DNA of 64,000 nt from Mucilaginibacter sp. Its GTDB lineage: Bacteria > Bacteroidota > Bacteroidia > Sphingobacteriales > Sphingobacteriaceae. The position numbers were made by a program, and so were the translations under genes. The notes beneath the pieces are model-generated. The model made no database searches and was not told the origin of the DNA. It saw nothing but the letters and a program-made list of their open reading frames with translations. This document shows positions 1 to 64,000 of the stretch, in pieces (positions within the stretch are counted from its first letter, which is position 1; every line of letters begins with the position of its first letter). The stretch spans positions 248,001 through 312,000 of the forward strand of contig NZ_JANYGQ010000022.1 of the NCBI RefSeq assembly GCF_025359345.1, written 5' to 3'.

Positions 1-1
1 T

Positions 2-1297
2 GGCGCATTTTTCCAGATGGATGCTTTTGCATTTTATTCGGGATTTGGCTTCGGTGCACCCCACCCTAAACCTACTACAGTTGCCGCAAAAACCTTTGAC
101 TATCCTGATTTTGATAATTATTCGTTTTATCTAAAAACCGGTGCAATATCAAATTTGACAAAACTAACCGGCGACAGCCTCGAATTTTGGAACCAGATTA
201 TGGCGCACCCCAATCGCGATGATTTTTGGATGTCGCGCAATGCACGCGTCGGCATTAAAAATGTAAAACCGGCCATGCTGGTTGTCGGCGGTATTTTTGA
301 TGCCGAGGATTGTTTTGGCGCCTGGAACACTTACCAGGCTATCGATAAGCAAAGTCCGCAAACAAATAACCGCCTGGTGATGGGCCCGTGGTACCACGAA
401 CAATGGCGAAATAATGATGGCACCCATTTGGGCAATGTGCAATGGGACAGCAACACCAGCAAATACTACGCTGATAATATAGAGATTCGGTTTTTTGAAT
501 ATTACCTGCGCGGTAAAGGCACGGTTGACAGCATCAGCAAAGCAACCGTATTTTTCACCGGCGAAAACAAATGGCACCATTTAAAGCAATGGCCGCCTGT
601 AGATGCAACGCCAACCAACCTGTACCTGGAACAAAAAGGGAAATTATCTTTTGATGCTATCAGCACTTTTGCGCCCGCATTCGACAGCTATGTGAGTGAT
701 CCCTCCAAACCCGTTCCTTACACCGAAGACGTACATTTTAACCGCTCCCGCAATTATATGACAGACGACCAGCGTTTCGCTGCCCGTCGCCCTGATGTGC
801 TGGTTTACGAAACGCCGCTACTGGATAAAGATATTACCCTTGGCGGTCCCGTTGTAGCCGACCTGATGGTTAGCATCAGCAACACCGACGCCGATTTTGT
901 GGTAAAACTGATTGATGTTTTCCCGGATAACGCCGGCCATGATGACGTTGATATTTATGCTGAAACAGACGCCCCAAACCGCGTGCCAATGGGTGGCTAC
1001 CAAATGCTGGTACGCGCCGAAATAATGCGCGGCAGGTACCGCAACAGCTATTCAGCCCCGGAAGCATTTGTACCCAATAAACCCACCCAGGTAAAATACA
1101 CCCTGCCCGATGTTGCCCATACCTTTAAAAAAGGGCACCGCATTATGGTGCAGGTACAAAGCAGCTGGTTCCCGCTGGCTGATCGTAATCCGCAGCAGTT
1201 TATTGATATCAACCACGCAAAGGACGAGGATTTTATTAAGGAAACCATTAACGTCTATCAAAACCAATCGAAGATAATTTTGCCGGTGGTGAAGTAA
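2..1297 (+). CDS. CocE/NonD-family alpha/beta hydrolase (X-Pro dipeptidyl-peptidase-like / acyl-amino-acid ester hydrolase), 5'-truncated by window edge
   Basis: Frame is open upstream of the ATG at 17 (GAFFQ-MDAFAFYSGFG). Motifs such as KPAMLVVGGIFDAEDCFGAW, NRLVMGPWYHEQW and a C-terminal jelly-roll-like region (TQVKYTLPDVAHTFKKGHRIMVQVQSSWFP) fit the family. Confidence 0.85.
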   Translation, partial: GAFFQMDAFAFYSGFGFGAPHPKPTTVAAKTFDYPDFDNYSFYLKTGAISNLTKLTGDSLEFWNQIMAHPNRDDFWMSRNARVGIKNVKPAMLVVGGIFDAEDCFGAWNTYQAIDKQSPQTNNRLVMGPWYHEQWRNNDGTHLGNVQWDSNTSKYYADNIEIRFFEYYLRGKGTVDSISKATVFFTGENKWHHLKQWPPVDATPTNLYLEQKGKLSFDAISTFAPAFDSYVSDPSKPVPYTEDVHFNRSRNYMTDDQRFAARRPDVLVYETPLLDKDITLGGPVVADLMVSISNTDADFVVKLIDVFPDNAGHDDVDIYAETDAPNRVPMGGYQMLVRAEIMRGRYRNSYSAPEAFVPNKPTQVKYTLPDVAHTFKKGHRIMVQVQSSWFPLADRNPQQFIDINHAKDEDFIKETINVYQNQSKIILPVVK

Positions 1298-1299
1298 GG

Positions 1300-1366
1300 G
1301 TTGGAGATTAGAGATTAGAAAATCGGCTATAAGTCTTACTAATCTCTAATCGACCAATCTCTAATT
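1300..1366. repeat. Foldback element (GGAGATTAGAGATTAG / CTAATCTCTAATCG) between convergent genes
   Basis: Left arm ggttggagattagagattag; right arm ctaatctctaatcgaccaatctctaat; fills the whole convergent gap. Confidence 0.7.
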
Positions 1367-2039
1367 ACTTTAACGATTCATTAATTGCCTTTTGCGCCAG
1401 CGGTTCCATCGCTTTATACCCTTCAAGGGTTGGGTGTATACCATCTTTAGCCAGGTTTACAGGCAAGCCTTTTTCACCGTCGACCATTTTTGAATAGTAG
1501 TCGAGGTAAACGATATGGTTTTTATCTGCGTACGCCTTCAGCATAGTATTAAGCTGTATTACCTTTTCAGTTGGGGTTATTGCAGGGCGCCAAGGCAGTT
1601 TGTTGGCCGGCAGCACTGACGATATTACCACTTTAATATTGTTGGCCTTTGCAAGCTCGGCCATCGAAGCTATGTTGCCAAAAACATCCTCCAGTTTTTC
1701 TGGCCCGTTATTTTGGGCGATATCGTTTATACCCGCAAGTATCACTACTACTTTGGGTTCAAGGTTTATTACATCCTGCCGAAAACGTACCAGCATTTGG
1801 CCGGTAGTTTGTCCGCTTATACCACGGTCGACATAATTATTGCCGGCAAAAAAGGTAGAGTCATTATTCACCCAGAAGTCGGTAATTGAATCGCCCATAT
1901 AAACGGCGGTGATTTTACCAGCAACGGCAGGTTGCAATTTATGGTTAGCATCGTCGTAATGGCCGATATTAGGCCAGTCTTGCGCCCGGGCGCCAATTGC
2001 AAAAGTCATCAATAAGGCAAAAAAGAGTGTTTTGTTCAT
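1365..2039 (-). CDS. SGNH/GDSL-type hydrolase, secreted
   Basis: Signal peptide MNKTLFFALLMTFAIGARAQ (internal ATG at 2039 preferred over 2081). GDSIT block, GINDIAQN block and DGIHPTLEGY block. Confidence 0.88.
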   Translation of the reverse strand: MNKTLFFALLMTFAIGARAQDWPNIGHYDDANHKLQPAVAGKITAVYMGDSITDFWVNNDSTFFAGNNYVDRGISGQTTGQMLVRFRQDVINLEPKVVVILAGINDIAQNNGPEKLEDVFGNIASMAELAKANNIKVVISSVLPANKLPWRPAITPTEKVIQLNTMLKAYADKNHIVYLDYYSKMVDGEKGLPVNLAKDGIHPTLEGYKAMEPLAQKAINESLK

Positions 2040-2217
2040 GTAAATTGGGTATTTTAATTTAAGTGTAAAGTTTAAATGCAAATAAAGAAACTTTTAGCAT
2101 ATGCGGAATAGAATGCGCAATTTGTAAACAAAAATATTTTTCAATTAAACCATTGGCAGGCGAGCTGGTCATACTTTCTTTTTAACCCGGCTTTAAAGTA
2201 TAATTAAATGTAGAGTT

Positions 2218-2706
2218 ATGGCATCTACCTATGCAAAGCACCCCAGTATTATACTTTTCGCCAAAACTGCTTTTTTGCTGGTTATTATTACCTCAATGCA
2301 GGGATGCAAAGGCAATAAGCTGACCTACAACAGCAATTGCGATGAAGGCATTGCGTTTAAAAAGGTAAAGTTTAATGAGCTGGTAACTCATATTAAAACT
2401 TACGACCAGCAGTACGTTGAGGTTTCGGGTACCTATATGGAATCAAAAGAACAATCGGCGTTGTATAACGACAGTTTGTTTACCGACCACTCAAACAAGC
2501 ATGCATTATGGATAAATTTTAGCCAGGATTGTCCGCTGTACCTTAAAGGGACCCGTACAGGTTTATTTGAACCCACCAACGGCGAATTTGTATTGGTAAA
2601 TAATAAAGAGATAAAGATCCGCGGTAAAGTCGATTTGCATAATACCGGGCACCTCGGGCAATATTGTGCGGCTATTGACAGGATTAGCCTTGTCGAATTT
2701 AAATAA
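2218..2706 (+). CDS. Hypothetical lipoprotein
   Basis: N-terminal hydrophobic stretch ending in a lipobox-like sequence (ITSMQGC); no recognised domain. Confidence 0.6.
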   Translation: MASTYAKHPSIILFAKTAFLLVIITSMQGCKGNKLTYNSNCDEGIAFKKVKFNELVTHIKTYDQQYVEVSGTYMESKEQSALYNDSLFTDHSNKHALWINFSQDCPLYLKGTRTGLFEPTNGEFVLVNNKEIKIRGKVDLHNTGHLGQYCAAIDRISLVEFK

Positions 2707-2714
2707 ATCCGTTT

Positions 2715-3476
2715 TTATATTTCAAGCTGCAGGCCATCATAAGCCAGTTCAATGCCGCGGGGCAATTCTTTAGCTATATCCCTGTGCCTGCCAAGCCTGT
2801 GACTTATGTGGGTAAAATAGGTAGTTTCGGCACCCATTTCCTGCGCAAAGGCAACCGCCTCGTCAAGTGTGAAATGCGAAATATGTTCCTGCCTCTGCAA
2901 GGCATTTATTACCAAAATGCGGCTGCCTTTAATCTTTTCTTTCTCTTCACCTGAAACGGTTTTTGCGTCAGTGATGTAGGTAAAATCCTTCAATCTGAAC
3001 CCCAATACCGGTAGTTTATAGTGTAAAACTTCAATCGGTATAAAGTGCACGTGGCCAATATCAAATGGCTCGGCGCCTATGGTATGCAGGTTTAGCTGCG
3101 GGATACCCGGATATTTAAATTCCTCGAAAATATAATAGAACTCGCGTTTGAGCGCTGCCTGTACCCGTGCGTCTGCATACACATCAACAGGCCCTTGCTG
3201 CCGGTAATTATAAGCGCGGATGTCGTCAAGCCCGGCTATATGGTCTTTATGTTCGTGGGTAAAAACAATGGCATCCAGCCGCTGCACGTTCGCGCGCAGC
3301 ATTTGCTGCCTGAAATCCGGGCCAGAATCAACAACAATAACCTTTCCCTTATCTTCAATTAAAATAGAGGTACGCAGGCGGTTATCCCGCGCATCGTCCG
3401 AGGTGCAAACCTCGCAGTTGCAGGCTATTACAGGTACACCCTGTGAAGTCCCGGTTCCTAAAAAAGATATCGTCAC
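2715..3476 (-). CDS. MBL-fold metallo-hydrolase (PhnP-like)
   Basis: GTGTSQGVP start, THEHKDHIAGLDD metal motif, DSGPDF, THISHRLGRH. Confidence 0.85.
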   Translation of the reverse strand: MTISFLGTGTSQGVPVIACNCEVCTSDDARDNRLRTSILIEDKGKVIVVDSGPDFRQQMLRANVQRLDAIVFTHEHKDHIAGLDDIRAYNYRQQGPVDVYADARVQAALKREFYYIFEEFKYPGIPQLNLHTIGAEPFDIGHVHFIPIEVLHYKLPVLGFRLKDFTYITDAKTVSGEEKEKIKGSRILVINALQRQEHISHFTLDEAVAFAQEMGAETTYFTHISHRLGRHRDIAKELPRGIELAYDGLQLEI

Positions 3477-3754
3477 AGTTCCAGTGTTGTTTGTTTAAGC
3501 TGCTGGTGAAAAGCTATTTGCTTATCGTCCAATAAATTATAATCCATTTCAAGATCGCGGGCCAGTTCGCTTATCGCCAATATTTTGCTTTCCAATCCCG
3601 AAAATTTGTTTACTACCACCACTTTACTGTTTAACAACAGGCATGCCCCGGTTTTGAAGTTACCTTTCTCGTAACGAACCCGGTAACCCGCCGTGCGCAG
3701 CAGCAATTCCAGTTTTTCGAGCGTGTGGTTTGTTATGGTAAGCATGGAATTCAA
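3473..3754 (-). CDS. Conserved hypothetical protein (93 aa), translationally coupled to the MBL hydrolase
   Basis: Full-length ORF overlapping the downstream start by 4 nt. Confidence 0.6.
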   Translation of the reverse strand: MNSMLTITNHTLEKLELLLRTAGYRVRYEKGNFKTGACLLLNSKVVVVNKFSGLESKILAISELARDLEMDYNLLDDKQIAFHQQLKQTTLEL

Positions 3755-3763
3755 AAGTAGGAA

Positions 3764-3884
3764 AAAGTCCGGACGTCCGGAAGTCGGTAAAGTCCGAAAG
3801 ACGAAAGAAAAGCTGGAATCGCATCAGGCGATTGCAACAAAAATAATCTTTGCTGACTTTACCGACTTTTCCGACTTTCGGACT
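3764..3884. repeat. Imperfect foldback element (AGTCCGGACGTCCGGAAGTCGGTAAAGTCCG / CTTTACCGACTTTTCCGACTTTCGGACT)
   Basis: Arms at ~3764-3800 and ~3852-3884, inverted. A related single arm occurs at 27874-27910. Confidence 0.7.
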
Positions 3885-3933
3885 ATATTGCACCTCGATA
3901 ATCCTGATACAACTTAACCTCCTTTATTGAACA

Positions 3934-5070
3934 ATGGACCAAAACCCGAATAGGTTTCTTTCGCTTGATGTATTTCGCGGAATGACAATCTGCTTTATGA
4001 TTATTGTAAACACGCCCGGCAGCGGTGCTACAGCATTCGCCCCGCTTGAACATGCCGCCTGGTTTGGCTTTACCCCTACCGACCTTGTATTCCCATCGTT
4101 TTTATTTGCCGTAGGCAACGCAATGAGCTTTGCCATGAAAAAATTTGCCGGCCTAAGCAACTCGGCTGTGGTATGGAAAATCATCAAACGCACAGCATTG
4201 ATATTTTTATTCGGGTACCTGATGTCGTGGTTTCCGTTTGTGCAGCATACAGCAAGCGGCTGGTCACTATCACCAATAAGCCATACCCGTATTTTGGGCG
4301 TGTTACAGCGCATAGCATTATGTTATATGTTTGCGTCGCTGATGGTGCATTTCATCAAATCAGTAAAAGTTATTGTAATTATCAGCGTTTTGCTTTTGTT
4401 TGGCTACTGGTTCTTGCTCCTTATTTTTGGCGATCATGCGCAGCCTTATGGCATGTTAACAAATGCCGGCACCTATCTTGATAAATTCCTGTTAGGCGAC
4501 GATCACCTTTACCACGGCGAGGGCGTAGCTTTCGACCCTGAAGGCTTTTTAAGCACCCTACCGTCAATAGTAAACGTTATCTGCGGCTATTTTGCCGGCA
4601 GGTATATCCAGGAAAAAGGCAAGCGCTACGAAACCATATCAAAACTAATGCTTTGGGGCGCGTTGTTTATCTTCATTGCCCTTTGCTGGAACATGACTTT
4701 CCCCATTTCTAAAAAATTATGGACCAGTCCGTTCACTTTGCTTACAGTAGGGCTGGATTTGATAATTATATCGGCCCTTATTTACATTATTGAAATACGG
4801 GAATGGAACAAAGGCAACTGGACGGCCTTTTTTACCACGGTGGGTAAAAACCCGCTGCCGGTTTATCTTTTTTCGGAGTTGTTTGTGGTTTGTTTGTTTA
4901 TGATTCAAATAACCCCAAAAAGCAATTTTTACGGGTGGATTAACGATGTGCTTTTCCAGGTTGTGGCGCCGGGGGCGATAGGCTCGTTGTTGTTTGCCAT
5001 TTGCTATATGCTGGTTTGCTGGTGCTTTGGGAAAATTTTGGATAAGAACAAGATTTATCTGAGGGTGTGA
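3934..5070 (+). CDS. Heparan-alpha-glucosaminide N-acetyltransferase-like / DUF5009 multi-pass membrane protein
   Basis: RFLSLDVFRGMTICFMIIVNTPGS and HAAWFGFTPTDLVFPSFLFAVGNAMSF motifs; many TM helices. Confidence 0.85.
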   Translation: MDQNPNRFLSLDVFRGMTICFMIIVNTPGSGATAFAPLEHAAWFGFTPTDLVFPSFLFAVGNAMSFAMKKFAGLSNSAVVWKIIKRTALIFLFGYLMSWFPFVQHTASGWSLSPISHTRILGVLQRIALCYMFASLMVHFIKSVKVIVIISVLLLFGYWFLLLIFGDHAQPYGMLTNAGTYLDKFLLGDDHLYHGEGVAFDPEGFLSTLPSIVNVICGYFAGRYIQEKGKRYETISKLMLWGALFIFIALCWNMTFPISKKLWTSPFTLLTVGLDLIIISALIYIIEIREWNKGNWTAFFTTVGKNPLPVYLFSELFVVCLFMIQITPKSNFYGWINDVLFQVVAPGAIGSLLFAICYMLVCWCFGKILDKNKIYLRV

Positions 5071-5107
5071 GTTGGTGAATGGTTGATTAGTTTGAAATCT
5101 GTAAAAT

Positions 5108-5228
5108 TTGTCATTGCGAGCGAGGTACGAGCGCGGCAACCGCACGCTTGCATAATCTTCGTACAAAGACGATGCCATTCATTTCGCTCTGTAAAGTTCG
5201 CGGTTGCCGCGCTGCGCTCGCAATGACA
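5108..5228. repeat. Interspersed foldback family A, copy 1
   Basis: tttgtcattgcgagcgaggtacgagcgcggcaaccgc ... gcggttgccgcgctgcgctcgcaatgaca. Confidence 0.85.
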
Positions 5229-5256
5229 TAGTTTTAATTGTTACACTATTATAGCC

Positions 5257-6324
5257 ATGAAAAAAATTATAGTATCGTTATTACTCGTCGTGCTGGCTAT
5301 TGCCCATACCTACGCCCAGCAAACAAAAACCTATGCCGAAAAGCTTGGTTGGCCCAAGGGCGCCAGGGTGCTGATACTGCATGTAGATGACGCCGGTATG
5401 TCGCACGACTCGAACGAAGGCGCCGAGATGGCTATTGGCGAGGGTGTGGCTACCTCAACCAGCATTATGATGCCCTGCCCCTGGGTGTCTGACTTTAAAA
5501 AGTATCTCGACAAAAACCCAAATACCGATGCAGGCCTTCACCTTACGCTAACATCCGAATGGAATAACTACCGCTGGGGGCCATTGGCCGGCAAACAGGC
5601 GGTGCCTGGCCTGGTTGATAAAGAGGGCTGCTTTCCGGCTGCAGTTGTTGGTGTTTATTTTAGCGCAAAACCGGATGAGATTGATAAAGAAATACGCGCC
5701 CAGCTTGACCGCGCCGTAAGCATGGGCATTAAACCCACCCACCTCGACTCGCACATGGGGACGCTATTCGCCAAGGACTCTTTTTTGGAGAAATATTTGA
5801 AACTGGGCATCGAAAAACAAATCCCCGTGATGTTTCCGGGCGGCGATGATACTTTTTTCCGCTCTGAAGCAAAAGCCGCCGCCATAGCCGACTTGAAAAA
5901 ACAAGGCAAACACACCGAGGGGATGACCATACCCGATCCTACTCCGCTGGTTAAAGCAAAAGAAACCGGCGCTATGCTCTGGAAAAATGGTCTGCCTGTA
6001 TTGGACGACCTGCATAACTCCAGCTATGATTGGATAATGCCCGATATCGACAAAAAAACCGACAAGGAAATTCAAAAATTTTACACCGACCATTATATCG
6101 AAAGTATCGGCAGGCTTAGCCCGGGTTTAACCATGGTAATAATGCATTGTACTAATCCATCCGAATCGTTCAAGAACATCTGCAACGAAAGCAAAAAACG
6201 TAAAGGTGACTTGATGGCCATGATGAACCCGCGCCTTCGTAAGTTTTTAAAAGACAACGGCTTTATTTTAACAACGTGGCGGGAAGTGATGGAGCGAAGG
6301 GTGAAGGCCGGGAACCAGGATTAA
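5257..6324 (+). CDS. ChbG/YdjC-like carbohydrate deacetylase, secreted
   Basis: Signal peptide; LILHVDDAGMSHDSNEG, DAGLHLTLTSEW, PTHLDSHMGTL motifs. Confidence 0.88.
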   Translation: MKKIIVSLLLVVLAIAHTYAQQTKTYAEKLGWPKGARVLILHVDDAGMSHDSNEGAEMAIGEGVATSTSIMMPCPWVSDFKKYLDKNPNTDAGLHLTLTSEWNNYRWGPLAGKQAVPGLVDKEGCFPAAVVGVYFSAKPDEIDKEIRAQLDRAVSMGIKPTHLDSHMGTLFAKDSFLEKYLKLGIEKQIPVMFPGGDDTFFRSEAKAAAIADLKKQGKHTEGMTIPDPTPLVKAKETGAMLWKNGLPVLDDLHNSSYDWIMPDIDKKTDKEIQKFYTDHYIESIGRLSPGLTMVIMHCTNPSESFKNICNESKKRKGDLMAMMNPRLRKFLKDNGFILTTWREVMERRVKAGNQD

Positions 6325-6361
6325 GGGACTTATTAGATTTTAAGGAGGATTTAACAAATTT

Positions 6362-6452
6362 TGTCATTGCGAGCGAGGAACGAGCGCGGCAATCGCGCAC
6401 TTTACAGAGCGGCTGCGAACAGTTCGCGATTGCTTCGTGCCTCGCAATGACA
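6362..6452. repeat. Interspersed foldback family A, copy 2
   Basis: tgtcattgcgagcgaggaacgagcgcggcaatcgcg ... cgcgattgcttcgtgcctcgcaatgaca. Confidence 0.85.
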
Positions 6453-6476
6453 AATAAGGGCAAGTTATTTCAATCT

Positions 6477-7157
6477 CTACCGCAAATCAACAACCTCAAC
6501 ACCCTTATGCGCTTTAACATCAAAGGTAAACATGGCATCGGCAACTGCCGGATTGGGTACAAAACTTTTTAAAGTATAAGTATACCTGTTACCGTTTTTA
6601 TCAAATATCAGGGCGCTATAAATTTGACTTTTAGCCTTGTCAATCTCCAGCCTCACTTTAAAAAAGCCTTTTTTATCGTCTTCCGGGGTAAGGTCAATTT
6701 CCTGGTAAATATTACCTCCTATCTTTTTTAGACCTGTGTACAGGTATTTGTAGCCGTGTTCGTAAATGGTAAATATTTTGGCTGGATTTAAACCTTCGCC
6801 GCTGTTATCAACGTTATTTACCTGTACCTCGTTATCCTTTTTAAGATAGGTCCACTGGGTTTTGCCATCGCTGATAATTTCCTGCTGGGCCACATTTTTT
6901 GTAGCTGCATCGGCGCCGTAGAGACTTACCTTAAACTTATTCAATTTTGATTTTGCTATAAGTGTCCCTGTTTGGGTTTCTTTTACGCCAGCCTGCTGGT
7001 TATCAAGAGTAAACACAAAATCGGTTTTAACCACGTCGTACATTTTGTATTTGGCGCTTACCTTGCTTAAAATGGCTTTGGCGTCTGCGTCTTTTTGGGC
7101 CGATGCGTAACCGGCAGTTAGTACTGTTAGTATTGAAAATATAAGTAGCTTTTTCAT
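6477..7157 (-). CDS. lolA: LolA-like outer-membrane lipoprotein carrier protein
   Basis: Signal peptide; LolA-like beta-rich protein (KTDFVFTLDNQQ..., GTLIAKSKLNKFKV, DGKTQWTY); next to ftsK. Confidence 0.8.
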   Translation of the reverse strand: MKKLLIFSILTVLTAGYASAQKDADAKAILSKVSAKYKMYDVVKTDFVFTLDNQQAGVKETQTGTLIAKSKLNKFKVSLYGADAATKNVAQQEIISDGKTQWTYLKKDNEVQVNNVDNSGEGLNPAKIFTIYEHGYKYLYTGLKKIGGNIYQEIDLTPEDDKKGFFKVRLEIDKAKSQIYSALIFDKNGNRYTYTLKSFVPNPAVADAMFTFDVKAHKGVEVVDLR

Positions 7158-7262
7158 TTTTCCTCCGGATCGAATCCGTATAGTATTAGAGCTTATTTTT
7201 AAAAAATTGTTTCAACGATTATCAAATCGCACATAATTAAGAACAAAAATTAAGACAAAGGT

Positions 7263-9824
7263 TTAATTGCCGCCTTTTTGCAGCGTTTCCAGGTGGCGTT
7301 CGAGGCTGTATTCATCAGGATATAATACATCCCGTGCCTTGCTGCCTTCAAACGGCCCCACTATACCTGCGGCTTCCAACTGATCGATGATCCTGCCGGC
7401 GCGGTTGTAACCCAGCTTCATCTTGCGTTGAATTAACGATGTGGAGCCTTGCTGGTGCAGCACTATCAGGCGGGCTGCATCTTCAAACATCGGGTCGCGG
7501 TTATCCGGGTCAAAATCTTTAGGGCTGCTTGTCTCGCCTTCGCCAACATACTCAGGCAGCAACATTGCCGATGGATAGCCACGCTGGTTACCGATAAAGT
7601 CGGATATCCGCTCTACTTCATGTGTATCTACAAAGGCGCATTGCAAACGAATCAGGTCGCTGCCGGTTGACAGCAACATATCACCACGACCGATCAACTG
7701 GTCGGCGCCGCCACTATCCAATATGGTGCGCGAATCAATTTTCGACAACACCCTGAATGCCAGCCTCGAAGGGAAGTTGGCCTTAATGGTACCCGTAATA
7801 ATATTTACCGAAGGCCTTTGCGTGGCAATTACCAGGTGTATACCTACTGCACGGGCCAACTGTGCAATACGGGCAATCGGTACCTCCACCTCTTTGCCTG
7901 CGGTCATCATCAAATCGGCAAACTCGTCAATCACCAGCACAATAAAGGGCAGGTAACGGTGTTTTTCCGGGTCGCTTATTTTCCGGTGCACAAACTTTTC
8001 GTTGTATTCTTTTAAGTTACGTACCTGCGCATCCTTCAGCAAATCGTAGCGCTGGTCCATCTCGATACAAAGCGAGTTAAGCGTATTCACCACCTTTTTT
8101 GTATCAGTAATAATCGCATCAGCCTCATCAGGCAGTTTGGCCAAAAAGTGCCGCTCTATTTTGCGGAACAACGTTAACTCCACCTTTTTAGGGTCAACCA
8201 GTACAAACTTTAGCTCCGACGGGTGTTTCTTATATAGCAGCGAAACCAATATGGCATTGATACCAACCGATTTACCCTGCCCGGTGGCACCTGCAACCAG
8301 CAAGTGAGGCATCTTGGCCAAATCGGCAATAAATACTTCGTTGCTGATGGTTTTACCAAGCGCAATTGGCAAATCCATCGTGGTGTTCTGGTACTTTTCG
8401 GTAGACAAAACCGACCGCATGGAAACCATTTCGGGGTGCTGATTAGGCACTTCGATACCTATAGTGCCTTTACCCGGCATCGGGGCAATAATACGGATAC
8501 CCAAAGCGGCGAGGCTCAAGGCAATATCGTCCTCCAGGTTTTTTATTTTGGAGATTCGCACACCCGGCGCAGGGATAATTTCATATAGGGTAACTGTTGG
8601 GCCAATAGTCGCCTTTATCTTATCTATCTCGATATTATAATGATTCAGCGTTTCAACAATTTTGTTTTTGTTGGCCTCCAGCTCGTCGGAGTTTACACTT
8701 ATTTTATTTGAGCCATAGTTTTCAAGCAAATCAAGCGGCGGATATTTGTACGACGCAAGGTCGAGCTTATGGTCATAAATACCGAACTGGTCGAGCAGGC
8801 TTTTGGCCTTTTCATCATCGGCTGTTTCAATGTTTAAAACAGGGGTTGGCCTTTCCACACCAACCGTTAATGGGATGTCGCTTTCTGTTACATCCCGGCT
8901 CATCTCCGGGTCGGGAGTTAGTATCAACGGCTCATGAAAAACCGGGTTCTGTACAAATTCCTGTTGTTTAAGCGGCTCGGGGTTTACTGTTTTTTCAGCA
9001 TTTTCCTTTATCCTGTTTGCGCGGCCGGGCCATTCTTTAGGAATCGAAATTTCTTCTTCTTCCAGTTCAATCGGCTCCGGTACAATGTCGCCAACAGGCG
9101 CTGTCTCTACCGTTTTTGGCTCGCGTTTAGGTATTTTAAAGTCGATGTTGTACGCTATGATCAATACTGTTAAAGCAAGGAAAACAAGTATACCTCCTGT
9201 GCCGGTTTGGCCTATTTGAGCATCAAGCAGCAGGTTAGTATAGTAACCGAAACCTCCTTCGACATAATTTGGTGTATCGCTTAAAAATGTGTGAAAAAAA
9301 CCAATGGTAACGGAAATAAATATTAAAGCGAAAAAGCCATAGGCCAGCGTTTTACTTAGCGGCAACAGGCGAACCTTAAAAACCATGCGGTAGCCTGCTA
9401 TAAAAAATATAAATACAAATACAAACGATGCCAGCCCGAACCATTCGAAAATAAACTGGTTTGACACCAATGCGCCCAATTTACCGGCCCAGTTTTCAAC
9501 TACGGGGCTTTTCACGTGGTTTTCCATCAGCTCTTGCGTGGTGCGGAACAGGTTATGCCAGCCGCCGTTGGTGGGCGATACGTAGCTTTGGTCTTCCTGC
9601 CAGGTAAAAAGGTAGGATGTAAACGCCACCAAAAAATATACTGATAACAGCAGTAGAAATAACCCGGAAATTTTTATTAACTTGCTGTTCAGCAGGTCGC
9701 GAGAGTAGGGATTTTCTACTCTTTGTTTGATAGGCCGCTCCTTCTCAGCCTTTGATGCTGGCTGGCGTGGCTGATTTTCTGGCTTGAAACTATTTGATTT
9801 AAATTGATTTCCTTTTACCGGCAT
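7263..9824 (-). CDS. ftsK: DNA translocase FtsK/SpoIIIE
   Basis: N-terminal TM helices, Walker A GATGQGKSVG, VLVIDEFADLMM, ATQRPSVNIITGTIKANFPSR, C-terminal gamma winged helix. Confidence 0.97.
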   Translation of the reverse strand: MPVKGNQFKSNSFKPENQPRQPASKAEKERPIKQRVENPYSRDLLNSKLIKISGLFLLLLSVYFLVAFTSYLFTWQEDQSYVSPTNGGWHNLFRTTQELMENHVKSPVVENWAGKLGALVSNQFIFEWFGLASFVFVFIFFIAGYRMVFKVRLLPLSKTLAYGFFALIFISVTIGFFHTFLSDTPNYVEGGFGYYTNLLLDAQIGQTGTGGILVFLALTVLIIAYNIDFKIPKREPKTVETAPVGDIVPEPIELEEEEISIPKEWPGRANRIKENAEKTVNPEPLKQQEFVQNPVFHEPLILTPDPEMSRDVTESDIPLTVGVERPTPVLNIETADDEKAKSLLDQFGIYDHKLDLASYKYPPLDLLENYGSNKISVNSDELEANKNKIVETLNHYNIEIDKIKATIGPTVTLYEIIPAPGVRISKIKNLEDDIALSLAALGIRIIAPMPGKGTIGIEVPNQHPEMVSMRSVLSTEKYQNTTMDLPIALGKTISNEVFIADLAKMPHLLVAGATGQGKSVGINAILVSLLYKKHPSELKFVLVDPKKVELTLFRKIERHFLAKLPDEADAIITDTKKVVNTLNSLCIEMDQRYDLLKDAQVRNLKEYNEKFVHRKISDPEKHRYLPFIVLVIDEFADLMMTAGKEVEVPIARIAQLARAVGIHLVIATQRPSVNIITGTIKANFPSRLAFRVLSKIDSRTILDSGGADQLIGRGDMLLSTGSDLIRLQCAFVDTHEVERISDFIGNQRGYPSAMLLPEYVGEGETSSPKDFDPDNRDPMFEDAARLIVLHQQGSTSLIQRKMKLGYNRAGRIIDQLEAAGIVGPFEGSKARDVLYPDEYSLERHLETLQKGGN

Positions 9825-10000
9825 CCTGATATACCCCTGATATGGTGCAAATATAAAGTTAATAGATTAAACAACTTATTTACCTTGATTTTTTAATTTT
9901 TTAGTAATATTGGAAGGTGTTAGGAAATAAACGCTAAATTGGGTTAAAAAATTCTCCGACTAATTACATTTACCTTGGTATCGCAAGAAAAATATAGAGA

Positions 10001-10648
10001 ATGGGTGTTGAGAAACTGGAACAATACATAACTACTGCCGACCTGGACAATCTTGATGCTTTGCTGCGCGAAAACCCCGCGCTGGCAAAAACCCGAACCA
10101 GTCACCAGGTTTCGCCGTTGATGTTGTCCTGCTATTACAAAAAGCCAGGAGTAACTGACATTATTTTAAAATATCTTGATGAAATAAACCTGTTCGAAGC
10201 ATCGGCAGCAGGAAGATTTGATGTGGTTGCAAACCTTGTTTATGCCCATCCCGACGCCATAAATTTTTATGCTGAAGATGGCTTTACCCCGCTTGGCCTT
10301 GCCTGTTATTTTGGGCATGCCGAAATTGCCCAATACCTGGTACTTAAAGGCGCCGATGTAAATATGCCGTCGAACAATGGCTTCAGGGTTTACCCACTGC
10401 ACTCTGCCGCCGCCGGTAATTATACCCAAATTGCCCGCATGCTGATTGAAAATAACGCACTTATTAACGTAAAACAACAAGCCGGCGCTACAGCCCTCCA
10501 CTCGGCAGCACAAAATGGCAATATTGATTTGCTGATATTATTGCTGGAACATGGAGCTGATGTTACTGCGCGTATGGAAGGCGGCAAATTACCGGCCGAC
10601 CTGGCAAGGGAAAAGGGGTTTGTTGAGATAGCTGAGGCTTTGGATTAA
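10001..10648 (+). CDS. Ankyrin-repeat protein
   Basis: Repeated DGFTPLGLACYFGHAEIAQYLVLKGADVN-type units. Confidence 0.9.
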   Translation: MGVEKLEQYITTADLDNLDALLRENPALAKTRTSHQVSPLMLSCYYKKPGVTDIILKYLDEINLFEASAAGRFDVVANLVYAHPDAINFYAEDGFTPLGLACYFGHAEIAQYLVLKGADVNMPSNNGFRVYPLHSAAAGNYTQIARMLIENNALINVKQQAGATALHSAAQNGNIDLLILLLEHGADVTARMEGGKLPADLAREKGFVEIAEALD

Positions 10649-10659
10649 ATTTTTTCTCC

Positions 10660-10762
10660 CGTAGAGACGCAATACTTGCGTCTCCCCCATGCAAATCAAA
10701 TTAACAATAATCGTGTTTCATTCTGTGTTATTGGTCCGAGACGCAAGTATTGCGTCTCTACG
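10660..10762. repeat. Perfect 25-bp inverted repeat whose arms are themselves palindromic (CGTAGAGACGCAATACTTGCGTCTC / GAGACGCAAGTATTGCGTCTCTACG)
   Basis: Arms at 10660-10684 and 10738-10762 are exact reverse complements; each arm folds as GAGACGCAA-TAC-TTGCGTCTC. Confidence 0.9.
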
Positions 10763-10773
10763 AAAATTGACAT

Positions 10774-11667
10774 CTATTTCCCATAAAAATCAACCGCAGC
10801 CTTCGCAATTTTGGCGATTGTGCCATCCCTTGTCGCCTCATCATCCGTTGAATTGCATACGAATACCGAGATAGCCAGGTGCTTGCCATTTGGCAGCGTG
10901 ATTATGCCTACATCGTTGGTGGCCGGCGATAAACCTACATCATTTGTCGGTGATGTACCGGTTTTATGAGCTACGGGCATTGTTGCAGGCAACAGTCCCT
11001 TCAGGCGTTTTGGGCCGGTACTGGTTTCGAGCATTATTTTATATAAAAACTCAGTGCTGCTTTTCGAAGTGATGTCGCCTTTATAGAATCTATCCAGCAA
11101 AATGGTCATTTCAACAGGTTTACACCAGTTGGTATATTGCAGCTCCCACGACGAAGCCATATCGGCCTCGGTTGCTCTTACAGCAATTCCCCTTATACAC
11201 AACCGGAGCATATAGTCCTGCACGGTTTTGGGGCCATCAATTTTTTTCAACAGCATATCGCAGGCTATGTTGTCACTCTGCGATACCATGTAACCCAGCA
11301 AATCGGCAATCGTAACGTCAACATCGCCATCCGGAAATTTGTCGCGCAGCGGGCTGTGGGTGTTTTTCACCATGTCGCGTTTTTTAAAATGGATTTTCTG
11401 GTCGAGTTTCAACACACCCGAATCAACCAAATGCAGCACGGTTAATGCAATCGGGAACTTCATTACGCTGTGGAGCACCAAACGGGCGCCGCCGTTAACT
11501 GAAAGTGTGTCGCGGCTTTCCAAGCCCATCAGCGATACCCCAACGATGCCTTTTATAGGTTTAGTGATCTCTTTTATTTGCTGGCGAAGGTCGCCTTGCT
11601 GCGCCTTCACGTATACCGGAATTAAAAAAATCAGTATTAAAGTAACTGAGTATATAAACTTTTTCAT
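10774..11667 (-). CDS. Class A serine beta-lactamase, subclass A2-like (CfxA/PER-type)
   Basis: Signal peptide; SVMK (S70xxK), SDN (SQSDNIACD), ATEADM (E166 region), HKTGT (K234TG). Confidence 0.9.
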   Translation of the reverse strand: MKKFIYSVTLILIFLIPVYVKAQQGDLRQQIKEITKPIKGIVGVSLMGLESRDTLSVNGGARLVLHSVMKFPIALTVLHLVDSGVLKLDQKIHFKKRDMVKNTHSPLRDKFPDGDVDVTIADLLGYMVSQSDNIACDMLLKKIDGPKTVQDYMLRLCIRGIAVRATEADMASSWELQYTNWCKPVEMTILLDRFYKGDITSKSSTEFLYKIMLETSTGPKRLKGLLPATMPVAHKTGTSPTNDVGLSPATNDVGIITLPNGKHLAISVFVCNSTDDEATRDGTIAKIAKAAVDFYGK

Positions 11668-11692
11668 ACTTAAAATAGGGTCAATATGTAAG

Positions 11693-11780
11693 CGCCAGGA
11701 ACCAAGATTAAGGAAAAATTATATAAAATAGAAAGATATTTTTTTCTCTTGATTCTTGCTGTCTTGATTCTTGACTCTCT
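11693..11780. repeat. Degenerate 'TTGATTCTTGACTC' element with opposing arm
   Basis: gccaggaaccaagattaagg ... tctcttgattcttgctgtcttgattcttgactctc; related to elements at 49069-49162 and 61115-61154. Confidence 0.55.
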
Positions 11781-11791
11781 TACTAACGCAT

Positions 11792-13222
11792 TTATTTTGT
11801 ATGAATTTTAATCCAGTCGGCAATTATTTTCATGGCTGACGGAGCCATGGTTTCATCGATCTTTTCGTATTCCGAAACATCGCCTGTGGTTGCAGTTTGC
11901 AATAAGTGGTTTAGGCCGTCTAAAGGTCGCACCTCGACATTTTTATTACCGTTTTTGGTAAGTATCTCTTTTATCAAACCCAAATTGGCCGTTGCGTCAA
12001 CCTGGGTATCCTTAGTACCGTTTACGGCCAGTACCGGGCATTTTACCTGGGCAAGGTCTTTTTTTGCGTCATAAATTATAAAATACCGCATCCATGGCAG
12101 GTTGTATAAACTGTTGTATTGTTTAAAAAGATCCGGACCGGTTAAATTGGTAGTACGGAGCGCTTTCTGCGTTTCTGGTGTTTGCGCCTTTTTCCAGGCA
12201 TCAAATACAGGCGTTATTTTCGCATCCAGCGCCTCCACTGATCCTGATAAAGCAAACAGCGCTAATATATCATCATTCAAATCGGCAAAGGCTTTAATCG
12301 CAACGCTGTCGATCCCCAGTTTTTTAAGCTGGTAGGCATTTTGCTCGGTGTTTATTCTTGCACCGCCAACTTCCGACGCGCCCCACATAACAATAAAGCT
12401 TACATCCTTGCGCCGCGCTGCAACCATTGGGGCAATCATACCACCCTCGCTATGGCCGATAAGGCCCACGTGTTTTTTATCGACATCGGCACGTGTCTCC
12501 AAATAGTTAAGACTGGCCTCCACATCACGAGAAAAATCGAGGCTGGTGGCGTTTTTTATATCACCGAGTGTGCTTTTACCAGCGCCCCTGTCATCAACCC
12601 TTAAAACTGCTATGCCGTTTTTGGTGAGGTAGTCAGCGAGCACCCAATACAGCTTGTGACCGAAGATGGTACCATCCCTGTCCTGTGTACCGCTCCCGCT
12701 AATGATGATCACCGCCGGATATTTACCATCACCATTGGGACGGGTAAACGTTGCGCCATAATGCAGGCTTTTATCCATATTGGCGTACTCAACATCCTGG
12801 CTGTAATAGCCAAAAGGTGGCTTTGGTGTTTGCGTTCGTATCTTGTCTTTCCCTAGAGCTGCCTTTTCATCGGCAGTAATATGCTTCAAATTTAGCGGCG
12901 TACAGCCCCCGCCCTGCGAATAAGTGCCGGTAATATCGCTTTTACCATCCCACAAGCCTTTATAACCACCGCCGATCGCTGCAATTTGTATGCTGAGGCT
13001 ATCCCCTTTTAATATCGCCTTGCTGCAGGCAATGCCGAATGCTTTTTGGTCCGGGCTATCAAAATTAGCAGAGTAGCCGTCTGCTGTTTTGGTAATGTTA
13101 AAAACAAGGTGGAGGTTTACGCTGGCGACAGATATGGTCCCCATCCAACTACCGGTTATATCCTGCGCCATTGCCTGGCCCGTTGCAAAAAAAGCCATGG
13201 TGCAAATAAGTAATTTCTTCAT
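11792..13222 (-). CDS. Secreted alpha/beta hydrolase (S9/dienelactone-hydrolase-like)
   Basis: GSGTQDRDG, RVDDRGAGKS, LIGHSEGGMIAP nucleophile elbow, GLNHLLQ. Confidence 0.88.
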   Translation of the reverse strand: MKKLLICTMAFFATGQAMAQDITGSWMGTISVASVNLHLVFNITKTADGYSANFDSPDQKAFGIACSKAILKGDSLSIQIAAIGGGYKGLWDGKSDITGTYSQGGGCTPLNLKHITADEKAALGKDKIRTQTPKPPFGYYSQDVEYANMDKSLHYGATFTRPNGDGKYPAVIIISGSGTQDRDGTIFGHKLYWVLADYLTKNGIAVLRVDDRGAGKSTLGDIKNATSLDFSRDVEASLNYLETRADVDKKHVGLIGHSEGGMIAPMVAARRKDVSFIVMWGASEVGGARINTEQNAYQLKKLGIDSVAIKAFADLNDDILALFALSGSVEALDAKITPVFDAWKKAQTPETQKALRTTNLTGPDLFKQYNSLYNLPWMRYFIIYDAKKDLAQVKCPVLAVNGTKDTQVDATANLGLIKEILTKNGNKNVEVRPLDGLNHLLQTATTGDVSEYEKIDETMAPSAMKIIADWIKIHTK

Positions 13223-13888
13223 TTAGTTTTGGTTGGTTTGATGATTTTTAAAATAGATGTATGAGTACGTAACCGGCACAAGCGTAAGCACCGCTATGCT
13301 GCCAATAAACACGATGGTTGATAATGTTGCCGGCAATAACAGCGTAGCAATAGTTACTACAATGCCACCGACAAACCACAACCTGCCCGCCAGCCGATGC
13401 GTTGTGCGCCAGTTGTCTTCACTTTCCAGCGTCCACGGCGTGCGTATTCCTGCAAAATAATTTGGTTTAATACTATTCATTACGTTGCCCATAAAAGCGA
13501 AAAACAAGCCCGCCAGTGGCAATATCAACTTGTCGATTGCCAGCCCGTGGTGAACGGTTGCAAATATGATGGCAATATTCAATGCCGATAAAAACAAAAC
13601 AACGGCAAAACCTATTTTCCTGAACGTCTCCTCGCCCACCTTTACCTGTTTCTTAGGGTCGATAGCAGGCAGAAATTTCAAAAGCAGGTACACCAATAAA
13701 GCGGTGAATAGCAAGATACCCGCCAATATTATCATTTCACTTTTATCGCCGTAACGATCAACTTTGCCACTAATACCATAATGAACAGGAACAATTGCAG
13801 GCAATGCGTTGTAAACACTTGCCAGGTACCCGGCAGGCAGCACCCAAACTACCAGTGCAGCCAAATCCATATATGTAAACTTTTTCAT
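13223..13888 (-). CDS. SdpI-family membrane protein (DUF1648 + SdpI/YhfL)
   Basis: PAIVPVHYGISGKVDRYGDKSE (DUF1648) and NYFAGIRTPWTLESEDNWRTTHRLAGRLWFVGG (SdpI signature). Confidence 0.9.
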   Translation of the reverse strand: MKKFTYMDLAALVVWVLPAGYLASVYNALPAIVPVHYGISGKVDRYGDKSEMIILAGILLFTALLVYLLLKFLPAIDPKKQVKVGEETFRKIGFAVVLFLSALNIAIIFATVHHGLAIDKLILPLAGLFFAFMGNVMNSIKPNYFAGIRTPWTLESEDNWRTTHRLAGRLWFVGGIVVTIATLLLPATLSTIVFIGSIAVLTLVPVTYSYIYFKNHQTNQN

Positions 13889-13900
13889 CGTGATTTATTT

Positions 13901-14164
13901 TTAATTTTTAGGTGATTGTAAACTAATAATCCATTTAAGCATTTCGTCCATTACTGTAGTATTCAGCGAGTAGTAGATAAACTGCCCCTCTTTAACTGAT
14001 ACCACCAGGCCTGCTTGCCGCAGCAAATCCAGATGATGCGAGATGCTGGGCTTCGAGATATTAAACTGGTCAGCAATCTCGCCGGCTGTAAGGTCTTTCT
14101 CCTTCAGCAGTTCAAGTATCTCCCGGCGGGTGGGATCGTTAAGTGCTTTAAACAACGAGTTCAA
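13901..14164 (-). CDS. ArsR-family autorepressor (SdpR-like)
   Basis: MNSLFKALNDPTRREILELLKEKDLTAGEIADQFNISKPSISHHLDLLRQAGLV; adjacent to the SdpI-family gene. Confidence 0.9.
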   Translation of the reverse strand: MNSLFKALNDPTRREILELLKEKDLTAGEIADQFNISKPSISHHLDLLRQAGLVVSVKEGQFIYYSLNTTVMDEMLKWIISLQSPKN

Positions 14165-14182
14165 TTTTCTTTGGTATTTATA

Positions 14183-14204
14183 TATTTAGACAAATGTCTA
14201 AATA
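14183..14204. promoter_or_regulatory. Putative ArsR/SdpR operator: perfect 10-bp inverted repeat TATTTAGACA-AA-TGTCTAAATA
   Basis: Exact palindrome with 2-nt spacer, about 19 bp upstream of the ArsR start codon. Confidence 0.65.
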
Positions 14205-14426
14205 CTTTGTTACAAATACAAAATGTTTTTTACCACGGAGGCGCGAAGTTGAAAACACAGAGGGCACTGAGCCTTCTTATTCAATATTTTTTTCTCTGTG
14301 AACTCTGTGGCTTCTCTGTTACTCAGTGGTTAAAAACGACCATGCAATGGCAAAATGATTTTTTTGTTACCATCACTATAATTCTATAAAAATTCGTTAC
14401 TTGTAGGTATCAATCAAAACAGTATC

Positions 14427-16052
14427 ATGCAACGAAGAAATTTCCTAAAAACCGGCTCGCTGGCGGGTTTAACTTTGGCTACCCTTGGCGCGGCTTCATG
14501 CAGTCCATCATCTTCAAAAAAAGAATCACCCGGCGATGCCGCTGCTAACAAAACTGACGACTTTGCTTTAAACGAAGTTACTATCGACACTTTGCAGGAG
14601 AAAATGAAGAGCAAGGAATATACTTCGCGCTCGATAACCGAAATGTACCTGAAACGCATTGATGAAATTGATAAAAACGGGCCGAAGCTAAATTCGGTTA
14701 TTGAAATAAATAAAGATGCGCTTAACATGGCCGATGCTATGGATAAAGAACGCGCCGCAGGCAAAGTGCGCGGGCCGCTGCATGGTATACCCGTTTTGAT
14801 AAAAGATAATATTAACACCGGCGACAACATGCACACCACGGCCGGGGCGTCAGCCATCGGCGACAACTTTGCAAAGCAGGATGCATTTATAGCGCACAAG
14901 CTGCGCGCGGCAGGCGCTGTGTTGCTTGGTAAAACCAACTTAAGCGAGTGGGCCAACTTCCGCAGCACGCACTCCACCAGCGGCTGGAGCAGCCGTGGCG
15001 GGCAAACCAAGTGCCCGTATATTTTAGACCGTAACCCCAGCGGCTCGAGTGCTGGTTCAGGATCGGCGGCATCGGCCAATTTGTGTGCTATTGCTATAGG
15101 CACGGAAACTGATGGATCGATTGTATCGCCATCATCAGTGAACGGGCTGGTAGGTATTAAACCCACCGTTGGTTTGTGGAGTCGCTTTGGCATTATACCA
15201 ATATCAAAAACCCAGGATACCGCCGGGCCGATGGCACGTACCGTACGTGATGCAGCCATAATGCTTGGCGCCTTAGCAGGCGAGGACCCGCAGGACGTGT
15301 ATACCCTTACCAGCAAAGGCAAAGTTGAACCCGATTATACCAAATTTTTAAATGCCGACGGCCTCAAAGGCAAACGCATCGGCGTTGAAAAAGACGGGAT
15401 GAAGATTAACCCTGCCATGGATGCCATATTTAAGGAAGCCCTGGATACGCTGAAAAGCAAAGGCGCCACAATTGTTGAGGTTGAGCTGTACAAACAGCTA
15501 AAAGAGATTGGCAAAAATTCGTTTACCGTGTTACTTTATGAGTTTAAAGACGGCCTGAACAAATATTTAAGCGAAGCGAACTCGAAAACAAAATCGCTGG
15601 CAGATGTTATAGCCTTTAACAAAACCAACGAGCCTAAAGCTATGCCCTTTTTTAAACAGGAAATACTGGAACAGGCCAATGCCAAAGGCGGCCTTGACGC
15701 AAAGGAGTATCTTGATGCCGTTAAAAAAACAACAACCATTACCCGCAATGCAATTGATAAACTGTTAAAGGATAACAAACTTGACGCCATTACAGCTCCA
15801 ACCAATGGCTTTGCAGTATGTATCGACCTGGTAAATGGCGATTATGATAACGGCTTCGGTTTTTCGAGCCCTGCCGCTATGGCTGGGTACCCGCACATAA
15901 CTGTGCCTATGGGTTACGCATACGGGTTGCCGGTTGGGATTTCATTTATCAGTTCGGCTTATAAGGAAGCAGATATTATTACCCTTGGCTATGCCTATGA
16001 GCAAGCGTCGAAAAAGAGGGTGAAGCCGGAGTTTAAGGAGGTGGTAGGATAG
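14427..16052 (+). CDS. Amidase (amidase-signature family) with Tat-like signal
   Basis: MQRRNFLKTGSLAGLTLATLG leader; GIPVLIKDNINT, GGQTKCPYILDRNPSGSSAGSGSAASANLCAIAIGTETDGSI. Confidence 0.93.
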   Translation: MQRRNFLKTGSLAGLTLATLGAASCSPSSSKKESPGDAAANKTDDFALNEVTIDTLQEKMKSKEYTSRSITEMYLKRIDEIDKNGPKLNSVIEINKDALNMADAMDKERAAGKVRGPLHGIPVLIKDNINTGDNMHTTAGASAIGDNFAKQDAFIAHKLRAAGAVLLGKTNLSEWANFRSTHSTSGWSSRGGQTKCPYILDRNPSGSSAGSGSAASANLCAIAIGTETDGSIVSPSSVNGLVGIKPTVGLWSRFGIIPISKTQDTAGPMARTVRDAAIMLGALAGEDPQDVYTLTSKGKVEPDYTKFLNADGLKGKRIGVEKDGMKINPAMDAIFKEALDTLKSKGATIVEVELYKQLKEIGKNSFTVLLYEFKDGLNKYLSEANSKTKSLADVIAFNKTNEPKAMPFFKQEILEQANAKGGLDAKEYLDAVKKTTTITRNAIDKLLKDNKLDAITAPTNGFAVCIDLVNGDYDNGFGFSSPAAMAGYPHITVPMGYAYGLPVGISFISSAYKEADIITLGYAYEQASKKRVKPEFKEVVG

Positions 16053-16199
16053 TTGATTAAGTTGGACTGAGTTAGAATAGGTTGATTGAGTTGATAAATT
16101 ATTAGCAAAATAAACCTGGCTACTTATCCGATTTGAGCCACTATTTACTACTTTTATCGCGTTCATACCATGAACTATGAACCATCAACTATCAACTAA

Positions 16200-17126
16200 A
16201 TGGAATTTGGCCGCGTAACACCAGGAGAATTAATGGAAGTAGATTTTACGCTTCCGCCCGATACCGAGTTAACCATAAAAACCCTGGCTTCGGCTAAAAA
16301 TGACCAGCCTTTGCAGGTGCATGTGGGTTGTGCCAAATGGGGCCGCAAGGAGTGGCTGGGTAAAATCTATCCGCCAAAAACCAAAGACGCCAATTTTTTG
16401 GATGAATATGTAAAGCATTTCGACAGTATTGAGCTTAATGCAACATTTTACAATGTTTACCCGCCAGAAACCATCGCTAAATGGAAAGAAAAAGCGGCAA
16501 CTAACCCCGACTTTAAGTTTTGTCCAAAGTTTTCACAGAGTATCAGCCATATCCGCAGGCTAAAAAACGCCGATGATATAACCACCAAATACTATGAAGG
16601 CATTATGGCTTTTGGCGACAAGCTTGGCCCGTTGTTTTTGCAGGTGGCCGACAACTTTACACCAAAAAGTCTGCCCGAACTAAAAGCTTACCTGGAACAG
16701 TTACCGAGAGATGTCCCGGTATTTTTAGAGCTGCGCCACAAAGAATGGTTTGCTGATGCAGGTAACTGCTCTGCAGTGTTTAACATGCTGCACGAACTGC
16801 AAATCGGCGCGGTAATAACCGACGCATCAGGCCGCCGTGATGTGGTGCATATGGAACTACCTACCCCGCATGCTTTCATCCGGTTTGTGGGCAACAGCCT
16901 CCACCCTACCGACTATGCCCGCTGTGACGAATGGGTTGAGCGCATCGCGCAATGGCAACAAATGGGTTTGCAATCGGTTTGGTTTTTTATGCACCAGCAT
17001 GACGAACGTTACTCGCCCGAACTATCTGATTACGTGGTTGAGCAGTTAAACAAAAAGTTAGGCATGGAACTATTGCGACCAACTTTCATGGACAGGGATA
17101 AACCGGTACTATTTGATTTAGATTAA
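16200..17126 (+). CDS. DUF72 domain-containing protein
   Basis: HVGCAKWGRKEWLGKIYP, YVKHFDSIELNATFYNVYP, KFCPKFSQSISH. Confidence 0.9.
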   Translation: MEFGRVTPGELMEVDFTLPPDTELTIKTLASAKNDQPLQVHVGCAKWGRKEWLGKIYPPKTKDANFLDEYVKHFDSIELNATFYNVYPPETIAKWKEKAATNPDFKFCPKFSQSISHIRRLKNADDITTKYYEGIMAFGDKLGPLFLQVADNFTPKSLPELKAYLEQLPRDVPVFLELRHKEWFADAGNCSAVFNMLHELQIGAVITDASGRRDVVHMELPTPHAFIRFVGNSLHPTDYARCDEWVERIAQWQQMGLQSVWFFMHQHDERYSPELSDYVVEQLNKKLGMELLRPTFMDRDKPVLFDLD

Positions 17127-17226
17127 TGGACCTCGATTAATGGATTTTTGGGATTTAATGAGATTGAAGACTCGACCATGAGAATGTAAATCCATCTTCA
17201 TCTGTAAAATCTTTTTAATCCCGGTC

Positions 17227-17943
17227 TTATTTCGAAACCAATCCAGAAATCACGTTTATACTCAAAGCCACAATAGCGGTATTAAACGCGAAAGATATCA
17301 ACCCGTGCGCCCAGGCAATGCGGCGAATAATGCGCGACGATATTTCCACGTCAGAAACCTGGAATGTCATGCCGAGCACAAAAGAGAAATAAACAAAATC
17401 AAGGTAGTCCGGCTCTTCTTCGTTGGGGAACATCAGGCCACCCATCGGCTTCTTATTGTCTTCGGGGTTAGTTGAATAGTACAAATGCGCATAACGCAAA
17501 CTGTAAATGGTATGCACAAGCCACCACGAAATTACCACTGCCGACATCGCCAGGATGACGTGACCCGAAACCTCGGCGCTGGAGCCGCCTTTTGACGATA
17601 TTAACAAAAATAGTATCGCGCCCAAACTCATTACTGATGCGCTGATAACAAAGAGGAACAGGATATAGCGGCTCGAATCTTCTAAACTGGCAATTTTACG
17701 GATTTCGCGCGGGTGAGCCCAAAGGATAACAATCCAATCGAGTACTATTATAGTCGAAGCAAAAGCAATCCAAACGGATAATATAAGCGCCGGCATCGAA
17801 GACAAATCCCTGAAAAAAAAATAAGCCACCGCGCTTATTGCCAGCGAGATAAATATTTTATAATGCGCATCAAGCCGTAAAATCAGTTTTTTTTTTGGAT
17901 GTATAATTTTAGCCATATTTTTTGGTGTGCCTAGGTAAAGCAC
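17227..17943 (-). CDS. DUF1345 membrane protein
   Basis: TM helices; LDFVYFSFVLGMTFQVSDVEISSRIIRRIAWAHGLISFAFNTAIVAL. Confidence 0.85.
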   Translation of the reverse strand: MLYLGTPKNMAKIIHPKKKLILRLDAHYKIFISLAISAVAYFFFRDLSSMPALILSVWIAFASTIIVLDWIVILWAHPREIRKIASLEDSSRYILFLFVISASVMSLGAILFLLISSKGGSSAEVSGHVILAMSAVVISWWLVHTIYSLRYAHLYYSTNPEDNKKPMGGLMFPNEEEPDYLDFVYFSFVLGMTFQVSDVEISSRIIRRIAWAHGLISFAFNTAIVALSINVISGLVSK

Positions 17944-17974
17944 CGCTCTAAGTTATAAAGTTTTAATAAAGAAA

Positions 17975-18172
17975 TTAGTCTTCGAATATTTCGATAACAC
18001 GGCCTACCTGCCCATCTTCCAATCTCACCTTAATGCCACGCGAATGGAATGCAGAACTGGTTAATAGGGCTTTCACTATCCCCCTTGTGCGTTTGCCGGA
18101 GCGCTGGTCTTTTTTTAGGATGATATCCACTTCAAGGCCTGGGTAAATATCGTTTCGGTTTTGTCCGTTCAT
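17975..18172 (-). CDS. YwbE-family (DUF2196) small protein
   Basis: MNGQNRNDIYPGLEVDIILKKDQRSGKRTRGIVKALLTSSAFHSRGIKVRLEDGQVGRV. Confidence 0.9.
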   Translation of the reverse strand: MNGQNRNDIYPGLEVDIILKKDQRSGKRTRGIVKALLTSSAFHSRGIKVRLEDGQVGRVIEIFED

Positions 18173-18212
18173 ACTTTTTTTGATTTCACCGATTTGAAGA
18201 TAATTTCACCGA

Positions 18213-19547
18213 TTAAGAAACCAATTGATTAACCGCCTTATCCACCTTCCCAAAATCAAAACTCCCGACCAATTTGTCAAATGCTGTCGTAATTTCCGCG
18301 TTCATCAAATTACCTATGCTGCCTTCGTGGGTGTGGTTAACTTGTTTATCAGGGTTAAAATCACCCTTTTCAATTGCGGCACCAACTTGCTTGTAAGCAT
18401 CGCGAAAAGGTATGCCATCTAATACCATGCGGTTTACTTCTTCAACGCTAAACAGGTAGGCATATTTGGGGTCATTCAATATATTGGCATTTACAGTAAT
18501 ATTTTGCAGCATAAAAGTTGCCATGTGCAGGCAGTTCTTCAGGTCGGTAAATGCCGGAAACAGCAGTTCTTTTAAAAGCTGCAGTTCGCGGTGATATCCG
18601 GAAGGAAGGTTGGTGGTCATCATGGCCACGTCAGTTGGCAGGGCCTGCAGGCGGTTGCATTTGCCGCGCATAACTTCCCAAACGTCGGGGTTCTTTTTAT
18701 GCGGCATAATACTGCTGCCGGTAGTGAGTGTATCCGGGTAACTTACAAAAGCGAAGTTCTGGCTTAAATATAAGGCCTGGTCCATTGCCATTTTGGCGAG
18801 GGTAGCGGCGATAGATGATAACGCCTGCGCAATTATCCGCTCAGTTTTACCGCGGCCCATTTGCGCGTAAACCACGTTATAATTTAAACTATCGAACCCT
18901 AAAAGTTGGGTGGTTAAAGTACGGTTTAGCGGGAATGACGACCCGTAACCCGCAGCGGAGCCTAAAGGATTTTTGTTGGTAATTTTATAAGCAGCCAAAA
19001 TCAGCTCCAAATCGTCCGCCAAACTTTCGGCATAGGCACCAAACCATAAACCGAACGACGATGGCATGGCAACCTGCAAATGGGTATACCCAGGCAGTAA
19101 AATGTCTTTATGTTTCTCGCTCAGTTCAATCAGCAAGCGGAAAAGTTTTCCAGTTTCTTCAACAACATCCTGTAACTCGTGGCGGAAAAATAGTTTCAAA
19201 TCAACCAGCACCTGGTCGTTACGGGAGCGGCCGCTGTGGATTTTTTTGCCGGCATCGCCAATGCGCTCGGTCAGCAGCATTTCTACCTGCGAGTGCACAT
19301 CCTCCACTTCGGGAGCAATCGTAAAATTACCCTGCTCAATATCTTTGTAAATACTTTTTAATTCCTGTTGAACCAGCTGCAAATCATAAGCACTCATCAG
19401 TCCTATGCTTTCCAGCATTTGGGTATGCGCAAGCGAACCAAGCACATCAAAAGCAGCCATCTGCAAATCAAACTCGCGGTCGCGGCCTACGGTGAAGTTT
19501 TCGACCAATTCGTTAACGGTAACAGATTTTTGCCAGATTTTTGCCAT
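18213..19547 (-). CDS. argH: Argininosuccinate lyase
   Basis: Start MAKIWQKS; EDVHSQVE, SGRSRNDQV, GSSIMPHKKNPDVWE signature. Confidence 0.95.
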   Translation of the reverse strand: MAKIWQKSVTVNELVENFTVGRDREFDLQMAAFDVLGSLAHTQMLESIGLMSAYDLQLVQQELKSIYKDIEQGNFTIAPEVEDVHSQVEMLLTERIGDAGKKIHSGRSRNDQVLVDLKLFFRHELQDVVEETGKLFRLLIELSEKHKDILLPGYTHLQVAMPSSFGLWFGAYAESLADDLELILAAYKITNKNPLGSAAGYGSSFPLNRTLTTQLLGFDSLNYNVVYAQMGRGKTERIIAQALSSIAATLAKMAMDQALYLSQNFAFVSYPDTLTTGSSIMPHKKNPDVWEVMRGKCNRLQALPTDVAMMTTNLPSGYHRELQLLKELLFPAFTDLKNCLHMATFMLQNITVNANILNDPKYAYLFSVEEVNRMVLDGIPFRDAYKQVGAAIEKGDFNPDKQVNHTHEGSIGNLMNAEITTAFDKLVGSFDFGKVDKAVNQLVS

Positions 19548-19591
19548 GGTACAAATATGGTGTAAATATTTTTTACAGTTATAACCCACTA

Positions 19592-19704
19592 TGTCATTGC
19601 GAGGAACGAAGCAACCGCGAACTATGCAGTTGCGCTTTGCAGTTTCTACACCGTTCTATCTGCTCTGTAAAGTTCGCGGTTGCCACGCTGCGCTCGCAAT
19701 GACA
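19592..19704. repeat. Interspersed foldback family A, copy 3
   Basis: tgtcattgcgaggaacgaagcaaccgcgaac ... gttcgcggttgccacgctgcgctcgcaatgaca. Confidence 0.85.
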
Positions 19705-19723
19705 TAGTTTTTTATGCGTTCCA

Positions 19724-20788
19724 TCAATTTATGCTTTCCAGCATCTTTATATACAATTCAATCCCTTCCCTAATTTCATCCACATACACAAACTCATCCG
19801 CCGTATGCGACCGTGCCGAATCCCCAGGACCGACTTTAAGCGATGGGATATCCAGCAGCGATTGGTCGGATGTGGTTGGCGAGCCATAGGTTGTACGGCC
19901 CAGCGCAACGCCCGCTTTTACAATCGGGTGCTCTTTATCAATTTTCGACGGTTTTAGGCGAATGGAACGCGGCGTAACATCGCAGCTTACGTGCCGGCGG
20001 ATAATTTCCAATACTTCTTCGTTTCGGTATGCGTCGGTCACCCGCACATCAACTGTAAACATACAGCTTGCCGGCACCACATTATGCTGCGAGCCTGCAT
20101 TGATAATAGTAACGGACATCTTTATCGGCCCAAAAACCTCCGATTCTTCGGGGAAACGGTAAGTGCGGAACCATTCAATATCTGCAAGGGCCTTGTAAAT
20201 GGCGTTCTCACCTTCTTCTCGGGCGGCATGACCGGCTTTGCCGTGGGCCACGCAATCCAGTACCATTAAACCGCGCTCAGCTATGGCCAATTGCATTAAG
20301 GTAGGCTCTCCTACTATGCCGAAATCAAGCTTGCCCAGTTCGGGGATAATCAGTTCGAGCCCGTTGACACCTGATATTTCTTCCTCGGCAGTAGTTGCCA
20401 GGCAGAAATTGTACTTAAGGTTTTCCCTTTCATAAAAGTAAAGGAATACATTTATCAGCGATACCAGGCATCCCCCGGCATCATTACTACCAAGGCCATA
20501 AAGCTTGCCGTCCTCTATTTTTGCGTCGTAGGGGTTGCGGGTATAGCCAGAGTTTGGCTTTACTGTATCATGGTGCGAGTTGAGCAGTATGGTGGGCTTC
20601 GCGACGTCAAAGTGTTTGTTATATGCCCATATATTGTTGAGTTTGCGGTGTGTTTTCACGCCATTATCCCGCAAAAAATGCTCAATTACATCGGCGGTGA
20701 GGTTTTCCTCTTTGCTGAAAGATGGTATGGCTATTAATTGTTGCAACAAGGATATTGCCTGTTGATATAGTGTGTTTGTATCTGTCAT
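19724..20788 (-). CDS. M20-family peptidase/deacetylase, probably an ornithine N-acyl deacetylase of arginine biosynthesis
   Basis: LLNSHHDTVKPN, GSNDAGG, TAEEEISG motifs; adjacent to argH. Confidence 0.85.
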   Translation of the reverse strand: MTDTNTLYQQAISLLQQLIAIPSFSKEENLTADVIEHFLRDNGVKTHRKLNNIWAYNKHFDVAKPTILLNSHHDTVKPNSGYTRNPYDAKIEDGKLYGLGSNDAGGCLVSLINVFLYFYERENLKYNFCLATTAEEEISGVNGLELIIPELGKLDFGIVGEPTLMQLAIAERGLMVLDCVAHGKAGHAAREEGENAIYKALADIEWFRTYRFPEESEVFGPIKMSVTIINAGSQHNVVPASCMFTVDVRVTDAYRNEEVLEIIRRHVSCDVTPRSIRLKPSKIDKEHPIVKAGVALGRTTYGSPTTSDQSLLDIPSLKVGPGDSARSHTADEFVYVDEIREGIELYIKMLESIN

Positions 20789-20991
20789 ATAAATGCAGCT
20801 GCAAAATTAGCGTTTTTTACGAGGCAGATTTGCAAAGTTTAAAAACTTACAATTTGAGAACGTTTTTTTAACACGAGGTAAAAATGTTATATCGTAAAAA
20901 TTCCGGCCAGGTCATTATATTTTTACATGTCAGTCACACATTTCAGCATTTTAAATCTCTATTATTGCGGCTTAAAACGAGAACTCCAACG

Positions 20992-21663
20992 ATGAAAAAA
21001 ATATTTGTGCTAGCCACCCTGCTATCTGCCCTGATTATTAATACTGTCTCCGCACAAACTTCCAAAGTTTATATAAGCAACGGCTACAAATTAACGCTCA
21101 CCAATAACGATGCCACCGTTGACACAGCCGAACTAACCCGGTTGGTTAAAACATTTTATATTGTTTACCCCAAACTGGCTGCCGAGTATAACCCCGGCAC
21201 GCTTAAAGAAGTAAAAATGGCGGTTGATACCAGTTACAAAGGGGTAGCAGCTACTGCCGATGGTAAAGTTACCATCGCCTCAAGCTGGCTTCACAAACGC
21301 CCGGAAGATATCGACGTGGTTACCCACGAAGTGATGCACATTGTGCAGGACTATGGAGAAACCGTCGGCCCGGGTTGGCTCACCGAAGGCATTGCCGACT
21401 ATGCACGCAACAAATTCGGCGTAAATAACCCTGCTGCAAAATGGGTATTGCCTGAGTTTAAAGCTACCCAAAACTATGATAATGCCTACCGTGTTACCGC
21501 CCGTTTTTTAGTTTGGATTGAAGAAAAAAAGAAACCCGGACTTGTAAAAGAACTGGACAGCCAGCTAAGAAAACATACCTACACCGATGCCGCCTGGAAA
21601 CAGCAAACCGGCAAAACGGTTGATGAGTTGTGGAAGGAATATGCTGCTAATCCGGCGATATAA
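20992..21663 (+). CDS. Basic secretory protein (BSP)-family putative metallopeptidase
   Basis: Signal peptide MKKIFVLATLLSALIINTVSA; HEVMHIVQDYG zinc motif and GPGWLTEGIADYAR. Confidence 0.85.
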   Translation: MKKIFVLATLLSALIINTVSAQTSKVYISNGYKLTLTNNDATVDTAELTRLVKTFYIVYPKLAAEYNPGTLKEVKMAVDTSYKGVAATADGKVTIASSWLHKRPEDIDVVTHEVMHIVQDYGETVGPGWLTEGIADYARNKFGVNNPAAKWVLPEFKATQNYDNAYRVTARFLVWIEEKKKPGLVKELDSQLRKHTYTDAAWKQQTGKTVDELWKEYAANPAI

Positions 21664-21666
21664 ATT

Positions 21667-21760
21667 CTGAACCTGGATTAAGCGGATTTTGGGATTAACG
21701 GGATTGTGAACAATTAATCCCAATCAGAAAAATCCAAAAATCTGCTTAATCCAGGTTCAG
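21667..21760. repeat. Long foldback element CTGAACCTGGATTAAGCGGATTTT... / ...AAAATCTGCTTAATCCAGGTTCAG
   Basis: Outer arms of 24 nt match with one mismatch; fills the gap between convergent stop codons at 21663 and 21764. Confidence 0.88.
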
Positions 21761-21763
21761 ATA

Positions 21764-23062
21764 TTAATCCTCAATTTTTGAATGCTTGCGGGTATCGTTC
21801 ATAGTAACATACAAAATCAGCGAAAGCACAATACAAATGGTAACGTACCAGTAAAACCATTCGGCGTGATGGTCATTTTTAAACCAGAGGGCTATGTACT
21901 CGGCGGTACCGCCGAATAATGATACAGCTATGGCGTATGGGAACCCTACACCCAGGGCCCGCACATTTGCCGGGAACAGCTCCGCTTTTACCACGGCATT
22001 AATGGAGGTATAGCCGCTAACGATAATCAGCGCACACATAATCAAAGCAAAAGCTATCCAAACATCTTTGGTATGCGTAAGTGCTGTAAGTATAGGCACA
22101 GTGGTCAAAGTCCCCAGCACACCAAAACCAATCAGCAATGGCTTGCGGCCAATTTTATCAGACAATAAGCCAAATACAGGCTGAAGCAGCATAAACCCTA
22201 CCAATGTAAGCGTTGATATGAGTGTGGCGCTGTTTTTTGAAAACCCGGATGTGTTTACCAAAAACTTTTGCATGTAGGTGGTGAAGGTGTAAAATGCAAC
22301 GGTGCCGCCAACAGTTAAACCAATAACGGTTAATACCGCCCTTGGATGTTCGGCCAGTGCCTTAATGGTTCCGCGGTTTGAGCGCGTTTTAACATCCTCA
22401 TCAATAGTTACCGATTCCTGCAAACTGCGCCGTAAATACATTACCGTTACCGCCAGCACAGCACCTATTGCAAAGGGTATCCGCCAGCCCCATGTGTGTA
22501 ACTCTTTATCTGTTAAAAAAGCCCGTTGCAATAACACCAATACACCCAATGCCAGCAATTGCCCCATTATCAGCGTAACGTATTGAAAACTTGAATAAAA
22601 CCCACGGTGTTTTTTTGTGGCCATTTCGCTAAGGTAGGTAGCGCTGGTACCGTACTCGCCGCCAACGCTAAGGCCTTGTATTATGCGGGCCAGTACCAGG
22701 ATAAAAGGTGCCGCAACGCCTATTTGCTTGTAACCAGGCGAAATCGCAATAATCAATGAACCTACACTCATTAACAACACCGACAAAGTCAATGCAGCCT
22801 TGCGGCCCTTCCGGTCGGCATAAGTTCCCATTACCCAGCCTCCAATTGGTCGCATTAAAAAACCTATAGCAAAAATACCTGCTGTGTTTAACAGCTGTAC
22901 CGTTTCGTTTTCCTTTGGAAAAAAGGAGCCCGAAAAATATAAAGAGAAGGCCGTGTAAACATACCAGTCGTACCATTCAACCAAATTGCCTAATGAGCCA
23001 CCTATGATAGATCGGATGCGCCCGCCGGTTGTTTGGGGTACGTTTGTCGATTGGTTTTGCAT
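21764..23062 (-). CDS. MFS transporter, metabolite:H+ symporter (KgtP/ProP-like)
   Basis: GSLGNLVEWYDWYVYTAFSLYFSG, GFLMRPIGGWVMGTYADRKGRK, GEYGTSATYLSEM. Confidence 0.9.
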   Translation of the reverse strand: MQNQSTNVPQTTGGRIRSIIGGSLGNLVEWYDWYVYTAFSLYFSGSFFPKENETVQLLNTAGIFAIGFLMRPIGGWVMGTYADRKGRKAALTLSVLLMSVGSLIIAISPGYKQIGVAAPFILVLARIIQGLSVGGEYGTSATYLSEMATKKHRGFYSSFQYVTLIMGQLLALGVLVLLQRAFLTDKELHTWGWRIPFAIGAVLAVTVMYLRRSLQESVTIDEDVKTRSNRGTIKALAEHPRAVLTVIGLTVGGTVAFYTFTTYMQKFLVNTSGFSKNSATLISTLTLVGFMLLQPVFGLLSDKIGRKPLLIGFGVLGTLTTVPILTALTHTKDVWIAFALIMCALIIVSGYTSINAVVKAELFPANVRALGVGFPYAIAVSLFGGTAEYIALWFKNDHHAEWFYWYVTICIVLSLILYVTMNDTRKHSKIED

Positions 23063-23214
23063 AATTTAGCTGGTGCCGTATTGTTTAAGTTTCGCCATAA
23101 ATCTATAATTTTTTAACAGGATAATAATACCGGTGAATAAAATTGTCGGGCAGGTGCATAGCTGGAATTTTTATTTAATTTTAGGCAATATAAACCCTGG
23201 TTACAATTTAAATA

Positions 23215-23844
23215 ATGGATGATAATTTCAAGTTTCGGGCATCAATGCGGTCAGACGACGAACTTCGTGAACGCGTTGACAACCGCGAAAAATATTTACC
23301 TGAAACTGTAGAAGCTTCGGTCGAGGAATTAAAAATACGAGGCTTTGAGTTCTCGGAAGACGAGGACCGTGTAATAGCCGAAGATATGCAGGCCCGTAGA
23401 GACATTGCGGCAGCTAATGGTAATTCGGGAGGATTTAACAGGATCGACAAGGGCTTATACATTGAAGACCCGGACGCACCGGAGTATTATACAAAAAGAA
23501 TTATTGTTATTTTCTCTATGCTCTTCAGCGTTTTATTTGGCTCGATATTGATGGCCATTAACCTGAGTAAAACGCAAAATGCAGCCAAAGCAGTTTTGGT
23601 TGTGCTGTATGGTTTTGCGTTTACTGCAGTTGTGGCAATAATCGCCGCGAATTATAACATTAACACCGGCATCGCTATCATATCAGGCTATATTGGCGCC
23701 TATACTATGGAACTTTTATTTTGGAACCGTTACATCGGCGCAACAACTTTATACCGCCCGAAACCATTCTGGATTCCTTTGATTATTGGCCTGGCATTTA
23801 GCGCTGCACTTATATACCTTATTATTAAATACGGAAAAGTATGA
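23215..23844 (+). CDS. Hypothetical membrane protein
   Basis: Soluble N-terminus plus four or so TM helices; overlaps the next ORF by 4 nt. Confidence 0.65.
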   Translation: MDDNFKFRASMRSDDELRERVDNREKYLPETVEASVEELKIRGFEFSEDEDRVIAEDMQARRDIAAANGNSGGFNRIDKGLYIEDPDAPEYYTKRIIVIFSMLFSVLFGSILMAINLSKTQNAAKAVLVVLYGFAFTAVVAIIAANYNINTGIAIISGYIGAYTMELLFWNRYIGATTLYRPKPFWIPLIIGLAFSAALIYLIIKYGKV

Positions 23845-24656
23845 AAAAGCTATTACTTCTTTTGTGCCTGCTTCACATTGTTGTGGGACTAACCTACGCC
23901 CAGCAGAAAAAAGTCCCTTACGGCAACAACCCTGCCGCCGGCAGGTATTATAACATACGTGGTATTAAAATGTATGTTGAAGTTTATGGCCAGGGCAAGC
24001 CACTACTGCTAACACATGGTAATGGCGGCAGTATTTTTGCATTTCGCAAAAACATCTCCTATTTCGCAAAAAAATATAAAGTAATTGCGGTGGACAGTCG
24101 CGCACATGGCAAATCGACTGATGGGCGCGATTCATTAAGCTTTGAGATGATGGCCGATGATTTTGCAACATTATTGGATACCATGCACATTGCTAAAAGT
24201 TACGTACTTGGCTGGAGCGACGGCGGCATTAACGCCATATTGATGGCTATGCGGCACCCGGATAAAGTAATAAGGTTTGCCGCCACCGGTGCCAATTTGT
24301 GGCCCGATTCAACTGCATTAACTCCTGCCACATGGAAAGACATGCGTGATTATTATGGCAAAAACAAGGATAAAAAGTGGACCACCGCCAAAGAAAAAAA
24401 CAACTGGAAAATATTTATGCTCGACTGGCTGCAGCCAAACGTAAAACTTTCGGCGCTAAAGACCATCAAATGTCCGTCACTTATCATCTGCGGCGACCAC
24501 GACCTGATACCCATTGAGCATACGGCTGCCATTTATGAAAACATTGCCAAAGCCTATATGTGGGTGGTACCCAACTCGGGCCACGGTACGCTGATTGAGC
24601 ATACCGATGAGTTTAACAAAAAGGTAGACGACTTTTTTATGGGGAAGGGTTTCTGA
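23841..24656 (+). CDS. Secreted alpha/beta-fold hydrolase
   Basis: LLTHGNGGS, VDSRAHGKSTDG, LGWSDGG nucleophile elbow, NSGHGT. Confidence 0.9.
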   Translation: MKKLLLLLCLLHIVVGLTYAQQKKVPYGNNPAAGRYYNIRGIKMYVEVYGQGKPLLLTHGNGGSIFAFRKNISYFAKKYKVIAVDSRAHGKSTDGRDSLSFEMMADDFATLLDTMHIAKSYVLGWSDGGINAILMAMRHPDKVIRFAATGANLWPDSTALTPATWKDMRDYYGKNKDKKWTTAKEKNNWKIFMLDWLQPNVKLSALKTIKCPSLIICGDHDLIPIEHTAAIYENIAKAYMWVVPNSGHGTLIEHTDEFNKKVDDFFMGKGF

Positions 24657-24676
24657 TATCGATATCAAAAAAGCAG

Positions 24677-24699
24677 CCCCTCTCTAAAAAAGAGAGGGG
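24677..24699. terminator. Hairpin CCCCTCTCT-AAAAA-AGAGAGGGG downstream of hydrolase
   Basis: Perfect 9-bp stem, short A-rich loop; no long T-run follows. Confidence 0.55.
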
Positions 24700-24868
24700 G
24701 CCTAACAACAACAACTCAGCATATTGCATTAAAAGTCCGCTCCCTCTCACTGGAGCAGATTATTTGCCGCAATTTTTTTTATAGCATTTATTAAGGTGCA
24801 TAGCCTTCCCGGTTGGGATAAAGCTTTTTATCTCAATAAAATATCAAATCAAACTTATATAGGTAACA

Positions 24869-25126
24869 TCACCCCGTCTTTCGACCGGCTGACTGCCCTT
24901 CTTGTCCGGGCCATGGGGTAAATTGTTTATCGATAATCTCGCCGATTTCGTCAATCGGGATTATCTCTGTTCCGAAAAGGTGTTGTACGCGTTTCCATAT
25001 CCCATAATCGTTTTTAGTGATGATGTGGCAGGTTGCGTAGTTAAACACACTAAAGGTATATTTATCCGCATTGTTGCGTAATATCCTAAAGGTTTGGTCG
25101 CGTATAATTATTTCTATTGCACTCAT
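24869..25126 (-). CDS. Hypothetical 85-aa protein
   Basis: Plausible small ORF without antisense competitor; no recognised domain. Confidence 0.4.
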   Translation of the reverse strand: MSAIEIIIRDQTFRILRNNADKYTFSVFNYATCHIITKNDYGIWKRVQHLFGTEIIPIDEIGEIIDKQFTPWPGQEGQSAGRKTG

Positions 25127-25270
25127 GGTTTAGTTAAGACAAATTTAACCCGTAATGCAGTAGCACACAAATAATTAAGGGGGGTATTTTAACCCAATTT
25201 CAGGGGGGTGTTTTAACGGGGTAGGTTTGGGTTATTTAACGGTATGGGAAAGAAAAGACATTGAAAAATT

Positions 25271-25399
25271 TGTCAATTGCGAGCGAGGAACGAGCGCGGC
25301 AACCGCGAACTTTACAGAGCAGATTGAACGGTAGCTGAACTGCACTGCGGTTGTGCACGGCGTGCGGCTGCCTCCGCTGGTTAGCGGATCGCAATGACA
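25271..25399. repeat. Interspersed foldback family A, copy 4
   Basis: tgtcaattgcgagcgaggaacgagcgcggcaaccgcgaac ... gcaatgaca. Confidence 0.8.
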
Positions 25400-25415
25400 T
25401 GTCGGGCGTTCTAAA

Positions 25416-26417
25416 TTATTTATCCACTAACTTCATCGCCCCATCGGCATAACGCATGCCTGTGTTTGGATATTTATCCATAACGGCCTGTATATCCTGC
25501 AATTCGCTAACAGAAAGATCAATATCAACAGCGGCTGCGTTTTCGCGCAGGTATTTCGTTTTTTTGGTGCCGGGGATGGGGATAATATCCTCCCCCTGTG
25601 CCAGTACCCAGGCTATAGCTAACTGTGCGGGCGTACATTTTTTTTGAGCGGCCAATTCAGCAAAAGCGGCAGCCAGGTTTTGGTTATTGTCTTTATAGTC
25701 ATCACCAAACCGTGGCAGGGTTTTACGAAAATCTGTACTGCTCAACTCATCAAGGTTCAGCGTGTTGGTTATCAATCCGCGTGAAAGGGGGCTAAAGGGC
25801 ACCAGCGAAATACCCAGTTCACGGCAGACAGGCAAAATACCTGCTTCCACATCGCGCGTTAATAATGAATATTCGCTTTGCAGGGCCGCTATCGGGTGTA
25901 CGGCATAAGCCTTACGTATCGACGCAGCCGAGGCTTCAGACAAACCCAGGTAACGCACTTTCCCCTCTTTCACCAACTCAGCCATCGCCCCTACCGTTTC
26001 TTCAACAGGTATATTGGGATCGATGCGGTGCGCGTAGTATAAATCTATGGTATCAATGTTCAGGCGTTTAAGGCTGCGTTCGCAAGCTTGTTTCAGATAA
26101 GCTGGCGAGCAATCGACATATGAACCAGAAGCACCGGGGTATGCATCGTTCCCCTCCCGTTGCCTGAAGCCAAATTTAGTAGCTATAAATATTTTGCTGC
26201 GATTTAAGGATAGCACTTTTGAAAGCAGTTCTTCGTTTTTTCCATTGGCATACACGTCGGCGGTGTCCCAAAAGTTTATACCAAGGTCGATAGCGAGGTG
26301 TAAAGTCGCTATTGATTCTTTATCGTCGAAAGTGCCGTAGCCGTGGTTCATGCCCATGCAGCCCAAGCCGATCGCTGATAATTTTTCGCCGGTTTTGCCA
26401 AGTTCCCTGGTTTTCAT
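25416..26417 (-). CDS. Aldo/keto reductase
   Basis: [64 protein letters not shown]. Confidence 0.95.
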
Positions 26418-26541
26418 AGTTGATGTTTTTACAAATATAATAATCGTAAAACCATTGAAAGCGCGTAATATTTGTCATACTACTCTGTCCAGTTTCATGC
26501 AATTGTCAAAATGAGTGCATAAACACGTTTTTATTAAATAC

Positions 26542-26553
26542 ATGTTTAAACAT
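26542..26553. promoter_or_regulatory. 12-bp perfect palindrome ATGTTTAAACAT, candidate operator
   Basis: Lies in the divergent AKR/yceI intergenic region just upstream of TATCTTTG. Confidence 0.4.
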
Positions 26554-26557
26554 ATAT

Positions 26558-26565
26558 TATCTTTG
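26558..26565 (+). promoter_or_regulatory. Bacteroidetes-type -7 element TAnnTTTG (TATCTTTG) upstream of YceI
   Basis: Exact match to the TAnnTTTG consensus about 41 bp before the ATG; -33 element not clear. Confidence 0.45.
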
Positions 26566-26606
26566 ACCCAACAAAAAATAAAAACTCTAAAAAAGAAAAA
26601 ACAATC

Positions 26607-27179
26607 ATGAAAAAATTATTCATTATAGCCGCAGCCGCTTTATTAAACACTGCCGCTTTTGCACAAACCACCTGGAATGTCGACCGTGCACACTCAAAGT
26701 TAACTTTCACTGCTACCCACTTATTGGTATCGGATGTTGACGGCGAATTCAAAGATTTTTCGGCAAGCATTGTAGCTGCAAAACCTGATTTCAGTGATGC
26801 TAAATTTACCCTTACAGCTAACACCGCTTCGGTAAACACCGGTGTTGACCAACGCGACGGTCACCTTAAATCAGCCGACTTTTTTGATGTTGCAAATTTC
26901 CCAACATTAACATTTACTACTACTGGCGTTACAAAAGTATCTGATAACAAATACAAGCTTAATGGTAACCTTACTATACATGGTGTTACCAAACCAGTTG
27001 CTTTCGACCTTTGGTACCGCGGAACAATAGCCGGAATGGGTGGCAAACCTGATGCTGGTTTCCAGATTACAGGTACCATCAAACGTGCCGATTTTAACTT
27101 AGGTTCAAAATTTGGAAATGCCATGATCAGCGACGAAATTGCTGTTAAAGCAAACGGCGAGTTCGGGCAGGCGAAATAA
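26607..27179 (+). CDS. YceI-family protein, secreted
   Basis: Signal peptide; WNVDRAHSKLTFTATHLLVSDVDGEFKDF, HLKSADFFDVANFPTLTF, GKLTIHGVTKPV-type block. Confidence 0.95.
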   Translation: MKKLFIIAAAALLNTAAFAQTTWNVDRAHSKLTFTATHLLVSDVDGEFKDFSASIVAAKPDFSDAKFTLTANTASVNTGVDQRDGHLKSADFFDVANFPTLTFTTTGVTKVSDNKYKLNGNLTIHGVTKPVAFDLWYRGTIAGMGGKPDAGFQITGTIKRADFNLGSKFGNAMISDEIAVKANGEFGQAK

Positions 27180-27182
27180 GGT

Positions 27183-27247
27183 ATTAGAGGTTGGAGATTA
27201 GTGAATGGGACTTGTGTTTATGTATGGTTAGTCTCCAACCCCTAATT
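27183..27247. repeat. Foldback element ATTAGAGGTTGGAGATTAG / GTTAGTCTCCAACCCCTAAT
   Basis: Inverted arms at 27183-27201 and 27228-27247; same family as 1300-1366. Confidence 0.7.
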
Positions 27248-27255
27248 AATATCTG

Positions 27256-27288
27256 AGCAGCGTTGTGGAAACATAGCGCTGCTTTTTT
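27256..27288 (+). terminator. Rho-independent-like terminator downstream of yceI
   Basis: AGCAGCG ... CGCTGCT followed by TTTTTT. Confidence 0.65.
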
Positions 27289-27317
27289 GTTTAAGCAGAT
27301 TTTTCGGACGTTACAGC

Positions 27318-27773
27318 TTACCTCACCCGCACAAATGTCATCGTTTTCCCGATAAACTTAAAATGCCAGTAGCCTTTCACCTTTAGTTCCCCTTTTTTAT
27401 CAATATACGCAGCAGAGTTCCATTCTTTACCGTGCTTCGAATCGTAGATTACCCCATTCTCCCAGCTGTCGGTACCTGGCTGGTATTCCAGGTCGCGCAA
27501 AATACTCAGACCTAATATTTTGCGGCTTTGCAGTTTAGGATCGGGGTTATGGCGGTCGGTCCAGTAATCCATTGGTTTGCCGCCGGTTTCGCTGAACCAT
27601 ATAATTTTCGCCGTAAATTCCGACCCTTCCATCGACACCTGTATGCGTAAAGTCTTCTCCAGGTTTTCCCATCTGCCGCAAATTCTTTCATCCGGTTTAA
27701 CCGGGTGTCCCTTTGAAGAGACGGTTGTTAAGATAAAAAAGGCAATAAAGGCAAGAAAACGTCTGATGAGCAT
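27318..27773 (-). CDS. DUF2147 domain-containing protein
   Basis: GRWENLEKTLRIQV..., NPDPKLQSRKILGLSILRDLEY, NGVIYDSKHGKEWNSAAYI, LKVKGYW. Confidence 0.88.
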   Translation of the reverse strand: MLIRRFLAFIAFFILTTVSSKGHPVKPDERICGRWENLEKTLRIQVSMEGSEFTAKIIWFSETGGKPMDYWTDRHNPDPKLQSRKILGLSILRDLEYQPGTDSWENGVIYDSKHGKEWNSAAYIDKKGELKVKGYWHFKFIGKTMTFVRVR

Positions 27774-27966
27774 GTTTACAGTTATTTACTGTATACAGGC
27801 AATGTTGATGCCAGTTGAAATTTCCCTCGGTATAATCTTTCCCGACACAATTTTTGTTTGGTATGCCGAACTACTTTACTGACTTTCCGGATTTCCAGGA
27901 CTTTCGGACTTCTTCCAACCACAAACTTTTTACATCACTACAATAGTGTGTCTCCTACACAACGCC

Positions 27967-27974
27967 TATATTTG
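27967..27974 (+). promoter_or_regulatory. Candidate -7 element TATATTTG upstream of GH3
   Basis: Exact TAnnTTTG, 22 nt before the GH3 ATG; -33 not resolved. Confidence 0.35.
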
Positions 27975-27996
27975 AAATACCAATTATCCTGTCCCT

Positions 27997-30393
27997 ATGA
28001 AAAAACTGCCACTTCTGCTACTACTCTGCTATTGCTTTACAACATCCGCCCAGGAAAAATCTATCTACCACAAAGGTTGGGTTGATTTTAACAAAAACGG
28101 CAAAATGGATGTATTTGAGGACCCATCGCAAACCATTGATAAGCGTATTGACGATTTGCTGAGCCAGATGACAGTAGATGAAAAAACCTGTCAGCTGGCT
28201 ACGCTATACGGCTATAAACGGGTTTTAAAAGAGGAAATGCCCACACCATCATGGAAGAACGAGGTTTGGAAGGACGGCATAGCCAATATTGATGAGGAAC
28301 TGAACAACCTTACTTCGAAAACCGATGACGCGCCAACGCAGTACTCCTACCCTTACAGCAAGCACGCATCAGCCATTAATACTATACAAAAATGGTTTGT
28401 TGAGGAAACCCGTATGGGCATCCCGGTTGATTTTACTAACGAGGGCATCCACGGCCTTAACCACGACAGGGCTACATCATTACCCGCCCCTATTTCCATA
28501 GGCAGCACCTGGGATAAAGCATTGGTACGCCGCGCAGGCCAAACTGTTGGTATGGAGGCAAAGGCGCTTGGCTATACCAACGTTTATGCGCCAATATTGG
28601 ATGTTGCCCGCGACCAGCGCTGGGGCCGCGTAGTAGAAACATACGGCGAAAATCCATTCTTAATTGCTGAACTGGGCAAACAAATGACGCTGGGTATACA
28701 GGAAGAAGGCGTGGCCTCAACCTTAAAACACTTCGCAGTTTATAGCATGCCCAAAGGCGGGCGCGATGGCGCTGCCCGTACCGACCCGCATGTTGCGCCG
28801 AGGGAAATGTACCAGCTATATCTCTACCCTTTCCGAAGGGTGATACAAGAGGCACACCCGTTGGGTGTAATGAGCAGCTATAACGACTGGAACGGCGAGC
28901 CCATAACCGGCAGCTACTACTTTTTAACGGAGCTGCTACGCCAGAAATTTGGGTTTAACGGTTATGTGGTGTCCGACAGCGAGGCTGTTGAATATTTATT
29001 CAGCAAGCACCATGTGGCCGGCGATATAAAAGAGGCAGTACGCCAGGCATTTGAAGCCGGCCTGAACGTACGCACCAACTTCAGCATGCCGCAAACCTAT
29101 ATTATGCCCTTGCGCGAACTTTACAAAGAAGGTAAAATCAACATAAAAACCCTCGACTCACGCGTAGCGGACGTATTACGGGTTAAATTTAAACTCGGTT
29201 TGTTTGATGACCCATATGTTAAAGACCCAAAGGCGGCCGACAAAATTGTGCATACCGAAGCCTCATCAGCGATGGGTTTGCAAATGAACCGCGAATCGAT
29301 GGTGTTGCTGAAAAACGCAAACAATTTGTTGCCGCTTAACAAATCAGCTATTAAAAACATATTGGTAACAGGTCCGCTGGCGGCTGATAAAAGTTATGCT
29401 ACCAGCCGGTACGGCCCGTCGCACAACCCTGTAACCAGCGTACTAGACGGGATAAAGAATTATGTGGGCACCAGCGCAACCGTTAACTATTCCAAAGGCT
29501 GCAACATTGTTGACGCTACCTGGCCCGAAAGCGAAATTATTGAAACCCCGCTGACGGATCTGGAACAGGCATCTATTGATTCTGCCGTTAGCGCTGCAAA
29601 AAAAGCTGATGTGGTGATTGCAGTAGTCGGCGAGGATTCGCAGCGGGTGGGCGAAAGCCTGTCGCGCACCGGGTTAAATTTGCCAGGTCGCCAGCTGAAA
29701 CTGATACAGGCATTGCAGGCAACGGGCAAACCTGTAGTTATGGTGATGATAAACGGGCAGCCGCTAACCGTAAACTGGGAAAACAAATTTGTGCCCGCCA
29801 TACTGGAAGCCTGGTTCCCCGGCCCGGAAAGCGGTAAGGTTGTTGCAGAAACGCTGTTTGGTGATAACAACCCCGGCGGCAAACTCTCCATCACCTTCCC
29901 AAAAACAACAGGGCAATTGGAGTTTAATTTCCCCTTTAAACCTGCCTCGCAAGCCGGTCAAGGAGGCGCCAACAGCTGGGGTAACACCAGTGTTAACGGT
30001 GCATTATATCCTTTTGGCTTTGGTTTAAGCTACACCACTTTTGCCTACGACAACCGGCAGGTATCGCCCGAAAAAGAAAACCAGCAGGGCGATATCACCG
30101 TCACCGTCGACGTTACTAACACCGGCCAGCGCAAAGGCGACGATGTAGTACAACTTTACCTTAAACAGGAAATTAGCAGCGTTACCGTGTATGACTACGA
30201 CCTGCGCGGCTTCGACCGCATAACCCTTGCCCCCGGCGAAAAGAAAACCGTAACCTTTACCCTGCACCCTGACGACCTGGCCATTCTCGATAAAAACATG
30301 AACTGGACGGTTGAGCCCGGCAAATTAATGGTGATGATCGGGCAATCATCGGAAGATATTAAGTTGCAGAAGGAGTTTGAGGTGAGCAAATAG
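27997..30393 (+). CDS. Glycoside hydrolase family 3 (beta-glucosidase/xylosidase-like)
   Basis: Signal peptide; VDFTNEGIHGLNHDRATSLPAPISIGSTWD, GVMSSYNDWNGEP, GYVVSDSEAVEYL nucleophile region, Fn3-like C-terminus. Confidence 0.95.
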   Translation: MKKLPLLLLLCYCFTTSAQEKSIYHKGWVDFNKNGKMDVFEDPSQTIDKRIDDLLSQMTVDEKTCQLATLYGYKRVLKEEMPTPSWKNEVWKDGIANIDEELNNLTSKTDDAPTQYSYPYSKHASAINTIQKWFVEETRMGIPVDFTNEGIHGLNHDRATSLPAPISIGSTWDKALVRRAGQTVGMEAKALGYTNVYAPILDVARDQRWGRVVETYGENPFLIAELGKQMTLGIQEEGVASTLKHFAVYSMPKGGRDGAARTDPHVAPREMYQLYLYPFRRVIQEAHPLGVMSSYNDWNGEPITGSYYFLTELLRQKFGFNGYVVSDSEAVEYLFSKHHVAGDIKEAVRQAFEAGLNVRTNFSMPQTYIMPLRELYKEGKINIKTLDSRVADVLRVKFKLGLFDDPYVKDPKAADKIVHTEASSAMGLQMNRESMVLLKNANNLLPLNKSAIKNILVTGPLAADKSYATSRYGPSHNPVTSVLDGIKNYVGTSATVNYSKGCNIVDATWPESEIIETPLTDLEQASIDSAVSAAKKADVVIAVVGEDSQRVGESLSRTGLNLPGRQLKLIQALQATGKPVVMVMINGQPLTVNWENKFVPAILEAWFPGPESGKVVAETLFGDNNPGGKLSITFPKTTGQLEFNFPFKPASQAGQGGANSWGNTSVNGALYPFGFGLSYTTFAYDNRQVSPEKENQQGDITVTVDVTNTGQRKGDDVVQLYLKQEISSVTVYDYDLRGFDRITLAPGEKKTVTFTLHPDDLAILDKNMNWTVEPGKLMVMIGQSSEDIKLQKEFEVSK

Positions 30394-30486
30394 ATGTGCG
30401 GTTTTTTGATGTGCGGATGTGGAAATAATTTGAAGATGAGTTGATTTAAAGATTTGAAAATGAAAAGTGTTGAGTATTTTTTCGCC

Positions 30487-30510
30487 TTTGTTGGTGTTGT
30501 CACCAACAAA
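30487..30510. repeat. Palindrome TTTGTTGGTG-TTGT-CACCAACAAA (family G copy 1)
   Basis: Perfect 10-bp stem, 4-nt loop. Confidence 0.9.
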
Positions 30511-30581
30511 ACCAATTGCTTTGTGATGTGCAGAAAGCCGTGAACATCCGCAGGCTTTTCGGTTACACATTGTGCATCCTG

Positions 30582-30605
30582 CTTGTTGGTGACAACACCA
30601 ACAAG
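30582..30605. repeat. Palindrome CTTGTTGGTG-ACAA-CACCAACAAG (family G copy 2, inverted relative to copy 1)
   Basis: Perfect 10-bp stem; loop ACAA is the complement of copy 1's TTGT. Confidence 0.9.
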
Positions 30606-30633
30606 GGCAGGGCGAGAGTTAGGATTTGGGGAT

Positions 30634-31077
30634 TTAATTTAACGGCTTACTGGAGTTTATGAAGACTGTGTCCATTGGTTCTTTAACCTTATTTAGCTGA
30701 ATTTCGATCCTTTTTACGAGGCAACGCTTAACAATACCTTCGCATATTTGTAGCTTTTTATATTTATTTAAGGAATCTAAATTAAAAATGTAGATATATT
30801 GTTTTGCAGAATCGGGCAATTCACTTAGATTTCCCTTATCCGGTCTTGTGGAAAGGTCCTCAGACAGGCCTGGTTGAAGATAATAGTCTAAGTTTATCAT
30901 GTCATGGCATAGTATACTATCAGGCAGTGATCCATCCCATTCGGCACCCGCGAGGTCACTCTTTGTGTTATTTTTTACATAGCCAATTCCAATATGCAGC
31001 TTTTCACAGGATTGAAATAATATAAGGCTTACCACTACGGCACATAATGCTATTTCGGCGTAAAATTTTTTTTTCAT
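30634..31077 (-). CDS. Hypothetical lipoprotein/secreted protein
   Basis: N-terminal hydrophobic segment ending in LFQSC (lipobox-like); no known domain. Confidence 0.55.
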   Translation of the reverse strand: MKKKFYAEIALCAVVVSLILFQSCEKLHIGIGYVKNNTKSDLAGAEWDGSLPDSILCHDMINLDYYLQPGLSEDLSTRPDKGNLSELPDSAKQYIYIFNLDSLNKYKKLQICEGIVKRCLVKRIEIQLNKVKEPMDTVFINSSKPLN

Positions 31078-31153
31078 TATTGCGAGGTTCGCTCTAAGTT
31101 ACTAAGTATTATGATAAACGTTTATCTTTAATCCAGAAATCGATTCCGTCTAA

Positions 31154-31846
31154 ATGAAAAAAATTTACGGCTTAAAAGAATGGGCTTTAGATAAAAGCAT
31201 TCTCAACGCCAAAAGGTTTGTTGATGTAAAAATCGTTTTTTCGTATCCTGACTTGAAACAGCTTATTGAATTTAAGCCTAAAGAAAGAATCAAAAAAATA
31301 GACGATATTTTTAAAAAAAATCTAAGCCGACTTATTGCTCTAAACTTATTTGAAACGTACGAGGTTAACGGGACAAAAAGACGACCGCGAGGAGTTACAG
31401 CAAAAATAAAATTCAATTTATTAAACGCCATTGCAAAACTGGACTTTGTAGCTAGCTGCTGGATTGAATCGATAGATTACGCTACAAAAATTGAAAAGAA
31501 CGAACCTCTTAAGCCCCGGTACTTTTGTGTTAAAATGACATTGGTTATCGAGGTTGAAGGCATTAAATCGAGGAAACAAAATATTGAACAACGATTTGTG
31601 CTAATAAATGCAACATCAAGCGACGACGCCTACGATAAATTGGAAAAGCAAAAGGACGATTATAACGAGCCGTATTTAAATTCGGATGGACGTTTTGTAA
31701 GATGGCGAATAGACAGCTTTGACGATTGCTATGAAACAGACATTAACACCCCAAAAGATTTGGATTGCCCGGAAGGCTTAGAAGTCTATTCAAAGTTAAA
31801 ATCGCGCAGATTAAAAGATAAAACCGTTTGGGATGGCAAATTTTGA
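31154..31846 (+). CDS. Hypothetical protein, C-terminal region reminiscent of DUF4288
   Basis: RFVLINATSSDDAYDKLEKQKDDYNEPYLNSDGRFVRWRIDSFDDCYETD; domain assignment by eye only. Confidence 0.5.
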   Translation: MKKIYGLKEWALDKSILNAKRFVDVKIVFSYPDLKQLIEFKPKERIKKIDDIFKKNLSRLIALNLFETYEVNGTKRRPRGVTAKIKFNLLNAIAKLDFVASCWIESIDYATKIEKNEPLKPRYFCVKMTLVIEVEGIKSRKQNIEQRFVLINATSSDDAYDKLEKQKDDYNEPYLNSDGRFVRWRIDSFDDCYETDINTPKDLDCPEGLEVYSKLKSRRLKDKTVWDGKF

Positions 31847-31856
31847 ATTTCGGCTT

Positions 31857-31878
31857 TTGTTGGTGTTGTCGCCAACAA
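31857..31878. repeat. Palindrome TTGTTGGTGTTGTCGCCAACAA (family G copy 3)
   Basis: Same sequence as copy 1 except A->G at one stem position (wobble). Confidence 0.85.
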
Positions 31879-31885
31879 GGGCTAG

Positions 31886-31917
31886 AAAAGTGCTGACACT
31901 AATTTGTCAGCACTTTT
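31886..31917. terminator. Strong hairpin AAAAGTGCTGACA-CTAATT-TGTCAGCACTTTT
   Basis: Perfect 13-bp stem flanked by A-run and T-run; bidirectional terminator geometry. Confidence 0.85.
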
Positions 31918-32260
31918 TGCATTTTTTAGCGTAGCAGACAGTGTAAAAAGTGCATTAATACTGCAGAAACAAGCTTTTTAGCCTTTGCGTAGGATCTTTT
32001 GCTGTTCCACCCTGTTCCTTGTGTTTCACTGTGAACAGGAACGATATATTGCCAATTTTCCATTCATTTAAGAGCATTTAAAAAAGCAATATACGCCATG
32101 AGTCATCCACCCAAAGCCTCCTATTTTTACCCCAATTTTATTTTGTTAGCTTTTATGCTATAAAATGCCCTTGTAAGTTTCTGCATTATTCCTATTTTTA
32201 GAAGATAAAAATAAACCTGCCGCGGGCGCGGCCGTTAAGCTATTAACCGATACTGTTTGA

Positions 32261-33475
32261 ATGGAAGTTAAAACTAAAAGTGTGAAGGGCATGCAGCTTA
32301 AGCACATGATAACCAAATGCCTTTATTTTGATAAGGCTATGTCATGTGCCGAATTGAGTGAGTTATTTGATAAAAGTATTCCATCAATAGCCAAGGCACT
32401 AAATGAACTGATTGAAAAAGGCTTTGTGGTTGAGCAGGGTTATGCGCCGTCAAGCGGGGGCCGCCGGCCGCTCATGTACGCCATAAATGCCGATGCCATG
32501 TACATACTGGCTATTGCTATGGACCAGCGGTCCACCCGCATACAACTAGTGGACCTGCGCAATCACCCCGTTGCAGAAATGATGGTATTTGACCTGAAAC
32601 TTGCCGGCAACGATTGTGCGCTGAATATACTGGTTGAAAACATTAACAAGTACATTGACGGCTGCGGCGTTTTAAAAGAGAAAATTACGGGCATAGGCAT
32701 AGGTATGCCCGGCTTTATCGACCCCGACAAAGGAATAAACTATACCTACTTAAAGAGCGGCGACCGCAGCCTTTCGCAATATATTGCTGAAGAGACAGGT
32801 TTGCCAACTTACATAGACAACGACTCGAGCTTAATAGCCCTCGCCGAACAAAAGTTTGGCATAGCCAAATGGCAAAAAGAAGTGATGGTGATTAACCTTA
32901 GCTGGGGCATTGGCCTGGGCATGATCGTTAACGGCGAATTGTTCAGGGGCCGTAACGGCTTTGCCGGGGAGTTTAGCCATATCCCGCTTTCGGAAGATGG
33001 CGCATTGTGCGAATGTGGCAAACGCGGCTGTTTAGAGGCAGAAGCATCGATGTTGGTGGTAGCCAACAAAGCGATAGAAGGGATTAAGCAGGGCCGGGTT
33101 ACCAGCTTGAAAGTTGTTGGCGAAGCGCAAAGCAAACAAATGAGCGATGCCATAATGGCCGCAGCAAATGCCGGCGACCAGTTTGCTATCGAACTATTCT
33201 CTGATGCTGGCAACAAAATAGGTAAAGCGCTGGCCATATTGATACATATCATGAACCCCCAGGCAATAGTTTTGAGCGGTCGCGGCGCCAAAGTTGGCAA
33301 AATATTGATGGCCCCCATCCAACAGGCGTTGCATAAATATTGTATTCCCCGTTTGAGTAGCGGTACCGAGCTAATGGTGTCGGAACTGGGTTTTGACGCT
33401 GAACTTATTGGTGCCGCCATACTGGTGATGGAAAACTTTGATAAGGAAGAGATGAACCAGGTGGTAAGTATTTAA
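32261..33475 (+). CDS. ROK-family transcriptional regulator (NagC/Mlc-like)
   Basis: N-terminal wHTH (MSCAELSELFDKSIPSIAKALNELIEKGFV), ROK zinc motif CECGKRGCLE. Confidence 0.93.
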   Translation: MEVKTKSVKGMQLKHMITKCLYFDKAMSCAELSELFDKSIPSIAKALNELIEKGFVVEQGYAPSSGGRRPLMYAINADAMYILAIAMDQRSTRIQLVDLRNHPVAEMMVFDLKLAGNDCALNILVENINKYIDGCGVLKEKITGIGIGMPGFIDPDKGINYTYLKSGDRSLSQYIAEETGLPTYIDNDSSLIALAEQKFGIAKWQKEVMVINLSWGIGLGMIVNGELFRGRNGFAGEFSHIPLSEDGALCECGKRGCLEAEASMLVVANKAIEGIKQGRVTSLKVVGEAQSKQMSDAIMAAANAGDQFAIELFSDAGNKIGKALAILIHIMNPQAIVLSGRGAKVGKILMAPIQQALHKYCIPRLSSGTELMVSELGFDAELIGAAILVMENFDKEEMNQVVSI

Positions 33476-33477
33476 CT

Positions 33478-33825
33478 ATGCTCCGCGATATTGACAATTA
33501 TTTCTTAAACAAGGACGAACCTGTAAAAGGCTGCCTGCTGTTTTTACGGGAGTTTATCCCCGCCTTTGACAACAACATAACCGAAGCATGGAAATACGGG
33601 ATGCCATTTTATTGTTACAAGGGCAAAATGTTTTGTTACCTGTGGGTTGTTAAAAAAAACCACAACCCTTACCTTGGCGTTGTTGACGGCAACAAAATCG
33701 ATCACCCTTTACTGGTAATGGAAAAGCGAGCCCGCATGAAAACCATACAGTTTGATGCCCGGCAGGATGTCCCTGTCGATACGATACGGGAAATATTAGG
33801 CATGGCACTGGCGCTACGCCGTTAA
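33478..33825 (+). CDS. DUF1801-like protein
   Basis: ITEAWKYGMPFYCYKGKMFCYLWVVKKNHNPYLGVVDG; 2 bp after the ROK stop. Confidence 0.75.
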   Translation: MLRDIDNYFLNKDEPVKGCLLFLREFIPAFDNNITEAWKYGMPFYCYKGKMFCYLWVVKKNHNPYLGVVDGNKIDHPLLVMEKRARMKTIQFDARQDVPVDTIREILGMALALRR

Positions 33826-33854
33826 ATTTAAATACCATCTATAAAAATAAAACT

Positions 33855-34487
33855 ATGCAAAAACCCGACAGCCTGATATTTGATATGGACGGAACCCTAT
33901 GGGATGCCGTTGACACCTATGCCGAATCGTGGAATATTATTTTCAGGGAAATGGGAATTGATATTGTGGTTAAGCGAGAAGAACTTGCCAAAATGGTGGG
34001 TATGGAAGGCCGTAAGGTAATCGGCCTGATAATGCCGGATTTTGACGAGGAAAAACGCAAGGAGATATACACAATTGTAAACGAACGCCGCCGCGAAATA
34101 CTACCCCAAATGGGTGGAGTTTTATACGATGGAGTGCGGGAAGGCCTGCAGCAACTGGCAGAAAAATACAAGGTATTTATTTTAAGCAACTGTGCCAAAG
34201 GCATCATCCCTGTATTTATCGACTGGGCCGGGATAGATGAACATATTACCGACGAAATGGCCCATGGCGTAAACTTTATGCCTAAAAACCATAACATCAA
34301 GCTGCTTGCCGAAAAACATGGCCTTGTAAACCCTGTTTACATCGGCGATACTCACGGTGATGGCCAGGAAAGCCGCCAAGCCGGCGTACCGTTTGTATTT
34401 GTAAGCTACGGCTTTGGCGATACCGATGATTATGATTTAAAGTTTGATGATTTCAAATCGTTAACGGATTATTTTATGGGGTTGTAA
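33855..34487 (+). CDS. HAD-superfamily hydrolase
   Basis: LIFDMDGTLWD, ILSNCAKG, YIGDTHGDGQESRQAGVPFVFVSYGFG. Confidence 0.93.
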   Translation: MQKPDSLIFDMDGTLWDAVDTYAESWNIIFREMGIDIVVKREELAKMVGMEGRKVIGLIMPDFDEEKRKEIYTIVNERRREILPQMGGVLYDGVREGLQQLAEKYKVFILSNCAKGIIPVFIDWAGIDEHITDEMAHGVNFMPKNHNIKLLAEKHGLVNPVYIGDTHGDGQESRQAGVPFVFVSYGFGDTDDYDLKFDDFKSLTDYFMGL

Positions 34488-34497
34488 TCCTCCCACC

Positions 34498-34620
34498 GTC
34501 ACGCTGAACTTATTTCAGCACCCCACATGCTAAGCCTACGACATGCTGGCTAAATATAAACGTCAACCTATATGTGGGTCATCTGTCCCATGAGGTGCCG
34601 AAACAAGTTCGGCATGACGA
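34498..34620. repeat. Foldback element CGTCACGCTGAACTTATTTCAGCACC / GGTGCCGAAACAAGTTCGGCATGACG
   Basis: Imperfect inverted arms at both ends, with internal CCCACAT/ATGTGGG. Confidence 0.7.
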
Positions 34621-34818
34621 AATGTTAGGTCTCTTCAACTTTTTTCAACTAATTAAAATCCTACTGACATAGGGCTGTCATTAACGTGTGTTTATTTTGA
34701 ATCAACAAACAAGATCAACAACGATTAAAGACAAAAATTATGGAACTGTCATGAGCAGCATTGAATAATATTATAGCTCATGACAGCTTCATGGCCATTA
34801 AAAAACAAATTAAACATC

Positions 34819-35316
34819 ATGAAAATCATCCCAATGTTATTAAAAGAAATGGCCGAAGAAGCCCAAACAACCCGTAAATTTCTTGAGCGTATCCCGAATG
34901 ACAAGTTCGACTGGCAGCCACACCCCAAAAGCATGACCATAAGGCAACTGGCCACTCACCTCGCCGAGCTCACTACATGGGTAAGCCTAACCATTGACAC
35001 CGACGAACTTGATTTTGCCGCCAGCCCATACGCCCCAACCATCACCAACAACACAACAGAACTGCTGGATCTGCTCGAAAAATCACTAGCCGAAGCCCGC
35101 GTCGGGCTCGAAAAAACTAACGAAGATGAACTGGTAAAAATCTGGACATTGCGCAACGGCGACCAGATTTACAGCGCTACTCAAAAAGTTGAAGTAATTC
35201 GCATGACGTTTTGCCAGGTCGTACATCACCGTGCACAGCTTGGTGTATTTTTACGCCTCCTTGATGTGCCCATCCCCGGCAGCTACGGCCCAAGTGCTGA
35301 TGACGCAGGCTTTTGA
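34819..35316 (+). CDS. DinB-family protein
   Basis: Start MKIIPMLLKEM; MTIRQLATHLAELTTWV, CQVVHHRAQLGVFLRLLDVPIPGSYGPSADD. Confidence 0.9.
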   Translation: MKIIPMLLKEMAEEAQTTRKFLERIPNDKFDWQPHPKSMTIRQLATHLAELTTWVSLTIDTDELDFAASPYAPTITNNTTELLDLLEKSLAEARVGLEKTNEDELVKIWTLRNGDQIYSATQKVEVIRMTFCQVVHHRAQLGVFLRLLDVPIPGSYGPSADDAGF

Positions 35317-35406
35317 GAAATTGAAACAAAACTTACGGAGTTTTCCCATGTGGTTATTAAAACAATAATCCTCTGGTTAAACTTCGTAAATTTAACATAT
35401 TTAAAA

Positions 35407-35862
35407 ATGAAAACATTTAAACTCAACCTTTCTGAAGCCGAAAAGCAAAGGCTTAAACAAAACAAGATTAAAATAAGTCAGTTGCGGGACTATGCCCCCG
35501 ACGAAATTGGCAAGCTGGTATGTGCGGATACACAAAGGGCAAACGAAATTTATGCGCTTATTGATTTCCAAAGCATCCCATCGGTAGGCCCAAAATTCGC
35601 CTGCGATTTAATGTCATTGGGGTATTTTAAAATTGACGATCTGCTTGAAAAAAACGGGCACGAGTTACTCAACGAACTGGAGTTAAAACAAGGTTTCTGG
35701 ACAGACCCTTGTGTGGAGGATCAGTGCCTGCTAGCCGTTCATTATGCAAATAACCGCGGCAGCAAAAAGAACTGGTGGGATTTTACCGCCGATAGAAAAG
35801 CTTATCGCAGCACGAACGGGTATCCTGAAAACCGGCCGGTAACAGCATGGCACCACATCTAA
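35407..35862 (+). CDS. Helix-hairpin-helix protein (Cdd1 / 'pathogenicity locus'-like)
   Basis: FQSIPSVGPKFACDLMSLGYFKIDDLLEKNGHELLNELE, DPCVEDQCLLAVHYANN. Confidence 0.82.
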   Translation: MKTFKLNLSEAEKQRLKQNKIKISQLRDYAPDEIGKLVCADTQRANEIYALIDFQSIPSVGPKFACDLMSLGYFKIDDLLEKNGHELLNELELKQGFWTDPCVEDQCLLAVHYANNRGSKKNWWDFTADRKAYRSTNGYPENRPVTAWHHI

Positions 35863-37349
35863 ATTCCCGTTGCCGCCGGCAAGGTAAAATAAAAAGTAGC
35901 CCCCCTGCCCTCTTCGCTCTGCACCCCTATGGTGCCCCTATGGCGCTGTATGATTTCGCTCGACAGGTATAAGCCGATGCCAAACCCCGAGATATTTTTC
36001 ATTTTGTCGCTCTCAACGCGATAAAAACGCTGGAAAAGTTTTTCCTGGTCTTTGGCTTTAATGCCGATGCCGTTGTCCGTGACCAGCACTTTAACATTGT
36101 TATTTTCGATGGTGCAGGTTACGGTTATGGTGCTGTCTTTATCGGAATATTTCAACGCATTACTTAAAAGATTTCCGATTACCTGGCCTATTTTTTCAGC
36201 GTCGGCTTTTACAAATAGCTGCCGGCCCGGCTCAAATTCTATCGGGTGGCCCGGACTAAGCAATTGGGTTTCAGCAATAGTTTCCGCAACCAGTTCATTC
36301 ATATTAAATACGTCCAGCTTCAATTGCAACTTACCCGACTCAAGCCTCGATAAATCGAGAAAACTGTGTATCAGGTCAGTCATTTTTGTTACCTGGTTGC
36401 CTGCTTTCATCAAGGTGGTGTTTACAAAGCTGTCGTTGACCGGAATAAGCCTTTTAGTCAATATTTGTATATAAGCTTTTATTGATGTAAGGGGTGTTTT
36501 AAGTTCATGGCTAGCCATGGCAATAAAATCATTTTTCCTTATTTCGTCGCGCTTGGTATCGGTTATGTCAATGACAGTGCCCAGCATTCTTACCGGCTCC
36601 TTTTTATCGTCATAAACAACAATTCCCTGAGTTTTTATCCAGCGCAGTGAGTCATCCGGCAAGTGTATTTTTACTTCATAAACATAAGTACCTGTCAACA
36701 ATGCCTTATGGTAAGCCGGGACAACAATATTTTTCATATCGTCTGCATCAATTTGCGTTTGCAAATTCTCACGAACTACGGTAGTATCTGCACTAAATCC
36801 AAATATTTCGGCCAGCCTCGGCGAACAGACAAAACTATTATCAAGCAGGCCCAGGTCCCATGTAGCCATTGCCGCCGCCTCGGTAGCCAGCAGTAATCGG
36901 TTTTCGTTTTCTGTACTGGCTTCCCTGGCTCGCACTTCGTCGGTTATATCAACAACGGTGTTTAGTATATAGGCAACGTTATTGTCACCATCAAAAATCG
37001 GTGTGTTGCTACACGACCAATGGCGTTCAGTATAGGTTTTCGTATCTGTGTTAAAAACATCAAAACGATAAGCAGGCACATCAATTTTTTGCCTCGTGTT
37101 AACTACCCTGGTAAATATAATACGGGCATTGGTATCATCGCTCAGTGTTTTGTCTTCAGGAAAGGCTTCGAAAAATCCCTTCCCTACAATTGCCTCACGG
37201 GTGCTCGAGGTCACGTCAAGGTATGTATCGCTTGCCGCAACAATAGTAAAGCGTGGCGCATCGCCTTTAACTAATAGCGATCCGGGCGATTTTTCAAATA
37301 CGAGTTTAAAAATATCATCGGGCAAAACAGGCAGTAAATCAGCACTCAT
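35859..37349 (-). CDS. PAS-domain sensor histidine kinase
   Basis: Two PAS regions; FIAMASHELKTPLTSIKAYIQ, VIGNLLSNALKYS, DNGIGI, GFGIGLYLSSEII. Confidence 0.93.
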   Translation of the reverse strand: MSADLLPVLPDDIFKLVFEKSPGSLLVKGDAPRFTIVAASDTYLDVTSSTREAIVGKGFFEAFPEDKTLSDDTNARIIFTRVVNTRQKIDVPAYRFDVFNTDTKTYTERHWSCSNTPIFDGDNNVAYILNTVVDITDEVRAREASTENENRLLLATEAAAMATWDLGLLDNSFVCSPRLAEIFGFSADTTVVRENLQTQIDADDMKNIVVPAYHKALLTGTYVYEVKIHLPDDSLRWIKTQGIVVYDDKKEPVRMLGTVIDITDTKRDEIRKNDFIAMASHELKTPLTSIKAYIQILTKRLIPVNDSFVNTTLMKAGNQVTKMTDLIHSFLDLSRLESGKLQLKLDVFNMNELVAETIAETQLLSPGHPIEFEPGRQLFVKADAEKIGQVIGNLLSNALKYSDKDSTITVTCTIENNNVKVLVTDNGIGIKAKDQEKLFQRFYRVESDKMKNISGFGIGLYLSSEIIQRHRGTIGVQSEEGRGATFYFTLPAATGI

Positions 37350-37477
37350 AGGTTTATATCGGCCTCACAAATTAAAATATGAAAATAAACAGATATACCC
37401 GTAAAACGAAAAGTAATTTAACGATAAGTTCAACAATAAGCCGCAGAAACTGTTTACCTTACCATTGTAAAGTCGAC

Positions 37478-38770
37478 ATGAAAAAACAAACCAAAACCCC
37501 AGCTAAAATAAAAAGCTTTTGGCGTATCCTGGGGCCGGGCCTTGTAACGGGCGCCGCCGACGATGACCCATCGGGCATTGCCACCTACTCGCAAACCGGT
37601 GCGCAATTTGGCTACGGGCAGCTGTGGACGGCTCTTTACATGCTGCCTTTAATGACAGCCGTTCAGGAAGCATGTGCGCGTATTGGCCTTGTAACGGGTA
37701 AAGGCATAACCACCATAGTTAAAGAACAATATAGCAAAGGTGTTTTATACGCGGTGGTATCGCTGGTTGTTGTAGCCAATGTTATCAATATCGGTGCTGA
37801 TTTAGGCGCAATGGCGTCGGCTGCGCAATTGCTGGTGCCGGTACCATTCGTGGTACTTACATTGCTATTTACAACAATTATATTGCTGCTTGAGGTATTT
37901 ACCAATTACAAAGTTTATTCAAAAATTTTGAAATGGCTGGCTTTAACCCTGCTTGCCTATCCAATAACCCTATTTATTGTACAACAACCATGGGTAACCA
38001 TCCTAAAGGCTTCGGTAATACCTCATGTCGAATTTTCTTTCGCTTTCTTTTTTATTATTACCGGTGTGCTAGGCACAACTATTTCGCCATACATGTTTTT
38101 TTGGGAAGCATCGCAGGAGGTTGAAGAAGATAAGGAACGGCACCTGATAAAAAACGGCAAGCCTGTGATCAGCAACATCAGCATAAAACGCATGCGTATT
38201 GACAATTCATTCGGGATGATATTTTCGGAATTTGCCACCTGGAGCATTATTGTGGTTGCGGCAACAGTACTTCACAATAGCGGCGTTCGGGACATTAAAA
38301 CAGCCGCGGATGCAGCAAAGGCTATAGAGCCGCTGGTGCATAGCTTTCCAAATGCAGGTTTATTGTCGAAACTTATTTTTTCTATTGGCATAATCGGCCT
38401 GGGAATGCTGGCTATCCCGGTGCTTTCCGGCTCAGCTGCATATTCGGTGGCCGGGGCCTTTAACTGGAAAGCCAGCCTGAATTTAAAATTTGGCAAAGCA
38501 AAAGGTTTTTATGTAATAATAATAGCAGCTACCCTTGTTGGTTTGATATTAAACTTCATCGGCATCAACCCTGTAAAAGGCTTGGTTTACGCGGCTGTAT
38601 TAAACGGCGTTGCTGCAGTGCCGTTATTATTTTTGGTGGTAAAAATATCCGGCGATGAAAAAATAATGGGCGAATTTAAAGGCGGCTGGCTTTCAAAAAC
38701 GGTTTTGTGGGTAACATTTGTGGCGATGGCGGCAGCGGCGGTAGCTATGTTTTATACAATATTGTCGTAG
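37478..38770 (+). CDS. Nramp-related metal transporter
   Basis: Start MKKQTKTPAKI; GPGLVTGAADDDPSGIATYSQTGAQFG TM1; about 11 TM helices. Confidence 0.88.
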   Translation: MKKQTKTPAKIKSFWRILGPGLVTGAADDDPSGIATYSQTGAQFGYGQLWTALYMLPLMTAVQEACARIGLVTGKGITTIVKEQYSKGVLYAVVSLVVVANVINIGADLGAMASAAQLLVPVPFVVLTLLFTTIILLLEVFTNYKVYSKILKWLALTLLAYPITLFIVQQPWVTILKASVIPHVEFSFAFFFIITGVLGTTISPYMFFWEASQEVEEDKERHLIKNGKPVISNISIKRMRIDNSFGMIFSEFATWSIIVVAATVLHNSGVRDIKTAADAAKAIEPLVHSFPNAGLLSKLIFSIGIIGLGMLAIPVLSGSAAYSVAGAFNWKASLNLKFGKAKGFYVIIIAATLVGLILNFIGINPVKGLVYAAVLNGVAAVPLLFLVVKISGDEKIMGEFKGGWLSKTVLWVTFVAMAAAAVAMFYTILS

Positions 38771-38880
38771 AGACGCGGCGGATTGCGTGCCCAAGTGCGA
38801 TCATTGTAAGCTTTGCCAGTTATCAGCAAAAATGTTGATTGCCTATCCGCAGTAGATGCAAAGCATTGCATCTCTACTAG
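38766..38880. repeat. Degenerate relative of the TAGAGACGCAA...TTGCGTCTC family
   Basis: cgtagagacgcggcggattgcgt ... gtagatgcaaagcattgcatctctac; internal palindrome AGATGCAA-AGCA-TTGCATCT at 38854-38873. Confidence 0.65.
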
Positions 38881-39695
38881 GGTTCATCAAACACAAAAAA
38901 TCCTGCGTCAATAAAACCCTTTTTCCATTCAGGCCATATTTTATCAAGATCGGCCCGCTTAAACTCAAACGCCTTTACCAGGTTATCTTTTGCGGCTTCG
39001 ACGCTATCGCCGCGCTGCATATTTTTCAGAAAATGGTATTGTGCCTCCCTGATAGTAAACAGCCCCAATTTATAGTTATGCCTTGTAACCGCACAATAGC
39101 TTTGTTCGGGGAATGGCAGTTCCGGCTCCCTGCCTTGTATCACCTCAAGATAATAGCTGCAAATTGGATATTGGTGGTGAAACAGGTGAAATACCGGCGC
39201 AAGCTTTAGCATTTCATCCGGGGTATCGTGCAAAATAACGGCAGGCTGCTCATCGGCATGCTCATCAAATATAATCGATAATGCATACTCAAAGCCTGCC
39301 AGCTCAATCATAAAGTCGGGCCAGTTTTCTTTTTGTTCACGTCCAGCATCAGGCCGGGTTTCCTGCAAAAACTGCGCGAATTTTTCTCCGAGCGTGTTTA
39401 AGGTATAACTTTCGGAAGGGTAAGTATCCAGGTATTGGTCGGCAAATAGTTCAAATAATTCGGGGCCAAGCGCATACGCCAAAGCATTGAACTGGCTTTG
39501 CATACACGACCGCAAACGGGCAATATAACTGTGCCGGTAAATATCAAGATGGTGCACGGCACTTAGTCGCTGCGAAGGGTTAACAATATCCTCAACAGCA
39601 GCGGGCAAAACGATATCCTGCATAGGCGCGTGATGTACCAACATGCCCTGCATCCAGTTTTGTAATTGCGTTAAGGAAAAATTATTTGAACTCAT
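38877..39695 (-). CDS. DUF2063 (HvfC/BufC-like) partner of MNIO enzyme
   Basis: SLTQLQNWMQGMLVHH, RLSAVHHLDIYRHSYIARLRSCMQSQFNALAYALGPELFELFADQYL; downstream of DUF692. Confidence 0.85.
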   Translation of the reverse strand: MSSNNFSLTQLQNWMQGMLVHHAPMQDIVLPAAVEDIVNPSQRLSAVHHLDIYRHSYIARLRSCMQSQFNALAYALGPELFELFADQYLDTYPSESYTLNTLGEKFAQFLQETRPDAGREQKENWPDFMIELAGFEYALSIIFDEHADEQPAVILHDTPDEMLKLAPVFHLFHHQYPICSYYLEVIQGREPELPFPEQSYCAVTRHNYKLGLFTIREAQYHFLKNMQRGDSVEAAKDNLVKAFEFKRADLDKIWPEWKKGFIDAGFFVFDEP

Positions 39696-39723
39696 CTATT
39701 CAAAAAGTAATCATCAAAAACTT

Positions 39724-39830
39724 TGTCATTGCGAGCGAGGAACGAGCGCGGCAACCTCTTCGTATGAATATAGAACATTGCAGAGCGAATATTGCCTGGC
39801 GACGAGATCGCTTCGTTCCTTGTAATGACA
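39724..39830. repeat. Interspersed foldback family A, copy 5 (inside the DUF692-DUF2063 intergenic gap)
   Basis: tgtcattgcgagcgaggaacgagcgcggcaa ... gcttcgttccttgtaatgaca. Confidence 0.8.
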
Positions 39831-39838
39831 AATGGGGG

Positions 39839-40780
39839 TTACCAATTAACATTATTTACTAAAAAGTTAACAGGGTTTGAAACTACCTCGCTGTCAGCAG
39901 CAAGCTCTTCTGCATCAAAAACAAAACTGCCTATACTACTCATGTATTGTTTCGCTTTTAACAACTCGGCATGGTAAACATCAAATTCGGGGATATTCCC
40001 ATCCCACTCCAGTAGGGTGGCTACGCCGCCGGTGAGTTGCCAGGCCAGGGTAAAAAGCTTCCAAACATCGTGCGCCACCTGCCTGTCGTGCGTATCAATA
40101 ATGTGGGTGCCACAATGTTGATGCCCGGCAATGTGCATCTGTACAATCCTGTCGTGCGGTAATTGGCGGATATAATGTACCGGATCGAAATCGTTATTAA
40201 ATCCCGATACGTAAACATTATTGACATCGAGTAATAAGCCACAGCCCGTTTCTTCAGTCATATACCGCAAAAAGTCCCACTCGTTAATAGTCGACTGTTT
40301 AAAGGTTAAATAAGTACTGGGGTTTTCAAAAACTACAGGGCGTGCTAAAAAATCCTGCACCTGGTTTATCCTCGTGCAAATATGTTTTAATGATTCATCG
40401 TTTAAAACTACCGGGAGCAAATCGTGTGTGTTCAGGCTATTTACGCCAGTCCAGCACAGGTGATCACTTATCCAGAGTGGTTTTACCTCGCCGGCAAGCC
40501 GTTTCAATTTGGTAAGATATTCTTTGTTCAGCGGGTCGGTGCTGCCTATAGAAAGCGACACACCGTGCATTACAACAGGGTAACGTTCCGCTATTTGCCG
40601 CAATACATAGCGCGGCCTGCCACCCGAATCCATAAAATTTTCGGAAATAACCTCTAACCAGTCGACCGCCGGGTTAAGTTCCAATATGTGGTTAAAATGT
40701 TTGCTGCGCAGGCCAAGGCCAAGCCCGGGATCAGGCAGGCTTTTTATTATATTGATATAATTGTCCCCGGTTTTATTCAT
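39839..40780 (-). CDS. DUF692 / MNIO (multinuclear non-heme iron oxidative) enzyme, BufB/HvfB-like
   Basis: GLGLRSKHFNHIL, WLEVISENFM, VVMHGVSLSIGSTDPLN, WISDHLCWTG, VFENPSTY, LLLDVNNVYV, QMHIAGH, IDTHDR, LLEWDGNIPEF. Confidence 0.92.
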   Translation of the reverse strand: MNKTGDNYINIIKSLPDPGLGLGLRSKHFNHILELNPAVDWLEVISENFMDSGGRPRYVLRQIAERYPVVMHGVSLSIGSTDPLNKEYLTKLKRLAGEVKPLWISDHLCWTGVNSLNTHDLLPVVLNDESLKHICTRINQVQDFLARPVVFENPSTYLTFKQSTINEWDFLRYMTEETGCGLLLDVNNVYVSGFNNDFDPVHYIRQLPHDRIVQMHIAGHQHCGTHIIDTHDRQVAHDVWKLFTLAWQLTGGVATLLEWDGNIPEFDVYHAELLKAKQYMSSIGSFVFDAEELAADSEVVSNPVNFLVNNVNW

Positions 40781-40827
40781 TCACTACACTGTTTGACTCC
40801 GCCTGTATTAAGCGGTGAATAACCTCC

Positions 40828-40856
40828 ATAGCGATGGGTTTTAAACCCATCGCTAT
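40828..40856. promoter_or_regulatory. Hairpin ATAGCGATGGGTTT-T-AAACCCATCGCTAT between Cys-rich and MNIO genes
   Basis: Near-perfect palindrome, 14-bp arms around a single central T, in the 108-bp gap. Confidence 0.7.
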
Positions 40857-40888
40857 AAATGAATTTGTCTCTTTTATTCGCACATCCG

Positions 40889-41458
40889 CTACTCCCTCTT
40901 CCCTTCACAAAGCCGCTTGGCATTATCTTCGGGGTCATTAAAACCAAACGAACATGACTTATCGCCGCTATTACCACACGAGTCATAGCCATCCAACCAC
41001 CTTACCAGCAACGCTTGGGGCGGACCGCACTTATACGGAGACGGGCCGACATTTCTGTTTGCTTTTTCCATACGTTCTTCAAACAATTTGCGGGCCTGCA
41101 ACCAAACGCTTTTACCTCGTTCGGGGCCAAGCGTACGAAAACGTTCCGCCTGTATAGGCACGGCACAACTGCCCTGCCACGCACACTCATTATTTCCCGG
41201 GTTGCTTTGCGCCTCTATATCGCCATAAAGTCCGCAGCCGCCCTGGCCCTTGCAATTGTTTAACGTTTGGCAGTTATGCCTTTCGGCAGTAGCACAATTT
41301 CCAGTGCCGGCACAGTTGTTTGTCCCCAGGCGGTCGTGTCCTTTACAGGCGTTTAGCCCCATACAAACGTGCAATTCAACTGGTACTTTTGCTGGTGTTG
41401 GGGTGGGTTTAGGGCCGCCGCACAAATTTCCTTCTGGTGAATATTTTATAGTAGCCAT
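40889..41458 (-). CDS. Cys-rich protein (14 Cys/189 aa), candidate MNIO substrate
   Basis: Five C-X5-C units (CMGLNAC, CAGTGNC, CQTLNNC, CKGQGGC, CAWQGSC); sits between ferritin-like and DUF692 genes. Confidence 0.8.
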   Translation of the reverse strand: MATIKYSPEGNLCGGPKPTPTPAKVPVELHVCMGLNACKGHDRLGTNNCAGTGNCATAERHNCQTLNNCKGQGGCGLYGDIEAQSNPGNNECAWQGSCAVPIQAERFRTLGPERGKSVWLQARKLFEERMEKANRNVGPSPYKCGPPQALLVRWLDGYDSCGNSGDKSCSFGFNDPEDNAKRLCEGKRE

Positions 41459-41482
41459 AGTATGCTGTATTTTTTCGTGTGA

Positions 41483-42859
41483 TTAAAAACTGTTAGTTGA
41501 ACTTACATTTGGAACGTCAGGCAAGTCATGTATACGCTGCCCCAGGTATTGTATTTTAGGGAAAACTGCCACAGCTTTGTTGAACAGTTCTATCATTTGC
41601 GCTTTAGGGCGCGACTTACCGTCAAATTTGTAGTCATTAAAAGTTGGCGCCACGACATATTCCTTGCCTTCATGTGTATATTTCAGCGACATGATATCGC
41701 CGCAAATAGAGTTAAGGATAAAAATCATGGATTTATGTATCCCGAACATAAATATCTCCCACTGGGTATTGCCGCTTTGGCGGTAACAGTCCTCAATCAT
41801 TACAAATATGTAAGTGTATACCGCGTTCAGCAAATTTGCCACCGGGACTACATTTGCGGGATAATGCTCAATTTTAGGATTATCTGCAACGTTTACAACA
41901 AAATAATCATACATATCAGTAACCCCTATATCCAGGTTTTTAAACCTGTCGTTTAGGCTATTGTAGGTACAGTATATCTGAACAAATTTTTCGAAGTGCG
42001 ATAGCTCCTTTTTTTCAGGATCATCAAAATCGCCCGGAACAAGGGCTGTGCAATTAACACGGTCACCGGGCTGTATTAAACCTTTATCGTCAAACCCCTC
42101 GCCCTGGTCAACAATACATTTTATCGCCTTTATTGCCGATGCTTTATCATGCACATGGCAAAGATCGCCGCTATCGTCCATGTTGGTAAAGTGCGGCCTG
42201 TGTTTTTTGTCGTAATAAACTGTATCGATGTTATTTTGCGCATAAAATGCCTTTCCTTCTATCAACTGCGGCCCATCCAGGTATTTTAAATCGTTTTTTT
42301 GAATACAATCTATAATCATCTGGTAAAACTTGCCGATGGTGGTATAGTTAATGGTTTTAAGCATACGCGGGTCAGGCAAATCGGTAGGGCTTTCAATTTT
42401 CAGGAAAGTTATCAGTTGGTCCTGCGAAAGCTTTGCCAGGTTGATAGGGAACGGAGGCTGATGGCCCGCAAGTGTTGCCGGAAACACCGGCGATTTGCCA
42501 ACCAGGTCCGGCATGCCGGCAAGGGCTTGTTTTAAATTTGACGACAGTGCCATGTGCAGCATCTCCTCTATCGCAACGCTCATGATTAATGCACCCGCTT
42601 TGTTGGCGAATACCACAAGTTCGGCCGATAGGTCTATGGCCTCCTCCTCTGCCTCGATAGGCGGCCTGCCTTTGGCTACCAGCTTTTCTATTATCGACGT
42701 TTTAATAGCTTCCTGGTCAGGAGATCGATTAATGGAATAATAGGTATAAAGGTAAGTGGGGATGGTGGCAATTTCTATTTCAATTGCTTGCTGAATAGCT
42801 TCGCCGAGGTTGTCGGGGGTCACCGGGTCTGCTCCTTTTGCAAAAAAGTCTTGTGTCAT
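41483..42859 (-). CDS. Ferritin-like domain protein, VioB/RebD-type
   Basis: NLGEAIQQAIEIEIATIPTYLYTYYSI, AIEEMLHMALSSNLKQALAG, GKFYQMIIDCI. Confidence 0.8.
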   Translation of the reverse strand: MTQDFFAKGADPVTPDNLGEAIQQAIEIEIATIPTYLYTYYSINRSPDQEAIKTSIIEKLVAKGRPPIEAEEEAIDLSAELVVFANKAGALIMSVAIEEMLHMALSSNLKQALAGMPDLVGKSPVFPATLAGHQPPFPINLAKLSQDQLITFLKIESPTDLPDPRMLKTINYTTIGKFYQMIIDCIQKNDLKYLDGPQLIEGKAFYAQNNIDTVYYDKKHRPHFTNMDDSGDLCHVHDKASAIKAIKCIVDQGEGFDDKGLIQPGDRVNCTALVPGDFDDPEKKELSHFEKFVQIYCTYNSLNDRFKNLDIGVTDMYDYFVVNVADNPKIEHYPANVVPVANLLNAVYTYIFVMIEDCYRQSGNTQWEIFMFGIHKSMIFILNSICGDIMSLKYTHEGKEYVVAPTFNDYKFDGKSRPKAQMIELFNKAVAVFPKIQYLGQRIHDLPDVPNVSSTNSF

Positions 42860-43037
42860 GATGTAATAAGGTTTATGTGATAAATTTAGAATTAAGTTCT
42901 GATATAAAAAATTAAATATTCGGAAATTTAGCGGATGTTTTTCAGTCCCACGGAAAAACCAAACGATATTTTGATTCTGCCTTTAAACGCAATTTTATAG
43001 CTTTGCAGCAGGATAAATTATTAAAACCAATACCCTT

Positions 43038-43931
43038 ATGAAACAAACATTACTTATTGCATCATTTTTGTTGATATGCATAGCCGGCTATTCGCAGGCA
43101 ACTCCACCTAAAGACACTACAAAATACTGGACCATACACGGCCAAAACACTTTGCTTATAAACCAAAGTTCGTTCTCAAACTGGGCAGCTGGCGGCGTAA
43201 ACTCTGTTGCTGCCAATATTGTGCTCGATTACGATTTTAACTACAAAAAAGGCGTATGGAGTTGGGATAACAAAGCCATAGCAGGCTATGGTATCAGCAA
43301 GCAAAACGGCACCGGCTGGCGTAAAAACGACGACCGGATTATCCTTAACAGCTTACTGGGCCGCCAGGCATCAAAATACTGGTTGTACACTTTTTATATG
43401 AACTTTCAAACCCAGTTTACAAAGGGCTATAATTATGATGCTGCCGGTAACCGCACGTTGATATCAGCGCCTTTTGCGCCTGCCAACGTTACTTTCGGGC
43501 CGGGTTTTGCCTATAAACGATCAGATAACTTCAGGATAAACATCTCACCTGCTGCTGCGCGCATTACCGTTGTACAAAACGATTCCCTTTCATCAATCGG
43601 TGCATTTGGTGTAACACCCGGCAAAAAAAGCCTGTTTGAGTTTGGCGCCTCGCTTGATGCCTACTACAAAGTTAACCTGGCTACAAATATCGCTTTCGAA
43701 AACATCCTTAAGTTGTATTCAAATTACCTGAAAACACCGGGCAATATCTACATGGACTATACCGCCAACATTTTCATGAAGGTTAATAAACTTGTTACTG
43801 TAAATGCCGGCCTGGAACTGATTTCGGACCCGAATACCAAGATTCCGGTGCAGAAAAATGGTATAACGGAATATCATTCGCTTTTGCAAACCAAACAGAT
43901 ATTTGGCGCGGGTGTAACGTACAAGTTTTAA
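43038..43931 (+). CDS. DUF3078 outer-membrane-like protein
   Basis: Signal peptide; WTIHGQNTLLINQSSFSNWAAGGVNSVA; beta-barrel-like ending GAGVTYKF. Confidence 0.88.
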   Translation: MKQTLLIASFLLICIAGYSQATPPKDTTKYWTIHGQNTLLINQSSFSNWAAGGVNSVAANIVLDYDFNYKKGVWSWDNKAIAGYGISKQNGTGWRKNDDRIILNSLLGRQASKYWLYTFYMNFQTQFTKGYNYDAAGNRTLISAPFAPANVTFGPGFAYKRSDNFRINISPAAARITVVQNDSLSSIGAFGVTPGKKSLFEFGASLDAYYKVNLATNIAFENILKLYSNYLKTPGNIYMDYTANIFMKVNKLVTVNAGLELISDPNTKIPVQKNGITEYHSLLQTKQIFGAGVTYKF

Positions 43932-43956
43932 CATTATTTGAAGCGTATTTATATAT

Positions 43957-43997
43957 AAGCAACACTTCGATGTGTTGCTTTCTTTGTTTTTTTTTAT
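43957..43997 (+). terminator. Rho-independent terminator after DUF3078 gene
   Basis: AAGCAACAC-TTCGAT-GTGTTGCTT followed by T-rich tail. Confidence 0.8.
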
Positions 43998-44211
43998 TTT
44001 ATTATTAGCAAATATTCTATTACTAATAGTTAAAAATTCCGACGATTTTGTAACATTTTCCTTAAAAATCAAACTCTTAAAAACAATTTTCCTTAGTTTT
44101 TATTATTGCTCTTATTAATATCAGAAGCAATTTTTTAAATTAATTTTTAATATAAAAATTGTATTAGAAATTAATTTAAAACTATTTTTATGCGATTCAT
44201 AAATTATCGTA

Positions 44212-45975
44212 ATGGCTAAGGAAAGTAAAAAAAATAAAAAAGCAGCCGATTATCCGCAGATTGCAAAGACGCCAACGGGTATTACCGGTCTGGATGAAAT
44301 AACCGGCGGCGGCATCCCTACAGGGCGCCCAACGTTAATATGTGGTGAAGCGGGTTGCGGCAAAACATTGGTTTCGCTGGAATTTATCGTAAGGGGCGCA
44401 ATTGAGTTCAATGAGCCCGGTGTATTTATGGCTTTCGAGGAGAAAGCTGAAGAACTGGCCATGAATGTAGGCTCTCTGGGCTTTAACCTGGAGCAACTGC
44501 AAAAAGATAAAAAGCTAAAAATCGATTACGTACACATCGATCGCAGTGAGATTGAAGAGACCGGCGAGTACGACCTCGACGGCCTTTTTATCCGCTTGGG
44601 CTATGCCATCGACACTATCGGTGCTAAACGCGTAGTACTTGACACCATTGAGAACCTTTTTGCAGGGCTCTCTAACCAGGGCATACTTCGCGCCGAGTTG
44701 CGGAGGCTGTTCCAGTGGCTTAAAGAAAAAGGCGTTACAGCAATAATAACCGGCGAACGTGGTGAGGGACCATCACTAACCCGCCAGGGGCTGGAAGAAT
44801 ACGTGTCGGATTGCGTGATACTGCTCGACCATAGGGTTATTAACCAGATATCAACCCGCCGTTTACGTATCGTAAAATATCGCGGCTCGGTACATGGTAC
44901 GAATGAGTATCCATTTTTAATTGATGAGGACGGCATTTCGGTATTGCCGGTAACTTCCTTACGTCTCGAAAAGGAAGTTTCATCCGAGAGAGTGTCATCA
45001 GGCATCCCTTCGCTCGATAAAATGCTGGGCGGTAAAGGCTTTTTTAAAGGCGGCAGCGTATTAGTTTCGGGCACCGCCGGTACCGGAAAAACCAGCATAG
45101 CGGCCTGCTTTGCCAACGAAATTTGCAACCAAAAACAACGCTGCCTTTATTTTGCTTTCGAGGAATCACCAAGACAGATTATCCGCAATATGCACTCTAT
45201 CAGCATGGACCTGCAAAAGCACGTCGATAATGGCCTGTTGCAATTTATGGCGTCGCGCCCTACTTTGCACGGCCTGGAGCAACATCTTGTGGCTATGCAC
45301 AAACTGATAAAGCGTTTTAAACCGCAGGCGGTTGTGCTCGACCCGATTACCAACCTGATTACAGTTGGTTCGGTTAGCGAGGTTAAAGCAATGCTAATAA
45401 GACTGATTGATTTTTTGCAGGAAGAGCAGATAACTGTAATGTTTACCGCCCTCACCCTTAACACCGTAGTTACCGAACAAACGGACGAAGGTGTGTCATC
45501 ATTAGTTGATGCCTGGATTTTGGTGCGGGATATAGAATTTAATGGCGAGCGTAACCGTGGCATGTACATTATGAAATCGCGGGGTATGAAACACTCCAAC
45601 CAGGTGCGTGAGTTCATTATAACCGACCGCGGTATTGATTTAGTGGAGGTTTATTTAGGGCCTGATGGCGTGCTTACCGGTTCGGCCCGCGAGGCGCAAA
45701 AATTGCAGGAGCAAACCGGCGAAGTGTTGCGTAGCCACGCCATAAGTGTGAAAGACCGTGAAGTGCTGCGTAAACGTAAAGTGCTCGAAGCTAAAATTGC
45801 TGGTTTGCAAAGCGAATTTGAATCAGCAGAGGAAGAACTCAACAAAATTTATATAGAAGAAGAACTGGTAAAAAAAGTGGCCGAAGGCAACCGCCAGGAA
45901 ATGTTAAAATTGCGCCGGGGCGACCAGGGAGGCAACGACAGAAAGGTAAAAAGTAATGAAAACAAAAGAATATAA
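44212..45975 (+). CDS. kaiC: KaiC-family double-domain ATPase (circadian clock protein KaiC homolog)
   Basis: Two RecA/KaiC domains: [11 protein letters not shown] + AFEEKAEE, and [12 protein letters not shown] + AFEESPRQ; phospho-region [11 protein letters not shown]-terminal [21 protein letters not shown]. Confidence 0.96.
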
Positions 45976-46252
45976 GTACGAGTTAAGGTTATACATAGCC
46001 GGTAAAACTGCAAAATCGCAGTTGGCGCTGGCAAACCTGAATAAATATTGTGAGGAGTATTTGGAGGGCGAATACAAAATTGAAGTGATTGATTTATTGA
46101 TTAAACCACAGCTTGCGGAGGGCGACCAAATTTTTGCGGTACCCACGCTGGTACGTAAGGTACCGGAACCCATTCGTAAAGTTATCGGCGACTTATCGAA
46201 CGAAGAAAAAGTGCTGGTTGGTTTAAATATACGCCCTGCTAACAAAAAATAA
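45956..46252 (+). CDS. kaiB: KaiB-family protein
   Basis: [68 protein letters not shown]. Confidence 0.96.
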
Positions 46253-46254
46253 TA

Positions 46255-46581
46255 ATGACGGAGCAACCACAACAACCGCCTGCAAGTATTGATGATTTAG
46301 AAACCGGTGATTTATATCGCTTACGATTATTTGTAACTGGGGCAACTCCAAATTCAACAAGGGCAATATCAAACTTAAAAGAGCTTTGTGAAACCCACCT
46401 CGCAAACAAGTACGAGTTGGAGATAGTGGATGTTTACCAGCAGCCACTAATCGCCATCAGCGAGCAGTTAATTGCACTCCCCATGCTTGTGAAACTATCA
46501 CCATTGCCTCAGCGCAGGTTAATTGGCGATATGTCGGATACCGGCAAAGTGCTTAGGGGGTTAGGCTTGCCGGCTATGTAA
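46255..46581 (+). CDS. Second, divergent KaiB-like protein
   Basis: YRLRLFVTGATPNSTRAISNLKELCETHLANKYELEIVDVYQQPLIAISEQLIALPMLVKLSPLPQRRLIGDMSDTGKVLRGLGL. Confidence 0.93.
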   Translation: MTEQPQQPPASIDDLETGDLYRLRLFVTGATPNSTRAISNLKELCETHLANKYELEIVDVYQQPLIAISEQLIALPMLVKLSPLPQRRLIGDMSDTGKVLRGLGLPAM

Positions 46582-46589
46582 TTTTTTCT

Positions 46590-48281
46590 ATGGACCAATT
46601 GAATAACACATATAGTGTGCTTCTAAAAGAGAACGAAGAGCTTAAAATACAGCTGGAGGAGGCAAACGATACCATCGACGCTATCCGTACCGGCCAGGTT
46701 GATGCGCTTATAGTTAATGACGGCGACGGGCATCAGCTGTATACATTAAAAACAGCCGACCAAACCTACCGTGTATTTATCGAGAAGATGAATGAGGGCG
46801 CGGTTACCATAAACCGCCAAGGCCTTATTTTGTATAGCAACTCGCGATTTGCCAGTATGGTGGGTATGCCGCTCGAGAGAACTATAGGCCTTTTATTTGA
46901 AACATTTATAGCAGATCAATCGCGGGATGCCTTTGAGGATGTAATAGCAAATGCGTGGGAAGAGGATTGTAAAGAGGAATTGCTTTTAAAAAACACAGAG
47001 GGCCACTATGTGCCCTGCCTGCTATCGTGCAATACGCTCGAATTGGATGAGGGTGTTGCCTTAAGCTTAATACTAACAGACTTATCGATACTTAAAGAAG
47101 CTGAAAATCAGCTCAAAATTAAAAACCTGCAGCTTGCCGCTGCCCGTTTAGCCACCGAAAAGCTGAACAATGAATTAGAAGATACGGTAAAGGAACGTAC
47201 CAACGAGCTTTTTTTAAGCCGCGAGCACTTTAAATACCTGGCCAACAACATTCCGCAAATGACATGGACCAACCTGCCCGATGGAGAGGTTGATTATTAT
47301 AACCAGCAATGGTATGATTATACCGGGCTTGACCAGCAAGACACGAAAAAATGGGGCTGGCGCAAGGTTTTACACCCAGACGACCTGCAAGCTACTATGG
47401 ACAGGTTTGCTGAATCGTTAAAAACGGGTGAAATATTTGAGATTGAAAATCGCTACAAGCGCGGTTATGATGGCGCCTATCGCTGGCATTTAAACCGTGC
47501 TATTCCACTACGTGACGAAAAAAACGAAATAGTTTTCTGGGTGGGCACAGCAACTGATATTGAGGACCAGAAAAAAGAAATGGAGCGGAAAGATGAATTT
47601 ATAGGTATTGCCAGCCATGAATTGAAAACCCCGCTTACCAGCCTGAAAGGTTATTTACAGCTGATAGCATCCTATAAGCGCGACGAGTTGCCGTCAGTGG
47701 TAAAACAGTATATAGAAAAAGCCAATACATCATTAAACAAACTGCAACGACTTATAAACGACTTGCTGGACGTGAGCAAAATACAAGCCGGCAAACTTGA
47801 ATATGCGTTTACAAAGTTCAATATAACCGACCTGATAAAGACGTGTATTGAAAACGCTGAGCACATTCATCCCGATAACAATTTCATTATCCGCGATGGC
47901 AAGGATTATACCGTAAACGGAAACCCCGAACGCCTTGAGCAGGTGGTAATGAACCTTATAAACAATGCTGTAAAATACTCGCCTCAAAATAAGGATGTAA
48001 TCATACATATTACTGACCACGCCGATTGTGTGCGTGTTTCCGTTACTGATTTTGGAATTGGCCTTTCTGCCGAACAGCAGGAACGCATATTTGAGCGCTT
48101 CTATCGCGTTGAGGATAAAAAGTACACCACCAGCGGCCTGGGCATGGGCCTTTATATCTCTGCTGAAATTATCAGCTATCACAATGGCAGCATTGGTGTA
48201 GAAAGCGAGGTCGGCAAAGGCTCGACGTTTTATTTTGGATTACCGTTAATTAGAGATTATAGGCTGGAGACCAGAGATTAG
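46590..48281 (+). CDS. PAS-domain sensor histidine kinase, terminal gene of kai operon
   Basis: Coiled coil LLKENEELKIQLEEANDTIDAIRTGQVDALIV, PAS/PAC, FIGIASHELKTPLTSLKGYLQLI, NLINNAVKYSP, GLGMGLYISAEII. Confidence 0.94.
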   Translation: MDQLNNTYSVLLKENEELKIQLEEANDTIDAIRTGQVDALIVNDGDGHQLYTLKTADQTYRVFIEKMNEGAVTINRQGLILYSNSRFASMVGMPLERTIGLLFETFIADQSRDAFEDVIANAWEEDCKEELLLKNTEGHYVPCLLSCNTLELDEGVALSLILTDLSILKEAENQLKIKNLQLAAARLATEKLNNELEDTVKERTNELFLSREHFKYLANNIPQMTWTNLPDGEVDYYNQQWYDYTGLDQQDTKKWGWRKVLHPDDLQATMDRFAESLKTGEIFEIENRYKRGYDGAYRWHLNRAIPLRDEKNEIVFWVGTATDIEDQKKEMERKDEFIGIASHELKTPLTSLKGYLQLIASYKRDELPSVVKQYIEKANTSLNKLQRLINDLLDVSKIQAGKLEYAFTKFNITDLIKTCIENAEHIHPDNNFIIRDGKDYTVNGNPERLEQVVMNLINNAVKYSPQNKDVIIHITDHADCVRVSVTDFGIGLSAEQQERIFERFYRVEDKKYTTSGLGMGLYISAEIISYHNGSIGVESEVGKGSTFYFGLPLIRDYRLETRD

Positions 48282-48426
48282 AAAATTGGAGGAGTAAATT
48301 TTATAATTCTTTGATTCAAAACGTATCAGTCCAGCTTCTCATATATTAACGGGAATACTTTGTTCAAAAATGGCATCGAAGCTTTAATCTTGACAATAAA
48401 AACAGGAATATTTTTTTCATAATTAA

Positions 48427-49056
48427 TTAGGCGAGAGTAAGCTGACTATTTTTTCTGCGGATAACAAGTTCGGCTATAATAAGATTAGGCACCCAACACA
48501 ACCAGGATATAATTCGATACGAGGTTACAAACTCCATGTGCCCCAAACCGGTGGTCAGCGGCAGCCAGATGCGCAGGGTAACGGCCGCAAATGCCAGCGC
48601 GTAATTGCGTATCATCCATGCTTCGTGCTCTGAGATCCTTAATTTACGGATGCTAGTATAAGCCATCACATCGGTATAAAGCCAAAGGAGCGCAAGCGCG
48701 CCAAACCCAAGCGAACAAATGATGCCACCGCTTGCAAACAATGCAATATAAAGCCCGGCGCAGCTACTTATAAAAACAGATAACACATATATTTTACCCA
48801 CCAGGCGATGTACCCTTAAGTAACGCCCGCGCAGCTTTTTACTAAATTGCGTCCACCCAATCAGTAGGGCAAGCCCACCAAATGATATATGCAGATAAAA
48901 TACGGTGTGCCAAATGGGGTTACGCAATAATTCAGCGGGTTTACTTTGAAAGAGGCCCTTGTTATGCATATCAACAAAGTAATAAATTAGCGGATAAAGG
49001 CCGATAGCTATTGCGAACAGCGCAAAAGGTATCCAGGGTAGGTTTTTAAGTTTCAT
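48427..49056 (-). CDS. DUF2306 membrane protein
   Basis: TM helices; WHTVFYLHISFGGLALLIGWTQF, RVHRLVGKIYVLSVFIS, EHEAWMIRNYALAFAAVTLRIWLPL. Confidence 0.85.
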   Translation of the reverse strand: MKLKNLPWIPFALFAIAIGLYPLIYYFVDMHNKGLFQSKPAELLRNPIWHTVFYLHISFGGLALLIGWTQFSKKLRGRYLRVHRLVGKIYVLSVFISSCAGLYIALFASGGIICSLGFGALALLWLYTDVMAYTSIRKLRISEHEAWMIRNYALAFAAVTLRIWLPLTTGLGHMEFVTSYRIISWLCWVPNLIIAELVIRRKNSQLTLA

Positions 49057-49068
49057 ATATTTTTAGTT

Positions 49069-49162
49069 AGAGTCAAGAATCAAGAGGTTAAGAGTCAAGA
49101 TGAATCTTCAGTTGCCAGTCATTCTTCTTATCTTGATTCCTGGCTCTTGACTTCTTGATTCT
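49069..49162. repeat. Foldback element AGAGTCAAGAATCAAGAGGTTAAGAGTCAAGAT / ATCTTGATTCCTGGCTCTTGACTTCTTGATTCT
   Basis: Long imperfect inverted arms at 49069-49101 and 49130-49162. Confidence 0.75.
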
Positions 49163-49301
49163 AATTTACGCCATTTTGACTTCACTTACCACCTCTTAGT
49201 TACAAGCCGTTTTCGTCCGGTGGTCACCAAAAATCGTCCACTGGTCAAAATAGTTTCCACAGGTTGCACAGGTGCAGTTCCTTTACAGAAAAAACAACCA
49301 A

Positions 49302-50516
49302 ATGGAAACTTCACAACGACAAACCTACCTTGATTGGTTACGCATAATATCAATAGCAGGCGTGCTATTTTTTCATTCGGCCATGCCTTATGTAGCCGAG
49401 GATGGCTGGCATATCAAGAACCACGAAACCAGCAGCCTGCTGATGGAATCAAACCATTTTTTGCACCTTTTTCGCATGCCGCTGCTCTTTTTCATTTCAG
49501 GTACTGTAAGCTATTACATGATGCAGCGGCGATCTACTTTAAGCTTCATCGGCTTACGTTTCCGCAGGCTTTTTATACCCTTGCTGGTGGGCATGTTCAT
49601 TATTGTGCCCCCGCAAATTTATATGGAACGCTTAAACAGTGGTTTTAAAGGCAGCTACTGGGATTTTTATAAAACCGTTTTCAATTTTGTACCATATCCC
49701 AAAGGCAGTTTTAGCTGGCACCACTTGTGGTTTATCGCCTACCTGTTTATCTACGATTTATTATTTGCGCCCATGTTTGCCTGGATGATCTCACCCAAAA
49801 GTGACGCCTTTAAACAAAAACTAGCTACACTGGCAAACGGCAAATGGGTTTATTTATTGATGTTTCCCGGCATTATATGGTTTACACTGCTGAGCGGGAA
49901 ATTACCTGAAACCAACGACCTGGCGCATGACGGTTGCTACTTTGTTTACTGGTTATTGTTCCTGCTGGCTGGTTTTATCTGCATATTACAACCCAAACTG
50001 ATGGACAGCCTGGAGCGCAACCGCCGATTTGCTTTGAGTGCAGGGTTTTTAACCCTGATGATATGGGAATGCATGAGGTGGAATAAAGTTGAGCCGGGGT
50101 ATGCAAACTGGCCATTTCAAAGCAACTTATTCAATTATTTGTTTATAGCCTTAAGGCCCACCATTGCCTGGGGATGGGTACTGGCATTGGTGGGCTACGG
50201 TAAGCATTACCTCAATCGCAAGCATGCCATACTTAATTACCTGAACCAGGCAGTGTATCCGTTCTACATCCTGCATCAAACGGTGATTGTGCTGGTGGTT
50301 TATTATATCGTGCAAACTCAAAATGAAAGTATCCTGTCGAAATATATCTATACCGTTGGGATCACTTTCTTTGTAAGTGTGCTGATCTATCACCTGTTTA
50401 TCCGTCCGTATGCTTTTACAAGGTTTTTGTTTGGTATGAAGCCAAAGGACAAACCGAAGCCGGCGATGCAGGTGGAAAAGGAAGATATTAAACCTGTGGT
50501 AGTGTTATCTGCATAA
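49302..50516 (+). CDS. Acyltransferase family 3-like membrane protein
   Basis: RQTYLDWLRIISIAGVLFFHSAMPY, HLFRMPLLFFISG; multi-TM. Confidence 0.88.
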   Translation: METSQRQTYLDWLRIISIAGVLFFHSAMPYVAEDGWHIKNHETSSLLMESNHFLHLFRMPLLFFISGTVSYYMMQRRSTLSFIGLRFRRLFIPLLVGMFIIVPPQIYMERLNSGFKGSYWDFYKTVFNFVPYPKGSFSWHHLWFIAYLFIYDLLFAPMFAWMISPKSDAFKQKLATLANGKWVYLLMFPGIIWFTLLSGKLPETNDLAHDGCYFVYWLLFLLAGFICILQPKLMDSLERNRRFALSAGFLTLMIWECMRWNKVEPGYANWPFQSNLFNYLFIALRPTIAWGWVLALVGYGKHYLNRKHAILNYLNQAVYPFYILHQTVIVLVVYYIVQTQNESILSKYIYTVGITFFVSVLIYHLFIRPYAFTRFLFGMKPKDKPKPAMQVEKEDIKPVVVLSA

Positions 50517-50533
50517 ATTTGTAATTTAACAAT

Positions 50534-51580
50534 ATGAATTTTTTGAAAAAATGCATATTCCCTGCCTTGTACGGCTTGCTGGTATATTTTACAGTTAGGC
50601 TGCTACATGATACCGATATCCACCAGCGCTTTTGGGAAAGGCGGTTTTACATCAATGCGGTGGAGATGACCTGCTCGGCCATTGTGGGATATTTATCCAT
50701 TTATATTTTTCAAAGATTATTTAAGTATTATGACAAGCGCTGGCCCGTACAGTTATCCTACTGGGGAGTGGCGAGGGAACTCGTGATATTGGTGGGCATT
50801 AACCTGGTATTGGTCAATGTGATATTCGTTCCGATGGATATGGCCCTGCACCAGGACGACTGGAAAGCCTGGTGGATACCCTGGGCTGACGTGGCAGATA
50901 TCAACATGATCCCGACCTTATATGCTATTATTTATTATGGCATAGCGCGTAGCAGCACCTGGTTAAAGGCCTATGTTAGTAATAAGGTACAGTTAGAAAA
51001 GCTAACTAATGACCACCTGCAAACCGAGCTTAAATTCCTGAAAGCACAATATCACCCGCATTTTTTATTCAATGCACTTAACACCATCTACTTCCAGATG
51101 GATGATGACATTGAAGGTGCAAAAAACAGCATCGAAAAGTTTTCGGAACTGATACGCTATCAACTTTACGATCAGCAACAACAGGTGCCTGTAACAAGCG
51201 AGATTGAATACCTGCAGAGTTTTATCGACCTGCAAAAAATACGCAGCAGCGATAAGTTGCAGCTAAACGTCAATTTCGACCCTGCGCTAAACGGGCAATT
51301 GGTTTACCCCCTGTTGTTTTTGCCCTTTGTTGAAAATGCTTTTAAATTTGTAGGTGGCGAATACAAGCTTGATATTAAAGCTGAATTGGCCAATGGTGAA
51401 ATTATTTTCGCCGTTCAAAACTCGCTGCCAAATTTTAAAGCGCCCCTTGTCGAAAGCAGCGGTATAGGATTGGAAAACCTAAAACGCAGGCTCGATTTAT
51501 TGTACCCCGGCAAGTACACACTGTTTACCGAAGCCGCTGCTGATACTTTCACCGCCGAACTGAAACTACAATATGAATAA
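50534..51580 (+). CDS. LytS-type sensor histidine kinase
   Basis: LKAQYHPHFLFNALNTIYFQ, LLFLPFVENAFKFV, GIGLENLKRRLDLLYPG. Confidence 0.94.
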   Translation: MNFLKKCIFPALYGLLVYFTVRLLHDTDIHQRFWERRFYINAVEMTCSAIVGYLSIYIFQRLFKYYDKRWPVQLSYWGVARELVILVGINLVLVNVIFVPMDMALHQDDWKAWWIPWADVADINMIPTLYAIIYYGIARSSTWLKAYVSNKVQLEKLTNDHLQTELKFLKAQYHPHFLFNALNTIYFQMDDDIEGAKNSIEKFSELIRYQLYDQQQQVPVTSEIEYLQSFIDLQKIRSSDKLQLNVNFDPALNGQLVYPLLFLPFVENAFKFVGGEYKLDIKAELANGEIIFAVQNSLPNFKAPLVESSGIGLENLKRRLDLLYPGKYTLFTEAAADTFTAELKLQYE

Positions 51581-52271
51581 CATAAGCTGCATAATAACCG
51601 ATGACGAGCCATTTGCACGTAAAGGATTGCAGGGCTATGTAGAAAAAATAGGCTTTCTTGATTTAAAGGGAGTGTGCGAAGACGCACTGCAATTAAGCGA
51701 TATGCTGCAGCGGCAACCTGTCGACCTGCTTTTCCTTGACATTCAAATGCCCCACATTACCGGTGTCGATTTTATTCGGGCATTGTCAAAGCCGCCGAAA
51801 GTTATTTTCACCACAGCCTTTGAGCACTATGCCCTGCAAGGCTTTGAGCTGGATATAATGGACTACCTGCTAAAACCCATCAGCTACGAACGTTTTTTAA
51901 AAGCCGCCTGGAAAGCCCGCGACTACTTTGCGTTGAAAGAAAACGCGCCAGCGGCACCGGCAGTCGCCTACATTTTTATAAAAGCAAACGGCAAACTGGA
52001 GAAAGTGAATTTTGATGAGATATTGTTTATAGAGGGGATGGAAAATTATGTAGCCATCCACTTACCCGGTAAAAAACTGATCACGCACAGTACTATAAAA
52101 TCCCTGGTGGAAAAATTACCGGCAGGACAATTTCTGCAGACCCATAAGTCGTTTATTGTCGCCATTAGTAAGGTGGAAGCCATCGAAGGCAACACGCTGC
52201 ATATTCAAAAGCACCAGGTGCCAATCAGCAAATATTTACGGGATGTTGTTTTGGGGCAGATTGTGAAATGA
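51573..52271 (+). CDS. LytTR-family response regulator
   Basis: CIITDDEPFARKGL receiver, LLFLDIQMP, LytTR domain GMENYVAIHLPGKKLITHSTIKSLVEKLP; overlaps lytS by 8 nt. Confidence 0.95.
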   Translation: MNNISCIITDDEPFARKGLQGYVEKIGFLDLKGVCEDALQLSDMLQRQPVDLLFLDIQMPHITGVDFIRALSKPPKVIFTTAFEHYALQGFELDIMDYLLKPISYERFLKAAWKARDYFALKENAPAAPAVAYIFIKANGKLEKVNFDEILFIEGMENYVAIHLPGKKLITHSTIKSLVEKLPAGQFLQTHKSFIVAISKVEAIEGNTLHIQKHQVPISKYLRDVVLGQIVK

Positions 52272-52390
52272 ATTTGATTTGAAGATTTGGCAATTTGAAG
52301 ATTTGACGGTTGAACAACTTGAAAATGTGGAAAATGAACGGGTACTACCATCTTCAAATTAAAAACTCATCTTCAAATTTTCAAATCATT
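52262..52390. repeat. Degenerate foldback region (GATTTGAAGATTTGGCAATTTGAAGATTTG / CATCTTCAAATT...CATCTTCAAATTTTCAAATCA)
   Basis: Repeated GAAGATTTG words upstream, reverse complements downstream; convergent gap. Confidence 0.6.
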
Positions 52391-52691
52391 TCCCCTTTTC
52401 CCAAGCCAGCGTCAAAGCATCCCTCAACATACCTTCCCTCACGTTATCGAGTTCAACGAATGTTGCACCCTTTAATCCCCATTTGTTGGGTACAGGATAA
52501 AAAATAGTTGGGTCAAATGAATGAAACACCGATTGGTCTACAGGCGACAAGGTCACCATCATCCGGCGCTCGGGTATCCAAAGGGTCGAGAATATCCGTT
52601 TTGCTTTAAATGCCGGTTTGCCAAAATGGTCCTGCTCAATAGTACCAGGTAAACTTAAGGCAATTTGCCGGGCAGTTTCTATATCAACCAT
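52386..52691 (-). CDS. MmcQ/YjbR-family protein
   Basis: Start MVDIETARQIALSLPGTIEQDHFGKPAFKAKRIFSTLW. Confidence 0.85.
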   Translation of the reverse strand: MVDIETARQIALSLPGTIEQDHFGKPAFKAKRIFSTLWIPERRMMVTLSPVDQSVFHSFDPTIFYPVPNKWGLKGATFVELDNVREGMLRDALTLAWEKGK

Positions 52692-52784
52692 GTTTTTAAG
52701 TCTTAAGTCGGGAGTCTTTAGTCTTAAGTCAGGAATATCCAAGCTCCATCTTTGGGCTTTAGACTATCGACTCTTGACTTAAGA

Positions 52785-53417
52785 CTACTTTCTACTTGTC
52801 AAAGCAATTTTAACACCCAAGCCTATTAATATAAAACCTGTAATTTTCTCCTGCATGGCCCATATTTTAGGGTTTTTGCTGAAAAAATCTTTGGTTTTAC
52901 CTAGAATACAGGCAACAACAATTAACACCAGTGTGCCCTGTATCGCAAACCACAGGCCCAATACCAGCAACTGCAATTTAAAAAATGGCGATGCAGCATT
53001 AATAAACTGTGGCAAAAACGAAAGGAAAAAGATGGCTACTTTGGGATTCAGTGCATTCGTTATCGCGCCTTGTTTAAACAATTTCCAATAATCAGCTTTC
53101 CCTTCACTGTCATTCTTTGTATTTATACTTTGTTTGGATAGCAACGCCTTTACGCCAAGATAAATGAGGTAAGCCGCACCCGCGTATTTAATCAACTGGA
53201 AAAGGTATGCCGACTTTGCAATAACAATAGACAAACCCAGAACTGCAGCCGCAATATGCACCGAGCAACCGGCAAATATGCCCACCGCCGATATTACACC
53301 TGCCTTTATTCCATATGATACACTGCGGGACGCGACATAAATCATATCATTACCGGGTGCCAGGTTAAGCAATAGCGAGGCAATAAAAAACAGGTACAAG
53401 TTTTGAAAACTAAACAT
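52785..53417 (-). CDS. LysE-family translocator
   Basis: LNLAPGNDMIYVASRSVSYGIKAGVISAVGIFAG, KYAGAAYLIYLGVKALL, NPKVAIFFLSFLPQF. Confidence 0.93.
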   Translation of the reverse strand: MFSFQNLYLFFIASLLLNLAPGNDMIYVASRSVSYGIKAGVISAVGIFAGCSVHIAAAVLGLSIVIAKSAYLFQLIKYAGAAYLIYLGVKALLSKQSINTKNDSEGKADYWKLFKQGAITNALNPKVAIFFLSFLPQFINAASPFFKLQLLVLGLWFAIQGTLVLIVVACILGKTKDFFSKNPKIWAMQEKITGFILIGLGVKIALTSRK

Positions 53418-53516
53418 AACCCTAAATTAAATAAAATCAGTCATTGTTAATTATCACTGCCTGCTATTTTCGCCGGAGTTTTAATTTAAATTTGACCACC
53501 ATAATCTCCAACCAAT

Positions 53517-54296
53517 ATGCCAACCATAGAAAATGGAAGTGTAACTCTAAATATAAGTGATAGCGGTATTGCAACTATCACCTTTTACCATCCTGCACAA
53601 AACTCGTTACCGGCTGCTTTGCTTGATGAACTTGCCGAAAAAATAACAGCAGCGGGCAATGATGCGCAGGTCCACGTAATAGTTTTAAAAAGCGGCGGCG
53701 ACCGTACCTTTTGTGCCGGCGCCAGTTTCGATGAGTTGCTACAGATAAAGGACAAAGAGGCCGGTGCTGTATTTTTCTCGGGCTTTGCAAAAATCATTAA
53801 TGCCTGCCGCAAATCGTCAAAAATTGTAATAGCACGCATACAGGGCAAAGCGGTAGGAGGTGGCGTTGGCCTCGCAGCTGCGGCCGACTATTGCCTGGCC
53901 ACTGAAGCCGCGTCTATAAAATTAAGTGAACTGGCGATCGGCATCGGCCCGTTTGTGATATCCCCTGCGGTTACACGCAAAATTGGCTTACCTGCTTTTT
54001 CGCAACTAACCATCCGCGCTACCGATTTCCAAACCGCTCACTGGGCTATGGAAAAAGGCTTGTACAACGAAGTATACCCTGATATTGCTGCATTGGATGC
54101 CGCAATGGACGCGCTTGCCGAAAAACTCGCCTCTTATCATCCTGAGGCATTAAAAGGCCTCAAAGAAATTTTATGGGAAGGTACCGCCGACTGGGACGAA
54201 CTTTTAACCGAACGCGCAGCTATCAGTGGGCGGTTGGTGCTGTCGGAGTTTACCCAACAATCGCTGCACGGTTTTTTGAGCGGCAAGAATAAATAA
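53517..54296 (+). CDS. Enoyl-CoA hydratase/isomerase family protein
   Basis: VIVLKSGGDRTFCAGASFDEL, RIQGKAVGGGVGLAAAADYCLATEAASIKLSELAIGIGP. Confidence 0.93.
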   Translation: MPTIENGSVTLNISDSGIATITFYHPAQNSLPAALLDELAEKITAAGNDAQVHVIVLKSGGDRTFCAGASFDELLQIKDKEAGAVFFSGFAKIINACRKSSKIVIARIQGKAVGGGVGLAAAADYCLATEAASIKLSELAIGIGPFVISPAVTRKIGLPAFSQLTIRATDFQTAHWAMEKGLYNEVYPDIAALDAAMDALAEKLASYHPEALKGLKEILWEGTADWDELLTERAAISGRLVLSEFTQQSLHGFLSGKNK

Positions 54297-54458
54297 TACC
54301 TGTAATAATAAGAAATTCAAAGATACCCAAAGCTGATTGCTACCAAATTTCTTGTTTGTTTTCCATATCTATTATATCAACCATATATTACTGTCCGTTA
54401 CTTTTTATTCCTATTTTTACTATAGCAAATTATTCATATCCTTTTAAAGTACGCACAA

Positions 54459-56036
54459 ATGCATTTTACCGAAAAAGTGAAAGCCGTTACTGTGACAAGT
54501 TTAGTCAGTATTTTATCAGGTTTAGTGGTTATAGCCGGTTGGTTTTTTAGTATCCCCGTTTTTCAAACCGCTATTGCCAACCAGGTATCGATGAAGTTTA
54601 ATGCAGCATTAAATTTCGTTTTATTGGGTTTTGCCTTGTTGCTTACACAAAGCCTTCCTAAAAGATTTTATAATTCGGCATTTGTTATACTTTCATTAAC
54701 AATTCTAATAATTGGCCTTGTCTCACTGCTTCAAACCGTCTTCCATTTCAATTCAGGAGCTGACGAGCTTGTTATTGCCGACAAGTTATCCATTAAAAGT
54801 AAATCTCTTTACCCCGGACGCATGTCGGTCAACACCGCGATATGTTTTGTTTTATTCGGGGCGGCACTCTTGGGGTTAAGCGCAAAAAGCAGGTTAATCC
54901 ATATGTTGTCCCAATACTGTTTAAATATTGTTACTGCTGTTTCAGGTGTAGCCCTGATTGGTTATTTGTATGGACTCCCGTTATTTTATAGTTTATACAC
55001 TATCGGATCAATGGCATTTCATAGCGCTATATTATTTTTCGCGCTGTCAATCACAGCGTCGCTGCTACAGCCTGAAGTAGGCGTTACCAGTTTATTTACC
55101 GGCAACCTGGTAGGCAACAAGATGGCGAGGCGGCTATTTGTACTCATTATGTCTGTTATTGTCATTTTCGGCATATTCAGGGAGGAATTATTGCGCCGCC
55201 AGTTGTTTTCAATACAAACCGGCATATCGCTGTTCATATTTTGTTTGCTATGTGCAGGGCTTGGGCTAATATGGCATACTGTTAACTGGCTGAACAAAAT
55301 TGACATACGCCGCCATGAGGCGGAAAAGAACGTATCGGTTTTGAACAATGACCTGGAAAAGATTGTTAAGGAGCGATCGGGCAAATTAATTTTAATGTTT
55401 CAGAAATTCAGGGAAAGCGAAGAGAAATTCAGGGCAGCCTTTGAATCTTCCGCAATAGGGATGGCTTTAATTTCGCTAAAGGGCAGCTTATTAAAGGTAA
55501 ATAAAAGATTTTGCGACATGATTGGATACAAGGAACATGAATTGCTTACTATGTATTTTAATGACATAGCCCATGAAAAAAATGCTACAGCCCCTGGCAA
55601 TTTGTTGAATATTGCGTTAAAAAACGGCAAACCTTATAAAGCTGAAAAAAGATATGTGTGCAAAAACGGCGCTATTGTTTGGGTGTCAGTTAATATAGCA
55701 ACGGTAATAAATAAAAAAGGCAGCCCTGTTTATTTTGTAAGCCAGTTTGAAAACATTACCACACGAAAAAAAGCCGAAGAAAATTTAAAAAAAGCATATG
55801 AGCAAATACAGCAGCAGGTTAGGAAACAGTCGCATCTTATACGCAGTCCGGTGGCTAACTTAAAAGGGTTAACCTCCATACTGCTGGAGGAACCCGCAAA
55901 TAGTGAGATATTAAGGTACATACAGGCAGAACTTGAAAGATTAGACAATGTAATAATTGAAATGGCCGAAGATGCGGCGGCGCAGGGCGCCGTTAACATC
56001 ATAGTAAAAAAACGCGCCTTTCGTAAAGTATCTTAA
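54459..56036 (+). CDS. Multi-TM PAS sensor with HisKA-like DHp segment but no HATPase domain
   Basis: About eight TM helices, coiled coil, PAS/PAC, then QSHLIRSPVANLKGLTSILLEE and stop about 50 aa later. Confidence 0.8.
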   Translation: MHFTEKVKAVTVTSLVSILSGLVVIAGWFFSIPVFQTAIANQVSMKFNAALNFVLLGFALLLTQSLPKRFYNSAFVILSLTILIIGLVSLLQTVFHFNSGADELVIADKLSIKSKSLYPGRMSVNTAICFVLFGAALLGLSAKSRLIHMLSQYCLNIVTAVSGVALIGYLYGLPLFYSLYTIGSMAFHSAILFFALSITASLLQPEVGVTSLFTGNLVGNKMARRLFVLIMSVIVIFGIFREELLRRQLFSIQTGISLFIFCLLCAGLGLIWHTVNWLNKIDIRRHEAEKNVSVLNNDLEKIVKERSGKLILMFQKFRESEEKFRAAFESSAIGMALISLKGSLLKVNKRFCDMIGYKEHELLTMYFNDIAHEKNATAPGNLLNIALKNGKPYKAEKRYVCKNGAIVWVSVNIATVINKKGSPVYFVSQFENITTRKKAEENLKKAYEQIQQQVRKQSHLIRSPVANLKGLTSILLEEPANSEILRYIQAELERLDNVIIEMAEDAAAQGAVNIIVKKRAFRKVS

Positions 56037-56294
56037 GCGGCGCCCGGCAATACTCTAAAATTAGACGAGTATATTTTAACGTTTCCTAAATCCATCACAA
56101 TATAATAGCATAATTCAAGTAAAAAGCGGCAAGATAAAACAACCTTTACCGGCACAAGTCGTATAAATGGCTCGTTACGCGGGTATTATTTTACTTTTAT
56201 TTGCAAAATTAACTATCGGTTATTGTTAAAGGTTTAATAGATTTACGTGATGATTATTGAGTATTAATTTTAACACACCTGTTATTTTCATTGT

Positions 56295-57977
56295 ATGTTT
56301 TATTGGTTATTTACCGCCGTTGTATTAGCTGCAATTCTTATTGGTTTCTATATCTATAATTATTTTGACAAGCTTAGCACTACACGCCGAAATTTAGAGC
56401 GTATCCAAAACAAATGGGGCAGGCCGGTAAACGCCCGCCGTAACTTTAAGTTAATAGCAGCTTATTTAAATGGCTTTGATGGCCCCGGCAAAATATCGGG
56501 CGTTATAGCCAATGACCTCGACCTGAACAACGTTTTTAACTACGTCGACAGGACAAACTCAAAACCAGGAAAGCAATACCTGTATAAACGACTTTTTACA
56601 CCCGATACTAATTTCGAATCGCTATTAAAATTCGATAAAAAAATAGACACCCTAAATATGCCCCGGCCGGACCAGGAACTCATTGAGCTTGAACTGGCAA
56701 GGCTCAACAGCCCCGATGCTTATTACCTGGCCGAACTGTTTTTAAAAGAGCATGAATTTTTACTGGTACCCTTGATGAGCATTTATATCCGCTTTTCGGG
56801 TGTGGCTATCATTGGTTTAATTATTTCGTTATTCATAGTGCCTACGGTGGTATCGTTTATGGTATTGATAGCACTGCTTGTTGGCAACATAGCCCTGCAC
56901 TTTGGCACCCGTAATAAAATATCATCATACACGCGGTCGCTACCGCAGCTTATTATATTGCACAGTGTTGCCAAACGCCTGTCGAAAAAAATAACGCAGG
57001 AAAATGATGAGCAATTACGCGTTAGTTTAAGCCGCCTGTCAGGTTTAAACCGCACTTTAAAGTTTACCAATTTTGAGAGCAAAATAGCAGGCAATCCCGA
57101 TAATTTGAGCTATGCTTTTTATAAGCTGATAAAAATGTTTTTTCTGTTGGAGCCCCTGATGTTTATATCATCAGTAAAGCGCATCAACAAATATCGCGGC
57201 GATATCGAGGTGCTTTACAAATATGTTGGCGAAATTGATATGCTGATAGCCATACAATCCGTCCGCGTTGGCTTGCCGCATTACAGCAAGCCGGTGTTTT
57301 ATACCGAAAACATGAAAATGGATTTGGAGGACATGTACCATCCGCTTATTTACAATTGCGTACCAAACTCTATCCATACCCGTACGGATGAAGGCGTGCT
57401 GATTACAGGTTCGAACATGTCGGGTAAAACCACATTTATCAGGTCCATTGCTATTAATACGTTGTTAGCACAAACCATTTACACCACCTGTACAAGCGCT
57501 TATAAGGCCCCGTTACTAAAAATACAAACCAGCATCCGCACTACCGACGACCTTGGCGAGCATAAAAGCTATTTCCAAGCAGAGGCATTGTCAATCCTGG
57601 ACATCATTAACCAAAGCGGCGGCGACGAGCAGGTAAAGAGCCTCATCATTATCGACGAAATTTTCCGCGGCACCAATACCATCGAGCGTATTGCTGCAGC
57701 CAAATCGGTGCTCACATATTTAACCGACAACAAAAATTTTGTTTTCGTATCCACCCACGATTTGGAATTGGCCGAGTTGCTGGATAACGATTACGCAGTT
57801 TATTCTTTCGAAGAATCGGTGAATGACACACGCCTGGTGTTTGACTATAAAATGAAGACCGGTGTGCTAAAAAACAAAAACGGTATCGCCATCCTGGAAA
57901 CCATCGGCTACCCCGAAACAGTGGTGGAAGATGCCTATATTGTAAGCGAGGAGTTGAAAAGGAAATACGTATTATAG
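56295..57977 (+). CDS. Membrane-anchored MutS-related ATPase
   Basis: N-terminal TM plus internal TM pair; Walker A GSNMSGKTTFIRS, Walker B LIIIDEIFRGTNTIERIAAA, STHDLELAELL. Confidence 0.9.
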   Translation: MFYWLFTAVVLAAILIGFYIYNYFDKLSTTRRNLERIQNKWGRPVNARRNFKLIAAYLNGFDGPGKISGVIANDLDLNNVFNYVDRTNSKPGKQYLYKRLFTPDTNFESLLKFDKKIDTLNMPRPDQELIELELARLNSPDAYYLAELFLKEHEFLLVPLMSIYIRFSGVAIIGLIISLFIVPTVVSFMVLIALLVGNIALHFGTRNKISSYTRSLPQLIILHSVAKRLSKKITQENDEQLRVSLSRLSGLNRTLKFTNFESKIAGNPDNLSYAFYKLIKMFFLLEPLMFISSVKRINKYRGDIEVLYKYVGEIDMLIAIQSVRVGLPHYSKPVFYTENMKMDLEDMYHPLIYNCVPNSIHTRTDEGVLITGSNMSGKTTFIRSIAINTLLAQTIYTTCTSAYKAPLLKIQTSIRTTDDLGEHKSYFQAEALSILDIINQSGGDEQVKSLIIIDEIFRGTNTIERIAAAKSVLTYLTDNKNFVFVSTHDLELAELLDNDYAVYSFEESVNDTRLVFDYKMKTGVLKNKNGIAILETIGYPETVVEDAYIVSEELKRKYVL

Positions 57978-57998
57978 AAACAGCCACAAAAAATTGCG

Positions 57999-58023
57999 AG
58001 GCGTCCTACGGGGCGCCTTTTTT
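57999..58023 (+). terminator. Terminator with C(TACG)G tetraloop after mutS-like gene
   Basis: AGGCGTCC-TACG-GGGCGCCT followed by TTTTTT. Confidence 0.85.
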
Positions 58024-58047
58024 GTTTTTATGGATTTTGATAACGCC

Positions 58048-58323
58048 TTACTCCACCCTATTCCTCAGCACCCGCATCTCTTCCTGCATTTGCTCTACCC
58101 GCTCCAACAAATGTACTATCGCTTCAATACCGGCTACGTTTATTTCAAGTTCATGGTGTAGGCGAATCATCTTTTCCAGCTTTTGCAACTCGGTTTCGGG
58201 CACATAGGTGTTTCTTTTTACAATCTTAAACTTTACCAATCCCGCTTCTCTAAGCGAATCAATAAATGTGTACTCAATCCCGTGGTAGGTACATATATCG
58301 GTAGCTGCTATTAAGTTTGTCAT
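58048..58323 (-). CDS. CbpM-like chaperone modulator (MerR-like)
   Basis: CTYHGIEYTFIDSLREAGLVKFKIVKRNTYVPETELQKLEKMIRLHHELEINVAGIEAIVHLLERVEQMQEEM. Confidence 0.88.
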   Translation of the reverse strand: MTNLIAATDICTYHGIEYTFIDSLREAGLVKFKIVKRNTYVPETELQKLEKMIRLHHELEINVAGIEAIVHLLERVEQMQEEMRVLRNRVE

Positions 58324-58394
58324 AAAACGGTTTATTAGTTCACTGGTTCATTAGTTCATTAGCGGCCTTTCTGCCAACTTGCAACTGCCAACTC

Positions 58395-59309
58395 TTACTC
58401 AGGGGGGCCGCCATCTCTTATTTCTTCGAATAACTTCTTTTGTTTTTCAGTCAAATTGGTTGGCACCTGCACATCATAAGTAACATATAAATCGCCAAAT
58501 TGCCCTTCTTTTTTATAAACAGGCATCCCTTTCCCCTTTAGTTTTACTTTGGTGCCATTTTGGGTTTCGGGCTTTACCTTAATTTTTACTTTACTATCTA
58601 AAGTATCAACGGTTACTTCGCCACCGAGCACGGCAGTATAAATGTCCAACTTTGCGTTGCAATATAAATCGCTGCCCACACGCTTAAATTGCGGGTCGTC
58701 GGCCACTAAAAACGTGATGAATAAATCACCAGCCGGTCCTCCGTTTGCACCGGGACCACCATGACCCGCAATCTTAATATTCTGTCCGTTTTCAACACCG
58801 GCGGGTATGGTAATGCGGATGTTTTTGCCGTTTACCGTCAAGGTTTGTTTATGCGTTTCGGCAGCTTCTTTTAGGCCAAGCTTTAACTCGGCGTTGAAAT
58901 CCTGGCCGCGGTATTTTGATTGCCGGCCGCCGCGAGCGCCCCCTCCTCCTCCAAACATAGATTGAAAAAAATCTGAAAAATCATCACTGCCAAAACCTTC
59001 AAAACCGCCCGATGGCGCGCCACCAAAACCCCCATGTTGCTGACGGGTTTGTTGCTGGCGCCGGGCTTGCTCATATTCAGCGCCGTGCTGCCAGTTCTCC
59101 CCATATTGGTCGTACTTTTTACGTTTATCAGCGTCGCTTAAAACTTCGTTGGCTTCGTTAAGTTGCTGAAATTTTTTGTGCGCCTCTGCATCGTTAGGGT
59201 TAAGGTCGGGATGGTATTTGCGGGCCAGTTTGCGGTACGCATTTTTTATGTCTTTATCCGTTGCTTTTTTATCAACGCCTAAAACCTGGTAATAATCAAT
59301 AAATGCCAT
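58395..59309 (-). CDS. CbpA-like DnaJ-domain co-chaperone
   Basis: J domain [38 protein letters not shown], Gly-rich region, DnaJ C-terminal substrate domain. Confidence 0.95.
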
Positions 59310-59566
59310 AGTAAATGGTTGTAAAACCGAAAGTATATTAACCCAAATTTACGGTTCCCGGTTTTCATTATAAATATAAATGTTTTTAACGGAGATAATT
59401 AATGCGCAGGAAACAAACACAGAATGACATACATCACTAATTCAAATTCCTAAAAGTTGTATTAGTACTGCGTTAGCTGTCATTCAAAACCCGAACGCCC
59501 GATAATTGTTATCTTTATGGCGTTGATTAAAAATTAAAGACAGATACATTAAGTTAATACCCTGTA

Positions 59567-60739
59567 ATGATATCAGCCAGGATCCCCGAAAATGAAAATG
59601 TCCGCCTTTCGGCACTTCACGAAATCGGCTTGTTAGACAGCCCTCAAGAAGCAGAGTTTGATGAGATTGTGAAATTTGCCTCAATGCTTTGCAATACGCC
59701 TATTTCATTGATCAGCCTCGTCGATTCCGACCGACAGTGGTTTAAGGCAAGGATAGGCCTTGACGTTGACGAAACTAACCGCGATGTTTCATTTTGCAGT
59801 CATGCCATTTTGCAGGACCAGCTTTTTGAGGTGCGCGATACCATTTTGGATAATCGCTTTGCCGACAATCCGTTGGTTGTTGACGATCCTTCCATCCGTT
59901 TTTATGCAGGCATGCCCCTGGTAACGAGCGGCGGCGATAGGCTCGGCACCTTATGTGTTATTGACCGGACTCCCGGCGAACTATCCGAAAAACAGCGCTT
60001 CGGCCTTAAGGTATTGGCTAATAACGTGATAAAAATTGCGGAGTTAAGGATAAAAAATAAAGAACTATACTATTTAACCGAAACTCAAAAACGCATCATA
60101 TCAATATTAGCGCATGATGTGCGCAACCCGCTGGCATCCATTAAAAACATCCTGGAGTTAAAACAAACGCAAATTCTGGATGCGGATGATGCTACCGAGA
60201 TGATAAAAATGGTAACAGGGCAACTGAACAACACCATCCAAATGGTCGATAATGTGGTAAACTGGGGAGAGATGCATTTAAAATTCGGGCAGCTGAGCCT
60301 GGTTGATTTTGATTTGCACGACCTGGTAGTACGTATTTTTGGCTCCGAAACTTTAAACAGCGTTGCCAAAGGAAACAGGCTTGTAAACAATATACCCTAC
60401 GGCACTATTGCACACTCGGACGAACGGGCTTTAGAGTTCATTCTGCGTAACCTGGTAAGTAATGCCAATAAATTCACCCAAAACGGCAGCATTTCAATAG
60501 ATATAAAAAGAGAGGGAATAAAAACTACTTTGTGGATAAGTGATACCGGAGTTGGCATGCCCCAAGAAAAAGCTGTAACATTGTTTATTGGCGATGTTAC
60601 TTCAACCCTTGGAACAAACAAAGAGAAGGGCAGCGGCCTTGGCTTACTGCTTGTTAAGGAGTTTGTGGAGCGCTTAAATGGTTCGATAGCGGTGGAAAGC
60701 CAAATTAATCGGGGAACGACAATTAGAATAGAATTATAA
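59567..60739 (+). CDS. GAF-domain cytosolic sensor histidine kinase
   Basis: GAF: CNTPISLISLVDSDRQWFKARIGLD, FCSHAIL, YAGMPLVTSGGDRLGTLCVIDR; HisKA SILAHDVRNPLASIK; HATPase. Confidence 0.93.
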   Translation: MISARIPENENVRLSALHEIGLLDSPQEAEFDEIVKFASMLCNTPISLISLVDSDRQWFKARIGLDVDETNRDVSFCSHAILQDQLFEVRDTILDNRFADNPLVVDDPSIRFYAGMPLVTSGGDRLGTLCVIDRTPGELSEKQRFGLKVLANNVIKIAELRIKNKELYYLTETQKRIISILAHDVRNPLASIKNILELKQTQILDADDATEMIKMVTGQLNNTIQMVDNVVNWGEMHLKFGQLSLVDFDLHDLVVRIFGSETLNSVAKGNRLVNNIPYGTIAHSDERALEFILRNLVSNANKFTQNGSISIDIKREGIKTTLWISDTGVGMPQEKAVTLFIGDVTSTLGTNKEKGSGLGLLLVKEFVERLNGSIAVESQINRGTTIRIEL

Positions 60740-60741
60740 AT

Positions 60742-61077
60742 ATGGATACATCCATTTTTCGCAATTTTAGCGACATCGACGTAAAAGAAATAGCCCCCGG
60801 TTTTTTTTCAAAACTGATTCACACCGATACCAATACTTTCAATTTTATCGATGTTAAAGCCGGCTGCTCGGTACCTTATCACCAGCATGTGCATGAGCAA
60901 AGTTCCTTTGTAATCGAAGGCATTTTTGAATTCAATATTGATGGCACCATTAAACAACTTGACAGCGGCACGTTTGTAATTATCCCATCGAACGTTTGGC
61001 ACAGCGGCAAAGCCATAACCGATTGCAAGCTGATTGATATTTTTAGCCCCGTCCGCGAAGATTACAGAAATTTATAA
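60742..61077 (+). CDS. Cupin-domain protein
   Basis: VPYHQHVHEQSSFVIEGIFEFNIDG; starts 2 bp after the HK stop. Confidence 0.88.
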   Translation: MDTSIFRNFSDIDVKEIAPGFFSKLIHTDTNTFNFIDVKAGCSVPYHQHVHEQSSFVIEGIFEFNIDGTIKQLDSGTFVIIPSNVWHSGKAITDCKLIDIFSPVREDYRNL

Positions 61078-61114
61078 ATAATCCCCAGTCGCATAAGATA
61101 GCAAGTCCGTTTAC

Positions 61115-61154
61115 CCTTGATTCCTGGCTCTTGGCTCTTGATTCTTGACTCTAG
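61115..61154. repeat. Single arm of TTGATTCCTGGCTCTTGRCT family
   Basis: ccttgattcctggctcttggctcttgattcttgactctag; 19/20 match to 49131-49150 core. Confidence 0.65.
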
Positions 61155-61186
61155 TTTCCCTACGTTTGCGCTTTCAAAAAAACATT

Positions 61187-61696
61187 ATGCCTGTAAGCCA
61201 AGCCATCCGCACTGATGTAGCCGAATTAAATAATTTAGTAAACAGCGCCTACCGCGGCGAAACCTCCAAACAAGGTTGGACAACTGAAGCCAATTTGCTG
61301 GATGGCCTGCGCATTGACGAAGAAACACTGGACACGTATTTTGATGATGATGCAATTATCATTTTAAAAAACACCGACGAAAATGGCAGGATAAATGGCT
61401 GTGTTTACCTCGAAGTACGCGAGCCCCAATTATACGTAGGCATGTTTAGCGTATCCCCATTACAACAGGGCAATGGCATTGGGCGCGATTTGTTACTGGC
61501 CGCCGAATCTTACGCCAAACAAGCAAACCTCCACACGCTTACCATGACCGTAATCAGCGTCCGCCACGAGTTAATTAACTGGTACGAGCGTCGCGGCTTT
61601 AAAGCTACAGGCGAAATAGTGCCGTTCCATGCCGACAAAAAATTTGGTGACCCAAAACTACCGATTGAATTGATCGTGATGGAAAAAAGTTTTTAA
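61187..61696 (+). CDS. GNAT-family N-acetyltransferase
   Basis: LYVGMFSVSPLQQGNGIGRDLLLAAESYAK, NWYERRGFKATGE. Confidence 0.92.
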   Translation: MPVSQAIRTDVAELNNLVNSAYRGETSKQGWTTEANLLDGLRIDEETLDTYFDDDAIIILKNTDENGRINGCVYLEVREPQLYVGMFSVSPLQQGNGIGRDLLLAAESYAKQANLHTLTMTVISVRHELINWYERRGFKATGEIVPFHADKKFGDPKLPIELIVMEKSF

Positions 61697-61775
61697 TTCT
61701 TCAATTTCGGGCGTTTTATCCATTTAAATTTCTGAATTACAGCTATCCGAAAAAAAAGATTTAAAAGCATACAAT

Positions 61776-61799
61776 AATATACGAAAGTATTCGTATATT
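61776..61799. promoter_or_regulatory. Inverted repeat AATATACGAA-AGTA-TTCGTATATT, candidate operator
   Basis: Perfect 10-bp arms, 4-nt spacer, upstream of the DUF1493 gene. Confidence 0.5.
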
Positions 61800-61925
61800 T
61801 ATTTTGACTTTAATGACGGAGTGAATATCCTGTCTTTTTTAACCGTTTGAGATTTTGTGATAAAGATTTAAAAAAAGGGTGGATTTTATGCAACCTTCTA
61901 AAAAAGTCGTCGTCTTATAACACAA

Positions 61926-62309
61926 ATGATAACACCACTATTAATTCAAATGGAAGAGATAAATCCTCAGTTAAAAGAATTTATAGTCAATTATTGTTCC
62001 AAGTACAAAATCAGGAAAGTTGACCCTTGTACTTTGAGCCTGGATACGAGCATCGACCTTGATTTGGATATTGTTGATATCGAGATAGACTTGTTTTTAG
62101 CCGAATTTGCTGAAACATTTCGTATTGATCAGTCCAAATTCAGCTGGTATAAATATGGGTATCCAACAGGCTCGGCAAGTGTTAAAGTTATCCGTACTGT
62201 TTTTGGGTACAAAGCGCAATGGGTAAAAAAATTATCAAACCGCATTTATAAACCCCGTTTCAGGGTGAGTAATTTACAGGATGCGGTCACCAGCGGGAAA
62301 TTAGTATAA
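61926..62309 (+). CDS. DUF1493-like (acyl-carrier-like) protein
   Basis: LKEFIVNYCSKYKIRKVDPCTLSLDTSIDLDLDIVDIEIDLFLAEFAETFRID. Confidence 0.65.
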   Translation: MITPLLIQMEEINPQLKEFIVNYCSKYKIRKVDPCTLSLDTSIDLDLDIVDIEIDLFLAEFAETFRIDQSKFSWYKYGYPTGSASVKVIRTVFGYKAQWVKKLSNRIYKPRFRVSNLQDAVTSGKLV

Positions 62310-62323
62310 CCTGCCGCACAGGT

Positions 62324-62428
62324 AAACCATTACGAGGTACAAGGCAAGCCCTAATGGGCCAACAGGTAATTGATCAGCTTGCAGCGATCTTTTATTTAAC
62401 GGGCTTGCTGCGTACCTCGTAATGGTTT
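62324..62428. repeat. 105-bp foldback element AAACCATTACGAGGTAC...GCAAGCCC / GGGCTTGC...GTACCTCGTAATGGTTT
   Basis: 28-nt outer arms, 25/28 complementary. Confidence 0.85.
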
Positions 62429-62503
62429 TTATATTTTAATCAGAAAACTAATCTTTTCAGCTTACATTTATGGCTATATCCAATCGCGATAAAACCATAA
62501 ATT

Positions 62504-64000
62504 ATGTTGTTGCTAAAACGCCTGCTATTTTTTACGTGCCTGTTTATTTCGGCAAAAACATTTGCAAAAACAATCATCACTGTTCAATCTCCCGATAAAC
62601 AGATAAAATTCTGGCTAAGCACCGACGCTAACGGCCTTTATTACAAAGTGGCTTACAAAGGTGTTTTAATGGTTGATATTTCCAGGCTCAATATCAACTT
62701 TAAAGAAGGCGGCTTATTTAACAACAGCCTGCATATTGCTTTGGCCAAGCCTGAAAGGTTTGCCGAAGATTATGAACTGATGACCGGTAAAGCCAGCAAA
62801 ATACACAGCGAATGCAACCGCGTTATTATTCCCGTTACTGAACAATCCGGTGCAAAACGAACCTTGAATATCGAGGTAAGGATATTTAACGATGGTGTTG
62901 CTTTCAGATATTGCATCCCCAAACAAGGCGGTTGGCCGGAAGCCGTCTATGTTACCGATGAATTGAACACCTTTAACCTTACTCAAAACCCTAAAGTTAC
63001 CACGTTGTTGCGCGAGAGTTATACCACATCGCACGAGGGTATTTACACCAAAGCTTTGTTATCCGACTTAAAATCAGACACACTGATGGATATGCCCGCT
63101 TTGTTTGAATACCCCAAAGGCCTTTACCTCGCAATTACCGAAGCAGCACTCCGCGATTATGCGGGCATGTATTTGATGAAGCAGAATGGCGTGCTGGAGA
63201 GTCGCCTTTCGCCGCTGCCCCATCAAACTGAGTTAAAAGTTAAAGCTACTTTACCACACAATAGTCCGTGGCGGGTATTGATGATAAGCGATAAGCCCGG
63301 TACTTTCATCGAATCAAATATCCTGACCAATTTAAACGAACCAAGTAAGATAAAGGACTGGTCGTGGCTTAAGCCGGGCAAAACCACCTTCCCGTGGTGG
63401 AACGGAAATGCCATACCCGACACTAGTTTTGCGCCTGGCAACAATTACGAAACCAATATGTACTACGTTAATTTCTGCGCCAAATATGGTATTGAATACC
63501 ACTCGGTGGTGGAATATGGCTTGCATGAATGGTATGTAAGCGATGGGCAAGGCTTTCAACCAGGCCCGCATTCCGATCCGTCAAAAGCGGTTCCAGGTCT
63601 GGATATGCAGCAATTGTGCGATTCGGCGGCAAAGCGGGGCGTGGGCATACGGGTATGGGTGCATTTTTATGCCTTGTACCCTAAGTTAGATGAAACCTTT
63701 GCCCAGTATGAAAAATGGGGGATTAAAGGCCTGATGTGCGATTTTATGGATCGCGACGACCAGGAAATGGTAAACATGCAGGAAGAAGTACTTCAAAAAG
63801 CCGCGCAGCATCACCTGCATATACAATTCCATGGCGCTTACAAACCAACTGGTACGAGCCGAACTTTCCCCAATGAGTTTACCCGCGAAGGCACATTAAA
63901 TTATGAAAACGACAAGTGGAATGATATAGTAACACCCGATGCCGATATTAATATCCCTTTTACCCGCATGCTTGGCGGCTCAACAGATTATCATTTAGGT
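62504..64000 (+). CDS. Glycoside hydrolase family 97 (SusB-like alpha-glucosidase/galactosidase), 3'-truncated by window edge; absent from supplied ORF track
   Basis: ATG at 62504 gives an open frame to 64000: MLLLKRLLFFTCLFISAKTFAKTIITVQSPDKQIKFWLSTD..., GIKGLMCDFMDRDDQEMV, GTSRTFPNEFTREGTLNYE. Confidence 0.9.
   Translation, partial: MLLLKRLLFFTCLFISAKTFAKTIITVQSPDKQIKFWLSTDANGLYYKVAYKGVLMVDISRLNINFKEGGLFNNSLHIALAKPERFAEDYELMTGKASKIHSECNRVIIPVTEQSGAKRTLNIEVRIFNDGVAFRYCIPKQGGWPEAVYVTDELNTFNLTQNPKVTTLLRESYTTSHEGIYTKALLSDLKSDTLMDMPALFEYPKGLYLAITEAALRDYAGMYLMKQNGVLESRLSPLPHQTELKVKATLPHNSPWRVLMISDKPGTFIESNILTNLNEPSKIKDWSWLKPGKTTFPWWNGNAIPDTSFAPGNNYETNMYYVNFCAKYGIEYHSVVEYGLHEWYVSDGQGFQPGPHSDPSKAVPGLDMQQLCDSAAKRGVGIRVWVHFYALYPKLDETFAQYEKWGIKGLMCDFMDRDDQEMVNMQEEVLQKAAQHHLHIQFHGAYKPTGTSRTFPNEFTREGTLNYENDKWNDIVTPDADINIPFTRMLGGSTDYHLG

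Follow-up and report, generated by a model that had tools for sequence, protein, structure and literature searches.

Gene content of the locus

Four adjoining genes on the minus strand of the window (the whole stretch of 64,000 nucleotides of Mucilaginibacter sp. DNA analysed here) encode, in this order, a ferritin-like protein, a Cys-rich protein, an MNIO and a DUF2063 partner. The ferritin-like protein (41483..42859; 458 aa) matched PF12902 with an E-value of 4.6e-38 and 131.7 bits, against a gathering cut-off of 22.3. The Cys-rich protein, which is the second gene and the predicted MNIO substrate (40889..41458), has an ATG start, 189 aa and 14 Cys. The MNIO, an iron enzyme and the predicted maturase (39839..40780), matched PF05114 (1e-105) and the NCBIfam model MNIO_BufB (354.6 bits; cut-off 310), and the DUF2063 partner, of PME-type 1 (38877..39695), matched PF09836 (59.6 bits; cut-off 27.2). 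The adjoining ferritin-like gene, which was absent from the original prediction, is the most unusual part of the cluster.

A scan of species genomes gave 57 loci with relatives, in Bacteroidota, Pseudomonadota, Pyrinomonadaceae and Actinomycetota, and all four genes were found together in 56 of them: 48 have the order of the window, seven (all actinomycete) have the order Cys-MNIO-DUF2063-ferritin, and one has a ferritin-Cys fusion. The ferritin-like gene is present in every intact locus over the four phyla; it is relocated in some of them and lost from none. The one exception, in Kitasatospora (L055:5926-6501), in which the Cys core runs in frame into the C-terminal part of the MNIO, looks like a deletion (an apparent deletion remnant or an assembly join). 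Beyond the four, no further gene was common across the homologue loci, no alternative candidate for a substrate gene was found in the cluster, and no neighbouring gene points to copper. The occurrence of the system is patchy: strong matches were found in few of the 396 Bacteroidota, 297 Actinomycetota and 299 Pseudomonadota genomes, and in a set of relatives they were found in 4 of 60 genomes, all four in Mucilaginibacter, the window's genus.

Two other features near the cluster were considered and rejected as parts of it. An Nramp-type transporter gene (37379-38770, plus strand), convergent with the operon, is conserved beside it in only eight loci, all of them from Mucilaginibacter. A 29-bp near-perfect palindrome, ATAGCGATGGGTTTTAAACCCATCGCTAT (40828-40856), lies in the gap between the Cys gene and the MNIO gene; its 21-bp core recurs at 10 genomic sites (at most two mismatches), and the palindrome is probably a dispersed palindromic repeat. 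Because it is such a repeat and, among the homologue gaps examined, occurs only in that of the near-identical L001, we regard it neither as a regulatory element nor as part of the system. Elsewhere in the window (44212-48281, plus strand), Pfam matches identified a gene for a KaiC-like ATPase, then two for KaiB-domain proteins and one for a histidine kinase with a PAS domain; these make up a kaiC-kaiB-kaiB-kinase cluster, here in a genome of the Bacteroidota.

Cysteine pattern of the Cys-rich protein

Cys residues occur at positions 13, 32, 38, 49, 55, 63, 69, 75, 92, 98, 144, 161, 169 and 184, and form exactly five C-x5-C pairs (32-38, 49-55, 63-69, 69-75 and 92-98, with C69 common to two pairs); at each of the other spacings between 1 and 15, no more than two pairs were counted. 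Sequences shuffled at constant composition reached at least five C-x5-C pairs with p = 0.001, and at least five pairs at any single spacing with p = 0.013. Conservation is the stronger evidence: in the core set (C32, C38, C49, C55, C63, C69, C75, C92 and C98), eight Cys are invariant across 58 homologues and C49, missing from the actinomycete homologues, is present in 50 of the 58, so that the regularity is real and conserved. Cys positions, shuffles and homologues thus all confirm the five pairs described in the original prediction, which had set conservation of the spacing beforehand as its check. The further Cys that it had named also exist, although they are less conserved than the core (C13 in 38, C144 in 22, C161 in 50, C169 in 50 and C184 in 27 of the 58 sequences).

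The BufA2-like core, residues 32-98, corresponds to 41165..41365 on the minus strand (coordinates derived from the residue numbers); most of its Cys do not directly precede Lys, and it is followed by a conserved non-Cys region (W119, A122 and R123). The family-wide total is 8-22 Cys per protein, and the Kordia and Aquimarina homologues (L024, L027, L028 and L029) carry N-terminal SNGCGSS-like repeats that bring their totals to 20-22. The AlphaFold model is poor (pLDDT 63.6) and shows no metal-site geometry; its two PDB matches were discarded as noise, the model being too weak for a fold search. A Pfam match to Raffinose_syn (E = 0.093) was attributed to chance, and PHROGs gave no match.

The MNIO and its DUF2063 partner

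Only the BufB cut-off was exceeded by the window MNIO, which stayed under those for HvfB (249.8 against 360), ApyH, MbnB and ChrH, and the BufB model was matched by all 40 of the 40 MNIOs. The enzyme keeps the conserved residues that align with solved MNIOs such as 3bww, and its invariant D260 corresponds by alignment to FonB D249, the proposed catalytic base (PMC13097082). The BufB2 specificity Asp is replaced by Gly, Ser, Asn or Ala in most MNIOs of the homologue loci. No second PF05114 match was found in the window's genome. The DUF2063 signature was recognized in 39 of 39 partners, and ten scored singly gave 56-73 bits against the cut-off of 27.2. In related systems, an MNIO and its DUF2063 partner remove four hydrogens per Cys to give a copper-binding 5-thiooxazole (PMC12452194, PMC13097082, PMC13419390). 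An adjoining BufB-type MNIO with an intact catalytic Asp, together with a DUF2063 partner, fits the earlier proposal that the regular Cys are repeated modification sites or a metal-binding array.

In an MNIO tree, the maturases of the ferritin-Cys clusters grouped together, but a common origin was weakly supported (70/13) and is therefore not claimed. In a second tree, three groups (type B, actinomycete and main type A) each had support of at least 100/97.

Kinship with bufferins and other MNIO precursors

The BufA2 HMM (NF050166) was matched by all 57 aligned members (best E-value, 5.4e-7), the window protein itself scoring 21.9 bits, under the curated cut-off of 60. An hhalign comparison with eight true BufA2 sequences gave 94% and E = 1.4e-7 over residues 22-73, and equivalents of the 6-Cys BufA2 core are present, plus one inserted Cys. 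By these profile alignments, the Cys core is distantly related to BufA2, and its nearest kin are therefore not the EGKCG (HvfA) group. The original prediction had noted a likeness to the EGKCG repeats of HvfA/BufA-type precursors short of a match: the mismatch stands, whereas HvfA as nearest kin does not, the closest precursor being BufA2. The search for a match to an unrelated Cys-rich family, which could have told against the prediction, likewise returned BufA2 as the relative.

The aligned C-x5-C core is common to BufA2/Buf2 (Buf_6/12Cys) and the window protein (HVCMGLNACKGH...CATAERHNCQTLNNCKGQGGC, compared with HACKGMNECKGKGGCKTADNSCKGKNACKGKGGC in L075, a Bacteroidota BufA2-like sequence), and by eye the parallel is HVC-MGLNA-C-KGH[DRLGTNNCAGT]GNC-ATAERHN-C-QTLNN-C-KGQGG-C in the window to HAC-KGMNE-C-KGKGG-C-KTADNS-C-KGKNA-C-KGKGG-C in L075. 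The two also share the gene order precursor-MNIO-DUF2063. However, the window protein has the C49 insertion, an extra C92-C98 unit and the conserved C-terminal region, and its family always has the ferritin-like gene. Moreover, BufA2 is exported, whereas the segment before the core of the window protein has no hydrophobic stretch that could represent a Sec signal peptide (peak hydropathy 0.18, against 1.96-2.31 in BufA2); judged by hydropathy, the protein lacks a signal peptide and is predicted to be cytoplasmic.

NACKG, one of the common captophorin 5-mers tested in PMC13097082, is recognized in the family with N36, C38 and K39 invariant, and MNIO and DUF2063 genes adjoin the Cys gene in all intact loci, as expected of a captophorin precursor. 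The Buf_EGKCG/oxazolin (HvfA) precursors and fontiphorin (FonA) are likewise Cys-rich MNIO/PME1 substrates, but the window protein has no EGKCG repeats, and its MNIO reads E-W-D-G where a Phe follows the catalytic Asp in the EGKCG group (FonB F250). Table 2 of PMC12452194 describes adjamnio-I precursors as lacking a signal peptide, having 122-293 aa and 8-21 Cys, and lying directly before an MNIO. Compared with this published description, the window protein (189 aa, 14 Cys, no signal peptide, before the MNIO) is similar; however, the major adjamnio-I organisation given there is PME-type 2, with no ferritin gene mentioned in that account, whereas every partner tested here bears the DUF2063 signature. 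Adjamnio-I, an unexplained cluster in that paper, may overlap the window family; its authors may have come across the precursor but not its link to ferritin. PME-type 2 partners have been reported to go with precursors that lack a signal peptide; the present cluster, whose partner is of PME-type 1, does not follow this correlation.

The ferritin-like protein and its fusions

The putative diiron ligands of the ferritin-like protein (E29, E99, H102, E254, E285 and H288) are each conserved in 55 or all of the 56 homologues, and we take this Glu/ExxH set to be a diiron carboxylate pattern. AlphaFold gave a confident helical model (pLDDT 88.1, pTM 0.90) that matches the fold of 3hl1 (Foldseek E = 6.6e-5; HMM 9e-20). 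The PF12902 proteins 3hl1 (CC_0557) and VioB have conserved E, ExxH and GEG motifs in common with it, and the fold is shared with 3hl1; in the literature searched, no account was found that links either of them with an MNIO or with a Cys-rich domain.

Single-ORF ferritin-Cys fusions exist in Pleionea (L047) and in a Pseudomonadota genome, G899 (L108), and eight further fusion loci, of a divergent family designated type B, were found: six in Mucilaginibacter genomes (L103, L104, L116, L117, L119 and L121), one in a Pseudomonadota genome (L109) and one on Pseudoalteromonas plasmids (L124). An MNIO lies next door in each of the type B loci, and in every fusion the ferritin-like part is N-terminal and the Cys domain C-terminal. 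The type B ORF, about 700-790 aa where complete (L116, L117, L119 and L121 show only its C-terminal part), is followed by the MNIO and, wherever the locus extends far enough, by a DUF2063-type gene; the proteins have an RLVFPPST-like end, and their ferritin domains have no strict equivalent of E285. By profile comparison, type A and type B are homologous in both halves (Cys domains, 97.9%, 6e-13; ferritin parts, 99.2%, 1e-19), and a type B profile search recovers the window Cys-rich protein. Among the sampled Mucilaginibacter genomes, a ferritin-Cys pair or fusion adjoins an MNIO in each that encodes this enzyme, and the only other MNIO in that sample (L123) is partial and divergent. A plasmid search found no type A matches, and type B on two Pseudoalteromonas plasmids; in Pseudoalteromonas sp. 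NC201 (L124:5893-10110), the type B fusion, MNIO and DUF2063-like gene lie where the plasmid table lists no features.

Proposed function of the cluster

We consider the Cys-rich protein probably to be a protein-sized, cytoplasmic MNIO/DUF2063 substrate that carries thiooxazole metal sites and works with a ferritin-like oxidase. Acting in the cytoplasm, the MNIO and its DUF2063 partner would oxidise a subset of the core Cys, each with the loss of four hydrogens, and the product, by analogy with bufferins and fontiphorin, would be 5-thiooxazole thiolates. The soft metal bound by the modified domain would most likely be copper, and the domain would belong permanently to the putative diiron ferritin-like protein, as one of its subunits or domains. 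This is the best reading because of the BufA2 homology, the conserved C-x5-C core, the four-gene linkage, the intact MNIO and ferritin-like residues, the lack of a hydrophobic signal segment and the repeated fusion. The fusions prove association, not common function.

In the main rival reading, which we consider unlikely, maturation involves a second enzyme: the Cys-rich substrate would be oxidised further at the diiron centre of the ferritin-like protein, and the fusions would be of the enzyme-substrate type. The full putative ligand set of the split family, the presence of the oxidase VioB in PF12902 (together with weak TIGR04492 matches) and the constant N-terminal position of the enzyme before the Cys domain would all suit it. 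Borosin (OphMA) is such an enzyme-substrate fusion, from which a small C-terminal core is cut out. Unlike that core, however, the Cys domain runs on into the conserved non-Cys region and looks like a lasting protein, and other MNIO precursors need no ferritin-like enzyme. It is also rather improbable that the protein is a cytoplasmic bufferin, a copper sponge encoded in the same operon as an independent metal or oxidative-stress protein of ferritin type: the BufA2 homology and BufB-type maturase agree with this, but BufA2 itself is exported, and the ferritin gene accompanies all intact loci over four phyla and is repeatedly fused. Since the Cys domain goes with the ferritin-like protein in every intact locus, and in some is part of the same chain, a lasting metal-site subunit is favoured over a free metal sponge. 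The many Cys, the poor structural model and the lack of a solved relative would also be compatible with an unmodified, disulfide- or zinc-stabilised accessory protein next to an MNIO that acts on something else, but the strict MNIO and DUF2063 linkage, the BufA2 homology and the absence of another substrate gene candidate make this very improbable.

Returning to the thiooxazole-bearing subunit, we propose more tentatively, as a possibility short of an even chance, that the thiooxazole domain is a permanent part of a ferritin-like diiron oxidoreductase, so that the product of the MNIO would be a metallocofactor derived from a protein rather than a metallophore peptide. A full-text search of the open-licence literature found no paper joining MNIO, RiPP and ferritin; the sole paper containing both DUF692 and ferritin concerned Caulobacter copper transcriptomics, and the word 'ferritin' is absent from the main text of the MNIO landscape paper (PMC12452194). 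The known MNIO substrates are mostly small copper-binding peptides, many of them exported, and PMC12452194 raises the question of whether functional proteins, too, are modified by MNIOs. With the present cluster, this question can be put to a well-defined test in several bacteria that are in culture, on a predicted cytoplasmic protein substrate that is tied, or even fused, to a diiron-type protein. If the proposal is true, MNIO chemistry may be built into an enzyme and not into a small secreted copper trap.
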